A stretch of 43,883 nt of DNA, taken from positions 1 to 43,883 of the forward strand of contig VGLU01000002.1 of assembly GCA_016882195.1 (NCBI GenBank), in the 5' to 3' direction. The DNA comes from Thermoproteota archaeon. Lineage in GTDB: Archaea; Thermoproteota; Methanomethylicia; Methanomethylicales; Methanomethylicaceae. Made by a program: the position numbers and the translations under genes. How positions within the stretch are numbered: position 1 is the first letter of the stretch; each line of letters starts with the position of its first letter. Shown here piece by piece: positions 1 to 43,883 of this stretch. The notes under the pieces are model-generated. The model was not told where the DNA came from, searched no databases, and worked only from the letters and a program-made list of their open reading frames with translations.

Positions 1-36
1 AATATATGTGAGGATTTATAAAATAGTAGGGGCTGA

Positions 37-121
37 GCGGGGGTCGCCAAGTCAGGTCAAAGGTGCGAGGCTCAGGACCTCGTGGCGTAGGCCTTCGTGG
101 GTTCAAATCCCACCCCCCGCA
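37..121 (+). tRNA. tRNA-Leu (anticodon CAG)
   Basis: This is a class II tRNA with acceptor stem GCGGGGG/CCCCCGC and discriminator A at 121. The anticodon stem CGAGG/CCTCG closes the loop CTCAGGA, which gives anticodon CAG. It has a long variable arm and a normal T arm (GTGGG TTCAAAT CCCAC). The 3' CCA is not encoded. AT-rich TATA-like sequence lies just upstream at the window edge (about 1-23). A restriction-modification pair begins 130 bases downstream. No intron is seen. Confidence 0.95.
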
Positions 122-253
122 CTTTGAAATTTATACGTATGCTCGAATAGCTGGCAAAGGGATTCAGAGGTTTAGTGAAGGAGCATTTTTAACTAATTTG
201 AGCAATCTTTGACAATCTATACCTAGAAGGCCTCCTAATATATTTAAAGAGAT

Positions 254-1507
254 ATGTTATATTTAGATAGGCAAACAAATGCTTGGGGCCTGTGGAATAA
301 ATTGGGTGGGCAGTCTGTGCTTCGAACATTAGACGACTACTCAGGCTCCACTATAGGCAGGAAGCCAATCATCGGGGATTTCAGTTGGATAACTTCCTCT
401 ACCCCGCTATCAAGCATCAATCTGAACTGGTGCGAGAGAGATTTGCCAGAGAGATTACGCACTAAACACGTCCACAGGCTTCATCCGTACCTCGGTAAAT
501 ATGTTCCGCAGTTAGTCGAGATCTTCCTTAGAAAGTTTGAGCCAAAAACCGTGTGCGATCCTTTTTGTGGGTCTGGCACTACTCTTGTTGAGGCAAACAG
601 CTTGGGAGTAGCCTCAATCGGTTGCGACATTTCCTCATTCAACTGTTTGTTGACTAAGGTCAAGACAGACAAATATGATGTTCAGAAGCTGGAGTTCGAA
701 ATAAAAGATATTCTTTCCAAAGTCGCTGCCGAGATAAATCGAGGAGATATCAAAAAGGAGTTTGTAGAGAAAGAGTCGACCCAATACCTGAAAGATTGGT
801 TTGCCCCCAAAGCACTTTTCCAGTTGTTGTTGTACCGCTCATTTATCAAGAATTATGAGTATGGAGATATTCTGAGGATCATCTTGTCACGGGCCGCTAG
901 ATCAGCTAGGTTGACTACTCACTTCGACTTGGATTTTCCAAAGGAACCTCAGACGAGGCCATATTTTTGCCACAAACACCACAGGATTTGTAGGCCTACA
1001 GATGACGCACTGATATTTCTTTCACGCTACAGCATGGACACTGTCAAGAGAATTAAGGAATTCTCAAAGTTAAGAACAAACGCGCCCGTGACAATAATAT
1101 GCGATGATTCACGAAGCGTTGATTTTCCACCATTCGATGCTGTCGTAACTTCTCCTCCTTACGTAGGACTGATTGATTATCATGAACAACATCGCTATGC
1201 ATATGAGCTACTGGGTTTGCCTCAGAGAAGAGACTTGGAGATTGGTGCCGCGTCTAATGGAAACTCAAAAAAGGCTAGAGATGCGTATATCAAAGGTATT
1301 GGTGAAGTGTTTGCAAATGTACGAAGAAGGATTAGTGATGACGGTGTTGTGGTCATAGTGGTTCATGACAAGCATAACCTATTCTCCGACATGGCCAACA
1401 AGATTGGATTCAGAACAGAGGATGTCTTGACTAGGAGTGTAAATCGTAGAACAGGCAGAAGGGCTGAAGACTTCTTTGAACAAGTCCTAATTTGGAGGGC
1501 TACATGA
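254..1507 (+). CDS. Type II DNA methyltransferase (SPPY motif, probably N4-cytosine)
   Basis: This probable SAM-dependent DNA methyltransferase protects host DNA against the restriction enzyme encoded by the next gene. Visible motifs are the SAM-binding motif I DPFCGSGTT (residues 102-110) and the catalytic motif IV TSPPY (299-303). About 190 residues of variable, probably target-recognition, sequence lie between them. A serine before PPY is typical of N4-cytosine enzymes, so m4C is more likely than m6A; that is inference. The ATG at 254 follows an AT-rich stretch with no clear ribosome site. The last 4 bases overlap the endonuclease start, so the two are cotranscribed. Codon use is more AT-rich than in the downstream housekeeping genes, and the pair sits beside a tRNA gene, which suggests transfer. 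Confidence 0.88.
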   Translation: MLYLDRQTNAWGLWNKLGGQSVLRTLDDYSGSTIGRKPIIGDFSWITSSTPLSSINLNWCERDLPERLRTKHVHRLHPYLGKYVPQLVEIFLRKFEPKTVCDPFCGSGTTLVEANSLGVASIGCDISSFNCLLTKVKTDKYDVQKLEFEIKDILSKVAAEINRGDIKKEFVEKESTQYLKDWFAPKALFQLLLYRSFIKNYEYGDILRIILSRAARSARLTTHFDLDFPKEPQTRPYFCHKHHRICRPTDDALIFLSRYSMDTVKRIKEFSKLRTNAPVTIICDDSRSVDFPPFDAVVTSPPYVGLIDYHEQHRYAYELLGLPQRRDLEIGAASNGNSKKARDAYIKGIGEVFANVRRRISDDGVVVIVVHDKHNLFSDMANKIGFRTEDVLTRSVNRRTGRRAEDFFEQVLIWRAT

Positions 1508-2319
1508 TGATAATGCCTGAGACACGAATGAAAATAAAAGGATACTTGGAGGGTTTCATCCAAGGAATAATTCTGGAGCACAAAGAATCTAGTGATCTCA
1601 AAGCCACTGATTTGCGTCCTACAAAGACTTTGTCACCCGCCGGTGATATCAAACCATTCCACGAGGCTCTGCTCCCTCACGGGATACTGCTCGTAAACGA
1701 ATTCGAACGATCATTCTCAACAAAACTTGGTACGACCTTTGAGGAGTGTGCCAAACTTATTGCACAAGACCGTTTTGCGCAGGCTGAAAGAGGTTACAAA
1801 TTGACAGGAAAAGTTTCTCTCAAAGCATTACGAACCATAGAGAGCATTATCAACGATCTGGGATCCAAGCGGATGAAGAGCTATCCTGAATTAATCCGAA
1901 GGATCCTTGAGTCTTCTGGTGGCAGGTCGGTTGAAAGGACTCGCATAGCAGACCTGTACCTTCGCGATAAGAAAGGCAATGAGATTTTTATGGAGATCAA
2001 AAGCCCTAAGCCTAACAAGGGACAGTGCCTCGAAGTGACGGATAGATTGTTGCAAGTTCATGCCATCAGAAAACAGGGCCCTCCTAAGGTGAGAACCTTC
2101 TACGCGATGGCATACAACCCTTATGGGGAAGAAAAGTCGGCCTACAACCATAGCTTTGCTTTGAACTACCTTGACCTTAGGAATCAAGTCTTGATCGGGA
2201 AGGAATTCTGGGAGCTTGTAGGTGGACCAAGCACATTTGAAGAGGTTCTTGACATCTACAGAGAAGTTGGAAGAGAGAAGGGTTCGGACATGATAGACCA
2301 GCTTGCACTGGGTTACTAG
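1504..2319 (+). CDS. Type II restriction endonuclease, TdeIII-like
   Basis: This is the probable DNA-cleaving partner of the upstream methyltransferase. The region around residues 135-180 resembles the TdeIII family as I remember it, whose reference members cut GGNCC. It includes a PD-(D/E)xK-like active site formed by D150 in RIADLYL and E164-x-K166 in MEIKSPKP. I prefer the ATG at 1504 (271 residues) to the in-frame TTG at 1492, because GGAGG at 1494-1498 sits 5 bases before it and it makes an ATGA overlap with the methyltransferase stop. Function as an endonuclease is inferred from the catalytic motif and the pairing; the GGNCC specificity is uncertain. GGNCC sites are common in the window, for example inside the tRNA-Leu gene, so any cutting depends on protection by the methylase. 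Confidence 0.75.
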   Translation: MMIMPETRMKIKGYLEGFIQGIILEHKESSDLKATDLRPTKTLSPAGDIKPFHEALLPHGILLVNEFERSFSTKLGTTFEECAKLIAQDRFAQAERGYKLTGKVSLKALRTIESIINDLGSKRMKSYPELIRRILESSGGRSVERTRIADLYLRDKKGNEIFMEIKSPKPNKGQCLEVTDRLLQVHAIRKQGPPKVRTFYAMAYNPYGEEKSAYNHSFALNYLDLRNQVLIGKEFWELVGGPSTFEEVLDIYREVGREKGSDMIDQLALGY

Positions 2320-2467
2320 CTTTAGAAAAAAGCACTTTGTAAAGGGCATTCTTTCCACAAGAGGGCCAATCTCCCCCCGCACCTCGTACAAGAATCTCAC
2401 TTCTCGCGTCTTTTTGAGGTCAAAGTCTAAATAACAGCACAGCACACAATGATACAGTGATGGAGAA

Positions 2468-2911
2468 ATGAAAAGGGCGATAGTTATTTACGATACAAAA
2501 TTTGGCAACACCGAAAAGATAGCCAGAGCATTGGCATGTGGTATGGAAAAACAAGGGGTCAAGGTTGATTGTGTCAAAGCCGATGAAGTTGATGTCGATA
2601 AATTGGTTGAATATGATTTTCTGGTAATTGGCGGACCCACGCACGCGTTTGGCGTATCTAAACCGATGAAAGCCTTTCTTGAAAAACTGAGAAGCGTGGA
2701 CATAAAAGGCAAGAAAGCCTTTGCCTTCGACACCAAGTACAAGTCTTGGTTGGCAGGAAGTGCAGGGAAAGGGATTGAAAAAACGTTGAAAGGGCTTGGA
2801 ATGAGCATTGTCAAGCCCCATTCCTCAGCCATAATCAAGGGAAGCGAGGGACCACTCGAAGAAGGTATGGAAGAAATGTTTGAACGAATCGGTGGCGAGG
2901 TACAGAATTAA
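2468..2911 (+). CDS. Flavodoxin-family protein
   Basis: This is a short-chain flavodoxin, a soluble FMN-binding electron carrier. The N-terminal strand and phosphate loop YDTKFGNTEKIA (residues 8-19) matches the flavodoxin T-x-T-G-N-T signature, with K replacing one position. The 50s loop region LVIGGPTHAFG (about 55-65) carries the conserved GGPTH. Length (147 residues) is normal for the family. It stands alone between the restriction endonuclease and the convergent glycosylase gene, so its redox partner cannot be read from context. The 148-base gap before it holds no recognisable gene. Confidence 0.88.
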   Translation: MKRAIVIYDTKFGNTEKIARALACGMEKQGVKVDCVKADEVDVDKLVEYDFLVIGGPTHAFGVSKPMKAFLEKLRSVDIKGKKAFAFDTKYKSWLAGSAGKGIEKTLKGLGMSIVKPHSSAIIKGSEGPLEEGMEEMFERIGGEVQN

Positions 2912-2994
2912 TTCAATTGAAGTAATGATAGTTGGGAATAATAAAAAAGATTACGGGTCTCTTCTTCATGTTATTAGGTATCGGGCCTGATCCG

Positions 2995-3933
2995 CTACTT
3001 CAGAACTCTGCCCGTCATCATGTACCACAGGTATAGGTCAAGTTCCGCTAGGGTGATGCCAAGCTTGTGGGCTATTGCGGAGAGCAATCGCTCGAACTCG
3101 AGGTACTTGCGCCTAGTCAAGGTCCTTGGAGTTTCTACGAGACCCTTGCTCCTCAGGAACTTTAAGATGTGCCTATCTATTATGGCCACATCCTTGAAGC
3201 CTGCGTTCCTGAGGAAGTGGCTTGCCTCCTTGTAGCTAAATCCCTTCACGTTCTCAACCAGCCAACCTCTTGCCTTTTTTCCGTCCTTGAAACCCCTCAA
3301 GGTCTTGATCAAGGATCCATACAGAGCCTTGTTCTCCACGATGTAAGTAGCCCTAGTATTTGGAAATCTGTGCTTTAGTGCCCTGAGCCTCTTAGCTAAT
3401 TCTTCCTCAGCCAAGCTGGTAAAACTGTCCTCCAGGCTCTGCTGGATCTTTATTCCGCCCTCGGCTGTGAAGTTGGCGGTTAGAATACAGAAGCACAGTT
3501 CATTGAATAGGGATCCTTCGTCTCTGCCTATTCTCTCGAACTCGCCTATTCTACTTTTGACGACCCCTTCTACCTTGCTTATAGCGGACCTTATTTCGCC
3601 CAAAAAGTCCAGTTTGACGATCTTGACTATGAAGAGTGGCGCATTCCCCGATGTTTTCACGGCATCCCACACCGCATAAGGGGCACCGGAGACCTCTTCC
3701 AAGACCAAAGCCAAGTCATCAAAATAGTCATATGCACAACAAGTATGGCAGACATTCCCCCAGAACTCCACCTCTAGAACGCGTCCCTTAGTTGAGAGAG
3801 GACGCACGAACACCTCGGCACCAACCCGCTCCAAGAAGAGGGTCGTGGCTCCACTGACTTCGCTTGCGCTGATGGGATTTGAGCCGAGGCTTGACATAAA
3901 GCATACCTTCTGGCGCCATACTTCCATATACAT
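2995..3933 (-). CDS. ogg: 8-oxoguanine DNA glycosylase/lyase (OGG2 type) with an extra N-terminal domain
   Basis: The C-terminal 200 residues match archaeal OGG2 enzymes, which excise 8-oxoguanine and nick the strand by beta-elimination. The helix-hairpin-helix segment contains the Schiff-base lysine K235 (GFSYKEASHFLRNAGF) and the catalytic aspartate D253 (IIDRHIL). Their spacing of 18 residues equals the K129/D147 spacing known for the Methanocaldococcus enzyme. OGG2 proteins are usually about 200-210 residues; this one is 312 because of roughly 105 extra N-terminal residues. That segment holds a cysteine cluster (C62, C65, C66) and a predicted beta-rich fold I do not recognise. The ATG at 3933 follows an AT-rich promoter-like stretch; a second in-frame ATG 12 codons in would not remove the extension. 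Confidence 0.85.
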   Translation of the reverse strand: MYMEVWRQKVCFMSSLGSNPISASEVSGATTLFLERVGAEVFVRPLSTKGRVLEVEFWGNVCHTCCAYDYFDDLALVLEEVSGAPYAVWDAVKTSGNAPLFIVKIVKLDFLGEIRSAISKVEGVVKSRIGEFERIGRDEGSLFNELCFCILTANFTAEGGIKIQQSLEDSFTSLAEEELAKRLRALKHRFPNTRATYIVENKALYGSLIKTLRGFKDGKKARGWLVENVKGFSYKEASHFLRNAGFKDVAIIDRHILKFLRSKGLVETPRTLTRRKYLEFERLLSAIAHKLGITLAELDLYLWYMMTGRVLK

Positions 3934-3987
3934 ATTAAATTGCCTCAGGTATTTAATTGGTGAGAGTGGAGAAGCGGGAGTGAGAGG

Positions 3988-4101
3988 GTGACTAAAAATT
4001 TACAAGTCTATAGGTGTGGGATTTGTGGGAACACCGTGCTAGTCATAAATGCGGGCAAGGGAGAGCTTGTCTGCTGCGGTCAGCCGATGAAACTCCTCTG
4101 A
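3988..4101 (+). CDS. dsr: Desulforedoxin (37-residue FeCys4 protein)
   Basis: This 37-residue protein starts at GTG 3988. It closely follows the desulforedoxin pattern Y-x-C-x-x-C-G ... LVCCG-x-x-M. The four iron ligands are C10, C13, C29 and C30. The family forms a homodimer binding one rubredoxin-like iron per chain and passes electrons, or serves as the N-terminal domain of desulfoferrodoxin (superoxide reductase). Here no superoxide reductase domain follows: the reading frame stops at TGA 4099-4101. An in-frame TGA at 3961 precedes it, so GTG is the only plausible start; a GGGAG lies 7 bases upstream. It is easily missed because of its size. Confidence 0.8.
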
Positions 4102-4247
4102 TGACTTGATAAACGGCAACATGAGGACTTGCAAGCCTCATAAACGACTTGCTAATTCAGCAAAAGATCATTGCGGACATTACTGAAAGGGATATGTTCA
4201 ACATACTACTTTGGTTATTATACCACGTTCATTTTTTTATCAGAAAG

Positions 4248-4257
4248 TTTTATATAT
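4248..4257 (+). promoter_or_regulatory. TATA box of glnA
   Basis: TTTTATATAT lies 35-44 bases before the glnA GTG start, which would place transcription start near 4279 and give a leader of about 12 bases. A short inverted repeat, ATGAGG-A-CTTGCAAG-CCTCAT at 4121-4141, lies further upstream. It may end the desulforedoxin transcript or bind a regulator. Confidence 0.6.
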
Positions 4258-4291
4258 GATTAGAAAACACTCTTAAAAGTTATTAAACAGG

Positions 4292-5662
4292 GTGACAAGT
4301 GTGAGAAATTTCAAAAATGCGGTGTGGAGGGGGAAGGTAACTGAAGTAGTCAAAAAAATAAAAGAGGCGCAGATAAAGTTCGTAAGGCTCCAGTTTACCG
4401 ACATAAACGGAATACTGAAGAGCCTGGCTGTGAGCGCAAAGAATATCGAGAGCATCTTCGAGAACGGCCAGTCCTTTGACGGGTCCTCGATTACGGGCTA
4501 TAGACCTATCGAGGAGTCGGATATGGTGCTATTCCCTGATCCCACAACGTTCGCGGAGCTGCCATGGAGACCAAAGGAGAGGTCCTCATGCAGGCTTATC
4601 TGCGATGTGTACACCCCAGATTACAAGCGGTTTGATGCGGATCCAAGATACGTCTTGGAGAGGGCCCTCGAGAAGTTAAGGGACGCAGGGATGGGGTACA
4701 TGTGCGCACCCGAACTAGAGTTCTTCTTTGTAAAGGAGGATAGCGGAGGCGCGCCCAGCCCCATAGACATGGCAGGGTACTTTGACTACCACCCCGGAGA
4801 TCTGACGGATGACCTCAGAAGGGAAATAGCGGACTTTGCAGAGGCGTTCGACATAGAGATTGAGATCTCTCACCATGAGGTAGCGACAGGGCAGAACGAG
4901 ATCGACTTCAAGTACGACGAGGGACTCGTAACCGCCGATAGAGCGATCACGATGAAGATGGTGACCAAGGTCGTTGCGGCAAAGAATGGCTATCTCGCCA
5001 CATACATGCCGAAGCCCTTCTTTGGAGTCAACGGATCGGGCATGCATACGCACCAGAGCTTTTGGACTTCGGACTTCAAGAAGAACCTATGCTACTCTGA
5101 GGACGAGAGTAAAGGGTACATGTCAGATTTGGCAAGATACGCCATTGGAGGGCAACTGGCGCATGGGCGTGAGATGAGCGCGGTGCTCGCATCTTGGCCG
5201 AATTCATACAAGCGGCTGGTCCCGGGCTATGAGGCACCGGTATACATAGCATGGGCGCACAAGAACAGATCGCCCCTCATCAGGGTTCCAAACTTTGGAG
5301 GGAGGAAGAGCGCTGCCAGGTTTGAGATCCGTTGCCCGGATCCCGCAGGCAACCCGTATCTACAATTCGCGGTCCTCTGCTTGGCAGCGCTGGACGGCAT
5401 CAAGAGGAAGATCGATCCTGGTCCTCCTACAGAGCTCAATGTGTACAAGATGAACTACGAGGAGAGGAGGACAAAGAAGATCGTTGCTCTGCCGGAGTCG
5501 CTGAAGGAGGCCTTGGACGAGATGGAGAAGAGCAACTTTATGAAGGAGGCCTTAGGCGAGACGGCCTTCGAGAACTACCTCTCGGTGAAGAGGAAGGAGT
5601 GGGACCTCTACAGGACTCAGGTGACCAACTGGGAGGTGGAACGATACATAAGAAGGCTGTGA
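4292..5662 (+). CDS. glnA: Glutamine synthetase, type I
   Basis: This enzyme makes glutamine from glutamate, ammonia and ATP, and is the main route of ammonium assimilation. Recognisable segments are the N-terminal beta-grasp with FTDINGILKS, the active-site strand CAPELEFFF (near 150), the ATP/glutamate loop NGSGMHTHQSFW (near 255), and PGYEAPVYIAWAHKNRSPLI (near 315). The C terminus lacks the NLYxLP tyrosine used for adenylylation, so control is probably by feedback or by protein partners, as in other archaeal alpha-type enzymes. Length (456 residues) is normal. The GTG at 4292 lies about 12 bases after the predicted transcription start. The gene is monocistronic and is followed by a T-rich terminator. 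Confidence 0.97.
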   Translation: MTSVRNFKNAVWRGKVTEVVKKIKEAQIKFVRLQFTDINGILKSLAVSAKNIESIFENGQSFDGSSITGYRPIEESDMVLFPDPTTFAELPWRPKERSSCRLICDVYTPDYKRFDADPRYVLERALEKLRDAGMGYMCAPELEFFFVKEDSGGAPSPIDMAGYFDYHPGDLTDDLRREIADFAEAFDIEIEISHHEVATGQNEIDFKYDEGLVTADRAITMKMVTKVVAAKNGYLATYMPKPFFGVNGSGMHTHQSFWTSDFKKNLCYSEDESKGYMSDLARYAIGGQLAHGREMSAVLASWPNSYKRLVPGYEAPVYIAWAHKNRSPLIRVPNFGGRKSAARFEIRCPDPAGNPYLQFAVLCLAALDGIKRKIDPGPPTELNVYKMNYEERRTKKIVALPESLKEALDEMEKSNFMKEALGETAFENYLSVKRKEWDLYRTQVTNWEVERYIRRL

Positions 5663-5671
5663 TCGCCAACC

Positions 5672-5694
5672 TTTTGTTTCCTTTTTTCTTTATT
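5672..5694 (+). terminator. T-rich terminator after glnA
   Basis: The stretch starting TTTTGTTTCC and continuing TTTTTTCTTTATT directly follows the glnA stop codon. Runs of T on the coding strand are the usual archaeal intrinsic terminator. A TATA-like AGTTTATAGG for the next gene follows at about 5698-5708. Confidence 0.6.
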
Positions 5695-5745
5695 CTATAA
5701 GTTTATAGGCGGAATGAAGGTAAATCTTCGCTAGGATTTGATCCT

Positions 5746-6003
5746 ATGAAGAGGAGGCTTCTCGACATCCTGGCTTGCCCGATCTGCAAGCATCACCCTT
5801 TGGAACTCAGGGTCTTTGAAGAAAAAGAGGAGATAGATGAGGGAATCCTCTTATGTACCGGGTGTGGCAGGTGGTACCCCATAATAGAGAGCATTCCCCA
5901 CATGCTCCCTGACGATCTGAGGGACAGGAAGGAGGATGCGAACTTCCTATTGAAGTGGAAGAGGCTCATACCTGACGCCGTCTTGAAGGAAGGCAAGCCG
6001 TAA
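5746..6003 (+). CDS. Trm112-like zinc protein (methyltransferase activator)
   Basis: This 85-residue protein belongs to the Trm112/UPF0434 group. Such proteins stabilise and activate several SAM-dependent methyltransferases acting on tRNA, rRNA and release factor. The N-terminal LLDILACPICKH supplies two zinc-type cysteines and LLCTGCGRWYPIIESIPHMLP supplies two more, with the family's conserved Y-P-I-x-x-x-I-P-x-x-L ending. In archaea one Trm112 can serve many methyltransferases, so the partner need not be nearby. A small inverted repeat (AGGAT-TTG-ATCCT, 5733-5745) abuts the ATG and could affect initiation. Confidence 0.8.
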   Translation: MKRRLLDILACPICKHHPLELRVFEEKEEIDEGILLCTGCGRWYPIIESIPHMLPDDLRDRKEDANFLLKWKRLIPDAVLKEGKP

Positions 6004-6079
6004 GTTGTCGGAATAGAGACTTTTTATTAAAAATGTTATATTAAAAAATTTATTAGCGGTATGAGACTGAGAAGCGGCT

Positions 6080-6223
6080 TTACTTCTTGTGCTGGCACTT
6101 CTGGCAGTGTAGCTCGCCGTTGGCTAGCATCGTCCCCTCATCGTTAAAGGGCGGGCGATGGCAGATATAGTATGTGCTACCAGAAGGCGTCTTATAAGAC
6201 TCGAACAGTGAACATTGGGGCAT
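6080..6223 (-). CDS. Small zinc-binding protein, 47 residues, unknown function
   Basis: This small gene on the minus strand starts at ATG 6223. It has a strong ribosome site, GGAGGTG, 7 bases upstream, and a TATA-like ATTTATATA about 45 bases before the start, which is good evidence that it is real. The product has cysteines at 4, 21, 39 and 42, ending in LHCQKCQHKK, so a single zinc site is likely. I do not recognise the family and give no function. It lies tail-to-tail with the Trm112-like gene and heads away from the nitrilase gene. Confidence 0.7.
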   Translation of the reverse strand: MPQCSLFESYKTPSGSTYYICHRPPFNDEGTMLANGELHCQKCQHKK

Positions 6224-6382
6224 TACGTTACACCTCCGTCAATGTGGACAGAAGCAAGTCTTAATTCTCCTATATAAATATTTTTTTATCCCACCGCAGT
6301 GGGAGGGTTCGTTGGCTTGGCACCAATCCTCTGGTAATAGATTTTAATAGATCAGCTGGGGGAGGATTCACGGGGAAGGGCG

Positions 6383-7192
6383 TTGCCGATTCGTGTCGGG
6401 ATAGTACAGATGGCCAGCGGAGAGGATAAGGCAGAGAATATGAAGAAGGCATCCGAGATGGTCTTTTCGACCATTGAGGAGGGAGCCGAACTGATACTTT
6501 TGCCAGAATTATTCAACTATCTACCACCAAAGATGACCAAAGAAGGATATCTAAAGAATGCAGAGATGCTTAATGGCCCAACCATAATCTCTTTGTCCAA
6601 GATCGCTAAGGATAAGGGCGTTGCAATAATAGCCGGCAGCATTGCTGAAAAGAGCAAGGAGGGGATCTTCAATACCTCCTGCCTAGTCACGCCCTCGGGA
6701 ATATCTGGAACTTACAGAAAGATTCACCTCTTCAAGTTTGGGGAGGTAAACGAGGGAAAGGTGCTCTCTGCGGGAAAGGAGCCGAAAGTTGTCGAATATA
6801 GAGGGATGAGGATAGGCCTGACCATATGTTTCGACCTGCGCTTTCCGGAGCTTTATCGAGCCGAGACATTGCTTGGCGCCGAATTGATCTCGATCGTTGC
6901 GGCATTCCTTGAAAGGACGGGCAGGGCGCATTGGATGACATTGCTCAGGGCCAGAGCGATAGAAAACCAGCTCTATATCCTAGCGGCGAATCAGGCAAAA
7001 CGCGCAGGGAGAGGGCCCGTATATTATGGGCACAGCTGCGTCATCGATCCGTGGGGGAGGATCGTTGCAAGAGCGGATCAAGGGGAGGAGGTGTTGGTTA
7101 CCGACCTGCAGCTAGAGAAGGTAAAGGAGGTCAGGCGAGGGCTCCCGGCTTTGAGTTTTAGGAGATCGGATGTTTATCAAGTCGGTGGTTGA
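6383..7192 (+). CDS. Carbon-nitrogen hydrolase (nitrilase superfamily, Nit/omega-amidase-like)
   Basis: This is a cytosolic amidase-fold enzyme with the Glu-Lys-Cys triad of the superfamily. The glutamate is in LILLPELFNY (near residue 39), the lysine in TYRKIHLFK (near 113) and the nucleophilic cysteine in GLTICFDLRFPELYR (near 151). The closest subfamily by motif is Nit1/Nit2-like, whose members hydrolyse deaminated glutathione or alpha-keto acid amides. The exact substrate is not readable from sequence. The start is TTG 6383, preceded by GGGGAAGGG; the first internal ATG would cut into the first beta strand. Length (269 residues) is normal. Confidence 0.88.
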   Translation: MPIRVGIVQMASGEDKAENMKKASEMVFSTIEEGAELILLPELFNYLPPKMTKEGYLKNAEMLNGPTIISLSKIAKDKGVAIIAGSIAEKSKEGIFNTSCLVTPSGISGTYRKIHLFKFGEVNEGKVLSAGKEPKVVEYRGMRIGLTICFDLRFPELYRAETLLGAELISIVAAFLERTGRAHWMTLLRARAIENQLYILAANQAKRAGRGPVYYGHSCVIDPWGRIVARADQGEEVLVTDLQLEKVKEVRRGLPALSFRRSDVYQVGG

Positions 7193-7199
7193 CGAGAAA

Positions 7200-7236
7200 A
7201 TTTTTGAAAAATAGTAAAAAAGAAAAAAAGAAAAAA
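7200..7236 (-). terminator. T-tract terminator of the 47-residue zinc ribbon gene
   Basis: On the minus strand several long T runs (read as A runs on the plus strand) follow immediately after the stop codon of the zinc ribbon gene at 7237. The nitrilase gene converges on the same stretch. Confidence 0.55.
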
Positions 7237-7380
7237 TTACTTCATCGCGGCTCTGAAGAACGCACCGCAGCCTGAGCACTTGTACAGACCGATGTTAATA
7301 GGTTTCTTTCCTTTTGGAGCGAGTTTCCAGGTTTTGGCTGGTTTTGCAACCTCCATTCCGCACTTCGGGCATTTAGCCAT
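7237..7380 (-). CDS. Small zinc-ribbon protein, 47 residues
   Basis: The product begins MAKCPKCGMEV and contains a second pair, YKCSGCGAFF, forming a C-x2-C / C-x2-C zinc ribbon with a lysine-rich linker. Small proteins of this form are widespread in archaea and are often assumed to be nucleic-acid binding or attached to larger complexes; no function is known to me. The start is supported by GGAGG about 8 bases before the ATG. The 217 bases between this gene and the ferritin-like gene contain only AT-rich promoter and terminator sequence. Confidence 0.75.
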   Translation of the reverse strand: MAKCPKCGMEVAKPAKTWKLAPKGKKPINIGLYKCSGCGAFFRAAMK

Positions 7381-7539
7381 TTAAAATCCTCCAAGATCTC
7401 CTTGACTGCCATGGAGTTCATGATCTTAAAAAGAGTTATGGTGATGATCTTGTGATGATGCACCATCAATAGTACTCCATAATGCTCTAATGATGCCCCT
7501 TAAAACTATTGTTCAACAGTTTATTTTATCTGAAAGTAT

Positions 7540-7580
7540 GAAAAAATAGGTTAAAAAATATAAAAAATTTAATAGTTTGA
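7540..7580 (-). terminator. T-rich terminator of the ferritin-like gene
   Basis: Downstream of the ferritin-like stop codon on the minus strand lie repeated T runs (7540-7580). This matches an archaeal poly-T terminator. Confidence 0.5.
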
Positions 7581-7594
7581 ATAAAATTATGTAA

Positions 7595-8014
7595 TTACTC
7601 TTTCTCCAACAGCGTAGAGAACTTGTAATGATGGTCTTCCTCGTCTTCTAGTATCTCCTTGAATATGAAGGCCGTGGTGACGTCCTTCTCCTGCTTGGCG
7701 ACCTCAATCGTCTCTTTGTACAAGGCGATCGCCTCTTCCTCGGCCTTCTTGTCTATTGCCAGCATCTCTTTTATCGTCTTTCCAAACTTTATTGGCGCCG
7801 GTTTTGTGGTAGGATTCCCGCCCAGGTAGTCTATCCTCTCTGCAATCTTCTCGTAGTGCTTCATCTCTGTTATTGCGATCTCCTCCAGCACCTTTGAGAT
7901 GGACTCGCTGAAGGGCCCCTTGCACATGATATGCTGCCAGATGTACTGTATCGATACCTGGAGTTCCCTAGCGGCACCGGCGTTCAAAAGGTCCATAAGC
8001 TTTTTACTTGCCAT
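7595..8014 (-). CDS. Ferritin-like / bacterioferritin-type diiron protein
   Basis: This 139-residue four-helix protein is probably involved in iron storage or detoxification. Diiron ligand candidates are E17 in helix 1, E50-x-x-H53 (ITEMKHYEK) in helix 2, glutamates around 93 in helix 3, and E-x-x-H at 125-128 (EDEEDHHYKF) in helix 4. The ATG at 8014 is preferred to an ATG 12 codons upstream because GGAGGT lies 7 bases before it. Whether the protein forms a 24-subunit shell or a smaller oligomer is unknown. The gene is monocistronic. Confidence 0.85.
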   Translation of the reverse strand: MASKKLMDLLNAGAARELQVSIQYIWQHIMCKGPFSESISKVLEEIAITEMKHYEKIAERIDYLGGNPTTKPAPIKFGKTIKEMLAIDKKAEEEAIALYKETIEVAKQEKDVTTAFIFKEILEDEEDHHYKFSTLLEKE

Positions 8015-8093
8015 TTTATTTACCTCCAACTTGTGATCTCTTCTTCCCATCCTAATCCAATAAACCTTTAGGTTAAAAATCGCTCCTTGCTGG

Positions 8094-8792
8094 CTATACG
8101 CCCCTCAATAGGATCAGGGTAATGAGCGAGGTAAAGGTGATCAGGATATTATCATCAATCGGGTTGAACTCGAAGCGTTCTGCTATCGAGGCCACGAACG
8201 CTGCCGCGACGCCAGCCAGGCTGGCATAATAATACCCTATGGGGATGCAAACAAGAACCATTGCGACGTTGCCTATCCAGTGCTTGGTTCGCCTCTTGAA
8301 TATTGCATTCCTTACGATCCCTGTTACAGCATCCCCAAAGGACATGAAAGCCGCCGGTATCACACCGTAAATTGGATCACCAAAAAGGAACCATGCCAGA
8401 CCAATGGCGGCGCCCCAGGCAATGACGAAGTTGACTTCGTACATGTTCTCCTTTACCTGGAACCAATACAGCAATTTATCCATTCTATGGGGCAGATAAG
8501 TTATGAGCGCAATAACTGAGACCAATATCAGCGGTATTGACACCGCCGTGAAGAATACTGGAAAAAGAAGGGTGATCACACCGCCAGCAAAGATGTGAAT
8601 TATCTTTCTATTGTAGTAAGCGGCTACGTAATGTGATAAGTCTCTGCTCCTCAAGAAGTTATACACGTATTTGGTTCCATAGACGATGCCAAGCACGTAG
8701 ACGAACATGATAATTGCGGTTAGCCCTTCCTGCACGGGGTTTGTATGAATAAGGCTCTCAAAATGGAAGCCTAATGTCAATTTTTCGACCAA
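8094..8792 (-). CDS. Dolichol/phytol kinase-like integral membrane protein (SEC59/VTE5 family)
   Basis: This multi-spanning membrane protein has about seven hydrophobic segments. It resembles the SEC59/DGK1/VTE5 family of CTP-dependent lipid kinases, which phosphorylate dolichol, phytol or diacylglycerol. Family-type features are RKIIHIFAGG near residue 65, FGDAVTGIVRN near 155 and the KHWIGNVAM-like segment near 175, where other members have K-x-x-x-G-S. The start is TTG 8792; no in-frame ATG lies upstream. In archaea a dolichol kinase-like enzyme would supply dolichyl phosphate for protein N-glycosylation. It lies on the same strand as, and one tRNA gene away from, the ribophorin I-like gene. 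Confidence 0.75.
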   Translation of the reverse strand: MVEKLTLGFHFESLIHTNPVQEGLTAIIMFVYVLGIVYGTKYVYNFLRSRDLSHYVAAYYNRKIIHIFAGGVITLLFPVFFTAVSIPLILVSVIALITYLPHRMDKLLYWFQVKENMYEVNFVIAWGAAIGLAWFLFGDPIYGVIPAAFMSFGDAVTGIVRNAIFKRRTKHWIGNVAMVLVCIPIGYYYASLAGVAAAFVASIAERFEFNPIDDNILITFTSLITLILLRGV

Positions 8793-8971
8793 CCTTGCGG
8801 GGTTGATTCTCTCATAAAACCTTCCTGTTTATATCGGTTTGGTTATGCATATGGGTAGTTCGAGCGCTTCGGTCGTCATAGCTTTATGATTGCTGCGGCG
8901 GATGCCGGATCATGAATAAGGCCTAATTCACCACCAAAAGATTAAAAACCATGTCGTCCACCAATCTTCTC

Positions 8972-9047
8972 AGCCCGGTGGTGTAGTGGCCAAGCATGGC
9001 GGGCTTTGGCCCCGTCGACAGGAGTTCGAATCTCCTCCGGGCTACCA
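8972..9047 (+). tRNA. tRNA-Gln (anticodon TTG)
   Basis: The acceptor stem is AGCCCGG/CCGGGCT with discriminator A at 9044, and CCA is encoded (9045-9047). The anticodon stem GCGGG/CCCGT closes the loop CTTTGGC, giving anticodon TTG. The T arm GGAG TTCGAAT CTCC is regular. A TATA-like ATTAAAA at 8941-8947 lies about 28 bases upstream. No intron is seen. Confidence 0.95.
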
Positions 9048-9093
9048 TTTTAAGATCCTAAAGTTCAATAAATTCGGGGAGCCTGCCTAGGAA

Positions 9094-10413
9094 TCAACGC
9101 CGCTTACCCTTGGGCGGGATTTTCTTCTTCTTTTCTGAAGGCGGTGAAGGAGCAGGTTTAGTTGGAGATGGAACGACAGGGGATGGAACGACCTCTTTTG
9201 CGCCTTTCTTGAATTTTCTGTAGAGGAGTGCTACGGCTATTACCACCACTACGATGACTATGATCAGAGCAGGACCCATGTAAGAGGCGTATGGTGACGA
9301 GGTGAAGGCCAGACTGAAGGCCTCGTTTGTGTACGGCGTCAGGAAGATGTAGGAGGTGTTTGCAACCAGAGAGCCGCCTTTTTCAGTTATATTACCTCCG
9401 ACCATTTGGGCGTCTGAGCTTCCTGGGGGCATCAGTACTGTCAGGGATACCTGCTTTGCCGGCATATTAAACCACTCAGGCAGAACGTTGCCAGATATGA
9501 CACTCTTTCCGTCCACAATTTGCAGCAGGTTAGACGAAGGGAGGGAGTAGAGCAATGTAAATTCACAATATTCGTTCGGATAGGTCTTTGATCTTATATC
9601 GATCGTGATGGTCTGTCCGGATTGGGTGAACCCCAAATACCCTATGGTATCCATTACCTTCAGATCAGTTGCATCCTTAGGGGCATTTAGTATGACCTTA
9701 GACAATGATGTATAGAGGTCAGAATTCCTTACCTTTATGGTTTCTTCCATCAATATTGCGGATGGAGTGACCTTAATCGTTCTACTGAATGAGTCTGCCT
9801 CGATGAGGGAGTAGTTCCCACTATAATCGACGGCTCCAAACGATGCATTGCCAGGCGTAAGTTGCTTTGAGCCGCTGATGAGTGTTCTCTCACCGGATGT
9901 TGAATTTGAGAGGTAACTTTCATCATAATTGAGCAACTGTGCGCCGAGTGGCAGGTATACAGATGTCGACGCAGAGGAGGAGCTATCAACTATTGGGAAG
10001 AAGTTGACGTAAGTCGTGAAGTTGTCATAATAGTAAGCCATTCCGTGGTAGACCGTCAGTAGTTTGAAGCTGTTGACATCGGTGGTATTTACGTTTACCG
10101 TATAGATTTTGCCTGTCGAGTCCCAGTATGCCCTAGTCTTTAGGGTTTGATTCTGAGGACCATAGGCATACACCGCATAGACGTTCAACGCATCTAGCAG
10201 CTTGAAAGAAACGTTAAAGCTCCCAGTGGGTGGTAGAAGAGAAAACTCGTCAATGTAAACCTGATAGGATGGTTCTAAATAGACGGTTCTAGAGCATACA
10301 GACTCCAAAGGCACGATTACATTGATGTCTTGCGCAAGCTGGCTATTGACGACTTGCATAGAGCATGCTATCAACAGTAAAAGGAACACTCCAGTGATAT
10401 GCGAGTACCGCAA
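9094..10413 (-). CDS. Secreted type I membrane glycoprotein, ribophorin I (OST1)-like
   Basis: The 439-residue protein has a signal peptide (1-24), a large extracellular part, one membrane helix (about 379-398) and a 40-residue cytoplasmic tail rich in K and P. Nine N-x-S/T sequons occur in the outer part (N67, 88, 109, 131, 170, 189, 200, 341, 352). Several segments align with eukaryotic ribophorin I as I remember it: SFSRTIKVTP...LMEETIKVRN (208-230), KVILNAPKDATDLKVMDTIG (239-258), IDIRSKTYPN...LLYSLPS (271-293) and VSLTVLMPPG (322-331). Ribophorin I is a substrate-holding subunit of oligosaccharyltransferase. The start is TTG 10413 with GGTGG upstream. The homology is a judgement by eye; an S-layer-related or unknown exported protein is the alternative. 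Confidence 0.55.
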   Translation of the reverse strand: MRYSHITGVFLLLLIACSMQVVNSQLAQDINVIVPLESVCSRTVYLEPSYQVYIDEFSLLPPTGSFNVSFKLLDALNVYAVYAYGPQNQTLKTRAYWDSTGKIYTVNVNTTDVNSFKLLTVYHGMAYYYDNFTTYVNFFPIVDSSSSASTSVYLPLGAQLLNYDESYLSNSTSGERTLISGSKQLTPGNASFGAVDYSGNYSLIEADSFSRTIKVTPSAILMEETIKVRNSDLYTSLSKVILNAPKDATDLKVMDTIGYLGFTQSGQTITIDIRSKTYPNEYCEFTLLYSLPSSNLLQIVDGKSVISGNVLPEWFNMPAKQVSLTVLMPPGSSDAQMVGGNITEKGGSLVANTSYIFLTPYTNEAFSLAFTSSPYASYMGPALIIVIVVVVIAVALLYRKFKKGAKEVVPSPVVPSPTKPAPSPPSEKKKKIPPKGKRR

Positions 10414-10481
10414 ATTCGACGCCCACCTAAGATGGAATTACTTATTTAACAAGCCCTAATATTAATATAGAGGTCATAAGC

Positions 10482-11852
10482 TTGCTGAAAAGCCACCCCT
10501 ACATCCCAAACGCCTCCTCCGCGCTCGAAGAGATGCTCAGAGACGTAGGGGTCAGCGACGTAGAAGAACTATTCAAAGATTTGCCAAAGCTCCCTTTTGA
10601 GATTAAAGAAATACCCAAGGAGCCGATGGACGAACTCTCGGTAGAGAGGGAGGTAATGGGGGGTCTGTCCAAGAACGTCGTTTTCCGCAACAGGTGTTTC
10701 GTGGGGGGCGGTCCGTGGTTTCACCACATTCCGAGCGTCATTAAGCATATAATATCGCGTGGGGAGTTCCTAACCTCATATACGCCTTACCAAGCAGAGG
10801 TGAGCCAAGGGGTCTTGCAGTCGCTCTTTGAGTTCCAGAGCATGATCTGCGAACTGTACGATATGGAGGTTGCCAATGCCTCAATGTACGACCTGCCTAC
10901 TTCGATAGGCGAGGCGACGCTGCTATGTTCGAGGGTCACTGGAAGGAGGAAGGTCATAATCCCGAGCTCGCTGCCAAGGGAGAGGAAGAGCGTCATTGCC
11001 AATTACACCCAGCCACAAGGACTTTTGGTCAAGGAGACCCCCTATTCCACAGAGGACGGATGTTTAGACCAAGAGCGCCTTAAGGGGTTGATGGACAGCG
11101 ATGTTGCCTGCGTCTATGCTGAGAGTCCTTCATATTTCGGTATCGTTGATGAAGGCATAAAGGCAGCCGTGGATGCGGCGCATGACTTTGGAGCGCTTGC
11201 CGTGGTGGGGTCCGACCCACTTTCGCTAGGGGTTTTCAAGCCGCCCGGAGAGTTTGGCGCAGACATTGCCGTTGGAGACGGGCAACCGTTAGGAATATCG
11301 CCCGGACTGGGCGGGAACAGTTTAGGCATTATGGCTTGCCGGGACGATCCGAGGATCATAAGGCAGATGCCTGGCAGGATCGTCGGTCTGACACAGACCA
11401 AAGATGGCACTAAACGAGGGTTTGTGTTGGCGCTTTCCACAAGAGAACAGCACATAAGGAGGGAGAAGGCGACCTCGAACATCTGCACAAACGAGACCCT
11501 CCTCGCCTTGGCGGCCACCGTTTACATGTCCCTGATGGGGCGCGATGGAATGGTGAGGGTGGCAAGGACTATTTTGGGTAATACGAAATATACCATCGAT
11601 AAGTTGAAGAGGGCAGGGCTGGCGGCACCCGTCTTCAGGGGGACAAACTTCCGAGATTTTGCGGTATCGTTGAAAAATGTAGACGAAATAAACAAGAGGC
11701 TGCTGAAGAGGAGGCTTGTGGGTGGGAGAGATCTCTCAAAGGACTTCCCAGACCTGAAGGGTGTTGGGCTGTTTGCAGTAACAGAGATCCACACCAGAGA
11801 AGAGATAGATGTGTTGGTGTCGGCGCTACGTGAAATTGCCAGAGGGACCTAG
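10482..11852 (+). CDS. gcvPA: Glycine dehydrogenase (decarboxylating) subunit 1
   Basis: This is the N-terminal half of the split glycine cleavage P protein. Together with subunit 2 it decarboxylates glycine on a pyridoxal phosphate cofactor and hands the aminomethyl group to lipoylated H protein. Family segments include YIPNASSALEEMLRDVGV, GGGPWFHHIPSV, FLTSYTPYQAEVSQG, LPTSIGEATLL and DGQPLGISPGLGG. Length (456 residues) is standard. The start is TTG 10482, with GAGGT 7 bases before it and no better upstream codon. The stop lies one base before the subunit 2 ATG, so they form an operon. The T and H proteins of the system are not in this window. Confidence 0.95.
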   Translation: MLKSHPYIPNASSALEEMLRDVGVSDVEELFKDLPKLPFEIKEIPKEPMDELSVEREVMGGLSKNVVFRNRCFVGGGPWFHHIPSVIKHIISRGEFLTSYTPYQAEVSQGVLQSLFEFQSMICELYDMEVANASMYDLPTSIGEATLLCSRVTGRRKVIIPSSLPRERKSVIANYTQPQGLLVKETPYSTEDGCLDQERLKGLMDSDVACVYAESPSYFGIVDEGIKAAVDAAHDFGALAVVGSDPLSLGVFKPPGEFGADIAVGDGQPLGISPGLGGNSLGIMACRDDPRIIRQMPGRIVGLTQTKDGTKRGFVLALSTREQHIRREKATSNICTNETLLALAATVYMSLMGRDGMVRVARTILGNTKYTIDKLKRAGLAAPVFRGTNFRDFAVSLKNVDEINKRLLKRRLVGGRDLSKDFPDLKGVGLFAVTEIHTREEIDVLVSALREIARGT

Positions 11853-11853
11853 G

Positions 11854-13374
11854 ATGTTCAGACAGGCCTGCTTTGATGAGCCCTTGATCTTTGAGATGAG
11901 CAGAGAGGGCAAAGTTGGAGTTCTAATAAAGGATGATCCCATGAGCGCCAAAACGGATGTGAGGAAAGGAGGCATCGCAGAAATTCCGAGCGGGGTTCTC
12001 AGAGGCAAACTTAACTTGCCAGAGGTCTCGCAAATCGAGGTCGTGAGACACTTCACCCGCCTCTCACAGATGAACTGGGGGATCGATCTAGGACCATATC
12101 CGCTTGGTTCCTGTACAATGAAGTACAACCCAAGAGTGAACGAGGACCTGGCATGGCTGGATGAGGTGCAGCAGATCCACCCGGAACAGGGGCTGGATAG
12201 CATACAGGGCGCCCTCGAGTTGCTTTATCGCCTGGACAGGATGCTCTCTTCGATAACGGGGATGCACAAGTTCACCCTACAGCCCGCAGCAGGAGCACAG
12301 GGGGAACTTACAGGCTGCCTGATCATGAGGAAGTACCATGAGAGGAAGGGAGATAGGCGGGACGAAATAATCGTTCCGGATTCCGCTCATGGAACAAACC
12401 CCGCGAGCGCGGCTATGGCAGGGTTCAAGGTAGTCGAGGTTCGAACAGGAGAGGACGGATGCATTGATTTGGAGCTGTTGAAGGGGGCGGTGACGAATAG
12501 GACGGTGGGACTCATGATGACAAACCCCAACACCCTAGGGATCTTTGAGAAGAGGGTATGCGAGATAGCAGAGGTCGTGCATGATGCGGGAGGGCTGATG
12601 TATTATGACGGGGCGAACCTTCAGGGCATTATCGGTAGGGCGAGACCTGGCGACCTTGGCTTCGATATAGTGCACCTGAACCTGCACAAGACCTTCTCGA
12701 CACCGCACGGCGGAGGGGGACCAGGATCTGGCCCAGTCGGCGTTAAGGAGCACCTGAAGGATTTCTTGCCGGTGCCTACCATCATCCATAAGGACGGGGG
12801 ATACCAGCTCGATTGGGGCAAGCCAGAGAGCATAGGGAAGATAAGGGGCGGCTATGGCAGCTTCCCCATTCTTGTAAGGGCCTATGCTTACCTCTTATCG
12901 ATGGGCTCGGAGGGCTTGAGACTCTCATGTGATATTGCAGTTCTCAATACTAATCACTTCGCAAAGAAGGTTTCAGGAATAAAGGGATTCGCCATACCCT
13001 TTGGTGGGGCATTCAGGAAACATGAAGTTGTTGTGAGTGCAGAAGAGATGACGAAAGAGACGGGCGTGACCGCGTTGGATGTGGCGAAGGCACTGTTGGA
13101 CAGAGGGCTCCATTCCCCTACCATTTACTTCCCCCTGATAGTGAAGGAGGCGCTCATGTTCGAGTTCACCGAGACTGAGACGAAGGAGAGTATCGACGCC
13201 TACGTTGAGGCCCTCAGGGAGATCTCCGAGAGGGCATATACAGACCCGGGCATATTGAGGGGGGCACCGACGAACGCATCCGTGGGAAGGCTAGACGAAG
13301 TGTTAGCGAACCACCCCCGCACGATGTGCCTTAGCTACAGGATGCTTTCGAAGAGGGGCAAGATGCAGGCATAG
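11854..13374 (+). CDS. gcvPB: Glycine dehydrogenase (decarboxylating) subunit 2
   Basis: This is the C-terminal half of the P protein and carries the pyridoxal phosphate lysine in HLNLHKTFSTPHGGGGPG (lysine near residue 274). Other family segments are DLGPYPLGSCTMKYNPR, PAAGAQGELTG, DSAHGTNPASAAM and YYDGANLQGI. The ATG at 11854 (506 residues) is preferred to a longer in-frame opening at 11809 that would overlap subunit 1 by 44 bases; GAGGGACC lies upstream. It is cotranscribed with gcvPA and followed by a T-rich stretch at about 13402-13407. Confidence 0.95.
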   Translation: MFRQACFDEPLIFEMSREGKVGVLIKDDPMSAKTDVRKGGIAEIPSGVLRGKLNLPEVSQIEVVRHFTRLSQMNWGIDLGPYPLGSCTMKYNPRVNEDLAWLDEVQQIHPEQGLDSIQGALELLYRLDRMLSSITGMHKFTLQPAAGAQGELTGCLIMRKYHERKGDRRDEIIVPDSAHGTNPASAAMAGFKVVEVRTGEDGCIDLELLKGAVTNRTVGLMMTNPNTLGIFEKRVCEIAEVVHDAGGLMYYDGANLQGIIGRARPGDLGFDIVHLNLHKTFSTPHGGGGPGSGPVGVKEHLKDFLPVPTIIHKDGGYQLDWGKPESIGKIRGGYGSFPILVRAYAYLLSMGSEGLRLSCDIAVLNTNHFAKKVSGIKGFAIPFGGAFRKHEVVVSAEEMTKETGVTALDVAKALLDRGLHSPTIYFPLIVKEALMFEFTETETKESIDAYVEALREISERAYTDPGILRGAPTNASVGRLDEVLANHPRTMCLSYRMLSKRGKMQA

Positions 13375-13471
13375 CCACGGCAACAAGGGTGCGCACCGCG
13401 TTTTTATACTCACATAATTCAAGTTTTTGCTTCATTGTTTTTAGACAAGAAATGTAAATAATTAATAAAAC

Positions 13472-13484
13472 TATTTTATATATG
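13472..13484 (+). promoter_or_regulatory. Candidate TATA box for the antiporter cluster
   Basis: TATTTTATATATG sits in a 100-base AT-rich island between gcvPB and the antiporter genes. It predicts transcription start near 13505, which would leave a leader of almost 400 bases before the first antiporter gene. A second AT-rich element, TTTTAAGTAAAAATAAAAC (13501-13519), could serve instead. Confidence 0.5.
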
Positions 13485-13504
13485 CTACTTATAGCAATAC
13501 TTTT

Positions 13505-13891
13505 AAGTAAAAATAAAACATCAGATTAGCAAAGGTGGAGAAGACTTGGGCCTGCTTTTGCCTCAATTTTGCGCCGGTGCCGGAGTTCAATTTTGTTACT
13601 GGGCCCGCCGATGGCAAGTACTTCGTCAGGCATTCATACGGGTCGCGGGGAGGCGAACGGGTGTCTGGGGAGGAGGGAGTGACTGGGAGCTTGTCAGGGA
13701 GTAGTGTTGTTTTAAACTGCGATCTCGATACATTGTTCCGAAGGCATGATTTTCTAACTCAGATTAATAGCAAGTACGCAGAGGGGGGCGACGGGCTCGA
13801 GGGCGCGAGCCCCCTAAGCATTAAACAAGAGGTTTGGCGCAGGCTCAGAACTGCGACCTGCGCCTCTTGAGATTCAGGGGAGGGAGGCGCT
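13505..13891 (+). other. Long structured leader upstream of the antiporter cluster
   Basis: Almost 400 bases separate the AT-rich promoter island from the first antiporter gene, in a window where gaps are usually under 100 bases. Two perfect GC-rich hairpins are visible: GGGCTCG/CGAGCCC with a 6-base loop (13793-13812) and GGCGCAGG/CCTGCGCC with a 13-base loop (13836-13864). The second ends 18 bases before a Shine-Dalgarno-like GGGAGG (13882-13887). An open frame of 111 codons from GTG 13535 crosses the region, but its composition is not protein-like. It could be a regulatory 5' leader or a small RNA. I do not recognise a known riboswitch. Confidence 0.45.
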
Positions 13892-13921
13892 CTGGAACCA
13901 TCGTTCATATGGCTCGCCATC

Positions 13922-15823
13922 TTGGCTCCTGCAACAGCGGGCTTGATGTCATTTCTTCTTCGCAAGAGGGCAGTCTATCTAGCCACCTCCGCCTCCCTTG
14001 CCTCCCTTTTGCTGATAACGTACAACGCAGACGCGCTCTTCGGAGGGAGGGCGGTCCATGCGGAATGCTTCACGTGGTGGCCGATGCCAGCCTATAGGCT
14101 CTCGTTCGGGATTGTGGTCGATCCGCTGAGCATACTGATGGGCGCCATCGTCTCGTTCATATCCACACTGGTCTTCATTTATTCTATCAACTACATGGCC
14201 GGCAAGGAGGGTAACGAGCGGTTCTGGTTCTTCATGAGCTGCTTCGAGGCCAGCATGCTACTACTCGTATTCTCGGACAACCTGATAATGTCGCTGATAG
14301 GATGGGAAGCGGTGGGGCTCTGCAGCTTCTTCTTGATAGGGCACTACTACAACGACAGGAGGGACAAGTGGCTGGGCGGGCCGGAGGGCGAGGCCCCGTT
14401 CGCTAAGCCATCCTTCTGCGGCCTAAAGGCGCTCATCACCACCGGGCTCGCGGACGCGTTTATGCTGGTGGGCATAATGATCATATTCTCACTGTATGGC
14501 ACCTTCAGTTTCCTTGAGCTCCAAGAGGCGGCCGCCTCGCGCGCAGTGAACCCCACTCTTCTGCTGCTGGCCTCAATCCTGATAATAATGGGGCCGCTGG
14601 GGAAGTCCGCCCAGTTCCCCTTCCACGAGTGGCTTCCGGAGGCGATGGCGGGGCCGACCCCCGTAAGCGCCCTGCTCCACTCTGCAACCATGGTCAAGGC
14701 AGGGGTCTATCTGGTCGCGAGGCTGATGCCGTTCTACTGCGCCCTTGCGCCGGCTTATCCCCTCGCCTCCCAAGCCTTCTTTGCGACAGCTACGATCTTC
14801 GGGCTACTGACCGTGATAATCGGCTCTATCTACGGCACCCTCGCGATAGAGGCGAAGAAGATCCTGGCCTACTCGACAGTCTCGCAGCTCGGATACATGT
14901 TTGTGGCGCTGGGCATAGCAGGGATCTCTGGCAACCCGCTGCTCGGGTTCGCGGCCGCCCTCTTCCACCTCTTTGCCCATTCGCTCTTCAAGGCATCCCT
15001 CTTCCTGAATGCCGGAATAGTCACCCATGAAACTCACACGATATACGTGACCCGTATGGGTGGGCTCAGGAGGGTCCTGCCCAAGACATTCTTGGCGATG
15101 AGCCTGGCCGCGATGAGCTTGGCTGGTCTGCCCCCCTTCATAGGCTTCTGGAGCAAGGACGCCATACTGTCCTCGATCTACCCCGTGAGCGTGTTGGTCG
15201 CGGTGGCGGCAGTTTCCGCAGCCGCCTTGACGGCGTTTTACTCGTTGCGGCTGGTATCGCTTATCTTTCTCGGGAAGCCGAAGAGCGGGGCAGTGAAGGG
15301 GCACGAGTCGATCATTATGGTCGGTCCGGCGATGCTCTTGGCTTCGCTGACGCTGATATTCGGGCTTGCCGGGCCCTACATCGAGTCCCTGTTCCACGGG
15401 GTCTTCCACCCGACCTTCGAGTACGCAACGGTCTACGAGGGGATGGTGATCCCGGCTCTGGCATCATCCGCGCTCTCATTGGGGCTGGGGATGGGGGCCG
15501 CGTACATGCTCTACTTCAGGAGGAGCGCCGCGTTCGAAGGGGGCGCAAGGTCACTCAAACCTTTGCGCGACTTTCTGTGGGGGAGGCCGGTCGACAAACT
15601 CTACAACCTGATCGTCTCTGGCACGTTCAGGGTATCGGGAGGCTTCTACTCGTTCGAGATGGCGCTGGACAGGGCGACGGTCGTGTTCGCCTCCGATACG
15701 CTGAGGCTGGCGACGATCATGCGGAGGATACAGAGCGGCGACCTCAACCTCTATCTGGGGATCGCAGGCTTGGTTCTGCTCCTCCTGCTGCTTGCACTCA
15801 TGGCTATGGGAGGCAGGATATGA
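13922..15823 (+). CDS. NuoL/MrpA-like antiporter subunit
   Basis: This is a large multi-spanning proton- or sodium-translocating subunit related to complex I NuoL and the N-terminal part of MrpA. The three charged residues of the translocation path are present: E129 in SLIGWEAVGL (helix 5), K228 in GPLGKSAQFPF (helix 7) and K259 in HSATMVKAGVY (helix 8). The C-terminal part after residue 460 holds a further helix pair, as in NuoL. TTG 13922 is the first standard start, but it cuts into the first membrane helix. The same frame is open upstream to 13871 and contains CTG 13892 behind GGGAGG, which would restore a complete helix. It leads the nine-gene GC-rich cluster. Confidence 0.9.
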   Translation: MAPATAGLMSFLLRKRAVYLATSASLASLLLITYNADALFGGRAVHAECFTWWPMPAYRLSFGIVVDPLSILMGAIVSFISTLVFIYSINYMAGKEGNERFWFFMSCFEASMLLLVFSDNLIMSLIGWEAVGLCSFFLIGHYYNDRRDKWLGGPEGEAPFAKPSFCGLKALITTGLADAFMLVGIMIIFSLYGTFSFLELQEAAASRAVNPTLLLLASILIIMGPLGKSAQFPFHEWLPEAMAGPTPVSALLHSATMVKAGVYLVARLMPFYCALAPAYPLASQAFFATATIFGLLTVIIGSIYGTLAIEAKKILAYSTVSQLGYMFVALGIAGISGNPLLGFAAALFHLFAHSLFKASLFLNAGIVTHETHTIYVTRMGGLRRVLPKTFLAMSLAAMSLAGLPPFIGFWSKDAILSSIYPVSVLVAVAAVSAAALTAFYSLRLVSLIFLGKPKSGAVKGHESIIMVGPAMLLASLTLIFGLAGPYIESLFHGVFHPTFEYATVYEGMVIPALASSALSLGLGMGAAYMLYFRRSAAFEGGARSLKPLRDFLWGRPVDKLYNLIVSGTFRVSGGFYSFEMALDRATVVFASDTLRLATIMRRIQSGDLNLYLGIAGLVLLLLLLALMAMGGRI

Positions 15824-15824
15824 C

Positions 15825-17273
15825 ATGAGCCTGCTCCCGGTTGTCTTCGCCCCGCTTCTGATGGCGCCGCTGGCCTACGTAGCGGGCAGGCTCTACGGGA
15901 GGAGGGCAGGGTACCTCCCGACCCTGGCGACTCTTGCGGGCCTGGCGGTCGTCATACTATACTACCCCCAGGTCGCATCGGGCGGGACTGTAGTGACTCC
16001 GCTTATCTGGACCCATGTCGCCGGGACTGAGGTGGCATTCAGCTTGAGGATGGACGGTTTCAGCCTCGTCTTCGCGCTCTCGATAGCCGCAGTAGGATCG
16101 GCGGTGTCCCTCTACTCGATCCCTTACATGGGGCACAGGTTTGAGGAGATGGGCATCGAGGGGAGGGAGGGCAACAGGGCGTACGCGGAGTACTACCTGC
16201 TATACCTGCTCTTCTATGCGGGTATGATCGGCACAGTCCTCTCAAGCAACGTGATCCAGTTCTACATCTTCTACGAGATCATACTGCTGAGCACTTGGCT
16301 CCTAATCCACGCCTTCGGCTACGGGAAGAGGGAACGGATAGCTCTCACCTACTTCGTATGGACCCAGGTGAGCGGCCTCCTCGTATTGATCGGGTTCGTG
16401 GTGCACTACATGAGCGCTGGCTCGGTGGACGTTCTCTCGTACGGCGCCTACACGGCGGCGATGCCCTTCCTGCTCCTTGGCTTCGCAATAAAGATGTCAG
16501 TATTCGGGCTCCACCTGTGGTTGCCGCCCGCACACGGCGAGGCACCCACCCCCATCAGCGCCCTCCTGAGCCCCGTGACGATAGGGATAGGGGCCTATGC
16601 AATAATACGGTTCGTCCAGCCGTTGGTACAGCAACTCTCTCCGTGGATCCTCGCCTGGGCGATGGTCACCATACTGTACGGTGGCCTGGTGGCGCTGTCC
16701 GAGGACGACATCAAAAGGCTTTTGGCGTATTCGAGCATAAGTCATATGGGGTATATGTTGCTGGGCATAGCTTCCGTGACCTGGATCGGCTTTGCCGGCG
16801 TCTCGTACCACTACCTGAGCCACGCGTTCCTCAAGGCAGTCCTCTTCATGACCGCCGGGCTCCTGATGATGCAGATGAAGGGTAACAGGCGGATCAGCCT
16901 GATGGGTGGGCTGGCCGCCAGGACGCCTTGGGCGGCGGTCTTCATGGTCTCTGGATTTCTGGGCCTCGCTGGCTTCCCGCCCTTCGCAGGCTTCAACTCC
17001 AAGCTGCTCATCTTCGCGGGAGCTTTCCAAAGCCCAGGCGATTATATTCGGCTGGCAATGGTGGCGGGCGCGGTCCTCGCCTCGTTCCTGACCCTCGGGT
17101 ACGGCGCACTGACCTTCAAGAGGGCGATGCTCGGCGAGGCGAGGGAGGGGCTGGAGGTGAAGGAGCCGGACATGCTCATGGTGGCCTCAATAGCATTCCT
17201 GCTCATACTCGCGGTGGCGTTCTTCTTCGTGCCGTGGCTGGTGATCCAGCCTTTGTTGGGGGCAAGCGCATGA
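15825..17273 (+). CDS. NuoM/MrpD-like antiporter subunit
   Basis: This second antiporter-like membrane subunit has 482 residues from ATG 15825, one base after the NuoL-like stop and preceded by GGGAGG. Family segments are FYIFYEIILLSTWLL (E151, helix 5) and FAIKMSVFGLHLWLPPAHGE (K223, helix 7). In helix 8 the usual lysine of L-x-K-x-G-x-Y is replaced: the segment reads SPVTIGIGAYAI with G254 at that place. The DDIKRLLAYSSISHMGYM and SHAFLKAVLFMTAG segments are normal. Like NuoM it probably moves a cation, but its path may be altered. It overlaps the mrpE start by 4 bases. Confidence 0.9.
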   Translation: MSLLPVVFAPLLMAPLAYVAGRLYGRRAGYLPTLATLAGLAVVILYYPQVASGGTVVTPLIWTHVAGTEVAFSLRMDGFSLVFALSIAAVGSAVSLYSIPYMGHRFEEMGIEGREGNRAYAEYYLLYLLFYAGMIGTVLSSNVIQFYIFYEIILLSTWLLIHAFGYGKRERIALTYFVWTQVSGLLVLIGFVVHYMSAGSVDVLSYGAYTAAMPFLLLGFAIKMSVFGLHLWLPPAHGEAPTPISALLSPVTIGIGAYAIIRFVQPLVQQLSPWILAWAMVTILYGGLVALSEDDIKRLLAYSSISHMGYMLLGIASVTWIGFAGVSYHYLSHAFLKAVLFMTAGLLMMQMKGNRRISLMGGLAARTPWAAVFMVSGFLGLAGFPPFAGFNSKLLIFAGAFQSPGDYIRLAMVAGAVLASFLTLGYGALTFKRAMLGEAREGLEVKEPDMLMVASIAFLLILAVAFFFVPWLVIQPLLGASA

Positions 17274-17761
17274 TAGTCAAGATCCTTTTCGCCATGTTCC
17301 TCTCTTTCATCGTGTACGTATCACTGGTCGGGAGCATAGAGTTCGATGAGCTCGTCATAGGGCTGGTCATATCGTTCTTGGTGGCGCTCCTGACGAAGGA
17401 CCTCCTCGTCAAGGACGAGCGGAAGGTCATGAGCGTCAGGAGGTGGCTCAGCTGCATATGGTACCTTACAGTCTACTGGCTCTACTTCGAGGTGCTGGCC
17501 CACTGGAACGTCGTGAAGAGGGTCTTCACCATGGACATAAGGCCCGGGATAGTGAGGGTCCCGTACTACCTCGACACGGAGTACGGCGTGATATCCGTAG
17601 CCAACTCGATAACCAACACGCCGGGCACGGTGGTCGTCGAGGTCGACGAGGAGGAGAGGCGCTACTACATCCACTGGATAAACGCCACTTCAACCGAGGA
17701 GGAGGGCTGCTACGAGAGGATCAGTAAGGCATTCGAGAAGTATGTGAGGCGGTTCATGTGA
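17270..17761 (+). CDS. mrpE: Mrp antiporter subunit E (MbhA-like)
   Basis: This 163-residue membrane subunit has two N-terminal helices followed by a soluble domain. The soluble part carries the MrpE pattern VANSITNTPGTVVVEVD followed by YYIHWI. ATG 17270 overlaps the preceding TGA (ATGA), so translation is coupled; the longer in-frame opening upstream lies inside the NuoM-like gene and is an artefact of GC-rich codons. In Mrp complexes MrpE, F and G form a small-subunit module needed for assembly and sodium transport. The following gene starts 4 bases before its stop. Confidence 0.9.
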   Translation: MIVKILFAMFLSFIVYVSLVGSIEFDELVIGLVISFLVALLTKDLLVKDERKVMSVRRWLSCIWYLTVYWLYFEVLAHWNVVKRVFTMDIRPGIVRVPYYLDTEYGVISVANSITNTPGTVVVEVDEEERRYYIHWINATSTEEEGCYERISKAFEKYVRRFM

Positions 17762-18027
17762 TCGACGCGATATTGGTCGGCCTTGTCGCCATCTTCCTGG
17801 CCTCGATAGTGATAGCGGCGTACAGGCTGATCAGGGGACCGACGATACCGGACAGGATGCTGGCCCTCGACATAATCTCCTATACGTTCGCGGTGGTCAT
17901 GGCGCTCGTGGCGGTGCTGCTCAGATCGCCATTCCTCATAGCAATCAGCTTCATGCTCGCCCTTTGGTTCTACGTAGGCTCGCTGTACGTCGCCAGGTAT
18001 CTGGAGGGGGGGGAGATAGGTGATTAA
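17758..18027 (+). CDS. mrpF: Mrp antiporter subunit F (MbhB-like)
   Basis: This 89-residue protein with three membrane helices carries the MrpF signature YRLIRGPTIPDRMLALD (residues 22-38). GTG 17758 overlaps the mrpE stop as GTGA. Its own end overlaps the mrpG start by 8 bases. In the known complexes MrpF lies beside MrpE and MrpG and lines part of the proposed sodium path. Confidence 0.92.
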   Translation: MIDAILVGLVAIFLASIVIAAYRLIRGPTIPDRMLALDIISYTFAVVMALVAVLLRSPFLIAISFMLALWFYVGSLYVARYLEGGEIGD

Positions 18028-18391
18028 CATTAGCGTTAGCGTCAGCCTCAGCCTTAACCTGTTTGAGGCGGCGGGGATCGCCCTCGTGGTGCTTGGGGCG
18101 GCCCTGAACATGATCGGCTCGATAGGCCTGATAAGGTTCCCCAACTACTTCGTGCGGATCCACGCCACCACCGTCTCGGTGATGGGGGGTTGCTTCCTGC
18201 CTCTGGTCGGCGTAGCGCTTATGGCTTACGGCGGGGCGGACGTCGTGACCGCCCTTGGGGCCCTGGCGACAGGGGGCTTCATCGTCCTGACAGCGCCAGT
18301 AGCCTCGCACGCGATAGCTAGGGCGGCGGCCAAGTCCAAGATCGACAGGGGGCCCCTCGTCTGCGATCACCTGGAGGAGGATAAGAAGTGA
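18020..18391 (+). CDS. mrpG: Mrp antiporter subunit G (MbhC-like)
   Basis: This 123-residue membrane protein has the MrpG signature GSIGLIRFPNYFVRIHATTV, with the conserved R-x-H-A, at about residues 33-52. GTG 18020 lies inside the mrpF 3' end and follows GGGGGGAG, a strong ribosome site. It ends with a short charged tail. The next gene overlaps by 4 bases (GTGA). Confidence 0.92.
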   Translation: MINISVSVSLSLNLFEAAGIALVVLGAALNMIGSIGLIRFPNYFVRIHATTVSVMGGCFLPLVGVALMAYGGADVVTALGALATGGFIVLTAPVASHAIARAAAKSKIDRGPLVCDHLEEDKK

Positions 18392-18633
18392 TAGACACAG
18401 TGATTAACCTGCTGCTCGTCTTCTGCATCCTGCTGACCGCCCTCTCGATCCGCGCCAAGGACCTCCTCCTGGCAGTCGTCCTCTCCGGCGCCGAGGGCGT
18501 GGTCGTCGCGGTACTCTTCTACCTGCTGCTGGCGCCCGACATCGCGCTTATCCAGATCGCGGCGGGGGTCGGCATCGCGACCGCGTTCTTCATCCTGGTC
18601 CTGAAGAAGCTGAGGAGGTACGAGGAGGAATGA
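18388..18633 (+). CDS. DUF4040 subunit (MbhD-like, MrpA C-terminal fragment)
   Basis: This 81-residue protein with three helices carries the segment LLAVVLSGAEGVVVAVLFYLLLAPDIA, matching the DUF4040/MbhD fold. That fold is an independent subunit in archaeal Mbh complexes and part of the C-terminal end of MrpA in bacteria. Family members resemble NuoJ. It starts with GTG 18388 overlapping the mrpG stop, and its own stop overlaps the next ATG (ATGA). Confidence 0.85.
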   Translation: MIDTVINLLLVFCILLTALSIRAKDLLLAVVLSGAEGVVVAVLFYLLLAPDIALIQIAAGVGIATAFFILVLKKLRRYEEE

Positions 18634-19463
18634 GTTTGAAGGCGAGGACCCTGGCAGAGGTGCTCTTCACCGCCGCGCTCTTCCTGGTGCTTGCCTACGC
18701 CATGACGGGATACCCCGAGTTCGGGTTCGTCAGGCCGCTGGGGGGGTTCTTCCTCTACCACACCTTCAACGAGGGCAACCCCGGCCTGTGGTCCGGATCG
18801 CCAAACGCCGTAACGGGCATCCTGTGGGACTACAGGGGCTACGATACCCTCTTCGAGACTATGGTCTTCTACATCGGGACGGTCGCTGTGGTGATTTTCT
18901 TCGAGCGGAGGGCCAGACTCCGGCAGACGAGGGGCATGTCGATGATCGTTAGTGCATCGACTAGGCTGATATTCATCTTCATAATTACCTCGGCTCTCAC
19001 CATAACGATATTCAGCGTGAAGGGCTCCGGCGGGGGCTTCCAAGGCGGGTCAATAATGGCGATCGCGTACGTGGCCATCCTAGTGGCGCTCTCGAAGGGG
19101 TTCCTGCCGCAGCTGAAGATAAACGTGAAGAGGGCGCACCTCCTCAGGACCCTCGGCCTAACCATAATTGCGGCCATGACGCTGACCCCCATCGTCTTCT
19201 CGATAGCGACCGGCACTGAGGCCTTCGCGCTCCAGAACCAGGCCAAGGAGTGGGCACCATTCGGCTTCCCTGCGTTCCTCGGCCTGAGGAGCCTCTCCGG
19301 GGGATCCATAATACCCATACAGATCGGCGAGACGCTCTTCGTCGGGATGGGGTTCACGATTATGTTCACGCTGCTCACACTGAAGGGTGGCGACGAGGAT
19401 GGCGATGGTGAGGAGGAGGGCGGTGGCGGCGAAAAGAAAGCGGGAAAGGAGGCGGAGGGGTGA
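18630..19463 (+). CDS. mrpB: MrpB/MnhB-domain subunit (MbhE+MbhF fusion)
   Basis: This 277-residue protein appears to join two subunits that are separate in Pyrococcus Mbh. The first 95 residues are MbhE-like, with NAVTGILWDYRGYDTLFE followed by a helix. The remainder is an MnhB domain with FSVKGSGGGFQGGSIMAIA (near 128-146) and further helices. The C terminus has an unusual tail of about 30 residues made mostly of D, E, G and K, probably disordered in the cytoplasm. It is coupled to its neighbours by 4-base overlaps on both sides. Confidence 0.85.
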   Translation: MSLKARTLAEVLFTAALFLVLAYAMTGYPEFGFVRPLGGFFLYHTFNEGNPGLWSGSPNAVTGILWDYRGYDTLFETMVFYIGTVAVVIFFERRARLRQTRGMSMIVSASTRLIFIFIITSALTITIFSVKGSGGGFQGGSIMAIAYVAILVALSKGFLPQLKINVKRAHLLRTLGLTIIAAMTLTPIVFSIATGTEAFALQNQAKEWAPFGFPAFLGLRSLSGGSIIPIQIGETLFVGMGFTIMFTLLTLKGGDEDGDGEEEGGGGEKKAGKEAEG

Positions 19464-19843
19464 GCATGAACCCGACATCGTTGATCGTGTACCTCCCATA
19501 CATACTTGTGGTATTGATGGTCGCGATCTGCGTCTACGGCGTCGTCTTCAAGTCGAACATCTTCAAGAAGATACTCGCGCTCTTCTTCTTCACCGATGCG
19601 GTGAACCTGCTGTACATAATCCAGGGTTACAGGCGGGGGGACTCTATCCCGCCGATCCTGCTTCCGGGGATGGGGCTCTCGGAGTTCACCTCTCGGGCGG
19701 TTGACCCGCTGGCGCACTACTTCGTCGTGACCGCGGTGGTCATAGGGCTCGCGGAGATCGCGACCCTCAGCGCGCTTGCGATATACGTCTACCGGCACTA
19801 CGGGACGCTCGAGACCAGAAAGATAAAGGAGTTGCGAGGCTAA
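19460..19843 (+). CDS. mrpC: Mrp antiporter subunit C (NuoK/MbhG-like)
   Basis: This 127-residue protein with three membrane helices is related to NuoK. Family features are YGVVFKSNIFKKILALFFF and the segment VDPLAHYFVVTAVVIGLAEIA, where the acidic residue of helix 3 is kept. GTG 19460 overlaps the previous stop; an in-frame ATG lies two codons later. In Mrp and Mbh complexes this subunit connects the MrpA-side and MrpD-side halves. Confidence 0.9.
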   Translation: MSMNPTSLIVYLPYILVVLMVAICVYGVVFKSNIFKKILALFFFTDAVNLLYIIQGYRRGDSIPPILLPGMGLSEFTSRAVDPLAHYFVVTAVVIGLAEIATLSALAIYVYRHYGTLETRKIKELRG

Positions 19844-19844
19844 C

Positions 19845-21389
19845 TTGATCGACATGCTCCTGTTCCACGCGCCCATACTGGCAATGCTGGTAGGCATGGT
19901 GGCGTCATTCCTGATCATCGTCGTTCCCAATCAGCGGGTGATCAAGGTCTTTGTTGTGTCCTCCGCACTGGCGATCGTAGTTCTGGCGCTTCTGGCGTTC
20001 GTGAGGGTCTTCGTCGGCGGCAGCTACGTATACTACATGGGCGGCTGGCCCCCGCCGATAGGCATACCGTACGTGATAGACTGCTTCTCGGCGCCGCTGG
20101 CCGTCGTCATAGCGATCGTCGTCTTCTCGACCATGCTCTACTCGATCAAGGACACCGAGAAGACACGGGAGGCGAAATGGTGCTACTCCCTCCGCTTCCT
20201 CATGGAGGCGGGGATGCTGGGGCTCATCTTCACAGGTGACGTCTTCCACATATTCGTGATGCTGGAGGTCGTCGGACTCTCGGCCATCATACTTGTGGCC
20301 TTCCGCAAGGACGTCAAGCAAGCGGTCGAGGCTGCGATTAAGTACGGGATATACGATGTCCTGGCCATCTCGATATTTTACCTCTCGACTGCGATGATAT
20401 ACGGCATGTTTGGCAGCATGGCGATGGCAGAGATCTCGGCGAAGCTCGGCGGCTATATCTCGCCGATCTCCGGCGGGATATTTGCATCCCCGACCCAGGC
20501 CCTCCCCGTGATCGCTACGCTGATAGTCTGGTCCTTCGCGATAGGCTCGGCGCTCTTCCCCCTGCACTTCTGGCTCCCCGACGCCCACAGCATGGCCCCG
20601 AGCGCCCTCAGCGCCATCCTGTCCGGGCTCATAGTCCAGATCAACCTGGCCGTCCTAGCGAGGATACTCTTCGATGGCCTCAGGGCGAGCGCCCTGCCCA
20701 CGACGGCGATCGGCCTCTACGTCCTACTGGTGCTCGGCGTACTCTCCAGCGTGGTCGGTTCCGCGCTGATGCTGGTCCAGACGGACATAAAGCGCCTAAT
20801 AGCCTACTCCACGATATCCAACATAGGCCTCATAGCGATCGGCTTCGGCGTCGCGACCGTCACCAGCGTCTCGGCAGCTTACCTCCACATAATAAACCAC
20901 GCCTTCGTCAAGGCGGCCCTCTTCATGACCGCTGGCGTCTTCATGCATGCGACCGGATCGAGGGAGATAAGGAGCTACAGGGGCATATCGAGATCGATGC
21001 CGTACGCCACGCTTCTCTTCCTCGTGGGTGCCCTGGCCTCTATCGGCTTCCCCCCGCTCAGCATATTCTGGAGCAAGCTGCTCCTGCTCTACTCGGTGGT
21101 CCAGAACGGCGGGATCTACTCCTACCTCGTGGTGCCCATACTGGTCACGGTCGTCTTCGAGGCCGTGGCCCAGATACGCGTTCTGGCGGTCATGTACTCT
21201 AGGGGAGGGTCGCCCGTTCGCGACAGGCCGTCCAAGGCGATATATATCTCGATAGGCTTACCCATAGCCATAACGGTACTCATAGGCATCATGCCCAGCT
21301 TCGCCTTCGAGTACGCCGGCCTCGCCGCAAGCGAGCTGCTCGACTTTGAGAAGTACATCAAGGTCGTGCTGGGGTTCCTGCCCGGCTGA
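19845..21389 (+). CDS. mrpD: MrpD/MbhH-like antiporter subunit lacking two conserved lysines
   Basis: This third antiporter-like subunit has 514 residues from TTG 19845, one base after the mrpC stop. It retains the helix 5 acid E141 (FVMLEVVGLSA), K356 in INHAFVKAALF and K411 in IFWSKLLL. The helix 7 lysine expected in I-K-x-A-L-F-P-L is replaced: the sequence reads FAIGSALFPLHFWLPDAHS with G234. The helix 8 lysine is also absent (SGLIVQINLAVL, Q265). These lysines are central to cation translocation in characterised homologues, so this copy may be structural or work differently. It is the last gene of the cluster; no hydrogenase genes follow. Confidence 0.9.
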   Translation: MIDMLLFHAPILAMLVGMVASFLIIVVPNQRVIKVFVVSSALAIVVLALLAFVRVFVGGSYVYYMGGWPPPIGIPYVIDCFSAPLAVVIAIVVFSTMLYSIKDTEKTREAKWCYSLRFLMEAGMLGLIFTGDVFHIFVMLEVVGLSAIILVAFRKDVKQAVEAAIKYGIYDVLAISIFYLSTAMIYGMFGSMAMAEISAKLGGYISPISGGIFASPTQALPVIATLIVWSFAIGSALFPLHFWLPDAHSMAPSALSAILSGLIVQINLAVLARILFDGLRASALPTTAIGLYVLLVLGVLSSVVGSALMLVQTDIKRLIAYSTISNIGLIAIGFGVATVTSVSAAYLHIINHAFVKAALFMTAGVFMHATGSREIRSYRGISRSMPYATLLFLVGALASIGFPPLSIFWSKLLLLYSVVQNGGIYSYLVVPILVTVVFEAVAQIRVLAVMYSRGGSPVRDRPSKAIYISIGLPIAITVLIGIMPSFAFEYAGLAASELLDFEKYIKVVLGFLPG

Positions 21390-21415
21390 TAGCCCCCGGG
21401 CGGCACACGCGCATG

Positions 21416-21425
21416 TTTTTATAAT
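21416..21425 (+). promoter_or_regulatory. TATA box of the DUF59/MoaD-like operon
   Basis: TTTTTATAAT lies 33-42 bases before the DUF59 ATG, giving a predicted leader of about 12 bases. The T run may also end transcription of the antiporter cluster, since a GC-rich GCCCCCGGGC lies just before it. Confidence 0.5.
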
Positions 21426-21457
21426 CGGCAGGCGGATGTAGAAACGAGGAGTCGAAA

Positions 21458-21742
21458 ATGGAGAAGATCGAAGGGAAGGTCATGGAGGCCCTCAAGCACG
21501 TCATGGACCCGGAGACTGGAATGAGCATGGTGGATATGCAGCTGATAAACAAGGTCGAGGAGACCGACGGTCTGGTAAACGTGGAGTTCATTCCCTCGAG
21601 TCCCATGTGTCCGATAGCGTTCTTCTTGGCAGACGAGATAAAGAGAGCGGTTCTTAAGGTCGAGGGTGTGAAGAAGGCCAGAGTGACGTGCAAGGGCCAC
21701 ATGATGGAGGAACAGATAAACAAGACCGTCAACGAGGAGTAA
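21458..21742 (+). CDS. MIP18/DUF59-family Fe-S assembly protein (SufT-like)
   Basis: This 94-residue alpha/beta protein belongs to the MIP18 (DUF59) family, which helps deliver or mature iron-sulfur clusters in archaea, bacteria and eukaryotes. The family features DPETGMSMVDM (17-27) and the conserved cysteine in PSSPMCPIAFFL (near 51) are present. It lies 6 bases ahead of a ubiquitin-like sulfur carrier and is probably cotranscribed with it. The window contains two radical SAM enzymes that need such clusters, but a direct link is only suggested. Confidence 0.88.
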   Translation: MEKIEGKVMEALKHVMDPETGMSMVDMQLINKVEETDGLVNVEFIPSSPMCPIAFFLADEIKRAVLKVEGVKKARVTCKGHMMEEQINKTVNEE

Positions 21743-21748
21743 AGATGG

Positions 21749-22024
21749 ATGGTGAAAGTTGAGGTTAGGCTCTTTGCCAATCTCAGAGAGGCTGCAGGAA
21801 CTGAGGTTCTGTTTTTGGAGTTTACCAAGCCTCCAACCATAGCAGATGTATTGAACGAAGTTGTGGCGAGCACCCCTGCATTGAAGAGGTTTCTACTGAC
21901 CAAAGGAAGGTTTAACGAGCGCTACAAGGTACTTGTTGGCGCGGAGATAGTCTTTCCGGAGAACTTTTCTAGGGTTTTGAAGGAAGGCAGATTGGCGATA
22001 CTGCCGCCGGTCAGCGGCGGGTGA
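21749..22024 (+). CDS. MoaD/ThiS-like ubiquitin-fold protein (possible sulfur carrier)
   Basis: This 91-residue beta-grasp protein ends in Gly-Gly (PPVSGG), the tail that is adenylated by an E1-like enzyme and converted to a thiocarboxylate. The N-terminal KVEVRLFANLREAAGTE is typical of MoaD-like proteins. It could serve molybdopterin synthesis, tRNA thiolation, or protein modification as a SAMP; sequence alone does not decide. A tRNA thiolase gene lies at 36.8 kb in the same window. The 3' end overlaps the convergent methylthiotransferase gene by 14 bases. Confidence 0.85.
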   Translation: MVKVEVRLFANLREAAGTEVLFLEFTKPPTIADVLNEVVASTPALKRFLLTKGRFNERYKVLVGAEIVFPENFSRVLKEGRLAILPPVSGG

Positions 22025-23273
22025 TCGTGCCCTTAAGATAGAAAGGCGTGCAAGAGTGCACCCTTATTGAGAATCTCTTACCCAACATCGACCGCTCGCA
22101 CTTGCTGATTGCAATTGTCTTATACTCATCGGTTCTGGCGATCATCCCGCCTCTCCGGTAGATATCTACGACGGTGGCATCTACGACCCATCCGACCCAT
22201 CGGCTGTTGTTCGCCGTCTGGACCCCCCTTGTGAGGCGCGTTAGGACCTCACTCCGGCATTTCTTAACAGACTCGGCGACCTGTTTTAAAGACGAGGCAG
22301 GGGTGTGGGGGCGAGGAGAGAACCTTGCGATGTGGGTTTTGTCCGGACGGGTCGCTCTGATTAGGTTGCAGGTCTCCTCGAAGTCCTGATCGGTCTCGTC
22401 CGGATACCCGACGATCACATCGGTGAAAAGCACCAAATTCGGAAATGCCGACCTGAATGCGTTCACAATTTTCTTGAAGGACTTAGCATCGTACCCCCTC
22501 TTCATTTCACATAGAACCTTGTTGCTGCCGCTTTGAACTGGAATGTGAACGAATTTGTATATCTTATCTGACTGGTATGACCTGATGAGGCGTTCAATTA
22601 GGTTGCAGACGGATGAGGGGTTGAACATGCCGACTCGCACTCTGAAGTCACCATCGATGGCGGTCACTCCGTTCAGGAGGGCGGGCAGGTCGGTGCCGGT
22701 GTCGCGACCGTAGACGCCGGTATCCTGAGCCGTGAGACGAATCTCCCATGCCCCTCCCTTCACGGCATTGGAGATGAAGGGTATTACCCTTTCGTGCGGT
22801 AGACTTCGAAGGTGACCCCTCGCCAGCCTGACTATGCAGTAAGAGCAGCTGCCCAAACATCCCCTCGAGATCGCTATCGTGTACTTGACGCCGCTTCTGA
22901 ACGGCGCAGGTTCTGGGAGGGCTTCATGCGGGCGCAGTATCACAGACCTAGACTCGCTTTGCAAGGCAAGAGGTATTGATGGAAGGTTGTGCGGAGAGAC
23001 TATTGAGAAGTTGGGTGCGTGTTTTGATATGAGGGTGGGTTGGACTGCGGCCATGCATCCTGTCACCACGACCCTCCTCCCCGAGAGGGCAGTTAGGAAT
23101 TTCAGGACCCTAAGCTCGGTCTCCCCCCTCACGGTGCAAGTATTAACAACCACAGCCCCGGCATCGTCAAGCGAGCGGGCGAGCTTGAATCCGGTTGCCT
23201 CCAGCAACTTTGCTACCGTCTCGCTCTCTGCTTTGTTGGAGAAGCAGCCGAAGGTTTTGATGTACACCTTCAT
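22011..23273 (-). CDS. tRNA t6A37 methylthiotransferase (archaeal/eukaryotic e-MtaB type)
   Basis: This radical SAM methylthiotransferase converts t6A to ms2t6A at position 37 of tRNAs reading A-starting codons. It shows the three-part layout: an N-terminal UPF0004 domain with three cysteines (KTFGCFSNKAES, VNTCTVRG, VTGCMAAVQP), a radical SAM core with ISRGCLGSCSYCIVRLARG (C-x3-C-x2-C), and a C-terminal TRAM domain. The length, 420 residues, fits the family. The ATG at 23273 follows the PHP gene by 6 bases, so both are expressed with metG. A likely substrate, tRNA-Lys(UUU), is encoded in this window. Confidence 0.93.
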   Translation of the reverse strand: MKVYIKTFGCFSNKAESETVAKLLEATGFKLARSLDDAGAVVVNTCTVRGETELRVLKFLTALSGRRVVVTGCMAAVQPTLISKHAPNFSIVSPHNLPSIPLALQSESRSVILRPHEALPEPAPFRSGVKYTIAISRGCLGSCSYCIVRLARGHLRSLPHERVIPFISNAVKGGAWEIRLTAQDTGVYGRDTGTDLPALLNGVTAIDGDFRVRVGMFNPSSVCNLIERLIRSYQSDKIYKFVHIPVQSGSNKVLCEMKRGYDAKSFKKIVNAFRSAFPNLVLFTDVIVGYPDETDQDFEETCNLIRATRPDKTHIARFSPRPHTPASSLKQVAESVKKCRSEVLTRLTRGVQTANNSRWVGWVVDATVVDIYRRGGMIARTDEYKTIAISKCERSMLGKRFSIRVHSCTPFYLKGTITRR

Positions 23274-23279
23274 AATTGT

Positions 23280-23972
23280 TCAAGACGGTACTTCATCACG
23301 CGCCTTCTTAAGTTTGGCGCGTTTGGATAGCCTCTTCCACCTCATCCCCAGCATGGTTGTGATGGAGGTTTGTGTGCCATGCGCCGAGGTCCTCCCGCTC
23401 TTTAGCGCCTCGAGGACCGCCTCCACGGAGCGCGCCCCGGCGTCTACGATGGTGTACGCGTCTCCCACCGCCGTATCTACGTGCGCGTCGCTTCCGCCCA
23501 CCTTGGGGAGGGCCAAGAGTTCCGCGAGTTCAATCGCGCTTCTGTTGTGCCTGCGGAGCGTGGAGGCGTTCATGACCTCCAGTGGTAGAGAAAAGGAGAG
23601 AACGGATCGCACTGCCTCCTCACCTACGCCATGGCTTAGAGGATCGGTAGGATGCGGGATTATGACGACTGAGCCGTCGGAGACGGCGTTCTTCACGGTC
23701 TCGAGGAATTGGGGGTTCGTGGGGAAGGCGCGACGTGGGCGGAGGACTACGAGGTGCCCAGAGGCTGTTGAGATCTCCACCCCGGGTATTACAAGAAAAT
23801 CAGTCTCCTTGGAGATCTTTATAGCCTCCTCGTCGGTCATTGGTACGTCGTGGTCGGTAATTGCGACTCCATCGAGGCCCTTGCTTTTTGCAGATCTGAT
23901 TATTTCATAGATCGTTGAGACCCCATCATTAGAGGCGTCTGTGTGCACGTGGAGGTCTATCTTGAGCTGCAA
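23280..23972 (-). CDS. PHP-domain metal-dependent phosphoesterase
   Basis: This 230-residue PHP protein has a cytosolic metal-binding barrel. Metal ligands are visible in DLHVHTDAS (residues 6-14), ITDHDVPM (38-45), VIPGVEIST (61-69), HPTDPLSHG and GGSDAHVDTAVGDAYT. Homologues hydrolyse phosphoesters such as nucleotide bisphosphates, but the substrate here is unknown. The start is TTG 23972 with GGGGATC upstream. It lies between metG and the methylthiotransferase gene with short gaps. Confidence 0.85.
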   Translation of the reverse strand: MQLKIDLHVHTDASNDGVSTIYEIIRSAKSKGLDGVAITDHDVPMTDEEAIKISKETDFLVIPGVEISTASGHLVVLRPRRAFPTNPQFLETVKNAVSDGSVVIIPHPTDPLSHGVGEEAVRSVLSFSLPLEVMNASTLRRHNRSAIELAELLALPKVGGSDAHVDTAVGDAYTIVDAGARSVEAVLEALKSGRTSAHGTQTSITTMLGMRWKRLSKRAKLKKARDEVPS

Positions 23973-23996
23973 TAAAGATCCCCTAGTAGCCTGGCC

Positions 23997-25994
23997 TCAC
24001 CTTACACCGGAGCCTGGGGGCACTCCGCGATCTGGAACGAGGACGGATACCTTCTCCTCCCCCTCGGCCGCTAGGAGCATAACCTCAGATTTCAGACCAA
24101 AGAGGGTTGTGGGTTCTATATTTGTGAGGACGGCAATCTTCTTCTGGAGTAGCTCTTCGGGAGAGTAGTACTTCGCGATGCCGGCCACGCAGGATCTTAC
24201 GCCAAACTCACCGAGGTCGACCTCAAGATGCAGAAGGCCTCTGGATCCCTTGACCCACTCTGCCTTGACGACCTCACCTATGGCGATCTTGAGCTTTTTG
24301 AAGTCGTCCATCCTTATCCTTGGCCCAACGTCTTGGAAGGGTATCAAGTCGGATTTTACCTTGCTCACGTCAGCCTGCTGGATCTTCTTGAAGAGCGGGG
24401 ATGGCTTGCCGATTTTGTGTCCGGCCTTCAGCGGCTCCTCGCATGTGACCCACGGGGCTTTATGAACCGAGTGATCTATGCCAAGCATTTGCCATACCTT
24501 CTCGGCGGTAAATGGAAGGAACGGCGACAGGAGGCTCCCAAGGGCCTTTACCAGCTGTGCAGATGTGTAGAGCGTTGCGGCTGCCTTGTTGGGGTCGGTT
24601 TTGATCGCCGCCCACGGGGCAGAGTTGTTGAGGTATTTGTTGCCTTCGTGGGCAAGCGCCATTACAGTCATCAGGGCATCCCTAAATTTGAAGCTCTCAA
24701 GAGCAAGCGCAGCCTCTTTCTGGGTTTTACTGATCATGGCAAGCATGTCACGGTCCTCTTCAGAGAGCTTCGCGTCCGGAACCGCGGAGGAGAAGAACCG
24801 CTCTATGAAAGTCAGCGTGCGGTGTATGAAGTTCCCCAGAACATCGGCGAGCTCGTCGTTATAACGCTTGATGAACTCGTCCACGGAGAAGTCCGCGTCC
24901 CTCTCCAGAGGTGCCACCGATGTTAGGTAGTAGCGCATCGGGTCTGGCTCGAAGTTCTTCAGATAGTCGTCTATGCCGATAAACCATCCCCTGCTCTTGG
25001 ACATCTTTTTATTCTCCAAGGTCAGGTACTCCCCAGCAATCACGGCGTCAGGAGCGTGGTACTCGTCCGTCCCCATTAGAAGGGCGGGCCAGAAGATGGC
25101 GTGGTGGTAGATTATGTCCTTTCCTATGAAATGAAGTATCTTTCCTTGCCAGTACCGCTTCCATCCTTCAGGTTCACCCTTAGAGAGGAAGTAGTCTTTA
25201 GTTGCCGAGATGTAGCCGATGGGTGCATCAAACCAGACGTAAATGGCCTTGCCCTCGGCGCCCTTCACAGGCACTGGAACGCCCCACTGCATATCCCTAG
25301 TGATGCACCAGTCCTTCAGACCCTCGCTGATCCAGCCCAGGGCATAGTTCTTGACGTTTGCGGGTGTCTTCTCGTTCTTCTCTAACCATTCCTTGAGCTG
25401 GCCCTGAAAGGCGGTGAGTTTGAAGAACCAATGTTTGGTAGCCGAGGTCTCCGGCTCTGTGCCGCATATGGCACATTTTGGTTCTTTAAGGTCGATTGGT
25501 CGCAGGTATCTCCCGCAAGAGTCGCAAGAGTCGCCCCGTGCGCTCTCGTATCCACAGTATGGGCACGTGCCCTCCACGTACCTGTCAGGTAGATACTTGT
25601 TGCACTTGGGGCACCTCAGTTGTTCCAGCTCCTGCTCGTAAATGCAACCTTCCTTGAGGAGTTTCTTAAAGAAGTGCTGGGTTGTCTCATAGTGGATCTT
25701 CTCGGTTGTTCTGGAGAAGAAGTCGAAACTGCAGCCCATCCGTATCAGATCATCCTTTATCAAAGGATGGTAACGGTCAGCGATCGCTTTGGGAGTTACC
25801 TTCTCGCGCTCGGCTCTTAGGGCGATGGGGGTTCCGTGTTCATCCGTGGCGCATATGAAGATGACGTCCCTCCCGGCCCTCCTAAGGTACCTCGCATAAA
25901 CATCAGGAGGCAAGTATGTTGATCTCAGATGTCCGAGATGCGGACGGTCGTTGCTGTAGGGCAAGGCGGATGTAACTATTATCGGCTCCATCAT
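23997..25994 (-). CDS. metG: Methionyl-tRNA synthetase with fused C-terminal tRNA-binding domain
   Basis: This class I synthetase charges initiator and elongator tRNA-Met. The HIGH motif appears as HLGH in NDRPHLGHLRST (15-26), and the KMSKS loop as NKKMSKSRGW (near 333). The insertion domain contains zinc knuckles (RCPKCNKYL, TCPYCGYES, SCDSCGRYL, KCAICGTEP), the four-knuckle type. After about residue 555 there is an EMAPII/Arc1p-like OB fold (IAIGEVVKAEWV ... LTNIEPTTLFGL), giving 665 residues. Two adjacent ATG codons start the gene behind GTGAGGT. It is the first gene of a three-gene operon. Confidence 0.97.
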   Translation of the reverse strand: MMEPIIVTSALPYSNDRPHLGHLRSTYLPPDVYARYLRRAGRDVIFICATDEHGTPIALRAEREKVTPKAIADRYHPLIKDDLIRMGCSFDFFSRTTEKIHYETTQHFFKKLLKEGCIYEQELEQLRCPKCNKYLPDRYVEGTCPYCGYESARGDSCDSCGRYLRPIDLKEPKCAICGTEPETSATKHWFFKLTAFQGQLKEWLEKNEKTPANVKNYALGWISEGLKDWCITRDMQWGVPVPVKGAEGKAIYVWFDAPIGYISATKDYFLSKGEPEGWKRYWQGKILHFIGKDIIYHHAIFWPALLMGTDEYHAPDAVIAGEYLTLENKKMSKSRGWFIGIDDYLKNFEPDPMRYYLTSVAPLERDADFSVDEFIKRYNDELADVLGNFIHRTLTFIERFFSSAVPDAKLSEEDRDMLAMISKTQKEAALALESFKFRDALMTVMALAHEGNKYLNNSAPWAAIKTDPNKAAATLYTSAQLVKALGSLLSPFLPFTAEKVWQMLGIDHSVHKAPWVTCEEPLKAGHKIGKPSPLFKKIQQADVSKVKSDLIPFQDVGPRIRMDDFKKLKIAIGEVVKAEWVKGSRGLLHLEVDLGEFGVRSCVAGIAKYYSPEELLQKKIAVLTNIEPTTLFGLKSEVMLLAAEGEEKVSVLVPDRGVPPGSGVR

Positions 25995-26168
25995 AAATTA
26001 CCTCACGGAATAGGATATACTATGCATAGAAGCTTATTTTTATTTCATTTTGTTTCTTATTGCATACGCATCATCCATTTATGGAAAATCGCCTTGGAAC
26101 GGAGAGATAGACCTTTCCATCTAAGGTTTATTAGGGTGTTTTCAATTCCTCTTATTTGTGGGATAAAG

Positions 26169-26576
26169 ATGGATTACGATGCCCTGCTAGAGAGAGGGCT
26201 GTCCAAGATACCGGAGAGGGCGATCAAGTCATCGAAGTATGAAACGCCACAGACCGAGACCTCGGTGATAGGCGCAAAGACGGTCGTCTACAACTTTAAG
26301 GACATCGCCGGGAAGCTCAACAGAACCCCCAACCACTTATTGAAGTTCATAGTGAGAGAGCTGGCGACCTCAGGCACGCTCGAGGAGGCGAGGGCGTCCC
26401 TCCATGGCAGGTTCGCAAAAGAGACCCTGGACGAGTTGATTGTGCGGTATATCAAGGCATGCGTCTTGTGTGGGTCCTGCAACAAGCCAGATACGAAGTT
26501 GGTGAGGGAGGACAGACTCACCTTCATAGCCTGTGAGGTGTGCGGAGCCAAAAATCCTGCAAAAACGCTTATGTGA
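26169..26576 (+). CDS. Translation initiation factor 2, beta subunit
   Basis: aIF2-beta joins the alpha and gamma subunits to bring initiator tRNA to the small ribosomal subunit. The protein has an N-terminal helix, the alpha-beta core (KTVVYNFKDIAGKLNR, HLLKFIVRELATSG) and a C-terminal zinc ribbon (CVLCGSCNKPD ... CEVCGAKNP). The 135-residue length is typical. ATG 26169 is preferred to a longer in-frame opening, because upstream residues do not look like the family and an AT-rich promoter lies in between. It leads an operon with a DUF424 gene and nmd3. Confidence 0.95.
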   Translation: MDYDALLERGLSKIPERAIKSSKYETPQTETSVIGAKTVVYNFKDIAGKLNRTPNHLLKFIVRELATSGTLEEARASLHGRFAKETLDELIVRYIKACVLCGSCNKPDTKLVREDRLTFIACEVCGAKNPAKTLM

Positions 26577-26586
26577 GTGGGAACAT

Positions 26587-26895
26587 GTGCCGGGAGAGTT
26601 TGTTTACGTAAAGGCTTGGAAGGTCAGTTCTAGGGAGACGATGATCGCCGTATGCGATTGCAATGTTATCGGGAAGAAGGTCTGTGAGGGGAAACTCGTT
26701 CTCGACATCTCAAAGGATTTCTATCAGGGAGAGAGAATGACGGTCGAGGCGGCAATAGACGTTCTCAGGACAGCGACTGTTGCGAATTTTGTTGGGAAAG
26801 ATGCCGTAAGGTGCGGGATAGAGGCAGGTCTTGTGCACAAGGATGCGGTGATAAGCATTGGCGGTATTCCGCACGCGCAGTTTGTCCAGATTTGA
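26587..26895 (+). CDS. DUF424 family protein
   Basis: This 102-residue archaeal protein of unknown function has a conserved core: AVCDCNVIGKKVCEGKLVL, FYQGERMTVEAA, ANFVGKDAVRCGIEAGLV and the ending IGGIPHAQFVQI. It is typically encoded between aIF2-beta and nmd3 in archaea, which suggests a role in translation or ribosome assembly; that is inference from context. GTG 26587 is chosen because upstream in-frame codons overlap the aIF2-beta gene. It lies 10 bases after that gene and 12 before nmd3. Confidence 0.85.
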   Translation: MPGEFVYVKAWKVSSRETMIAVCDCNVIGKKVCEGKLVLDISKDFYQGERMTVEAAIDVLRTATVANFVGKDAVRCGIEAGLVHKDAVISIGGIPHAQFVQI

Positions 26896-26907
26896 GGGCG
26901 CAAGCAT

Positions 26908-27996
26908 ATGGGTAGATTCTGTCCTAAGTGCGGGTCTGAGGGGCACAAGTTCGTACACGGCTTGTGCGAACGCTGCTTCTGGGATGATTCCCTAGAAGAC
27001 TTCCCAAAGGAGTTTAAAGTTCCAATGTGCAACTCCTGCTTCTCCTATCTGCAGGGAAAGAGGTGGATGCGCAAAAGGGAGGACACCCCGGAGGAGAGGG
27101 TTATCGAGGGTGCGAAGGTCGAGCTCATGAGATCCGCGGAACTGCCAGAAGGGGTCGAGTTCGGCGAGATCGAGGGAGAGGTAACCGAGAGAGCCAAGTC
27201 GGGCTTACCGAAGACGGTTCTGCTAACGTCCACCCTTATTGAGGAGGAGAGCGGTATTTCCACGAAGGTCAAGAGCCTTGGAAGCATGGATTACAGGTTG
27301 TGCCAAGACTGCTACAATGTTGCCAGCGGGAAATATGATGCGGTGGTTCAGATAAGGGCGGAGGGAAGGAGGTTAGACGCGGAAGACGGAAGGGCGGTAG
27401 AGAGGGTTTTTGAGAACTTTTATAGAAGGACGGAGGGGCGAGGAAGGCCAGAGGTCTCTGAGGTGAAGGAGCATGAGGGAGGTATTGACGTAAAGTTCGT
27501 CACTTTGAATATGGCAAGGATGTTTGTAAGGGAGCTCGCCGAGACAACGGGCGCTTCGGTGGTGGAGAGCGCAAAGATCATGGGTGCTGACAAAAGAACC
27601 GGCAGCGGTCACTATAGGACGACCATAGCAACAAAGATGCCAAGCTTGAGGGTTGGGGAGCTCATTGAGGTTGATGGTAAAGTCTTTCAAATATCGGGGC
27701 ACCACAGGGGAAGGTTCGTGGTTAAAGATTTTTTAGGGGGAGGCCGGAAGAGGACCCTCTCCGATAGTCAGTTAGCAACATCCAGAAGAATAAGAATGGA
27801 CGAGTGCAGAAGGGTGAGGCTGGAGGCTAAGACGACGCGTTTTGGAACTTTTCTGGATCTAGAGGAGAAGAGATTCCTTGACCTGCCTATTGAGTTCGTC
27901 CCCAAGGATATGGTTGAAGGGGACGTGGGCGTTTTAATATGCGTTAACGGTAACGAGGTCGTATACAAATTAGATGGCGGGCCCGTCGGGATTTGA
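26908..27996 (+). CDS. nmd3: NMD3-like ribosomal 60S/50S subunit factor
   Basis: This archaeal homologue of NMD3 is an adaptor that in eukaryotes escorts the large ribosomal subunit out of the nucleus. In archaea it presumably acts in late large-subunit assembly. The N-terminal zinc region FCPKCGSEGH ... GLCERCFW and a second C-x2-C pair (PMCNSCFSYL ... LCQDCYNVAS) are visible, followed by the beta-rich central domain and an SH3/OB-like C-terminal part. Length (362 residues) is usual for archaea. The last 19 coding bases run into the oppositely oriented tRNA-Lys gene. Confidence 0.93.
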   Translation: MGRFCPKCGSEGHKFVHGLCERCFWDDSLEDFPKEFKVPMCNSCFSYLQGKRWMRKREDTPEERVIEGAKVELMRSAELPEGVEFGEIEGEVTERAKSGLPKTVLLTSTLIEEESGISTKVKSLGSMDYRLCQDCYNVASGKYDAVVQIRAEGRRLDAEDGRAVERVFENFYRRTEGRGRPEVSEVKEHEGGIDVKFVTLNMARMFVRELAETTGASVVESAKIMGADKRTGSGHYRTTIATKMPSLRVGELIEVDGKVFQISGHHRGRFVVKDFLGGGRKRTLSDSQLATSRRIRMDECRRVRLEAKTTRFGTFLDLEEKRFLDLPIEFVPKDMVEGDVGVLICVNGNEVVYKLDGGPVGI

Positions 27997-28064
27997 ACCC
28001 GAGACCAACGGGTATCTTCGATACCTTAAAAGCCCGCTGCTCTACCGTACTGAGCTACGGGCCC
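27975..28064 (-). tRNA. tRNA-Lys (anticodon TTT) with a 13-base intron
   Basis: On the minus strand the acceptor stem is GGGCCCG/CGGGCCC, the discriminator is G (28064 to 27978), and CCA is encoded (27977-27975). The anticodon stem GCGGG/CCCGT and the loop CTTTTA-A give anticodon TTT once a 13-base insertion at 28014-28026 is removed. A TATA-like TTTAAAATTT at 28091-28100 precedes it. The 3' end overlaps the last codons of nmd3, which is transcribed toward it. Confidence 0.93.
28014..28026 (-). other. tRNA-Lys intron at the canonical 37/38 position
   Basis: The 13 bases AGGTATCGAAGAT lie between A37 and A38 of the anticodon loop, the canonical archaeal position. With the flanking exon bases they can form the bulge-helix-bulge substrate of the splicing endonuclease. 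A one-base shift in the boundaries is possible, because the intron and the 3' exon both offer an A. Confidence 0.85.
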
Positions 28065-28176
28065 CCTAGTAGAGGGAGAGTTGGCTTACTTTTAAAATTT
28101 TTCAATGCGTGCCTTTACTAAAGCCATATTAATTTAAAGGACGAAACAAGATTTGGTTGAAGGAAGGAGATCCTCG

Positions 28177-29469
28177 TTGAAGTTTGGAAGGCCAAGGGGC
28201 ACCAGGGACTTCTTACCGGAGGATATGAGGGTAAGGAGGTTCATTCTCGATAGGATTAGAGAGGGCTTTGAACGGCATGGGTTCGAGGAGATGGACACGC
28301 CAGCGCTGGAGTTGTGGGAAGTCCTCTCAGCAAAGGGTGGAGAAGACGTGGAGAGGCAGATCTATAAATTTCAGGATAAGGGTGAGAGGTGGCTCGGCCT
28401 AAGGTTCGATCTCACGGTGCCTCTTGCCAGGGTTGTTGCGAACACACCGGATCTGATCAAGCCGTTCAAGAGGTACAGCATATCAAAGGCTTGGAGGTAT
28501 GAGGAGCCGCAGAGTGGCAGGTTCAGGGAGTTTTTGCAGGCGGATATCGATGTTGTTGGGTCTGCTAGAATGGAGGCGGACATGGAGTGCGTCTCCACGG
28601 CAGTGGATGCGCTCAAGGCATTAGGACTCGGCGACTTTGAGGTTGGGATTAATAACAGGAAGATCCTGGAGGGTATGATTGAAGGCCTCGGCATCGTTGA
28701 CCAATATGCTGCAAAGATCTTCAGGGCACTGGACAGGCTGGATAAGGTTGGAGAGGAGGGGGTGACGAAGGAGTTGAAGGAGTTCGGGCTTAGCGAAGAG
28801 AAAATAGAGAGGATCTTAGGATTCACCCGTTACAAAGGGGAGGAGGCACTCGATTATGCGGAGGGGGAGCTCGGATCCTCGAAGGTCGCCCTAGAGGGGG
28901 TCGAGGAGCTTAGAAGGCTTCAGGAGCTTTCGGACGTCTTTGGGCTGAGCAATTTTTTGCGCATAGACTTCAGTCTTGTAAGGGGCCTCGACTACTACAC
29001 AGGGCCGGTCTTCGAGGTGAGGACGAGGACGGCCCAAATAGGGAGCGTAGCGGGCGGGGGCAGGTACGACCGCCTGATTGAGAAGTTTGGCGGGCCGCCA
29101 ACCCCGGCAACGGGCATATCCTTGGGCATTGAGAGGCTCTATGAGGTGCTCTCTGATGAGATCAAGGGCAGTACCAAGACGAGCGCAACCGAGGTCTTCG
29201 TGGCAAATGTAAATGAGGGAGTAGCTTTGGATGCCATAAAGATCAGCAGGGAGCTCGTAAAGAGGGGGGTCTCAGCTGAGCCTGACCTGATGGGCAGGAA
29301 GCTTGGGAGGCAACTGGAGTATGCGGATAATAAAGGAATTCCATATGTCCTCATTGTTGGAACTGAGGAGCTCAAATCGGGAAAGTTCAAGCTTAAAGAC
29401 ATGCGAGCGAAGCGGGAGATAATTACTGACCTCGAAGGGGTTACCAAGATTATTGGAGGCAGAGGTTAG
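28177..29469 (+). CDS. hisS: Histidyl-tRNA synthetase
   Basis: This class II synthetase charges tRNA-His. Motif 1 and the start RPRGTRDFLPEDM, motif 2 (YRYE-type, here SKAWRYEEPQSGRFREF), the histidine-binding RGLDYYTGPVFEV and motif 3 (GISLGIERLY) are all present, followed by a C-terminal anticodon-binding domain. I choose TTG 28177 (430 residues), because GGAG at 28166-28169 lies 7 bases before it and family members begin just before this arginine. A TTG at 28153 would add 8 residues. The gene converges on the UbiA-type gene with a 4-base overlap. Confidence 0.95.
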   Translation: MKFGRPRGTRDFLPEDMRVRRFILDRIREGFERHGFEEMDTPALELWEVLSAKGGEDVERQIYKFQDKGERWLGLRFDLTVPLARVVANTPDLIKPFKRYSISKAWRYEEPQSGRFREFLQADIDVVGSARMEADMECVSTAVDALKALGLGDFEVGINNRKILEGMIEGLGIVDQYAAKIFRALDRLDKVGEEGVTKELKEFGLSEEKIERILGFTRYKGEEALDYAEGELGSSKVALEGVEELRRLQELSDVFGLSNFLRIDFSLVRGLDYYTGPVFEVRTRTAQIGSVAGGGRYDRLIEKFGGPPTPATGISLGIERLYEVLSDEIKGSTKTSATEVFVANVNEGVALDAIKISRELVKRGVSAEPDLMGRKLGRQLEYADNKGIPYVLIVGTEELKSGKFKLKDMRAKREIITDLEGVTKIIGGRG

Positions 29470-30335
29470 CGGGCGATACCCCCCACGAAGAACGCCAAGA
29501 GTGCGAGGATCATCCATAGCATTGCCTGGGTCTTTACCTTCAGGGCGGCTTCTTTGCTTTGATCTCTTATGATAAAGAATGACGAGTAGACAAATCCGGC
29601 ATCCACCACCAGGACGATCATGGCATAATAGAGCCCCAGATTGCCGAATATGTATGGCAAAGGGGTGATCAAGACGGCCGTGATGTAGAACAGTGCCGCC
29701 GCCCAGGCAGCCGTCTTAGTACCATAGACGAGGGCCACGGTCCTTATTTTTTTTAACCTGTCCCCTTCCATATCGGCTATTCCCTTGGTTATCTCTCTGC
29801 CCACGTTGGCAAGAAAAGCCAAAAGGAAGAAGACGGCAATGGTGATGTCTATGGTGTTCGCCACCGCTATGCCCCCGAACAGAAATGGAACGGCAACACA
29901 GAACGAGACCATCATGTTGCCAGGCAGACCTATCTTCTTTCCATACAGATTGTAGGATAAAGAGACGATGAACGTGAGGACCGCTATCACCACCGCATAG
30001 ATGGAAAGGGGGATCGCCGCCGCTATCCCTAAAATGGTTAAGAACCCCCCAAAGATTAGGGCAGAGCGTTTTGAGATCATCCCTGACGGAAGGGGCCTAT
30101 CGGGGGCATTGATGCGATCAATGTCCAAGTCAACGATGTCATTTATGACCATGGAGGAGGCTGTTAGGAAGGAGGAGACGATAAAACCATAGAACATCTG
30201 GCTGAGTGATGGAATGCCTCCCAGTATTGCCACCTCGCCCACGATTACGGCAACTCCCATCATTATGAAGTTTACCGGACGAACCATTCTGAGAAAGGCA
30301 CGGAGGAGACTAGAGGGTGATTTCTGAGGCGTCAT
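29466..30335 (-). CDS. UbiA-family geranylgeranylglyceryl-phosphate prenyltransferase (archaeal lipid synthesis)
   Basis: This is probably digeranylgeranylglyceryl phosphate synthase, which adds the second geranylgeranyl chain to the archaeal glycerol lipid core in the membrane. The first aspartate-rich motif, NDIVDLDIDRINAPDRPLPS (residues 66-85), is of this type. The second, KGIADMEGDRLKKIRT, follows near 190. About eight membrane helices are predicted. ATG 30335 is chosen because GGGGGAGAT lies 8 bases before it; the gene therefore overlaps the 3' end of the splicing endonuclease gene by 26 bases, and the two are probably cotranscribed. Confidence 0.92.
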   Translation of the reverse strand: MTPQKSPSSLLRAFLRMVRPVNFIMMGVAVIVGEVAILGGIPSLSQMFYGFIVSSFLTASSMVINDIVDLDIDRINAPDRPLPSGMISKRSALIFGGFLTILGIAAAIPLSIYAVVIAVLTFIVSLSYNLYGKKIGLPGNMMVSFCVAVPFLFGGIAVANTIDITIAVFFLLAFLANVGREITKGIADMEGDRLKKIRTVALVYGTKTAAWAAALFYITAVLITPLPYIFGNLGLYYAMIVLVVDAGFVYSSFFIIRDQSKEAALKVKTQAMLWMILALLAFFVGGIAR

Positions 30336-30843
30336 AGTATGTTATCTCCCCCTGTCGGTCTATGACAGCTAGGATCAGGTCTTTCTTTGAAAGTTTCGCC
30401 GAGTTGGAGATCGAGGCCAGTTCGGATATGCCGATGGTTCTTCCTTCCACCAGCCCGTAAACGAGGTACTTGGCCGGCTCCTTGCCTACAACGGCCCCTC
30501 TCCTGTAAACCCTATACTCAAGTTTTGGACCGTAACCGGGCTTGACGATATAACCCCTGCGACGCAGATCGGAGTACAGCAGGTAGCGCACCCACATCTC
30601 AGGGTCATCCTTGGATAGGAGAGCCACAGCCTCAGGGAAGGCAAATGACTTTTCAGATTCGTTGTAGAGGAGGATCTTCTCTCTCTCAAGCAGGAATAGT
30701 ATTTCCACATCGGACAGCACTAGCTTGCCCTCCTCCAACTCGCCAAAGGATCCCTGTTGGTAAACTTTGTCTGCGTCAGGACCCGAGATTATGGCTTTTT
30801 TCTGCTTGAGCAGAGATTTTGGGAGCTCTGACAACACGCACAC
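30310..30843 (-). CDS. endA: tRNA-splicing endonuclease subunit without the catalytic histidine
   Basis: This 177-residue protein has both domains of the archaeal tRNA-intron endonuclease family. Relative to the Methanocaldococcus enzyme (Y115, H125, K156), the tyrosine (Y113 in EYRVYRRGA) and lysine (K154 in AKLSKKDLI) are kept at identical spacing. The histidine position is proline (P123 in VGKEPAKYLV), and the K-F-G segment before the tyrosine is also altered. It is therefore probably the structural subunit of a heterotetrameric enzyme, with the catalytic subunit encoded elsewhere. It starts at GTG 30843 and is divergent from the hydrogenase protease gene, only 32 bases away. Confidence 0.85.
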   Translation of the reverse strand: MCVLSELPKSLLKQKKAIISGPDADKVYQQGSFGELEEGKLVLSDVEILFLLEREKILLYNESEKSFAFPEAVALLSKDDPEMWVRYLLYSDLRRRGYIVKPGYGPKLEYRVYRRGAVVGKEPAKYLVYGLVEGRTIGISELASISNSAKLSKKDLILAVIDRQGEITYYDASEITL

Positions 30844-30875
30844 CCTTAAGTTCTAGTAACAATAATGCTATCTAT

Positions 30876-31367
30876 ATGCCCTTCGAAGATGATTTATTAG
30901 CATTTCTACATAACAGCCGCTCTTTGGTGCTGGCTGGGGTCGGAAGTGACATACGGAGAGACGATGCTGTCGGCGTCATGGTTGTTTCGAGGTTGAAAGG
31001 AAAGCTTCCAGCTGGCGTCGGGCTCATCGAGTGCGGGACAGTGCCAGAGAACTTCACGGGTCAGATAAAGAGGCTCAGACCGACGCACATTATATTCTTC
31101 GACGCGGTGGAGATGGACAAAGAGCCCGGCTTCTACGACTTCATCCACGAAGGGACTCTAATCGTCCAGTCATTATCGACTCATAAACAGTCGTTGAGGA
31201 TACTCCTCAAAGTGCTAAAGGAGGAAATCCCGGGAGTCAGGATAGGACTGGTGGGGATCCAACCGAAGACTACCGATTTTGGGAGGGGTCTCAGCAGGCC
31301 CGTGAGCAGAGGTTTAAATTCGTTGTTGGAGGGATTAATAAAGACGATAGGGAGGGGGGCTACGTGA
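30876..31367 (+). CDS. hycI: Hydrogenase maturation endopeptidase (HycI/HyaD family)
   Basis: This nickel-checking protease trims the C terminus of a NiFe-hydrogenase large subunit after metal insertion. The family signature GVGSDIRRDDAVGV (with the metal-binding aspartate) lies near residue 21. A second aspartate is in FFDAVEM and the metal-binding histidine in LSTHKQSLRILL. ATG 30876 (163 residues) is preferred to an upstream GTG-type opening because it sits right after a TATA-like region. The gene implies that the organism has a NiFe hydrogenase, though none is encoded in this window. The stop overlaps the mtnA start (GTGA). Confidence 0.88.
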   Translation: MPFEDDLLAFLHNSRSLVLAGVGSDIRRDDAVGVMVVSRLKGKLPAGVGLIECGTVPENFTGQIKRLRPTHIIFFDAVEMDKEPGFYDFIHEGTLIVQSLSTHKQSLRILLKVLKEEIPGVRIGLVGIQPKTTDFGRGLSRPVSRGLNSLLEGLIKTIGRGAT

Positions 31368-32389
31368 GGACGATAGAGTGGAGGGATGACGGCGTCTACA
31401 TAATAGATCAGACGAAGCTGCCCAGAAAATTGGTGATGATCAGGTGTAAGGATCATAATAGGTTGGCGCTAGCGATAGAGAGGATGGAGATAAGGGGCGC
31501 CCCAGCGATTGGAGTTGCGGCTGCGATGGGTCTCGCGCTGGTGGCAAAGAACAGCAAAGGAAGAACCCTCGATGAGATTAAGGAGAGACTGAATAGGGCA
31601 TCGGAACGCCTTAGGGCGACAAGACCGACCGCCAGAAATCTCTTTTGGGCTTTGGAGAGGATGAGGAAAGTATGGGAGGGTGCAACGGACCCATCGGACC
31701 TCGTCAACAATGTGATCAGGGAGGCAGACGAGGTGGCGGAGGAGGATGTGCGGATGTGTAAGGCCATCGGGAGGAACGGCGCGACGTTGGTATCGGACGG
31801 GGACCGGATCCTTACCTACTGCAACGCTGGGGGGCTTGCCTGCGTGGAGTACGGCACTGCGATGGGTGTTATCAGAAGCGCCTTTGAAAGTGGAAAGAAG
31901 ATCTTCGTCTATGCGGCAGAGACCAGACCCCTCCTTCAGGGGGCAAGACTCACCACGTTCGAGCTTAAGAGCGAGGGCATCCCGTTCAAGCTTATCACGG
32001 ACAACATGATTGGATACATCATGCAGAAGGGGCTCATCAATAAGGTAGTCGTGGGGGCGGACAGGATCACGAGGCGGGGGGACATCTTCAACAAGATTGG
32101 CACCTACGGCATAGCGTTGATGGCAAAGGCACACGGCATCCCGTTCTACGCAGCCGCCCCAACCTCATCAGTGGACCTCTCCGTGAAGGCTGAGGAAGTA
32201 ATTATTGAGGAGAGGAAGCCGGAAGAGGTAACACATATTGCCAATGTAAGGATCGCACCAGAGGGTGTGGACGTTCTTAACCCTGCCTTTGATCTGACTC
32301 CAGGAGAGTTGGTGAGCGGGATAATTACGGAGAAAGGTGTCTTATATCCTCCCTACAACCTCTCAGGCCTTCTCGGGCAGGGTCACTAG
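31364..32389 (+). CDS. mtnA: S-methyl-5-thioribose-1-phosphate isomerase (eIF2B-like)
   Basis: This methionine-salvage enzyme converts methylthioribose 1-phosphate to the ribulose form. IRGAPAIGVAAAMGLAL (near residue 48), the catalytic cysteine in TYCNAGGLACVEYGT (near 153) and the catalytic aspartate in VVGADRITRRGDIFNKIG (near 230) are all present. Length (341 residues) is standard. Some archaeal relatives act as ribose-1,5-bisphosphate isomerases in nucleotide degradation, but the cysteine-aspartate pair and length fit MtnA. GTG 31364 overlaps the upstream stop. The 3' end overlaps a convergent gene by 27 bases. Confidence 0.9.
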   Translation: MRTIEWRDDGVYIIDQTKLPRKLVMIRCKDHNRLALAIERMEIRGAPAIGVAAAMGLALVAKNSKGRTLDEIKERLNRASERLRATRPTARNLFWALERMRKVWEGATDPSDLVNNVIREADEVAEEDVRMCKAIGRNGATLVSDGDRILTYCNAGGLACVEYGTAMGVIRSAFESGKKIFVYAAETRPLLQGARLTTFELKSEGIPFKLITDNMIGYIMQKGLINKVVVGADRITRRGDIFNKIGTYGIALMAKAHGIPFYAAAPTSSVDLSVKAEEVIIEERKPEEVTHIANVRIAPEGVDVLNPAFDLTPGELVSGIITEKGVLYPPYNLSGLLGQGH

Positions 32390-33100
32390 GGAGTAGATGG
32401 GGTAGTCCGCCGAGTCGTCTACCTCCTTCTTCCACCGGTCGCCCACGGCTATAATGACGAATATGGCGGCGATCTCGGCACCGCTCCTCTTCGCTAGATT
32501 AACTAGGGCCTTGAGCTGCTCGCCGGATCGTACCACATCGTCTGTTATCAAGACACTGTCCCGCTTGTCTATTCCGCCTTTCGGAAGGTAGAGCGAAACC
32601 TGAATCCCGGCCCTCGAGACGGTATACGTCTCCTCAATGAAGTTTGCGACACCGATCTCTTTCTCTTTCTTGGCGTAGATGAAGGGCACCCCGAAGGCGT
32701 CTGCTATGTGAACCGTCAAGGGAATTCCGTCCACTGCGACCGTGAGAACCTTGCTCACCCTCCTGCCTGCCAGTTTCTGAACGACATTATTTGCTATGAA
32801 CCTCAAGAGCAGAGTGTCGCCAACTATCCTTGTGTTATCAAGGAAGCCTCCCTTGTCGAACCCCAGCCTGTCCTTTATGTGCTTAGTTACATCGTAACCC
32901 TTCTCGAGCTTACCGAGGATCGATGTGGCCCTATCTGAGCTTGGGAGGATGTGGCCCTTCACGTAACGATTCAGTACGGTGATTGGTATCCCGGTGAGCT
33001 TCATAAGTTCCTGATAGCTGTAGACCTCCTTGGCAAGGCGAAGGAACTCCACCGATCGGATCTGCATCTTAAGATACTCGTACCTCGTCGCATTGCCCAA
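32363..33100 (-). CDS. Phosphoribosyltransferase-like regulator with N-terminal helix-turn-helix (GfcR-like)
   Basis: The first 70 residues look like a helix-turn-helix DNA-binding domain (YSYQELMKLTGIPITVLNRY). Residues about 110-245 form a type I phosphoribosyltransferase fold with the PRPP loop SVLITDDVVRSGEQ. This arrangement is known from archaeal PRPP-type regulators such as haloarchaeal GfcR and from proteins annotated as orotate phosphoribosyltransferase-like. It probably senses a phosphoribosyl or nucleotide metabolite and regulates sugar or purine genes; the targets are unknown. The start is TTG 33100, because the segment RYEYLKMQIR is family-like; ATG 33067 is the alternative. A TATA-like AAATATTAAAAT lies at about 33147-33158. 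Confidence 0.8.
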   Translation of the reverse strand: MGNATRYEYLKMQIRSVEFLRLAKEVYSYQELMKLTGIPITVLNRYVKGHILPSSDRATSILGKLEKGYDVTKHIKDRLGFDKGGFLDNTRIVGDTLLLRFIANNVVQKLAGRRVSKVLTVAVDGIPLTVHIADAFGVPFIYAKKEKEIGVANFIEETYTVSRAGIQVSLYLPKGGIDKRDSVLITDDVVRSGEQLKALVNLAKRSGAEIAAIFVIIAVGDRWKKEVDDSADYPIYSLVTLPEKA

Positions 33101-33166
33101 GGGTCAATCAGCTCCGATACCATGTCATTTTTTGTATAGGAGCTATTTTAATATTTACATGTTTGA

Positions 33167-33616
33167 TTAAAAATTCCTCTTGCTTCCGACAGTGCCCACG
33201 CTGTCCTGATACCTCCCTGAGTAGGGCTTTTCTGAAGCCTTGCTGAGCCTTACAAACACGATCTGGACCAGTCTCTCGCCCTTTGAGATGCCCACAGAGG
33301 CGGATCCAAGGTTAGCAAGCATCAGGGTGAGTTGGCCCCTGAAGCTAGGATCGACGAGGGCGAAGCTCCCAAGCAGCCCCTCTCTGGTGAAGGAGGATCG
33401 GATAGAGAGCTGCCCACATATGGACGGGGCAAGCCCCACAAACTCCATAGTGTGAACCAATGCGTGTCCTCCGGGCATTATCTTCACATCAATGCCAGAC
33501 CGCAGGTCGTAGCCGGCGGACGAGAGGGACTCGCTTGCGAAGGGAGTTATTTTGAGCTCACCTTTTTGGATATATGCCAGAATGTCAGAGCCGGAAAGGA
33601 TTGTCATGGGGATCAC
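33167..33616 (-). CDS. dUTPase/dCTP deaminase family protein, deaminase glutamate replaced
   Basis: This trimeric nucleotidohydrolase-fold protein has the family segments SAGYDLRSGIDVKI, QLSIRSSFTREGLL and ALVDPSFRGQLTL, ending with YQDSVG. The aspartate D89 used in dUTP hydrolysis is kept. dCTP deaminases have a catalytic glutamate in T-L-E-L; here the place reads TLML (M99). dUTPase activity is therefore more likely than deamination, which is inference. GTG 33616 overlaps the stop of the PPC-domain gene as GTGA; an in-frame ATG lies three codons later. Length (149 residues) is short compared with bacterial Dcd. Confidence 0.82.
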   Translation of the reverse strand: MIPMTILSGSDILAYIQKGELKITPFASESLSSAGYDLRSGIDVKIMPGGHALVHTMEFVGLAPSICGQLSIRSSFTREGLLGSFALVDPSFRGQLTLMLANLGSASVGISKGERLVQIVFVRLSKASEKPYSGRYQDSVGTVGSKRNF

Positions 33617-34035
33617 TCGAAGTCAAGGATGTAGGGGACTGCAACACCACTATCTGCAAGGCTCTGTCCGTACTTGCGGATCATCTTTAGATCAACAGGA
33701 ATGATCGCTATCTCGCAAAATATGTCAACAACCCCCTCCGTCAGGTGCCCGACCCAGAATCCCGTGTCACTGCCTGCAGCCACGTGTAGGTGAACAAGAG
33801 GGGCGCCCTTGTAAAGAGAGATGTTTCCGTTTCCAACGGCCTCCATGTGGGTGGATATGGGCTTTTCCAAGCCCTTTCGCAGTATGAGGCGGCATCCCTT
33901 CAGGGCACCGACAAAGGAGGTGATGATCCCTGATTCTACCCCTTCAGAGGCAACCGCCTCTGTTATCGAGGAGATGACCTCTTCCTCCTCGTCGAGGCGG
34001 ATGACCAGCATATTTTTGGACCGTTTGACCTTCAA
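33613..34035 (-). CDS. PPC/DUF296-domain protein
   Basis: This 140-residue protein forms a PPC domain, a trimeric fold found in archaeal proteins and in plant AT-hook nuclear factors. Conserved features are ESGIITSFVGALKGCRL and the histidine pair and glycines of PLVHLHVAAGSDTGFWVGHL. Its function in prokaryotes is unclear. I prefer TTG 34035, which has GGGGGTT 5 bases upstream; a longer frame from TTG 34059 is possible. It precedes the dUTPase-like gene with a 4-base overlap, so the two form an operon. Confidence 0.8.
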   Translation of the reverse strand: MKVKRSKNMLVIRLDEEEEVISSITEAVASEGVESGIITSFVGALKGCRLILRKGLEKPISTHMEAVGNGNISLYKGAPLVHLHVAAGSDTGFWVGHLTEGVVDIFCEIAIIPVDLKMIRKYGQSLADSGVAVPYILDFE

Positions 34036-34149
34036 GGTACAACCCCCATATACCAACAAATTCGGGGGTTCTTAACATTTTGCATGTGGTCTTCAACGGT
34101 TGTATCGTAAAATGTGTTAGTTACAGATTCATTAAGGCTGTGACAAAGC

Positions 34150-34159
34150 TTTAAATATT
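34150..34159 (+). promoter_or_regulatory. TATA box of the aldehyde dehydrogenase operon
   Basis: TTTAAATATT, inside a larger imperfect inverted repeat (GCTTTAAATATTCAAAGC), lies about 75 bases before the ATG and predicts a leader of roughly 50 bases. The inverted repeat could also bind a dimeric regulator. Confidence 0.45.
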
Positions 34160-34229
34160 CAAAGCAAATCAAAGAATAAAGTCTAACATTACTGAATTGA
34201 TTGTTGGGCATCCGTTATGGTGGTATAAA

Positions 34230-35681
34230 ATGGTGGAAGTTTTAAAAAACTACATTAATGGTGAGTGGGTTGAGTCTAGGGGAACAGAGGTGCTCGACGT
34301 CGTAAACCCGGCCACGCTGGAACTTTTAGCCAAAGTTCCGAAGTCCACCAAGGAGGACGTAGAGGCAGCAATTAGGGCGGCAAAGGAGGCATTTTGGGAG
34401 TGGAGGTGCGCCCCACCGGCAACGAGGGCGAGGTACCTCTACGAATACCGAAACCTGCTGGACGAGCACTTTGAGGAGCTCTCTGAATGGGTAGTGAAGG
34501 AACACGGAAAGACTCTAGATGAGGGAAGAGGAGACATCAAGAGAGGAATCGAGACCGTCGAACTCTCCACGGGCATCCCCGCCATGATGATGGGCGACAT
34601 AGAGTGGGATATCGCCAAGGACATCGACGAGGCATACTATCGTGAGCCGCTGGGCGTCTGTGTAGGGCTCACTCCTTATAACTTCCCTGTCATGATCCCC
34701 CTTTGGTTCCTTCCCATGGCGATAGCGTGCGGAAATACGTTCATCTTGAAGCCATCAAGCCAAGTTCCTATCAGTGCTGTGAAGATTATTGAACTCGCCG
34801 ATGAGGCAGGCTTCCCTCCGGGTGTGGTGAATCTGGTAAATGGTAGCAGGGATGTCGCAGATGTCCTCCTAAAGAGCAGGGATGTGAAGGCGGTATCCTT
34901 CGTCGGCTCTACAAAGGTGGCGAGGCATGTGTACAAGACTGCTGCTGAGACCGGTATGAGAGCGCAATGCCAAGGTCAGGCAAAGAATTTCATCACCATC
35001 ATGCCAGACGCCGACCTGAAGAACACAATTGCTGCGTGCATTACGTCTGCCTGCGGGTGTGCGGGTCAGAGGTGCTTGGCAGGTGAGAACTTCGTGCCAG
35101 TAGGGGAGATGTACGAGCCCTTCAAAAAGGCACTCTTGGAGGCGGCCTCCAAGGTAAAATTAGGGTATGGCCTTGATCCTGAAACCCAAATGGGACCGCT
35201 TGCCTCGGAGGATCAATACAATAAGGTGCTAGAGTACATCCAGAAGGGCATAGACGAGGGGGCGACGCTACTTCTGGATGGCAGGAAGGTTAAGTGTGAA
35301 AAGTACCCGAAGGGCTACTTCATCGGGCCCACCATCTTCGAAGACGTGACGCCCGAGATGGTCATCTTCAAGGAGGAGATCTTCGGTCCCTTCATGGCTC
35401 TAATAAGGGCGAAGGATCTAGACGAGGCAATCAAGCTGACCAACAGTGTCATCTATGGCAACGCTGCCTCGATCTTCACGAGCAACGGCGGGACGGCAAG
35501 GGAGTTCACGTACAGGGTCGATGCTGGCAACATCGGTATCAACATCGGAGTTGCCGCACCCATTGCGTTCTTCCCGTTCGCTGGCTACAAGGAGTCCTTC
35601 TTCGGGGATCTGCACGGTCAGGGAATGGACGCGGTTGAGTTCTACACGCAGAAGAAGGTTGCCATAACCAGGTGGTTCTAA
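34230..35681 (+). CDS. mmsA: CoA-acylating methylmalonate-semialdehyde-type dehydrogenase
   Basis: This 483-residue NAD-dependent aldehyde dehydrogenase most resembles methylmalonate-semialdehyde dehydrogenase, which oxidises the aldehyde to propionyl- or acetyl-CoA. Features are the NAD-site segments TPYNFPVMIPLW and ILKPSSQVP, the fold segment SFVGSTKVARHVYK and the nucleophilic cysteine in CAGQRCLAGENFV (near 284). The general-base glutamate loop of ordinary aldehyde dehydrogenases is replaced by QCQGQAKNFITIMPDAD, as in the CoA-acylating group. ATG 34230 follows an AT-rich promoter; an upstream in-frame opening at 34197 is less likely. A ferritin-like gene follows with no gap. Confidence 0.9.
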   Translation: MVEVLKNYINGEWVESRGTEVLDVVNPATLELLAKVPKSTKEDVEAAIRAAKEAFWEWRCAPPATRARYLYEYRNLLDEHFEELSEWVVKEHGKTLDEGRGDIKRGIETVELSTGIPAMMMGDIEWDIAKDIDEAYYREPLGVCVGLTPYNFPVMIPLWFLPMAIACGNTFILKPSSQVPISAVKIIELADEAGFPPGVVNLVNGSRDVADVLLKSRDVKAVSFVGSTKVARHVYKTAAETGMRAQCQGQAKNFITIMPDADLKNTIAACITSACGCAGQRCLAGENFVPVGEMYEPFKKALLEAASKVKLGYGLDPETQMGPLASEDQYNKVLEYIQKGIDEGATLLLDGRKVKCEKYPKGYFIGPTIFEDVTPEMVIFKEEIFGPFMALIRAKDLDEAIKLTNSVIYGNAASIFTSNGGTAREFTYRVDAGNIGINIGVAAPIAFFPFAGYKESFFGDLHGQGMDAVEFYTQKKVAITRWF

Positions 35682-36104
35682 GTGCAGCTGGGGACGTTCG
35701 GAGCAATCCTCAAGTACGCCATAGAGATCGAGGATGCCGCGTCCCTCTACTACGATGAGCTGGTGAAGAAGGCTTCCGAAGGATCCAAAACAAGCATCTC
35801 TGAATTGTCCAACGCCTCCAAGAAGAATAAGCAGGCTCTGGAGAGGACAAGGAGGATGGAGATGCAAGAGATGATCCTCGAGGCGATAAGTGGGATCGAC
35901 ACTGTAAATTATGATGCGAAGTTCGATGTTCCTGCTGATTTCAAGGCTGGATTGATGAATGCTGTCGAGATCGAGAAGAAGGCGACGGCTTTCTATTCTG
36001 ACTCTTCGAAGAAGCTGGGGTTCCTTCCAAACGTGGAAAGAATCCTCGAGAAAATCGGTAAGGAAAGAGAGGCTAGGATAGAGAAAATCAGGGTCTTTCT
36101 CTAA
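35682..36104 (+). CDS. Ferritin-like helical protein of unknown function
   Basis: The 140-residue protein is helical and has two similar halves, AIEIEDAASLYYDEL (residues 13-27) and AVEIEKKATAFYSDS, matching the E-x-x-A-x-x-x-Y pattern of rubrerythrin-type helices. The usual second-helix E-x-x-H ligands are missing, so a diiron centre is doubtful. GTG 35682 begins directly after the dehydrogenase stop, so the two are translationally linked and the protein may assist the dehydrogenase. I do not recognise a named family. Confidence 0.7.
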   Translation: MQLGTFGAILKYAIEIEDAASLYYDELVKKASEGSKTSISELSNASKKNKQALERTRRMEMQEMILEAISGIDTVNYDAKFDVPADFKAGLMNAVEIEKKATAFYSDSSKKLGFLPNVERILEKIGKEREARIEKIRVFL

Positions 36105-36125
36105 TTTTTTATGAGTTTGAAGGGA

Positions 36126-36200
36126 TGGGGCTGCCCGGATTCGAACCGGGGTCACGAGGGCCCAAGCCTCGCAGTCTAGACCAAGCTAGCCTACAGCCCC
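36126..36200 (-). tRNA. tRNA-Pro (anticodon TGG)
   Basis: On the minus strand the acceptor stem is GGGGCTG/CAGCCCC with discriminator A at 36126. The anticodon stem CGAGG/CCTCG closes the loop CTTGGGC, giving TGG. The T arm CCCGG TTCGAAT CCGGG is regular. CCA is not encoded. A TATA-like ATAATAATT lies at 36224-36232, about 28 bases upstream. Confidence 0.95.
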
Positions 36201-36233
36201 GATGTAAAAAAGCAAGTGCCGCCAATTATTATA

Positions 36234-36252
36234 GCTATCGCTGAGCGATAGC
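36234..36252. repeat. Perfect short inverted repeat between two tRNA genes
   Basis: GCTATCGC-TGA-GCGATAGC forms a perfect 8-bp stem with a 3-base loop, immediately upstream of the tRNA-Pro TATA box and downstream of tRNA-Ser on the minus strand. It may terminate or stabilise the tRNA-Ser precursor or act as a protein-binding site. Confidence 0.7.
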
Positions 36253-36284
36253 GAGGCTAAGCACGGCTAGAATTAAAGGATTGT

Positions 36285-36373
36285 TGGCGCCGGGAGTGGG
36301 ATTTGAACCCACGAGTCCCTTGCGAGACACGGGCTTAGCAAGCCAGCCCCCTACCAGGCTAGGGTATCCCGGC
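36285..36373 (-). tRNA. tRNA-Ser (anticodon GCT)
   Basis: This class II tRNA on the minus strand has acceptor stem GCCGGGA/TCCCGGC and discriminator G at 36288, with CCA encoded at 36287-36285. The loop TTGCTAA gives anticodon GCT. The variable arm GTCTC-GCAA-GGGAC is well formed. The anticodon stem CTGGC/GCCCG contains one T-C mismatch (28-42). A TATA-like TTAAATATTTTA at 36401-36412 lies about 32 bases upstream. Confidence 0.93.
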
Positions 36374-36422
36374 GTCCACATCAAGAGGGGGGAAGGAAGG
36401 TTAAATATTTTAGCTCCGAAGC

Positions 36423-36744
36423 GGTGCGACAGCCCCAATGAAGTGGGCGGTCCACACCACAGACCTTTGGGAGAGCCGGCATCCATCCCGTTATCCTGCG
36501 AACGGCGCTGTCCGAGCTTAGGGCCGCTCCCTTCCGGGCCTAACCCGGTTCACCCGGTCTGCAGAAAGCCCGTCCCTCCAGACGAGCTCACCCCGCTCCA
36601 ACACCCCCACAGGGCGAGACTTCTACGCCGACAGACCCTAGGTTCTATGGCTGGTTCCACCGCCTCCAAAGGTTACTGGCTCCACCATGACGACCGTTTG
36701 TAGAGAAGAGGAGGCCGAGCCCTCCAGCCCTCCCTGTCGCACCA
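36423..36744 (-). ncRNA. Signal recognition particle RNA (7S, archaeal type)
   Basis: This 322-base RNA is read on the minus strand. Its two ends pair (GGTGCGACAG with CTGTCGCACC). The highly conserved helix 8 segment is unmistakable near 36509-36548: GTGAACCGGGTTAGGCC followed by CGGAAGGGAGCGGCC. Length and closed ends match archaeal 7S RNA with both Alu and S domains. It would bind SRP54 and SRP19 and target proteins to the membrane. A TATA box lies 26 bases upstream, inside the end of the tRNA thiolase gene. Confidence 0.95.
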
Positions 36745-36750
36745 TTTCGA

Positions 36751-37713
36751 TCATTCAGCGAGGTGATTTATAAAACTACCATCTATGCCTAGCATGGAGA
36801 GGACCTCACACATCCTGCAGACTTCTCTGCCAGAGGGGGCCCCACAACGGCTACAGCGACCGACCTCTGACTCCTCGATTTTCTCCTTTAGGAGATCCGA
36901 GATCCTATCCGCCCCCTTCACTATAGCGAACTTTGTGCCAGGGTGCCTCGCCTCGATATTGTTCAAGAGATCCCTTACCTCGTCTCTGAGGGATGCCCTA
37001 ACGTACGGGCATTCGCGTTCATACAGTGGATAGCCCTTCAGGTAGGCGTAGGTTGCGATCTCACGCTCCGGCACATATCGAAGTGGTTTTACCCTGGGGA
37101 TAAAGCCCTCTCTCAGCCTTATCGGCTTGGTACCTAGCCGGGCAAGCCTCGATATGTCCCCCCTCAGGATGTTTATGAGAATTGTTTGAGCCTCGTCGTC
37201 GAGATTGTGCCCCGTGGCAACTTTTGTGGCGCCCATCTTCATCGCGGCATCGTTGAGCAGGCGCCTCCGAAGGATACCACAGAACGTGCAACCAAGAAGA
37301 CCCACTCCCTTCTCCTCCGCAAATTTACATATCTGCTCAAGGGAATGACCATAGGCCTCCTTGAACGTGATCACGTGGTGCTTTATCCCTAACTTCTCTG
37401 CCACCCTCTTTGCTAGCCCCAACCCCTCCTCCCTGTACCCTCTTAAGCCCTCATCTACGGTTATGGCGAAGAGCGCTGTGTCGTAGGAGCGCTCTATCTT
37501 TGAGAGGATATGGATCAGAACAACACTATCCTTGCCACCAGATAAGGCAATCATGACCTGGTCATCGGGAATGATGAGTTTATCCCTTTTGATGGTTTTT
37601 AGGACGATCTTCTCCACGCTCTTGACGAAACATCTCTTGCAGAGGATCTCCCCAGAGTGCCTGCGAAGGTAGAATCCCTCTTTGCCGCATCTGCAGAGAG
37701 TAGAGGACAGCAA
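36751..37713 (-). CDS. tRNA 2-thiolation enzyme (Ncs6/TtuA family)
   Basis: This ATP-pyrophosphatase adenylates a tRNA uridine and replaces its oxygen with sulfur, at U34 (Ncs6 type) or U54 (TtuA type). It has an N-terminal zinc finger (CRCGKEGF ... EILCKRCF), the ATP loop IALSGGKDSVVLI (54-66), the catalytic pair region LLGCTFCGILRRRLL, the segment TGHNLDDEAQT and a C-terminal zinc finger (RCSRCGA ... VCRMCEV). The start is TTG 37713 with AAGGAG upstream. The site of modification cannot be told from sequence. A MoaD-like carrier at 21.7 kb could supply sulfur. The site-2 protease gene lies 10 bases upstream. Confidence 0.9.
   Translation of the reverse strand: MLSSTLCRCGKEGFYLRRHSGEILCKRCFVKSVEKIVLKTIKRDKLIIPDDQVMIALSGGKDSVVLIHILSKIERSYDTALFAITVDEGLRGYREEGLGLAKRVAEKLGIKHHVITFKEAYGHSLEQICKFAEEKGVGLLGCTFCGILRRRLLNDAAMKMGATKVATGHNLDDEAQTILINILRGDISRLARLGTKPIRLREGFIPRVKPLRYVPEREIATYAYLKGYPLYERECPYVRASLRDEVRDLLNNIEARHPGTKFAIVKGADRISDLLKEKIEESEVGRCSRCGAPSGREVCRMCEVLSMLGIDGSFINHLAE
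36765..36776 (-). promoter_or_regulatory. TATA box of the SRP RNA gene
   Basis: On the minus strand the element reads GTTTTATAAATC and is centred 26 bases before the predicted 5' end of SRP RNA. It lies within the last codons of the tRNA thiolase gene, so the promoter and the protein end share sequence. Confidence 0.7.
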
Positions 37714-37723
37714 GGCACACTCC

Positions 37724-38896
37724 TTACCCGAACTTGAATGACGGAAATATCATGAAACTTAGTGATATATTTAATACCAGTATTGCAAGACAACCCCAAC
37801 CGAGGAGTTTGTTGATCTGCACCGACTTCTTCTCGTCCCTCAAGACGAAGCGGACCATTATGCCCGCAAGCTTATTGCCGTCCAAGGACGCGACCGGCAT
37901 CATGTTTATGAGCCCAACATTCAACGAGAGCAAGAATATCCATGAAAGGGAACCTGTGAGGTAGAATGGAAAAGAGGTAGAGATGTAAGGATACTTTGGG
38001 GGGTAGTAGCTGAGCGCATTGATTATGCCCATGTAGGACGAATTGGTTGTAGCAGAATACCCCATCTTGAAATCAAACGTCTTAACCTCTCCGTCCCTCA
38101 TTACCACAATGGGGACGGTGCTGTTTGGTGTTGTGGCATTGAGAATTTTCGCAAGCGACTCCGTGTCTGTTGTGGCGGATCCGTTAATACTCAGGATAAC
38201 ATCCCAATTTTTGAGGACGCCCTCGGCCGGCGAGCCCGCAGCGTTCTCTGGCACCTGTACGCCAAGCGGAGTAGTCTGGTAGAAGGGGGACAGTATGTAG
38301 GGAGCATTCGAGACTAGACTCAAGGCTAGTAGTGCGATTAGGATGTTGGCGGTGGATCCAGCGGCGTATACTCTTGCCTGGGATGACTTCTTTGCCTTAT
38401 TGAGATCCTCTTCATCGGGCTCCACGAAGGCACCCGGAATGATTGCCAGTAAGATAAGACCTGTGCTCTTCACCTTTATTCCCTCAGCCCTAGCTGCTAC
38501 GCCGTGAGACAGCTCGTGTGAAATCAAGATGATTGCTATCGACAGCCCGAAGAAGAAGAGGGTGTTAGGGCTAAGTGAGAGGGTGATTCCGGGGATGAGC
38601 AACGAGACAGGCGATGCATCTTCTACCTTAAAAGAGAGGTAGTACAAATTTCGCGCCAGGAGGTAGGTGATGTAAATGGAACCGCCTATGGAGACCGCGA
38701 TTCCCATGTTCCATAGGACATTCCAAACAGGTTTTAGAGCACTGCCCAGCCTGTCGATGGCATCATTAAACTTTGTTGTCTTCCACATCACCAAGAGAGG
38801 GCGAACCTCGACGCTCTTTGGAAGAAAACGTTTAGCCATGAGTAACAACGACCAGAAGACGACGACCACGTACAGGAGTATGATCCACTGATCCAA
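37724..38896 (-). CDS. Site-2 protease-type intramembrane metalloprotease (M50) with PDZ domain
   Basis: This membrane zinc protease has HExxH in ISHELSHGVAARAEG (helix) and the third ligand region NMMPVASLDGNK near the C terminus. Between them is a PDZ domain (GVQVPENAAGSPAEGVLKNW ... GEVKTFDF). Such proteases cut membrane-bound regulators or clear signal peptides. I place the start at TTG 38896 (390 residues), about 25 bases after a TATA-like AAAATATAAT and after GGGGCGAG. A longer frame would run through the divergent cutA gene. Its substrate is unknown. Confidence 0.88.
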   Translation of the reverse strand: MDQWIILLYVVVVFWSLLLMAKRFLPKSVEVRPLLVMWKTTKFNDAIDRLGSALKPVWNVLWNMGIAVSIGGSIYITYLLARNLYYLSFKVEDASPVSLLIPGITLSLSPNTLFFFGLSIAIILISHELSHGVAARAEGIKVKSTGLILLAIIPGAFVEPDEEDLNKAKKSSQARVYAAGSTANILIALLALSLVSNAPYILSPFYQTTPLGVQVPENAAGSPAEGVLKNWDVILSINGSATTDTESLAKILNATTPNSTVPIVVMRDGEVKTFDFKMGYSATTNSSYMGIINALSYYPPKYPYISTSFPFYLTGSLSWIFLLSLNVGLINMMPVASLDGNKLAGIMVRFVLRDEKKSVQINKLLGWGCLAILVLNISLSFMIFPSFKFG

Positions 38897-38954
38897 TGTC
38901 TCGCCCCAAACAATATTATATTTTATTGATTGAACATTAACTGGTGGTAGTTCG

Positions 38955-39290
38955 ATGCACATCGTGATTTTTATAACTGTCGGAGGAAAGGAGGAGGGGG
39001 AGAGGATAGCCAGAGCGCTTGTGGAGGAGAGGTTTGCGGCCTGCGTGAACGTTGTGGAGGGTGTGAGCTCCGTGTTCAGATGGGAGGGGAAGGTCGAGGA
39101 GGGCAAGGAGTGCTTGTTGATCGTGAAGAGCATTGACAGTCTATTAGATAATTTGATCAGGAGGGTCAAGGAACTCCATAGTTACGCCACCCCGGAGATA
39201 ATCTCGTTTAAGATCACTGGGGGTTCCAAGGAATATCTGGACTGGGTAGCATCGAGTGTGAGGACAGGTTCCAAAAAAGAGGGAAAATAG
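38955..39290 (+). CDS. cutA: CutA-family protein
   Basis: This 111-residue trimeric ferredoxin-like fold protein was named from E. coli copper tolerance. Its role in archaea is not established. Family segments are HIVIFITVGGKEEGERIARALVE-type N terminus, AACVNVVEGVSSVFRWEGKVEE and YATPEIISFKI. ATG 38955 has GGTGGT 6 bases upstream. It shares a short divergent promoter region with the site-2 protease gene and is followed directly by a nucleotidyltransferase gene. Confidence 0.92.
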   Translation: MHIVIFITVGGKEEGERIARALVEERFAACVNVVEGVSSVFRWEGKVEEGKECLLIVKSIDSLLDNLIRRVKELHSYATPEIISFKITGGSKEYLDWVASSVRTGSKKEGK

Positions 39291-39291
39291 G

Positions 39292-40017
39292 ATGGCAAAG
39301 AAGGTCTCGCGAGCCTATGAGCTGAGGGAGGTTGCCTATGCCAAGGAGCGGTGGGCGCTACTCAATGAACTCAGGGGCATAGCACTTCAGTTGATAGAGG
39401 TGCTCAGAACAAAGGGAGTTGAGGCGATAGCTCATGGAAGTCTCGCCCGTGGCGACGTTAGCCCTAAGAGTGATGTGGATATTTTCGTCCCAGAAGTGCT
39501 TCCATCTTACATAATTGAGGAGGGAGTGCTTGGCGAGGGCATCCAGATATCGAAGAGGGAGTTGACCCAAGCTACGCCAGCACATACGGTAAAGGCGATA
39601 GCCCATATAAACGACAGGATTAAGTTGACCTTCCCCCTGCTACCGCTGAGGAGGAGGGAGAGGGAGTTTTACAGGTTTGGGGGAGAGGCAGGGATCGCTG
39701 AATTGAGGGGGGGAAGACGCGTACCGGGTGTCGATAAGCGACTGATGATGATAGTGCCGATGGCGTACGGACACTATGAATTCTCGGTCGTTCAGAATAG
39801 CGTGGAGGCTGCCAGGCTAATCGGAGTGAGCTCGGAGATCGTAAAGGAGCGCATCAGGGTACTGACGAGGAGAGACGAGATAGGTAGGACGGGGATTTAT
39901 TACAAGGAGGAGCTCGGGGAGGGAGATAGCTTCGAGGGCAAGTTTAGAGATAGGATATCCAAGGATCCGAGCCTCAGAAGGCTAATTCAACAACGAGGTA
40001 TGGAGTTTAAATATTGA
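39292..40017 (+). CDS. Predicted nucleotidyltransferase (COG1665-like)
   Basis: This 241-residue archaeal protein has a polymerase-beta-type nucleotidyltransferase core: IAHGSLARGDVSPKSDVDIFV (residues 46-66) gives the G-S motif and the two aspartates, with a later strand probably supplying the third acid. The C-terminal half (MVPMAYGHYEF, IGVSSEIVKERI, RRDEIGRTGIYY) is conserved in archaeal homologues as I recall, but the target is unknown. ATG 39292 begins one base after the cutA stop, so the genes are cotranscribed. Confidence 0.8.
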   Translation: MAKKVSRAYELREVAYAKERWALLNELRGIALQLIEVLRTKGVEAIAHGSLARGDVSPKSDVDIFVPEVLPSYIIEEGVLGEGIQISKRELTQATPAHTVKAIAHINDRIKLTFPLLPLRRREREFYRFGGEAGIAELRGGRRVPGVDKRLMMIVPMAYGHYEFSVVQNSVEAARLIGVSSEIVKERIRVLTRRDEIGRTGIYYKEELGEGDSFEGKFRDRISKDPSLRRLIQQRGMEFKY

Positions 40018-40038
40018 CCGTGTATTTGGGGAAGAGGA

Positions 40039-40362
40039 TTGAGGGCGTACGTTTACGCGACCTTGGCTCTGTTAGGCATAGCTATGTTGGCAGGGGTTGT
40101 CAGGGCAGACCTCCAAACAGGAGGGGGAATCGAGGATAGATTCCAGAGTACCATAGGGAACTGGATAAATTTCTTCGAGACTAATATTCAGTGGGCATCG
40201 GTGACCATGTTGGACTTTCTGAAATATGCGATAAAGGCAACATATTTCACGGTCGGACTCGTGGGTTTTGTGATGTGGGCATCTGGGATCTCAAGGTACT
40301 CAGGGAAGAGGCTTGTAATTGGGGCTATAGCGATGGCCCTCGCGTCAGAGATCATCCTTTAA
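40039..40362 (+). CDS. Small membrane protein, unknown function
   Basis: This 107-residue protein has a signal-like N-terminal helix (residues 5-23), a short polar segment, an amphipathic stretch and two hydrophobic helices (about 62-82 and 88-107). The start is TTG 40039 behind GGGAAGAGG. It follows the nucleotidyltransferase by 21 bases. I do not recognise a family; no enzymatic motif is visible. Confidence 0.6.
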   Translation: MRAYVYATLALLGIAMLAGVVRADLQTGGGIEDRFQSTIGNWINFFETNIQWASVTMLDFLKYAIKATYFTVGLVGFVMWASGISRYSGKRLVIGAIAMALASEIIL

Positions 40363-40408
40363 TCGCATCGAAATAACCTTAATAAACAAGCTGCCGATAG
40401 ATTCGGGC

Positions 40409-41443
40409 ATGGAGAGAGGGCTCCCCCGAGGATGCGAGATCTGCCTCAAGGGCGGAAAACTCGTACTCTTTGTCACTGGAGAGTGCGATCGATCCTGCTT
40501 TTACTGCCCGCTCAGTGAAAAGAGGAGGGGGCTGGACGTAGTTTATGCAGATGAGGTACTCGTTGAAGATGACCTGGACATAATCTTGGAAGGCAGGGCG
40601 ATAGACGCAGAAGGGACGGGGATAACCGGCGGTGACCCCATATTAAAGCTCAGCAGGACGATCAAATGCATCAAACTGCTGAAGCAGTTCTTTGGCAGGG
40701 ATCACCACATCCACCTCTATACGAATGGTAGGCACGTGAATAAGGATGTGCTTAGGAAATTGAGGGTGGCAGGGCTCGATGAACTTAGGTTTCATCCGGA
40801 GAGAGAGGACTGGAGGAAGATCGCGCTGGCAAAGGAAATGGGGTTATACGCCGGTGCAGAGGTACCTGCAATACCAAGAAACGAGAAATTGATCAAGGAA
40901 CTTGTATCTTACTTGGCGCGTGTTGAGGCAGACTTCCTAAATCTAAATCAATTGGAGTTCTGCCCTCAGAATGCATACCAGCTCAAACAGCGGGGTTTTG
41001 TCTTGGAGAAGGATAGCATGGCAGCAGTCCTTGGCAGCGAAGAGGTGGCATATTCCGTGATTAGATGGGCGGACAGGGAGGGAATCGATGTGCCGATACA
41101 CTACTGCTCGAGCGTTGCGAAGGATGCGGTGCAGACAAAGAATAGGTTGATCAGAAGGAGCAGAAATGTCGCCAGACCTTATGAGGAGGTCTTGAGCGAC
41201 GGGCTTCTGGGCAAGTTCATAATTAGAACCACATCTGGAGACCCCAGAGCGCTTAAGAGTTTTATAGTAAAAACATCAGGCACCTCCCCAAACATGGTCG
41301 GCATCTCATCGAGCGGAGATGCATTGGAGGTGCAGAGAGATGTGGTGGCAGAGGTCAGACGGCTATTGCCCAATTCCAATATAGTGTATGTGCAGGAGTA
41401 TCCCACAGCCACGCGGGAGAGGTTTGCGGAGTATCCGTACTAG
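40409..41443 (+). CDS. Radical SAM protein (COG2108-like)
   Basis: This 344-residue radical SAM enzyme is of a type common in archaea. The cluster motif is GECDRSCFYCPLS (C-x3-C-x2-C, residues 24-36), preceded by a second cysteine pair, GCEICLKGG, that may bind a metal. The core continues with ITGGDPILK and LYTNGRHVN. It resembles the uncharacterised COG2108 group, distantly related to pyruvate-formate-lyase activating enzymes. The substrate is unknown. A TATA-like ATAACCTTAATAA lies upstream. Its 3' end overlaps the Pelota gene by 4 bases. Confidence 0.85.
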   Translation: MERGLPRGCEICLKGGKLVLFVTGECDRSCFYCPLSEKRRGLDVVYADEVLVEDDLDIILEGRAIDAEGTGITGGDPILKLSRTIKCIKLLKQFFGRDHHIHLYTNGRHVNKDVLRKLRVAGLDELRFHPEREDWRKIALAKEMGLYAGAEVPAIPRNEKLIKELVSYLARVEADFLNLNQLEFCPQNAYQLKQRGFVLEKDSMAAVLGSEEVAYSVIRWADREGIDVPIHYCSSVAKDAVQTKNRLIRRSRNVARPYEEVLSDGLLGKFIIRTTSGDPRALKSFIVKTSGTSPNMVGISSSGDALEVQRDVVAEVRRLLPNSNIVYVQEYPTATRERFAEYPY

Positions 41444-42510
41444 GTTATGGCGAACCGAAGCAGGGCGGCGATGCCTCCGAGACTGATCAGCTGTTTGCCC
41501 TTTTCATGCTCCCCACCAATGAAATAGACCTTACCGCCGTGGTCCTCGGCTCTTTTACAGACATCTTCTATTGCGCGCCTCTCGTTCGGCGCGATTGTTT
41601 TAAGGAGGCGCTCAGAGACAAGAAGGGCATCCACTGCCCCCCTCTCAACCGCCCGTCTTACCTCCTCCCTTCCGTATGCCACCAGATTCGGCTTCGTTGA
41701 GAGGCGCCCCAGTAGCTCGTCGATAAGGCGTGAGTCCCGCAGTAGGGTCGAGTTCGCCATGATCTTGGAAAAAGTGCCTCGGTTCATCACCTCCCTGACG
41801 CCTGGTTCTCCCGTGCACGAAGCGGTTTCCTCGATTATACTAATGGATCTTAACTTTTCCCTTAGGTATTTTGCCAGATCATTCTTGGTGAAGCCTGGCC
41901 CTGCGACCACCACATCAGCGCTCTCCCTCTGAAGGAACCTGCCCACCTCCTCACCGATTGAGGAGAAGTACTTCGACCTTATCGTCGACCTGTCCACCGA
42001 CTCCACGTATTTGCCCGGCATATGAGATGCTATGCTGACCAATCCCTCCACGTTGTAGTCCCTCAGGACGTAGAGCGATGCCTCCTGATCATCTATGGTG
42101 ATTATGAGGGCTTTTGGCCTCTCCCTTGTTGCCGCCCTCTTGAGGCGCTCTTCGTGGAATGATAGCCACTCCTCCTTGAATATCCTTATCCTTTCCCTTG
42201 GCCCTACTGAGAAGGAGTGGTAAGATCCTTGGATGTTCATATCTTCAGGACCAGTTATGACTCGACCTCTTATCCTGAGGCGTTCTGTGAAACTCTGGAA
42301 ACCGAGGTCCTCCACTTTTATGCAAAGGAAGACCCTCCTCCGACCTACCCGCTCCTCACCCCCACCCCTCGATACCTTCAACTCACGCAGGGTATAACCA
42401 CACACAGTGTCGCCGCTGTCGATTAAGTTGTATAGGTGCCACAGGTCATCAGAGTCCTCTACCTCGACCTCCACAACGCCATGCCCCGTATCGCGCTCAA
42501 TAACCCGCAT
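41440..42510 (-). CDS. pelA: Pelota (ribosome rescue factor)
   Basis: aPelota is a homologue of eukaryotic Dom34 and of release factor aRF1, without the GGQ loop. With an EF1A-like partner it splits ribosomes stalled on broken or structured mRNA. The protein has an N-terminal Sm-like domain (residues 1-130), a central domain with ALIITIDDQEASLYVLRDY and an eL30-like C-terminal domain (VDALLVSERLL ... GKVYFIGGEHEKGKQL). Length (356 residues) is normal. ATG 42510 is divergent from rimI. Confidence 0.95.
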   Translation of the reverse strand: MRVIERDTGHGVVEVEVEDSDDLWHLYNLIDSGDTVCGYTLRELKVSRGGGEERVGRRRVFLCIKVEDLGFQSFTERLRIRGRVITGPEDMNIQGSYHSFSVGPRERIRIFKEEWLSFHEERLKRAATRERPKALIITIDDQEASLYVLRDYNVEGLVSIASHMPGKYVESVDRSTIRSKYFSSIGEEVGRFLQRESADVVVAGPGFTKNDLAKYLREKLRSISIIEETASCTGEPGVREVMNRGTFSKIMANSTLLRDSRLIDELLGRLSTKPNLVAYGREEVRRAVERGAVDALLVSERLLKTIAPNERRAIEDVCKRAEDHGGKVYFIGGEHEKGKQLISLGGIAALLRFAIT

Positions 42511-42570
42511 ACCAAGGATCGCCCAGCAAGGTAATTATTTGTCACTGTGAGATAATAATAGTGCTCTGAT

Positions 42571-43020
42571 ATGCCTGATCCCTCTTTGCTTATAAGGGAT
42601 GCCCGTCTAGACGACCTTGATGCCATCTTCGAGATAGAGCAGAGATCCTTCACGGACCCCTACCCCAGGGGCCTGCTCAAGGCATTCTTTTACCTTCCGG
42701 GCGTCTACATAGTTGCCGTCTCTGAAGGGAAGGTCATTGGATACGCCGTCGGCATAGTAAGATATGAGAGCCTGGGGCATGTGGTTTCAATAGCCGTAGA
42801 TGAAAGTATGCGTAGGAAGGGCGTAGGAGAGCGCCTAATGAAAGAGACAATAGAGAGGTTGTGCAGCAAAGGGACAAAGAGGGTAAGGATCGAGGTTAGG
42901 CAGTCCAATATCCCAGCAATAGTGCTCTACACAAAGTTGGGATTTACGGTGGAAGGAAAAATAAAGAGGTATTATGCCGATGGGGAGTCGGCATTACTCA
43001 TGTACTTTAACGTGAAGTGA
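42571..43020 (+). CDS. rimI: GNAT N-acetyltransferase, RimI-like
   Basis: This 149-residue GNAT protein is close to RimI/Ard1, which acetylate protein N termini in archaea. The acetyl-CoA loop SMRRKGVGERLMKE (motif A) and the N-terminal IRDARLDDLDAIFEIEQRSF are characteristic, as is the C-terminal Y-x-x-L-G-F (YTKLGFTVEGKI). ATG 42571 follows an AT-rich divergent promoter shared with pelA. The 3' end overlaps dnaG by 14 bases. Confidence 0.9.
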   Translation: MPDPSLLIRDARLDDLDAIFEIEQRSFTDPYPRGLLKAFFYLPGVYIVAVSEGKVIGYAVGIVRYESLGHVVSIAVDESMRRKGVGERLMKETIERLCSKGTKRVRIEVRQSNIPAIVLYTKLGFTVEGKIKRYYADGESALLMYFNVK

Positions 43021-43883
43021 TGTCTTCGAAGGTAAGGATGGTTATGCCTTGTGGTCTCTTGGCGATGTTGCCTATCCTCGCGCCGATAAGGAATGCCACG
43101 CCTCTGTTGTTTGAGATGTCGAGGAGTCTTTGAGTTATTACACCGTCGAATACAACTGCGTGTATCTTATCACCAGTATTTTGAAGTATCTCTGCAAGTT
43201 CCCTTACCGCTACCTTCTGTTTTGATTCCCATGACTCGTCGAGTAGGTTGGCCTCAAGACTGCCCTGAAGTTGCTCCATCATCGCCTTTATCTTCTCGAC
43301 GTCCACACCAGCAAGGGCAACGCGTGCCAGTTCTTTCTCTGCTCTCTCAACTTTCTCAGCCGCTCTCTCAGCCACGCTCTCCTGTACCTTTTCTGGCATT
43401 CTTTCGGCGACCACTTCAGCTAAATCTTGACGCCCCTGCTTCTGCGGAGCTTCCGGCTTTCTCTCACTAATTGCAAGCTGATACTGCTCTACTGGAATCT
43501 TGCTTCTAAGGTACTTCGCGAGCTCTTTACCTGTAAGGTCTTCAACCTCTTTGCCAACAGGGGCCCTGGCGATGTAATCAACATCTGCAACTTGCAGTAA
43601 CTCCCTGAGAATCAACTCGCCTCCCCTGTCGCCGTCCACGAAGGCGATTATTGACTTCTTCTTGCTGAGGTCCTTTATAGTCTCGGGAACAGAGGCGCCC
43701 TCCATGCCAATCACGTTCTTGTAACCGTGGCGCAACATGTTAACTACGTCTGCCCTGCCTTCCGTGACGATCACCATGTCAGATTTATCAACGTCTGGTC
43801 CCGCCGGCAGGTTGTCTGGGCCGAACTTGCCTATCTCGTGCACCCTGACTGACTTCATTATCTCCTCTGAGAGTTCCTTTATC
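43007..43883 (-). CDS. dnaG: Archaeal DnaG primase-like protein (5' end beyond the window)
   Basis: The Toprim core of archaeal DnaG is present: VIVTEGRADVVNMLRHG and IIAFVDGDRGGELILREL with the D-x-D motif, followed by a charged coiled segment of about 80 residues and the family C terminus. The reading frame is open through the edge of the window (codons before the ATG at 43858 encode IKELSEEI), so the true start lies outside and about 120-150 residues are missing. In archaea the protein associates with the exosome as an RNA-tail adaptor as well as having primase activity. Confidence 0.93.
   Translation of the reverse strand, partial: IKELSEEIMKSVRVHEIGKFGPDNLPAGPDVDKSDMVIVTEGRADVVNMLRHGYKNVIGMEGASVPETIKDLSKKKSIIAFVDGDRGGELILRELLQVADVDYIARAPVGKEVEDLTGKELAKYLRSKIPVEQYQLAISERKPEAPQKQGRQDLAEVVAERMPEKVQESVAERAAEKVERAEKELARVALAGVDVEKIKAMMEQLQGSLEANLLDESWESKQKVAVRELAEILQNTGDKIHAVVFDGVITQRLLDISNNRGVAFLIGARIGNIAKRPQGITILTFEDITSR

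What the first reader, a model, noticed from the sequence alone, without database searches (positions are those of the whole stretch)
9094..10413. A secreted archaeal protein resembling eukaryotic ribophorin I
The protein has a signal peptide, a glycosylation-site-rich outer part, one membrane helix near the end and a basic tail, the same topology as ribophorin I (OST1). Several segments line up in order with the remembered eukaryotic sequence, including an S-R-x-I-x-V ... E-E-x-I-x-[LV] strand pair and an I-x-I-R ... Y-x-L-P-S segment. Ribophorin-like proteins are reported for Asgard archaea, so one elsewhere would bear on the origin of the oligosaccharyltransferase complex.
Basis: partly seen in the sequence, partly recalled or inferred. 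Interest (0 to 1): 0.7.

Follow-up and report, generated by a model that had tools for sequence, protein, structure and literature searches.

The report
Tail-less archaeal ribophorin I (OST1)
A methanogen-lineage archaeon outside the Asgard group carries a real relative of ribophorin I, a part of the enzyme complex that attaches sugars to proteins in our own cells, and its version has lost the inner domain that in other archaea and animals holds the ribosome.

Summary
The ORF at 9094-10413 (-) has a signal peptide, two beta domains rich in glycosylation sequons, one membrane helix and a basic tail, with the quoted motifs. The sequence alone finds nothing in Pfam, NCBIfam or the PDB. Its family does: Pfam Ribophorin_I matches 11 of 14 relatives (best 3.4e-9), and an archaeal profile that includes it finds human RPN1 (2.5e-33), Asgard OST1 (1e-17) and yeast OST1 (8.9e-17). 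An AlphaFold2 model (pLDDT 84.5) matches OST1/RPN1 over its whole length as the eight best PDB hits. The organism belongs to Methanomethylicales; OST1 is widespread in its phylum. That is not wholly new: a 2024 paper states in one sentence that OST1 and OST3/6 occur in TACK archaea. New here is a variant: the whole family has replaced the cytosolic ribosome-binding helical domain with a 21-53 residue Pro/Lys tail (yeast OST1 also lacks that domain), and three sister genera show no OST1 at all. The genome also encodes STT3 and a thioredoxin-less OST3/6-OSTC-like membrane protein. Most likely it is an accessory subunit of a small oligosaccharyltransferase on the outer membrane face, not tethered to ribosomes; the complex itself is inferred, not shown.

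The parts
9094..10413 (-). OST1/ribophorin I homologue, 439 aa, TTG start
   Evidence: family profile and fold matches to OST1/RPN1
10342..10413 (-). signal peptide (about residues 1-24)
   Evidence: hydrophobic N-terminal helix in the model; aligned in all relatives
9814..10302 (-). outer beta domain 1 (about residues 38-200)
   Evidence: strands E38-E198 of the model; full-length alignment to human and yeast OST1
9298..9804 (-). outer beta domain 2 (about residues 204-372), the part matched by Pfam Ribophorin_I in relatives (profile positions about 250-365)
9769..9786 (-). SRTIKV motif (residues 210-215), first strand of domain 2; human RPN1 has TRVIEV there
9730..9747 (-). EETIKV motif (residues 223-228); human RPN1 has EENVDL there
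9535..9609 (-). ITIDIR ... YSLPS segment (residues 269-293); human RPN1 has MEIRP ... YNLPS
9208..9282 (-). transmembrane helix (about residues 378-402)
9097..9207 (-). short basic, proline-rich cytosolic tail (residues 403-439) in place of the helical cytosolic domain of other archaeal OST1 proteins
   Evidence: no orphan helical domain in the genome

Best explanation
The gene encodes an orthologue of OST1/ribophorin I inherited within the Thermoproteota. It is exported by its signal peptide, stays anchored by one membrane helix, and places two beta domains on the outer face of the cytoplasmic membrane beside the catalytic oligosaccharyltransferase STT3/AglB, where it helps hold acceptor proteins and stabilise the complex, as OST1 does in eukaryotes. 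The cytosolic helical domain, which in human and Asgard OST1 binds ribosomes, was lost at the base of this family, so the complex is probably not held at translating ribosomes; the short basic tail may at most give loose contact with RNA or lipid head groups. Shown here: homology, fold, topology, tail loss, presence of STT3 and of an OST3/6-OSTC-like membrane protein in the same genome. Inferred: assembly into one complex, role in acceptor handling, loss of ribosome tethering.
For: Pfam PF04597 in 11/14 relatives, best 3.4e-9; L007, 30% identical to the window protein, scores 36.7 bits against a cut-off of 25. Profile A1 against all PDB sequences: only yeast OST1 is significant (2.6e-4). Profile A3: human RPN1 2.5e-33 across both domains, membrane helix and cytosolic part, Asgard OST1 domain 8whn 1e-17, yeast OST1 8.9e-17. 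A profile without this family still gives RPN1 2.2e-29, and this family aligns to it over 370 columns at probability 99.9, E 9e-35. Foldseek top eight hits are OST1/RPN1, 2.4e-20 to 1.2e-16. Phylum-wide: PF04597 in 56/398 genomes and 36/163 genera; the broader profile in 239/398, of which about 158 at E <= 1e-20 by my count of the table. Tree: this family plus the sister family form one clade, support 98/97, which fits vertical descent. Cytosolic domain present in the sister family and the other families inspected, absent in all 12 aligned members. Own genome: STT3 2.3e-42; OST3/6 membrane part.
Against: The window sequence alone matches no ribophorin profile, and this family alone reaches yeast OST1 only at E 0.027. 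Whole-chain TM-scores are about 0.5 with rmsd about 9 A, so the relative placing of the two domains is not reproduced. No operon with STT3 in this genome: STT3, the OST3/6-like gene and OST1 lie on different contigs. No interaction or activity data exist. Three genera of the same family have STT3 and the OST3/6-like protein but no detectable OST1, so it is dispensable for the basic reaction.
Confidence: 0.72

Rival explanations
1. It is a true OST1 homologue by descent but no longer works with STT3: freed of the ribosome-binding domain, it serves as a surface glycoprotein or chaperone-like protein on the cell surface.
For: Loss of the cytosolic domain, loss of the whole gene in three sister genera that keep STT3, no gene linkage to STT3 in this genome.
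Against: Yeast OST1 also lacks the domain (its profile match ends at the membrane helix, residue 467 of 476) and is a working OST subunit (established knowledge). Both outer domains keep conserved positions across the family.
Confidence: 0.2
2. It is an unrelated exported two-domain beta protein that shares the M1-aminopeptidase N-domain type of fold, and the likeness to OST1 is convergent.
For: M1 aminopeptidase N-domains and inter-alpha-inhibitor chains also match the model (1.7e-6 and weaker); single-sequence searches are blank.
Against: OST1/RPN1 lead by ten or more orders of magnitude and match the full length, the others only about 190-230 columns. Sequence profiles, which do not use the fold, find OST1 and nothing else of note.
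Confidence: 0.04
3. The gene reached this lineage by transfer from Asgard archaea or eukaryotes, or the contig is contaminated.
For: Ribophorin I was first reported outside eukaryotes in Asgard archaea (PMC10307638). Asgard sequences could not be put in the tree here.
Against: Same neighbours (gcvPA, tRNA-Gln, polyprenol-kinase-like gene, ferritin) in named Methanomethylicales relatives; family plus sister family form one clade and the class is one side of a branch; widespread in the phylum.
Confidence: 0.04

Closest known systems
Yeast OST1 (PDB 6c26, 6ezn, 8agb)
   Same: Two outer beta domains, one membrane helix, no cytosolic helical domain; Foldseek 1.5e-17 to 1.2e-16, profile 8.9e-17
   Different: About 16% identity; the archaeal protein has a basic Pro/Lys tail of about 40 residues; no evidence yet of complex membership
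Human RPN1, ribophorin I (PDB 8pn9, 6s7o, 8b6l)
   Same: Best fold match (2.4e-20) and the matching motif segments
   Different: RPN1 has a cytosolic ribosome-binding four-helix domain (residues 465-607 in PMC11417166); this protein has none
Asgard OST1 of Prometheoarchaeum MK-D1 (607 aa, PDB 8whn for the cytosolic domain; PMC11417166)
   Same: Archaeal OST1; its cytosolic domain matches the one in other Thermoproteota OST1 proteins at 1e-17
   Different: That domain binds ribosomes in vitro (PMC11417166) and is missing here
Other Thermoproteota OST1 proteins, about 540-620 aa (e.g. L046, L018, L024)
   Same: Full-length alignment of the outer part and membrane helix, probability 99.9, E 9e-35
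   Different: They keep the cytosolic helical domain; one other tail-less case was seen (L140)

Membership tests
OST1 / ribophorin I (Pfam PF04597) | Sequence homology to the Ribophorin_I family, judged on the protein family | tested here: met
   11 of 14 relatives match, several over the gathering score; profile with this family finds human, Asgard and yeast OST1. The window sequence alone stays below detection, as a diverged single sequence.
OST1 / ribophorin I (Pfam PF04597) | Two tandem outer beta domains of the OST1 type | tested here: met
   Model pLDDT 84.5; OST1/RPN1 the eight best PDB matches over the whole length
OST1 / ribophorin I (Pfam PF04597) | Signal peptide and a single membrane helix near the C-terminus (type I topology) | tested here: met
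   Helices 4-23 and 379-402 in the model, mean hydropathy 2.93 for the latter; no signal-peptide predictor was available, so cleavage is inferred
OST1 / ribophorin I (Pfam PF04597) | Stable association with STT3 in an oligosaccharyltransferase complex | not testable with these tools
   STT3 and an OST3/6-OSTC-like gene are present in the genome but no interaction data
RPN1-type OST1 with ribosome-binding cytosolic domain (human, Asgard, most Thermoproteota) | Cytosolic helical domain after the membrane helix | tested here: not met
   Tail of 21-53 residues in all 12 members; no orphan domain in the genome. Yeast OST1 lacks it too, so it does not define OST1 as a whole.
M1 aminopeptidase N-domain proteins | Zinc peptidase catalytic domain beside the N-domain | tested here: not met
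   No peptidase domain in the ORF; only about 190-230 columns match and far more weakly

The most novel reading that the evidence does not exclude
A multi-subunit oligosaccharyltransferase of STT3, OST1 and an OSTC/OST3-6-like membrane protein is ancestral to TACK and Asgard archaea together, so the complex did not arise on the way from Asgard archaea to eukaryotes. Within it, the ribosome-binding domain of OST1 is an ancestral part lost at least twice in archaea, in parallel with yeast, and Methanomethylicales show a stepwise series: full OST1, tail-less OST1, no OST1.
Probability: 0.5. Interest if true: 0.68.

Novelty: new variant of a known kind. Interest (0 to 1): 0.55.

Why it matters
Archaea are usually said to glycosylate with a single-subunit enzyme (PMC8993221 says so). 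A broadly distributed OST1 in Thermoproteota, with an OST3/6-OSTC-like partner, means that part of the eukaryotic complex may be older than the Asgard lineage. Natural variants with full, tail-less and absent OST1 inside one order, which has a cultured member (Methanosuratincola petrocarbonis, PMC12244365), would let one ask directly what ribophorin I and its ribosome contact do.

Tried and rejected
Single-sequence Pfam, NCBIfam and PDB searches of the window protein were blank; they do not refute, since relatives at 30-42% identity score. A genome-contig scan with the single sequence found nothing; the alignment scan gave nine named Methanomethylicales relatives. Orphan cytosolic domain as a separate gene: none in the own genome; two weak hits of about 20 bits in 336-346 aa frames of relatives, not pursued. 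Weak broad-profile matches (E above about 1e-20) were not counted as OST1, because the coiled-coil part also matches CdvA. The class-level clade has only 70/84 support and long branches, so it is not claimed as shown. The AlphaFold2 model of the OST3/6-like protein was poor (pLDDT 60), so no fold search was run on it. Alignment A5 held a stray fragment and was replaced by A6; A4 held a dummy row and was not used.

Full report
Observation. The ORF at 9094-10413 (-) encodes 439 residues. The four quoted motif pieces occur in order at residues 210, 223, 269 and 289, and the real human RPN1 sequence printed has matching segments (TRVIEVS, VEENVDL, MEIRP, YNLPS). Sequons are about twice the shuffled expectation in this protein (9 against 4.5, reached by 1.9% of shuffles) and in its relatives.

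Is it ribophorin I? The window sequence alone finds nothing. Relatives were taken from genomes of the same family and beyond. Pfam Ribophorin_I then matches 11 of 14 members of alignment A1, best 3.4e-9; L007, a member of the window's own family, reaches 36.7 bits against a cut-off of 25. A profile of the 14 finds yeast OST1 as the only significant PDB sequence (2.6e-4). A 27-sequence archaeal profile finds human RPN1 at 2.5e-33, the Asgard OST1 cytosolic domain at 1e-17 and yeast OST1 at 8.9e-17. To avoid circularity, 15 archaeal sequences from outside this family were used alone: RPN1 2.2e-29, yeast OST1 1.8e-15, and this family aligns with that profile over 370 columns, probability 99.9, E 9e-35. 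The AlphaFold2 model (pLDDT 84.5, pTM 0.72) has OST1/RPN1 as its eight best PDB matches, E 2.4e-20 to 1.2e-16, over 428-446 columns; the next fold, M1 aminopeptidase N-domain, is at 1.7e-6 over about 195 columns. Whole-chain TM-scores of about 0.5 with rmsd about 9 A say that the two domains are placed differently from the solved complexes, or that the model's hinge is wrong. Sequence and structure agree, so homology is taken as shown.

Where it lives. Nine named relatives are Candidatus Methanomethylicus, Methanosuratincola and other Methanomethylicales, so the window is a Methanomethylicales genome. The surroundings are ordinary archaeal chromosome: glutamine synthetase, nitrilase, ferritin, glycine cleavage P-protein, antiporter-like Mrp/Nuo subunits, tRNA synthetases. 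gcvPA lies next to OST1 in this family, the sister family f2 and family f4; a polyprenol-kinase-like gene, tRNA-Gln and ferritin are near it in several members. Contamination is excluded in practice.

Distribution. PF04597 itself rings in 56 of 398 genomes of the phylum, 36 of 163 genera. The broader profile rings in 239 of 398; matches weaker than about 1e-20 may be coiled-coil chance, leaving about 158 by my count of the table. In the tree this family and its sister family are one clade, 98/97; the class is one side of a branch with 70/84. This fits vertical descent in the phylum, but Asgard and eukaryotic sequences could not be added.

The variant. Most other full-length archaeal members run about 540-620 residues with a cytosolic helical domain after the membrane helix; that domain matches the crystallised Asgard domain 8whn and the RPN1 domain, for which ribosome binding has been shown (PMC11417166). 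All 12 aligned members of the window's family end 21-53 residues after the helix with a Pro-rich, Lys/Arg-rich tail. No separate gene for the domain is found in the own genome. The sister family keeps it (L014), so it was probably lost once on the stem of this family; one further case, L140 in another family, looks like an independent loss. Yeast OST1 lacks it as well: its match ends at residue 467 of 476. Genera g5, g6 and g7 of the same family give no OST1 with either search although their genomes are 80-96% complete; they have STT3, and the OST3/6-like protein in those searched.

Partners. STT3 is present in the own genome, 2.3e-42. A 123-residue membrane protein (G000:C15:18987-19328) is the membrane part of OST3/6 without the thioredoxin domain: Pfam 26.8 bits against 27, relatives 34-36 bits; its family profile finds human MagT1 (1.5e-6) and OSTC (3.6e-4). 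PF04756 matches of the same kind lie beside STT3 in two other genomes, G053 and G060. So this archaeon encodes likely counterparts of three eukaryotic OST subunits, on separate contigs.

How it most likely works. By homology to OST1 (established knowledge of the eukaryotic complex), the outer domains sit beside STT3 at the outer face of the membrane, stabilise the enzyme and help present acceptor proteins. Without the cytosolic domain the complex is probably not held at the ribosome, so glycosylation is likely uncoupled from translation, or coupled in another way. This last part is inference.

Known or new. A 2024 paper states that OST1 and OST3/6 are found in eukaryotes, TACK and Asgard archaea (PMC11417166), so ribophorin I outside Asgard is not a new claim, though Eme et al. 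2023 mention only Asgard archaea (PMC10307638), a 2022 paper says archaea use a single OST subunit while noting the Asgard reports (PMC8993221) and a 2016 HMM survey found no promising prokaryotic candidates (PMC4973528). I found no paper on OST1 in Methanomethylicales or on archaeal forms without the cytosolic domain, within an open-access library only. Hence: a new variant of a known kind.

Noticed in passing
G000:C15:18987-19328 (-), L127:1482-1853: A 123 aa membrane protein equals the membrane part of OST3/6 without thioredoxin, nearest in build to OSTC/DC2; found in every genus of the family that was searched, including those without OST1; PF04756 matches of the same kind lie next to STT3 in G053 and G060.
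   Followed up: partly
window 8094-8792 (-): Multi-pass membrane protein with RKIIHIF ... GDAVTGIVRN ... KRRTKHWIGN ... ERFEFNPIDDN motifs, recalled as the SEC59/VTE5 polyprenol (dolichol) kinase type; no Pfam or NCBIfam match. It neighbours OST1 in several relatives, a possible link to the lipid carrier of N-glycosylation.
   Followed up: partly
genomes G004-G006, G009-G011, G014, G017 (genera g5, g6, g7 of the window's family): No detectable OST1 although STT3 is kept: apparent complete loss.
   Followed up: partly
L140:1438-2856 (-): OST1 of another family that also ends in a short basic tail, an apparent independent loss of the cytosolic domain.
   Followed up: partly
window 27975-28064 (-): ARAGORN reports a tRNA-like gene with a four-base anticodon (ttaa), just before a histidyl-tRNA synthetase-like gene; may be an intron-containing tRNA or a false call.
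   Followed up: no
window 254-2319 (+): DNA methylase next to a TdeIII-type type II restriction endonuclease, apparently a complete restriction-modification pair.
   Followed up: no
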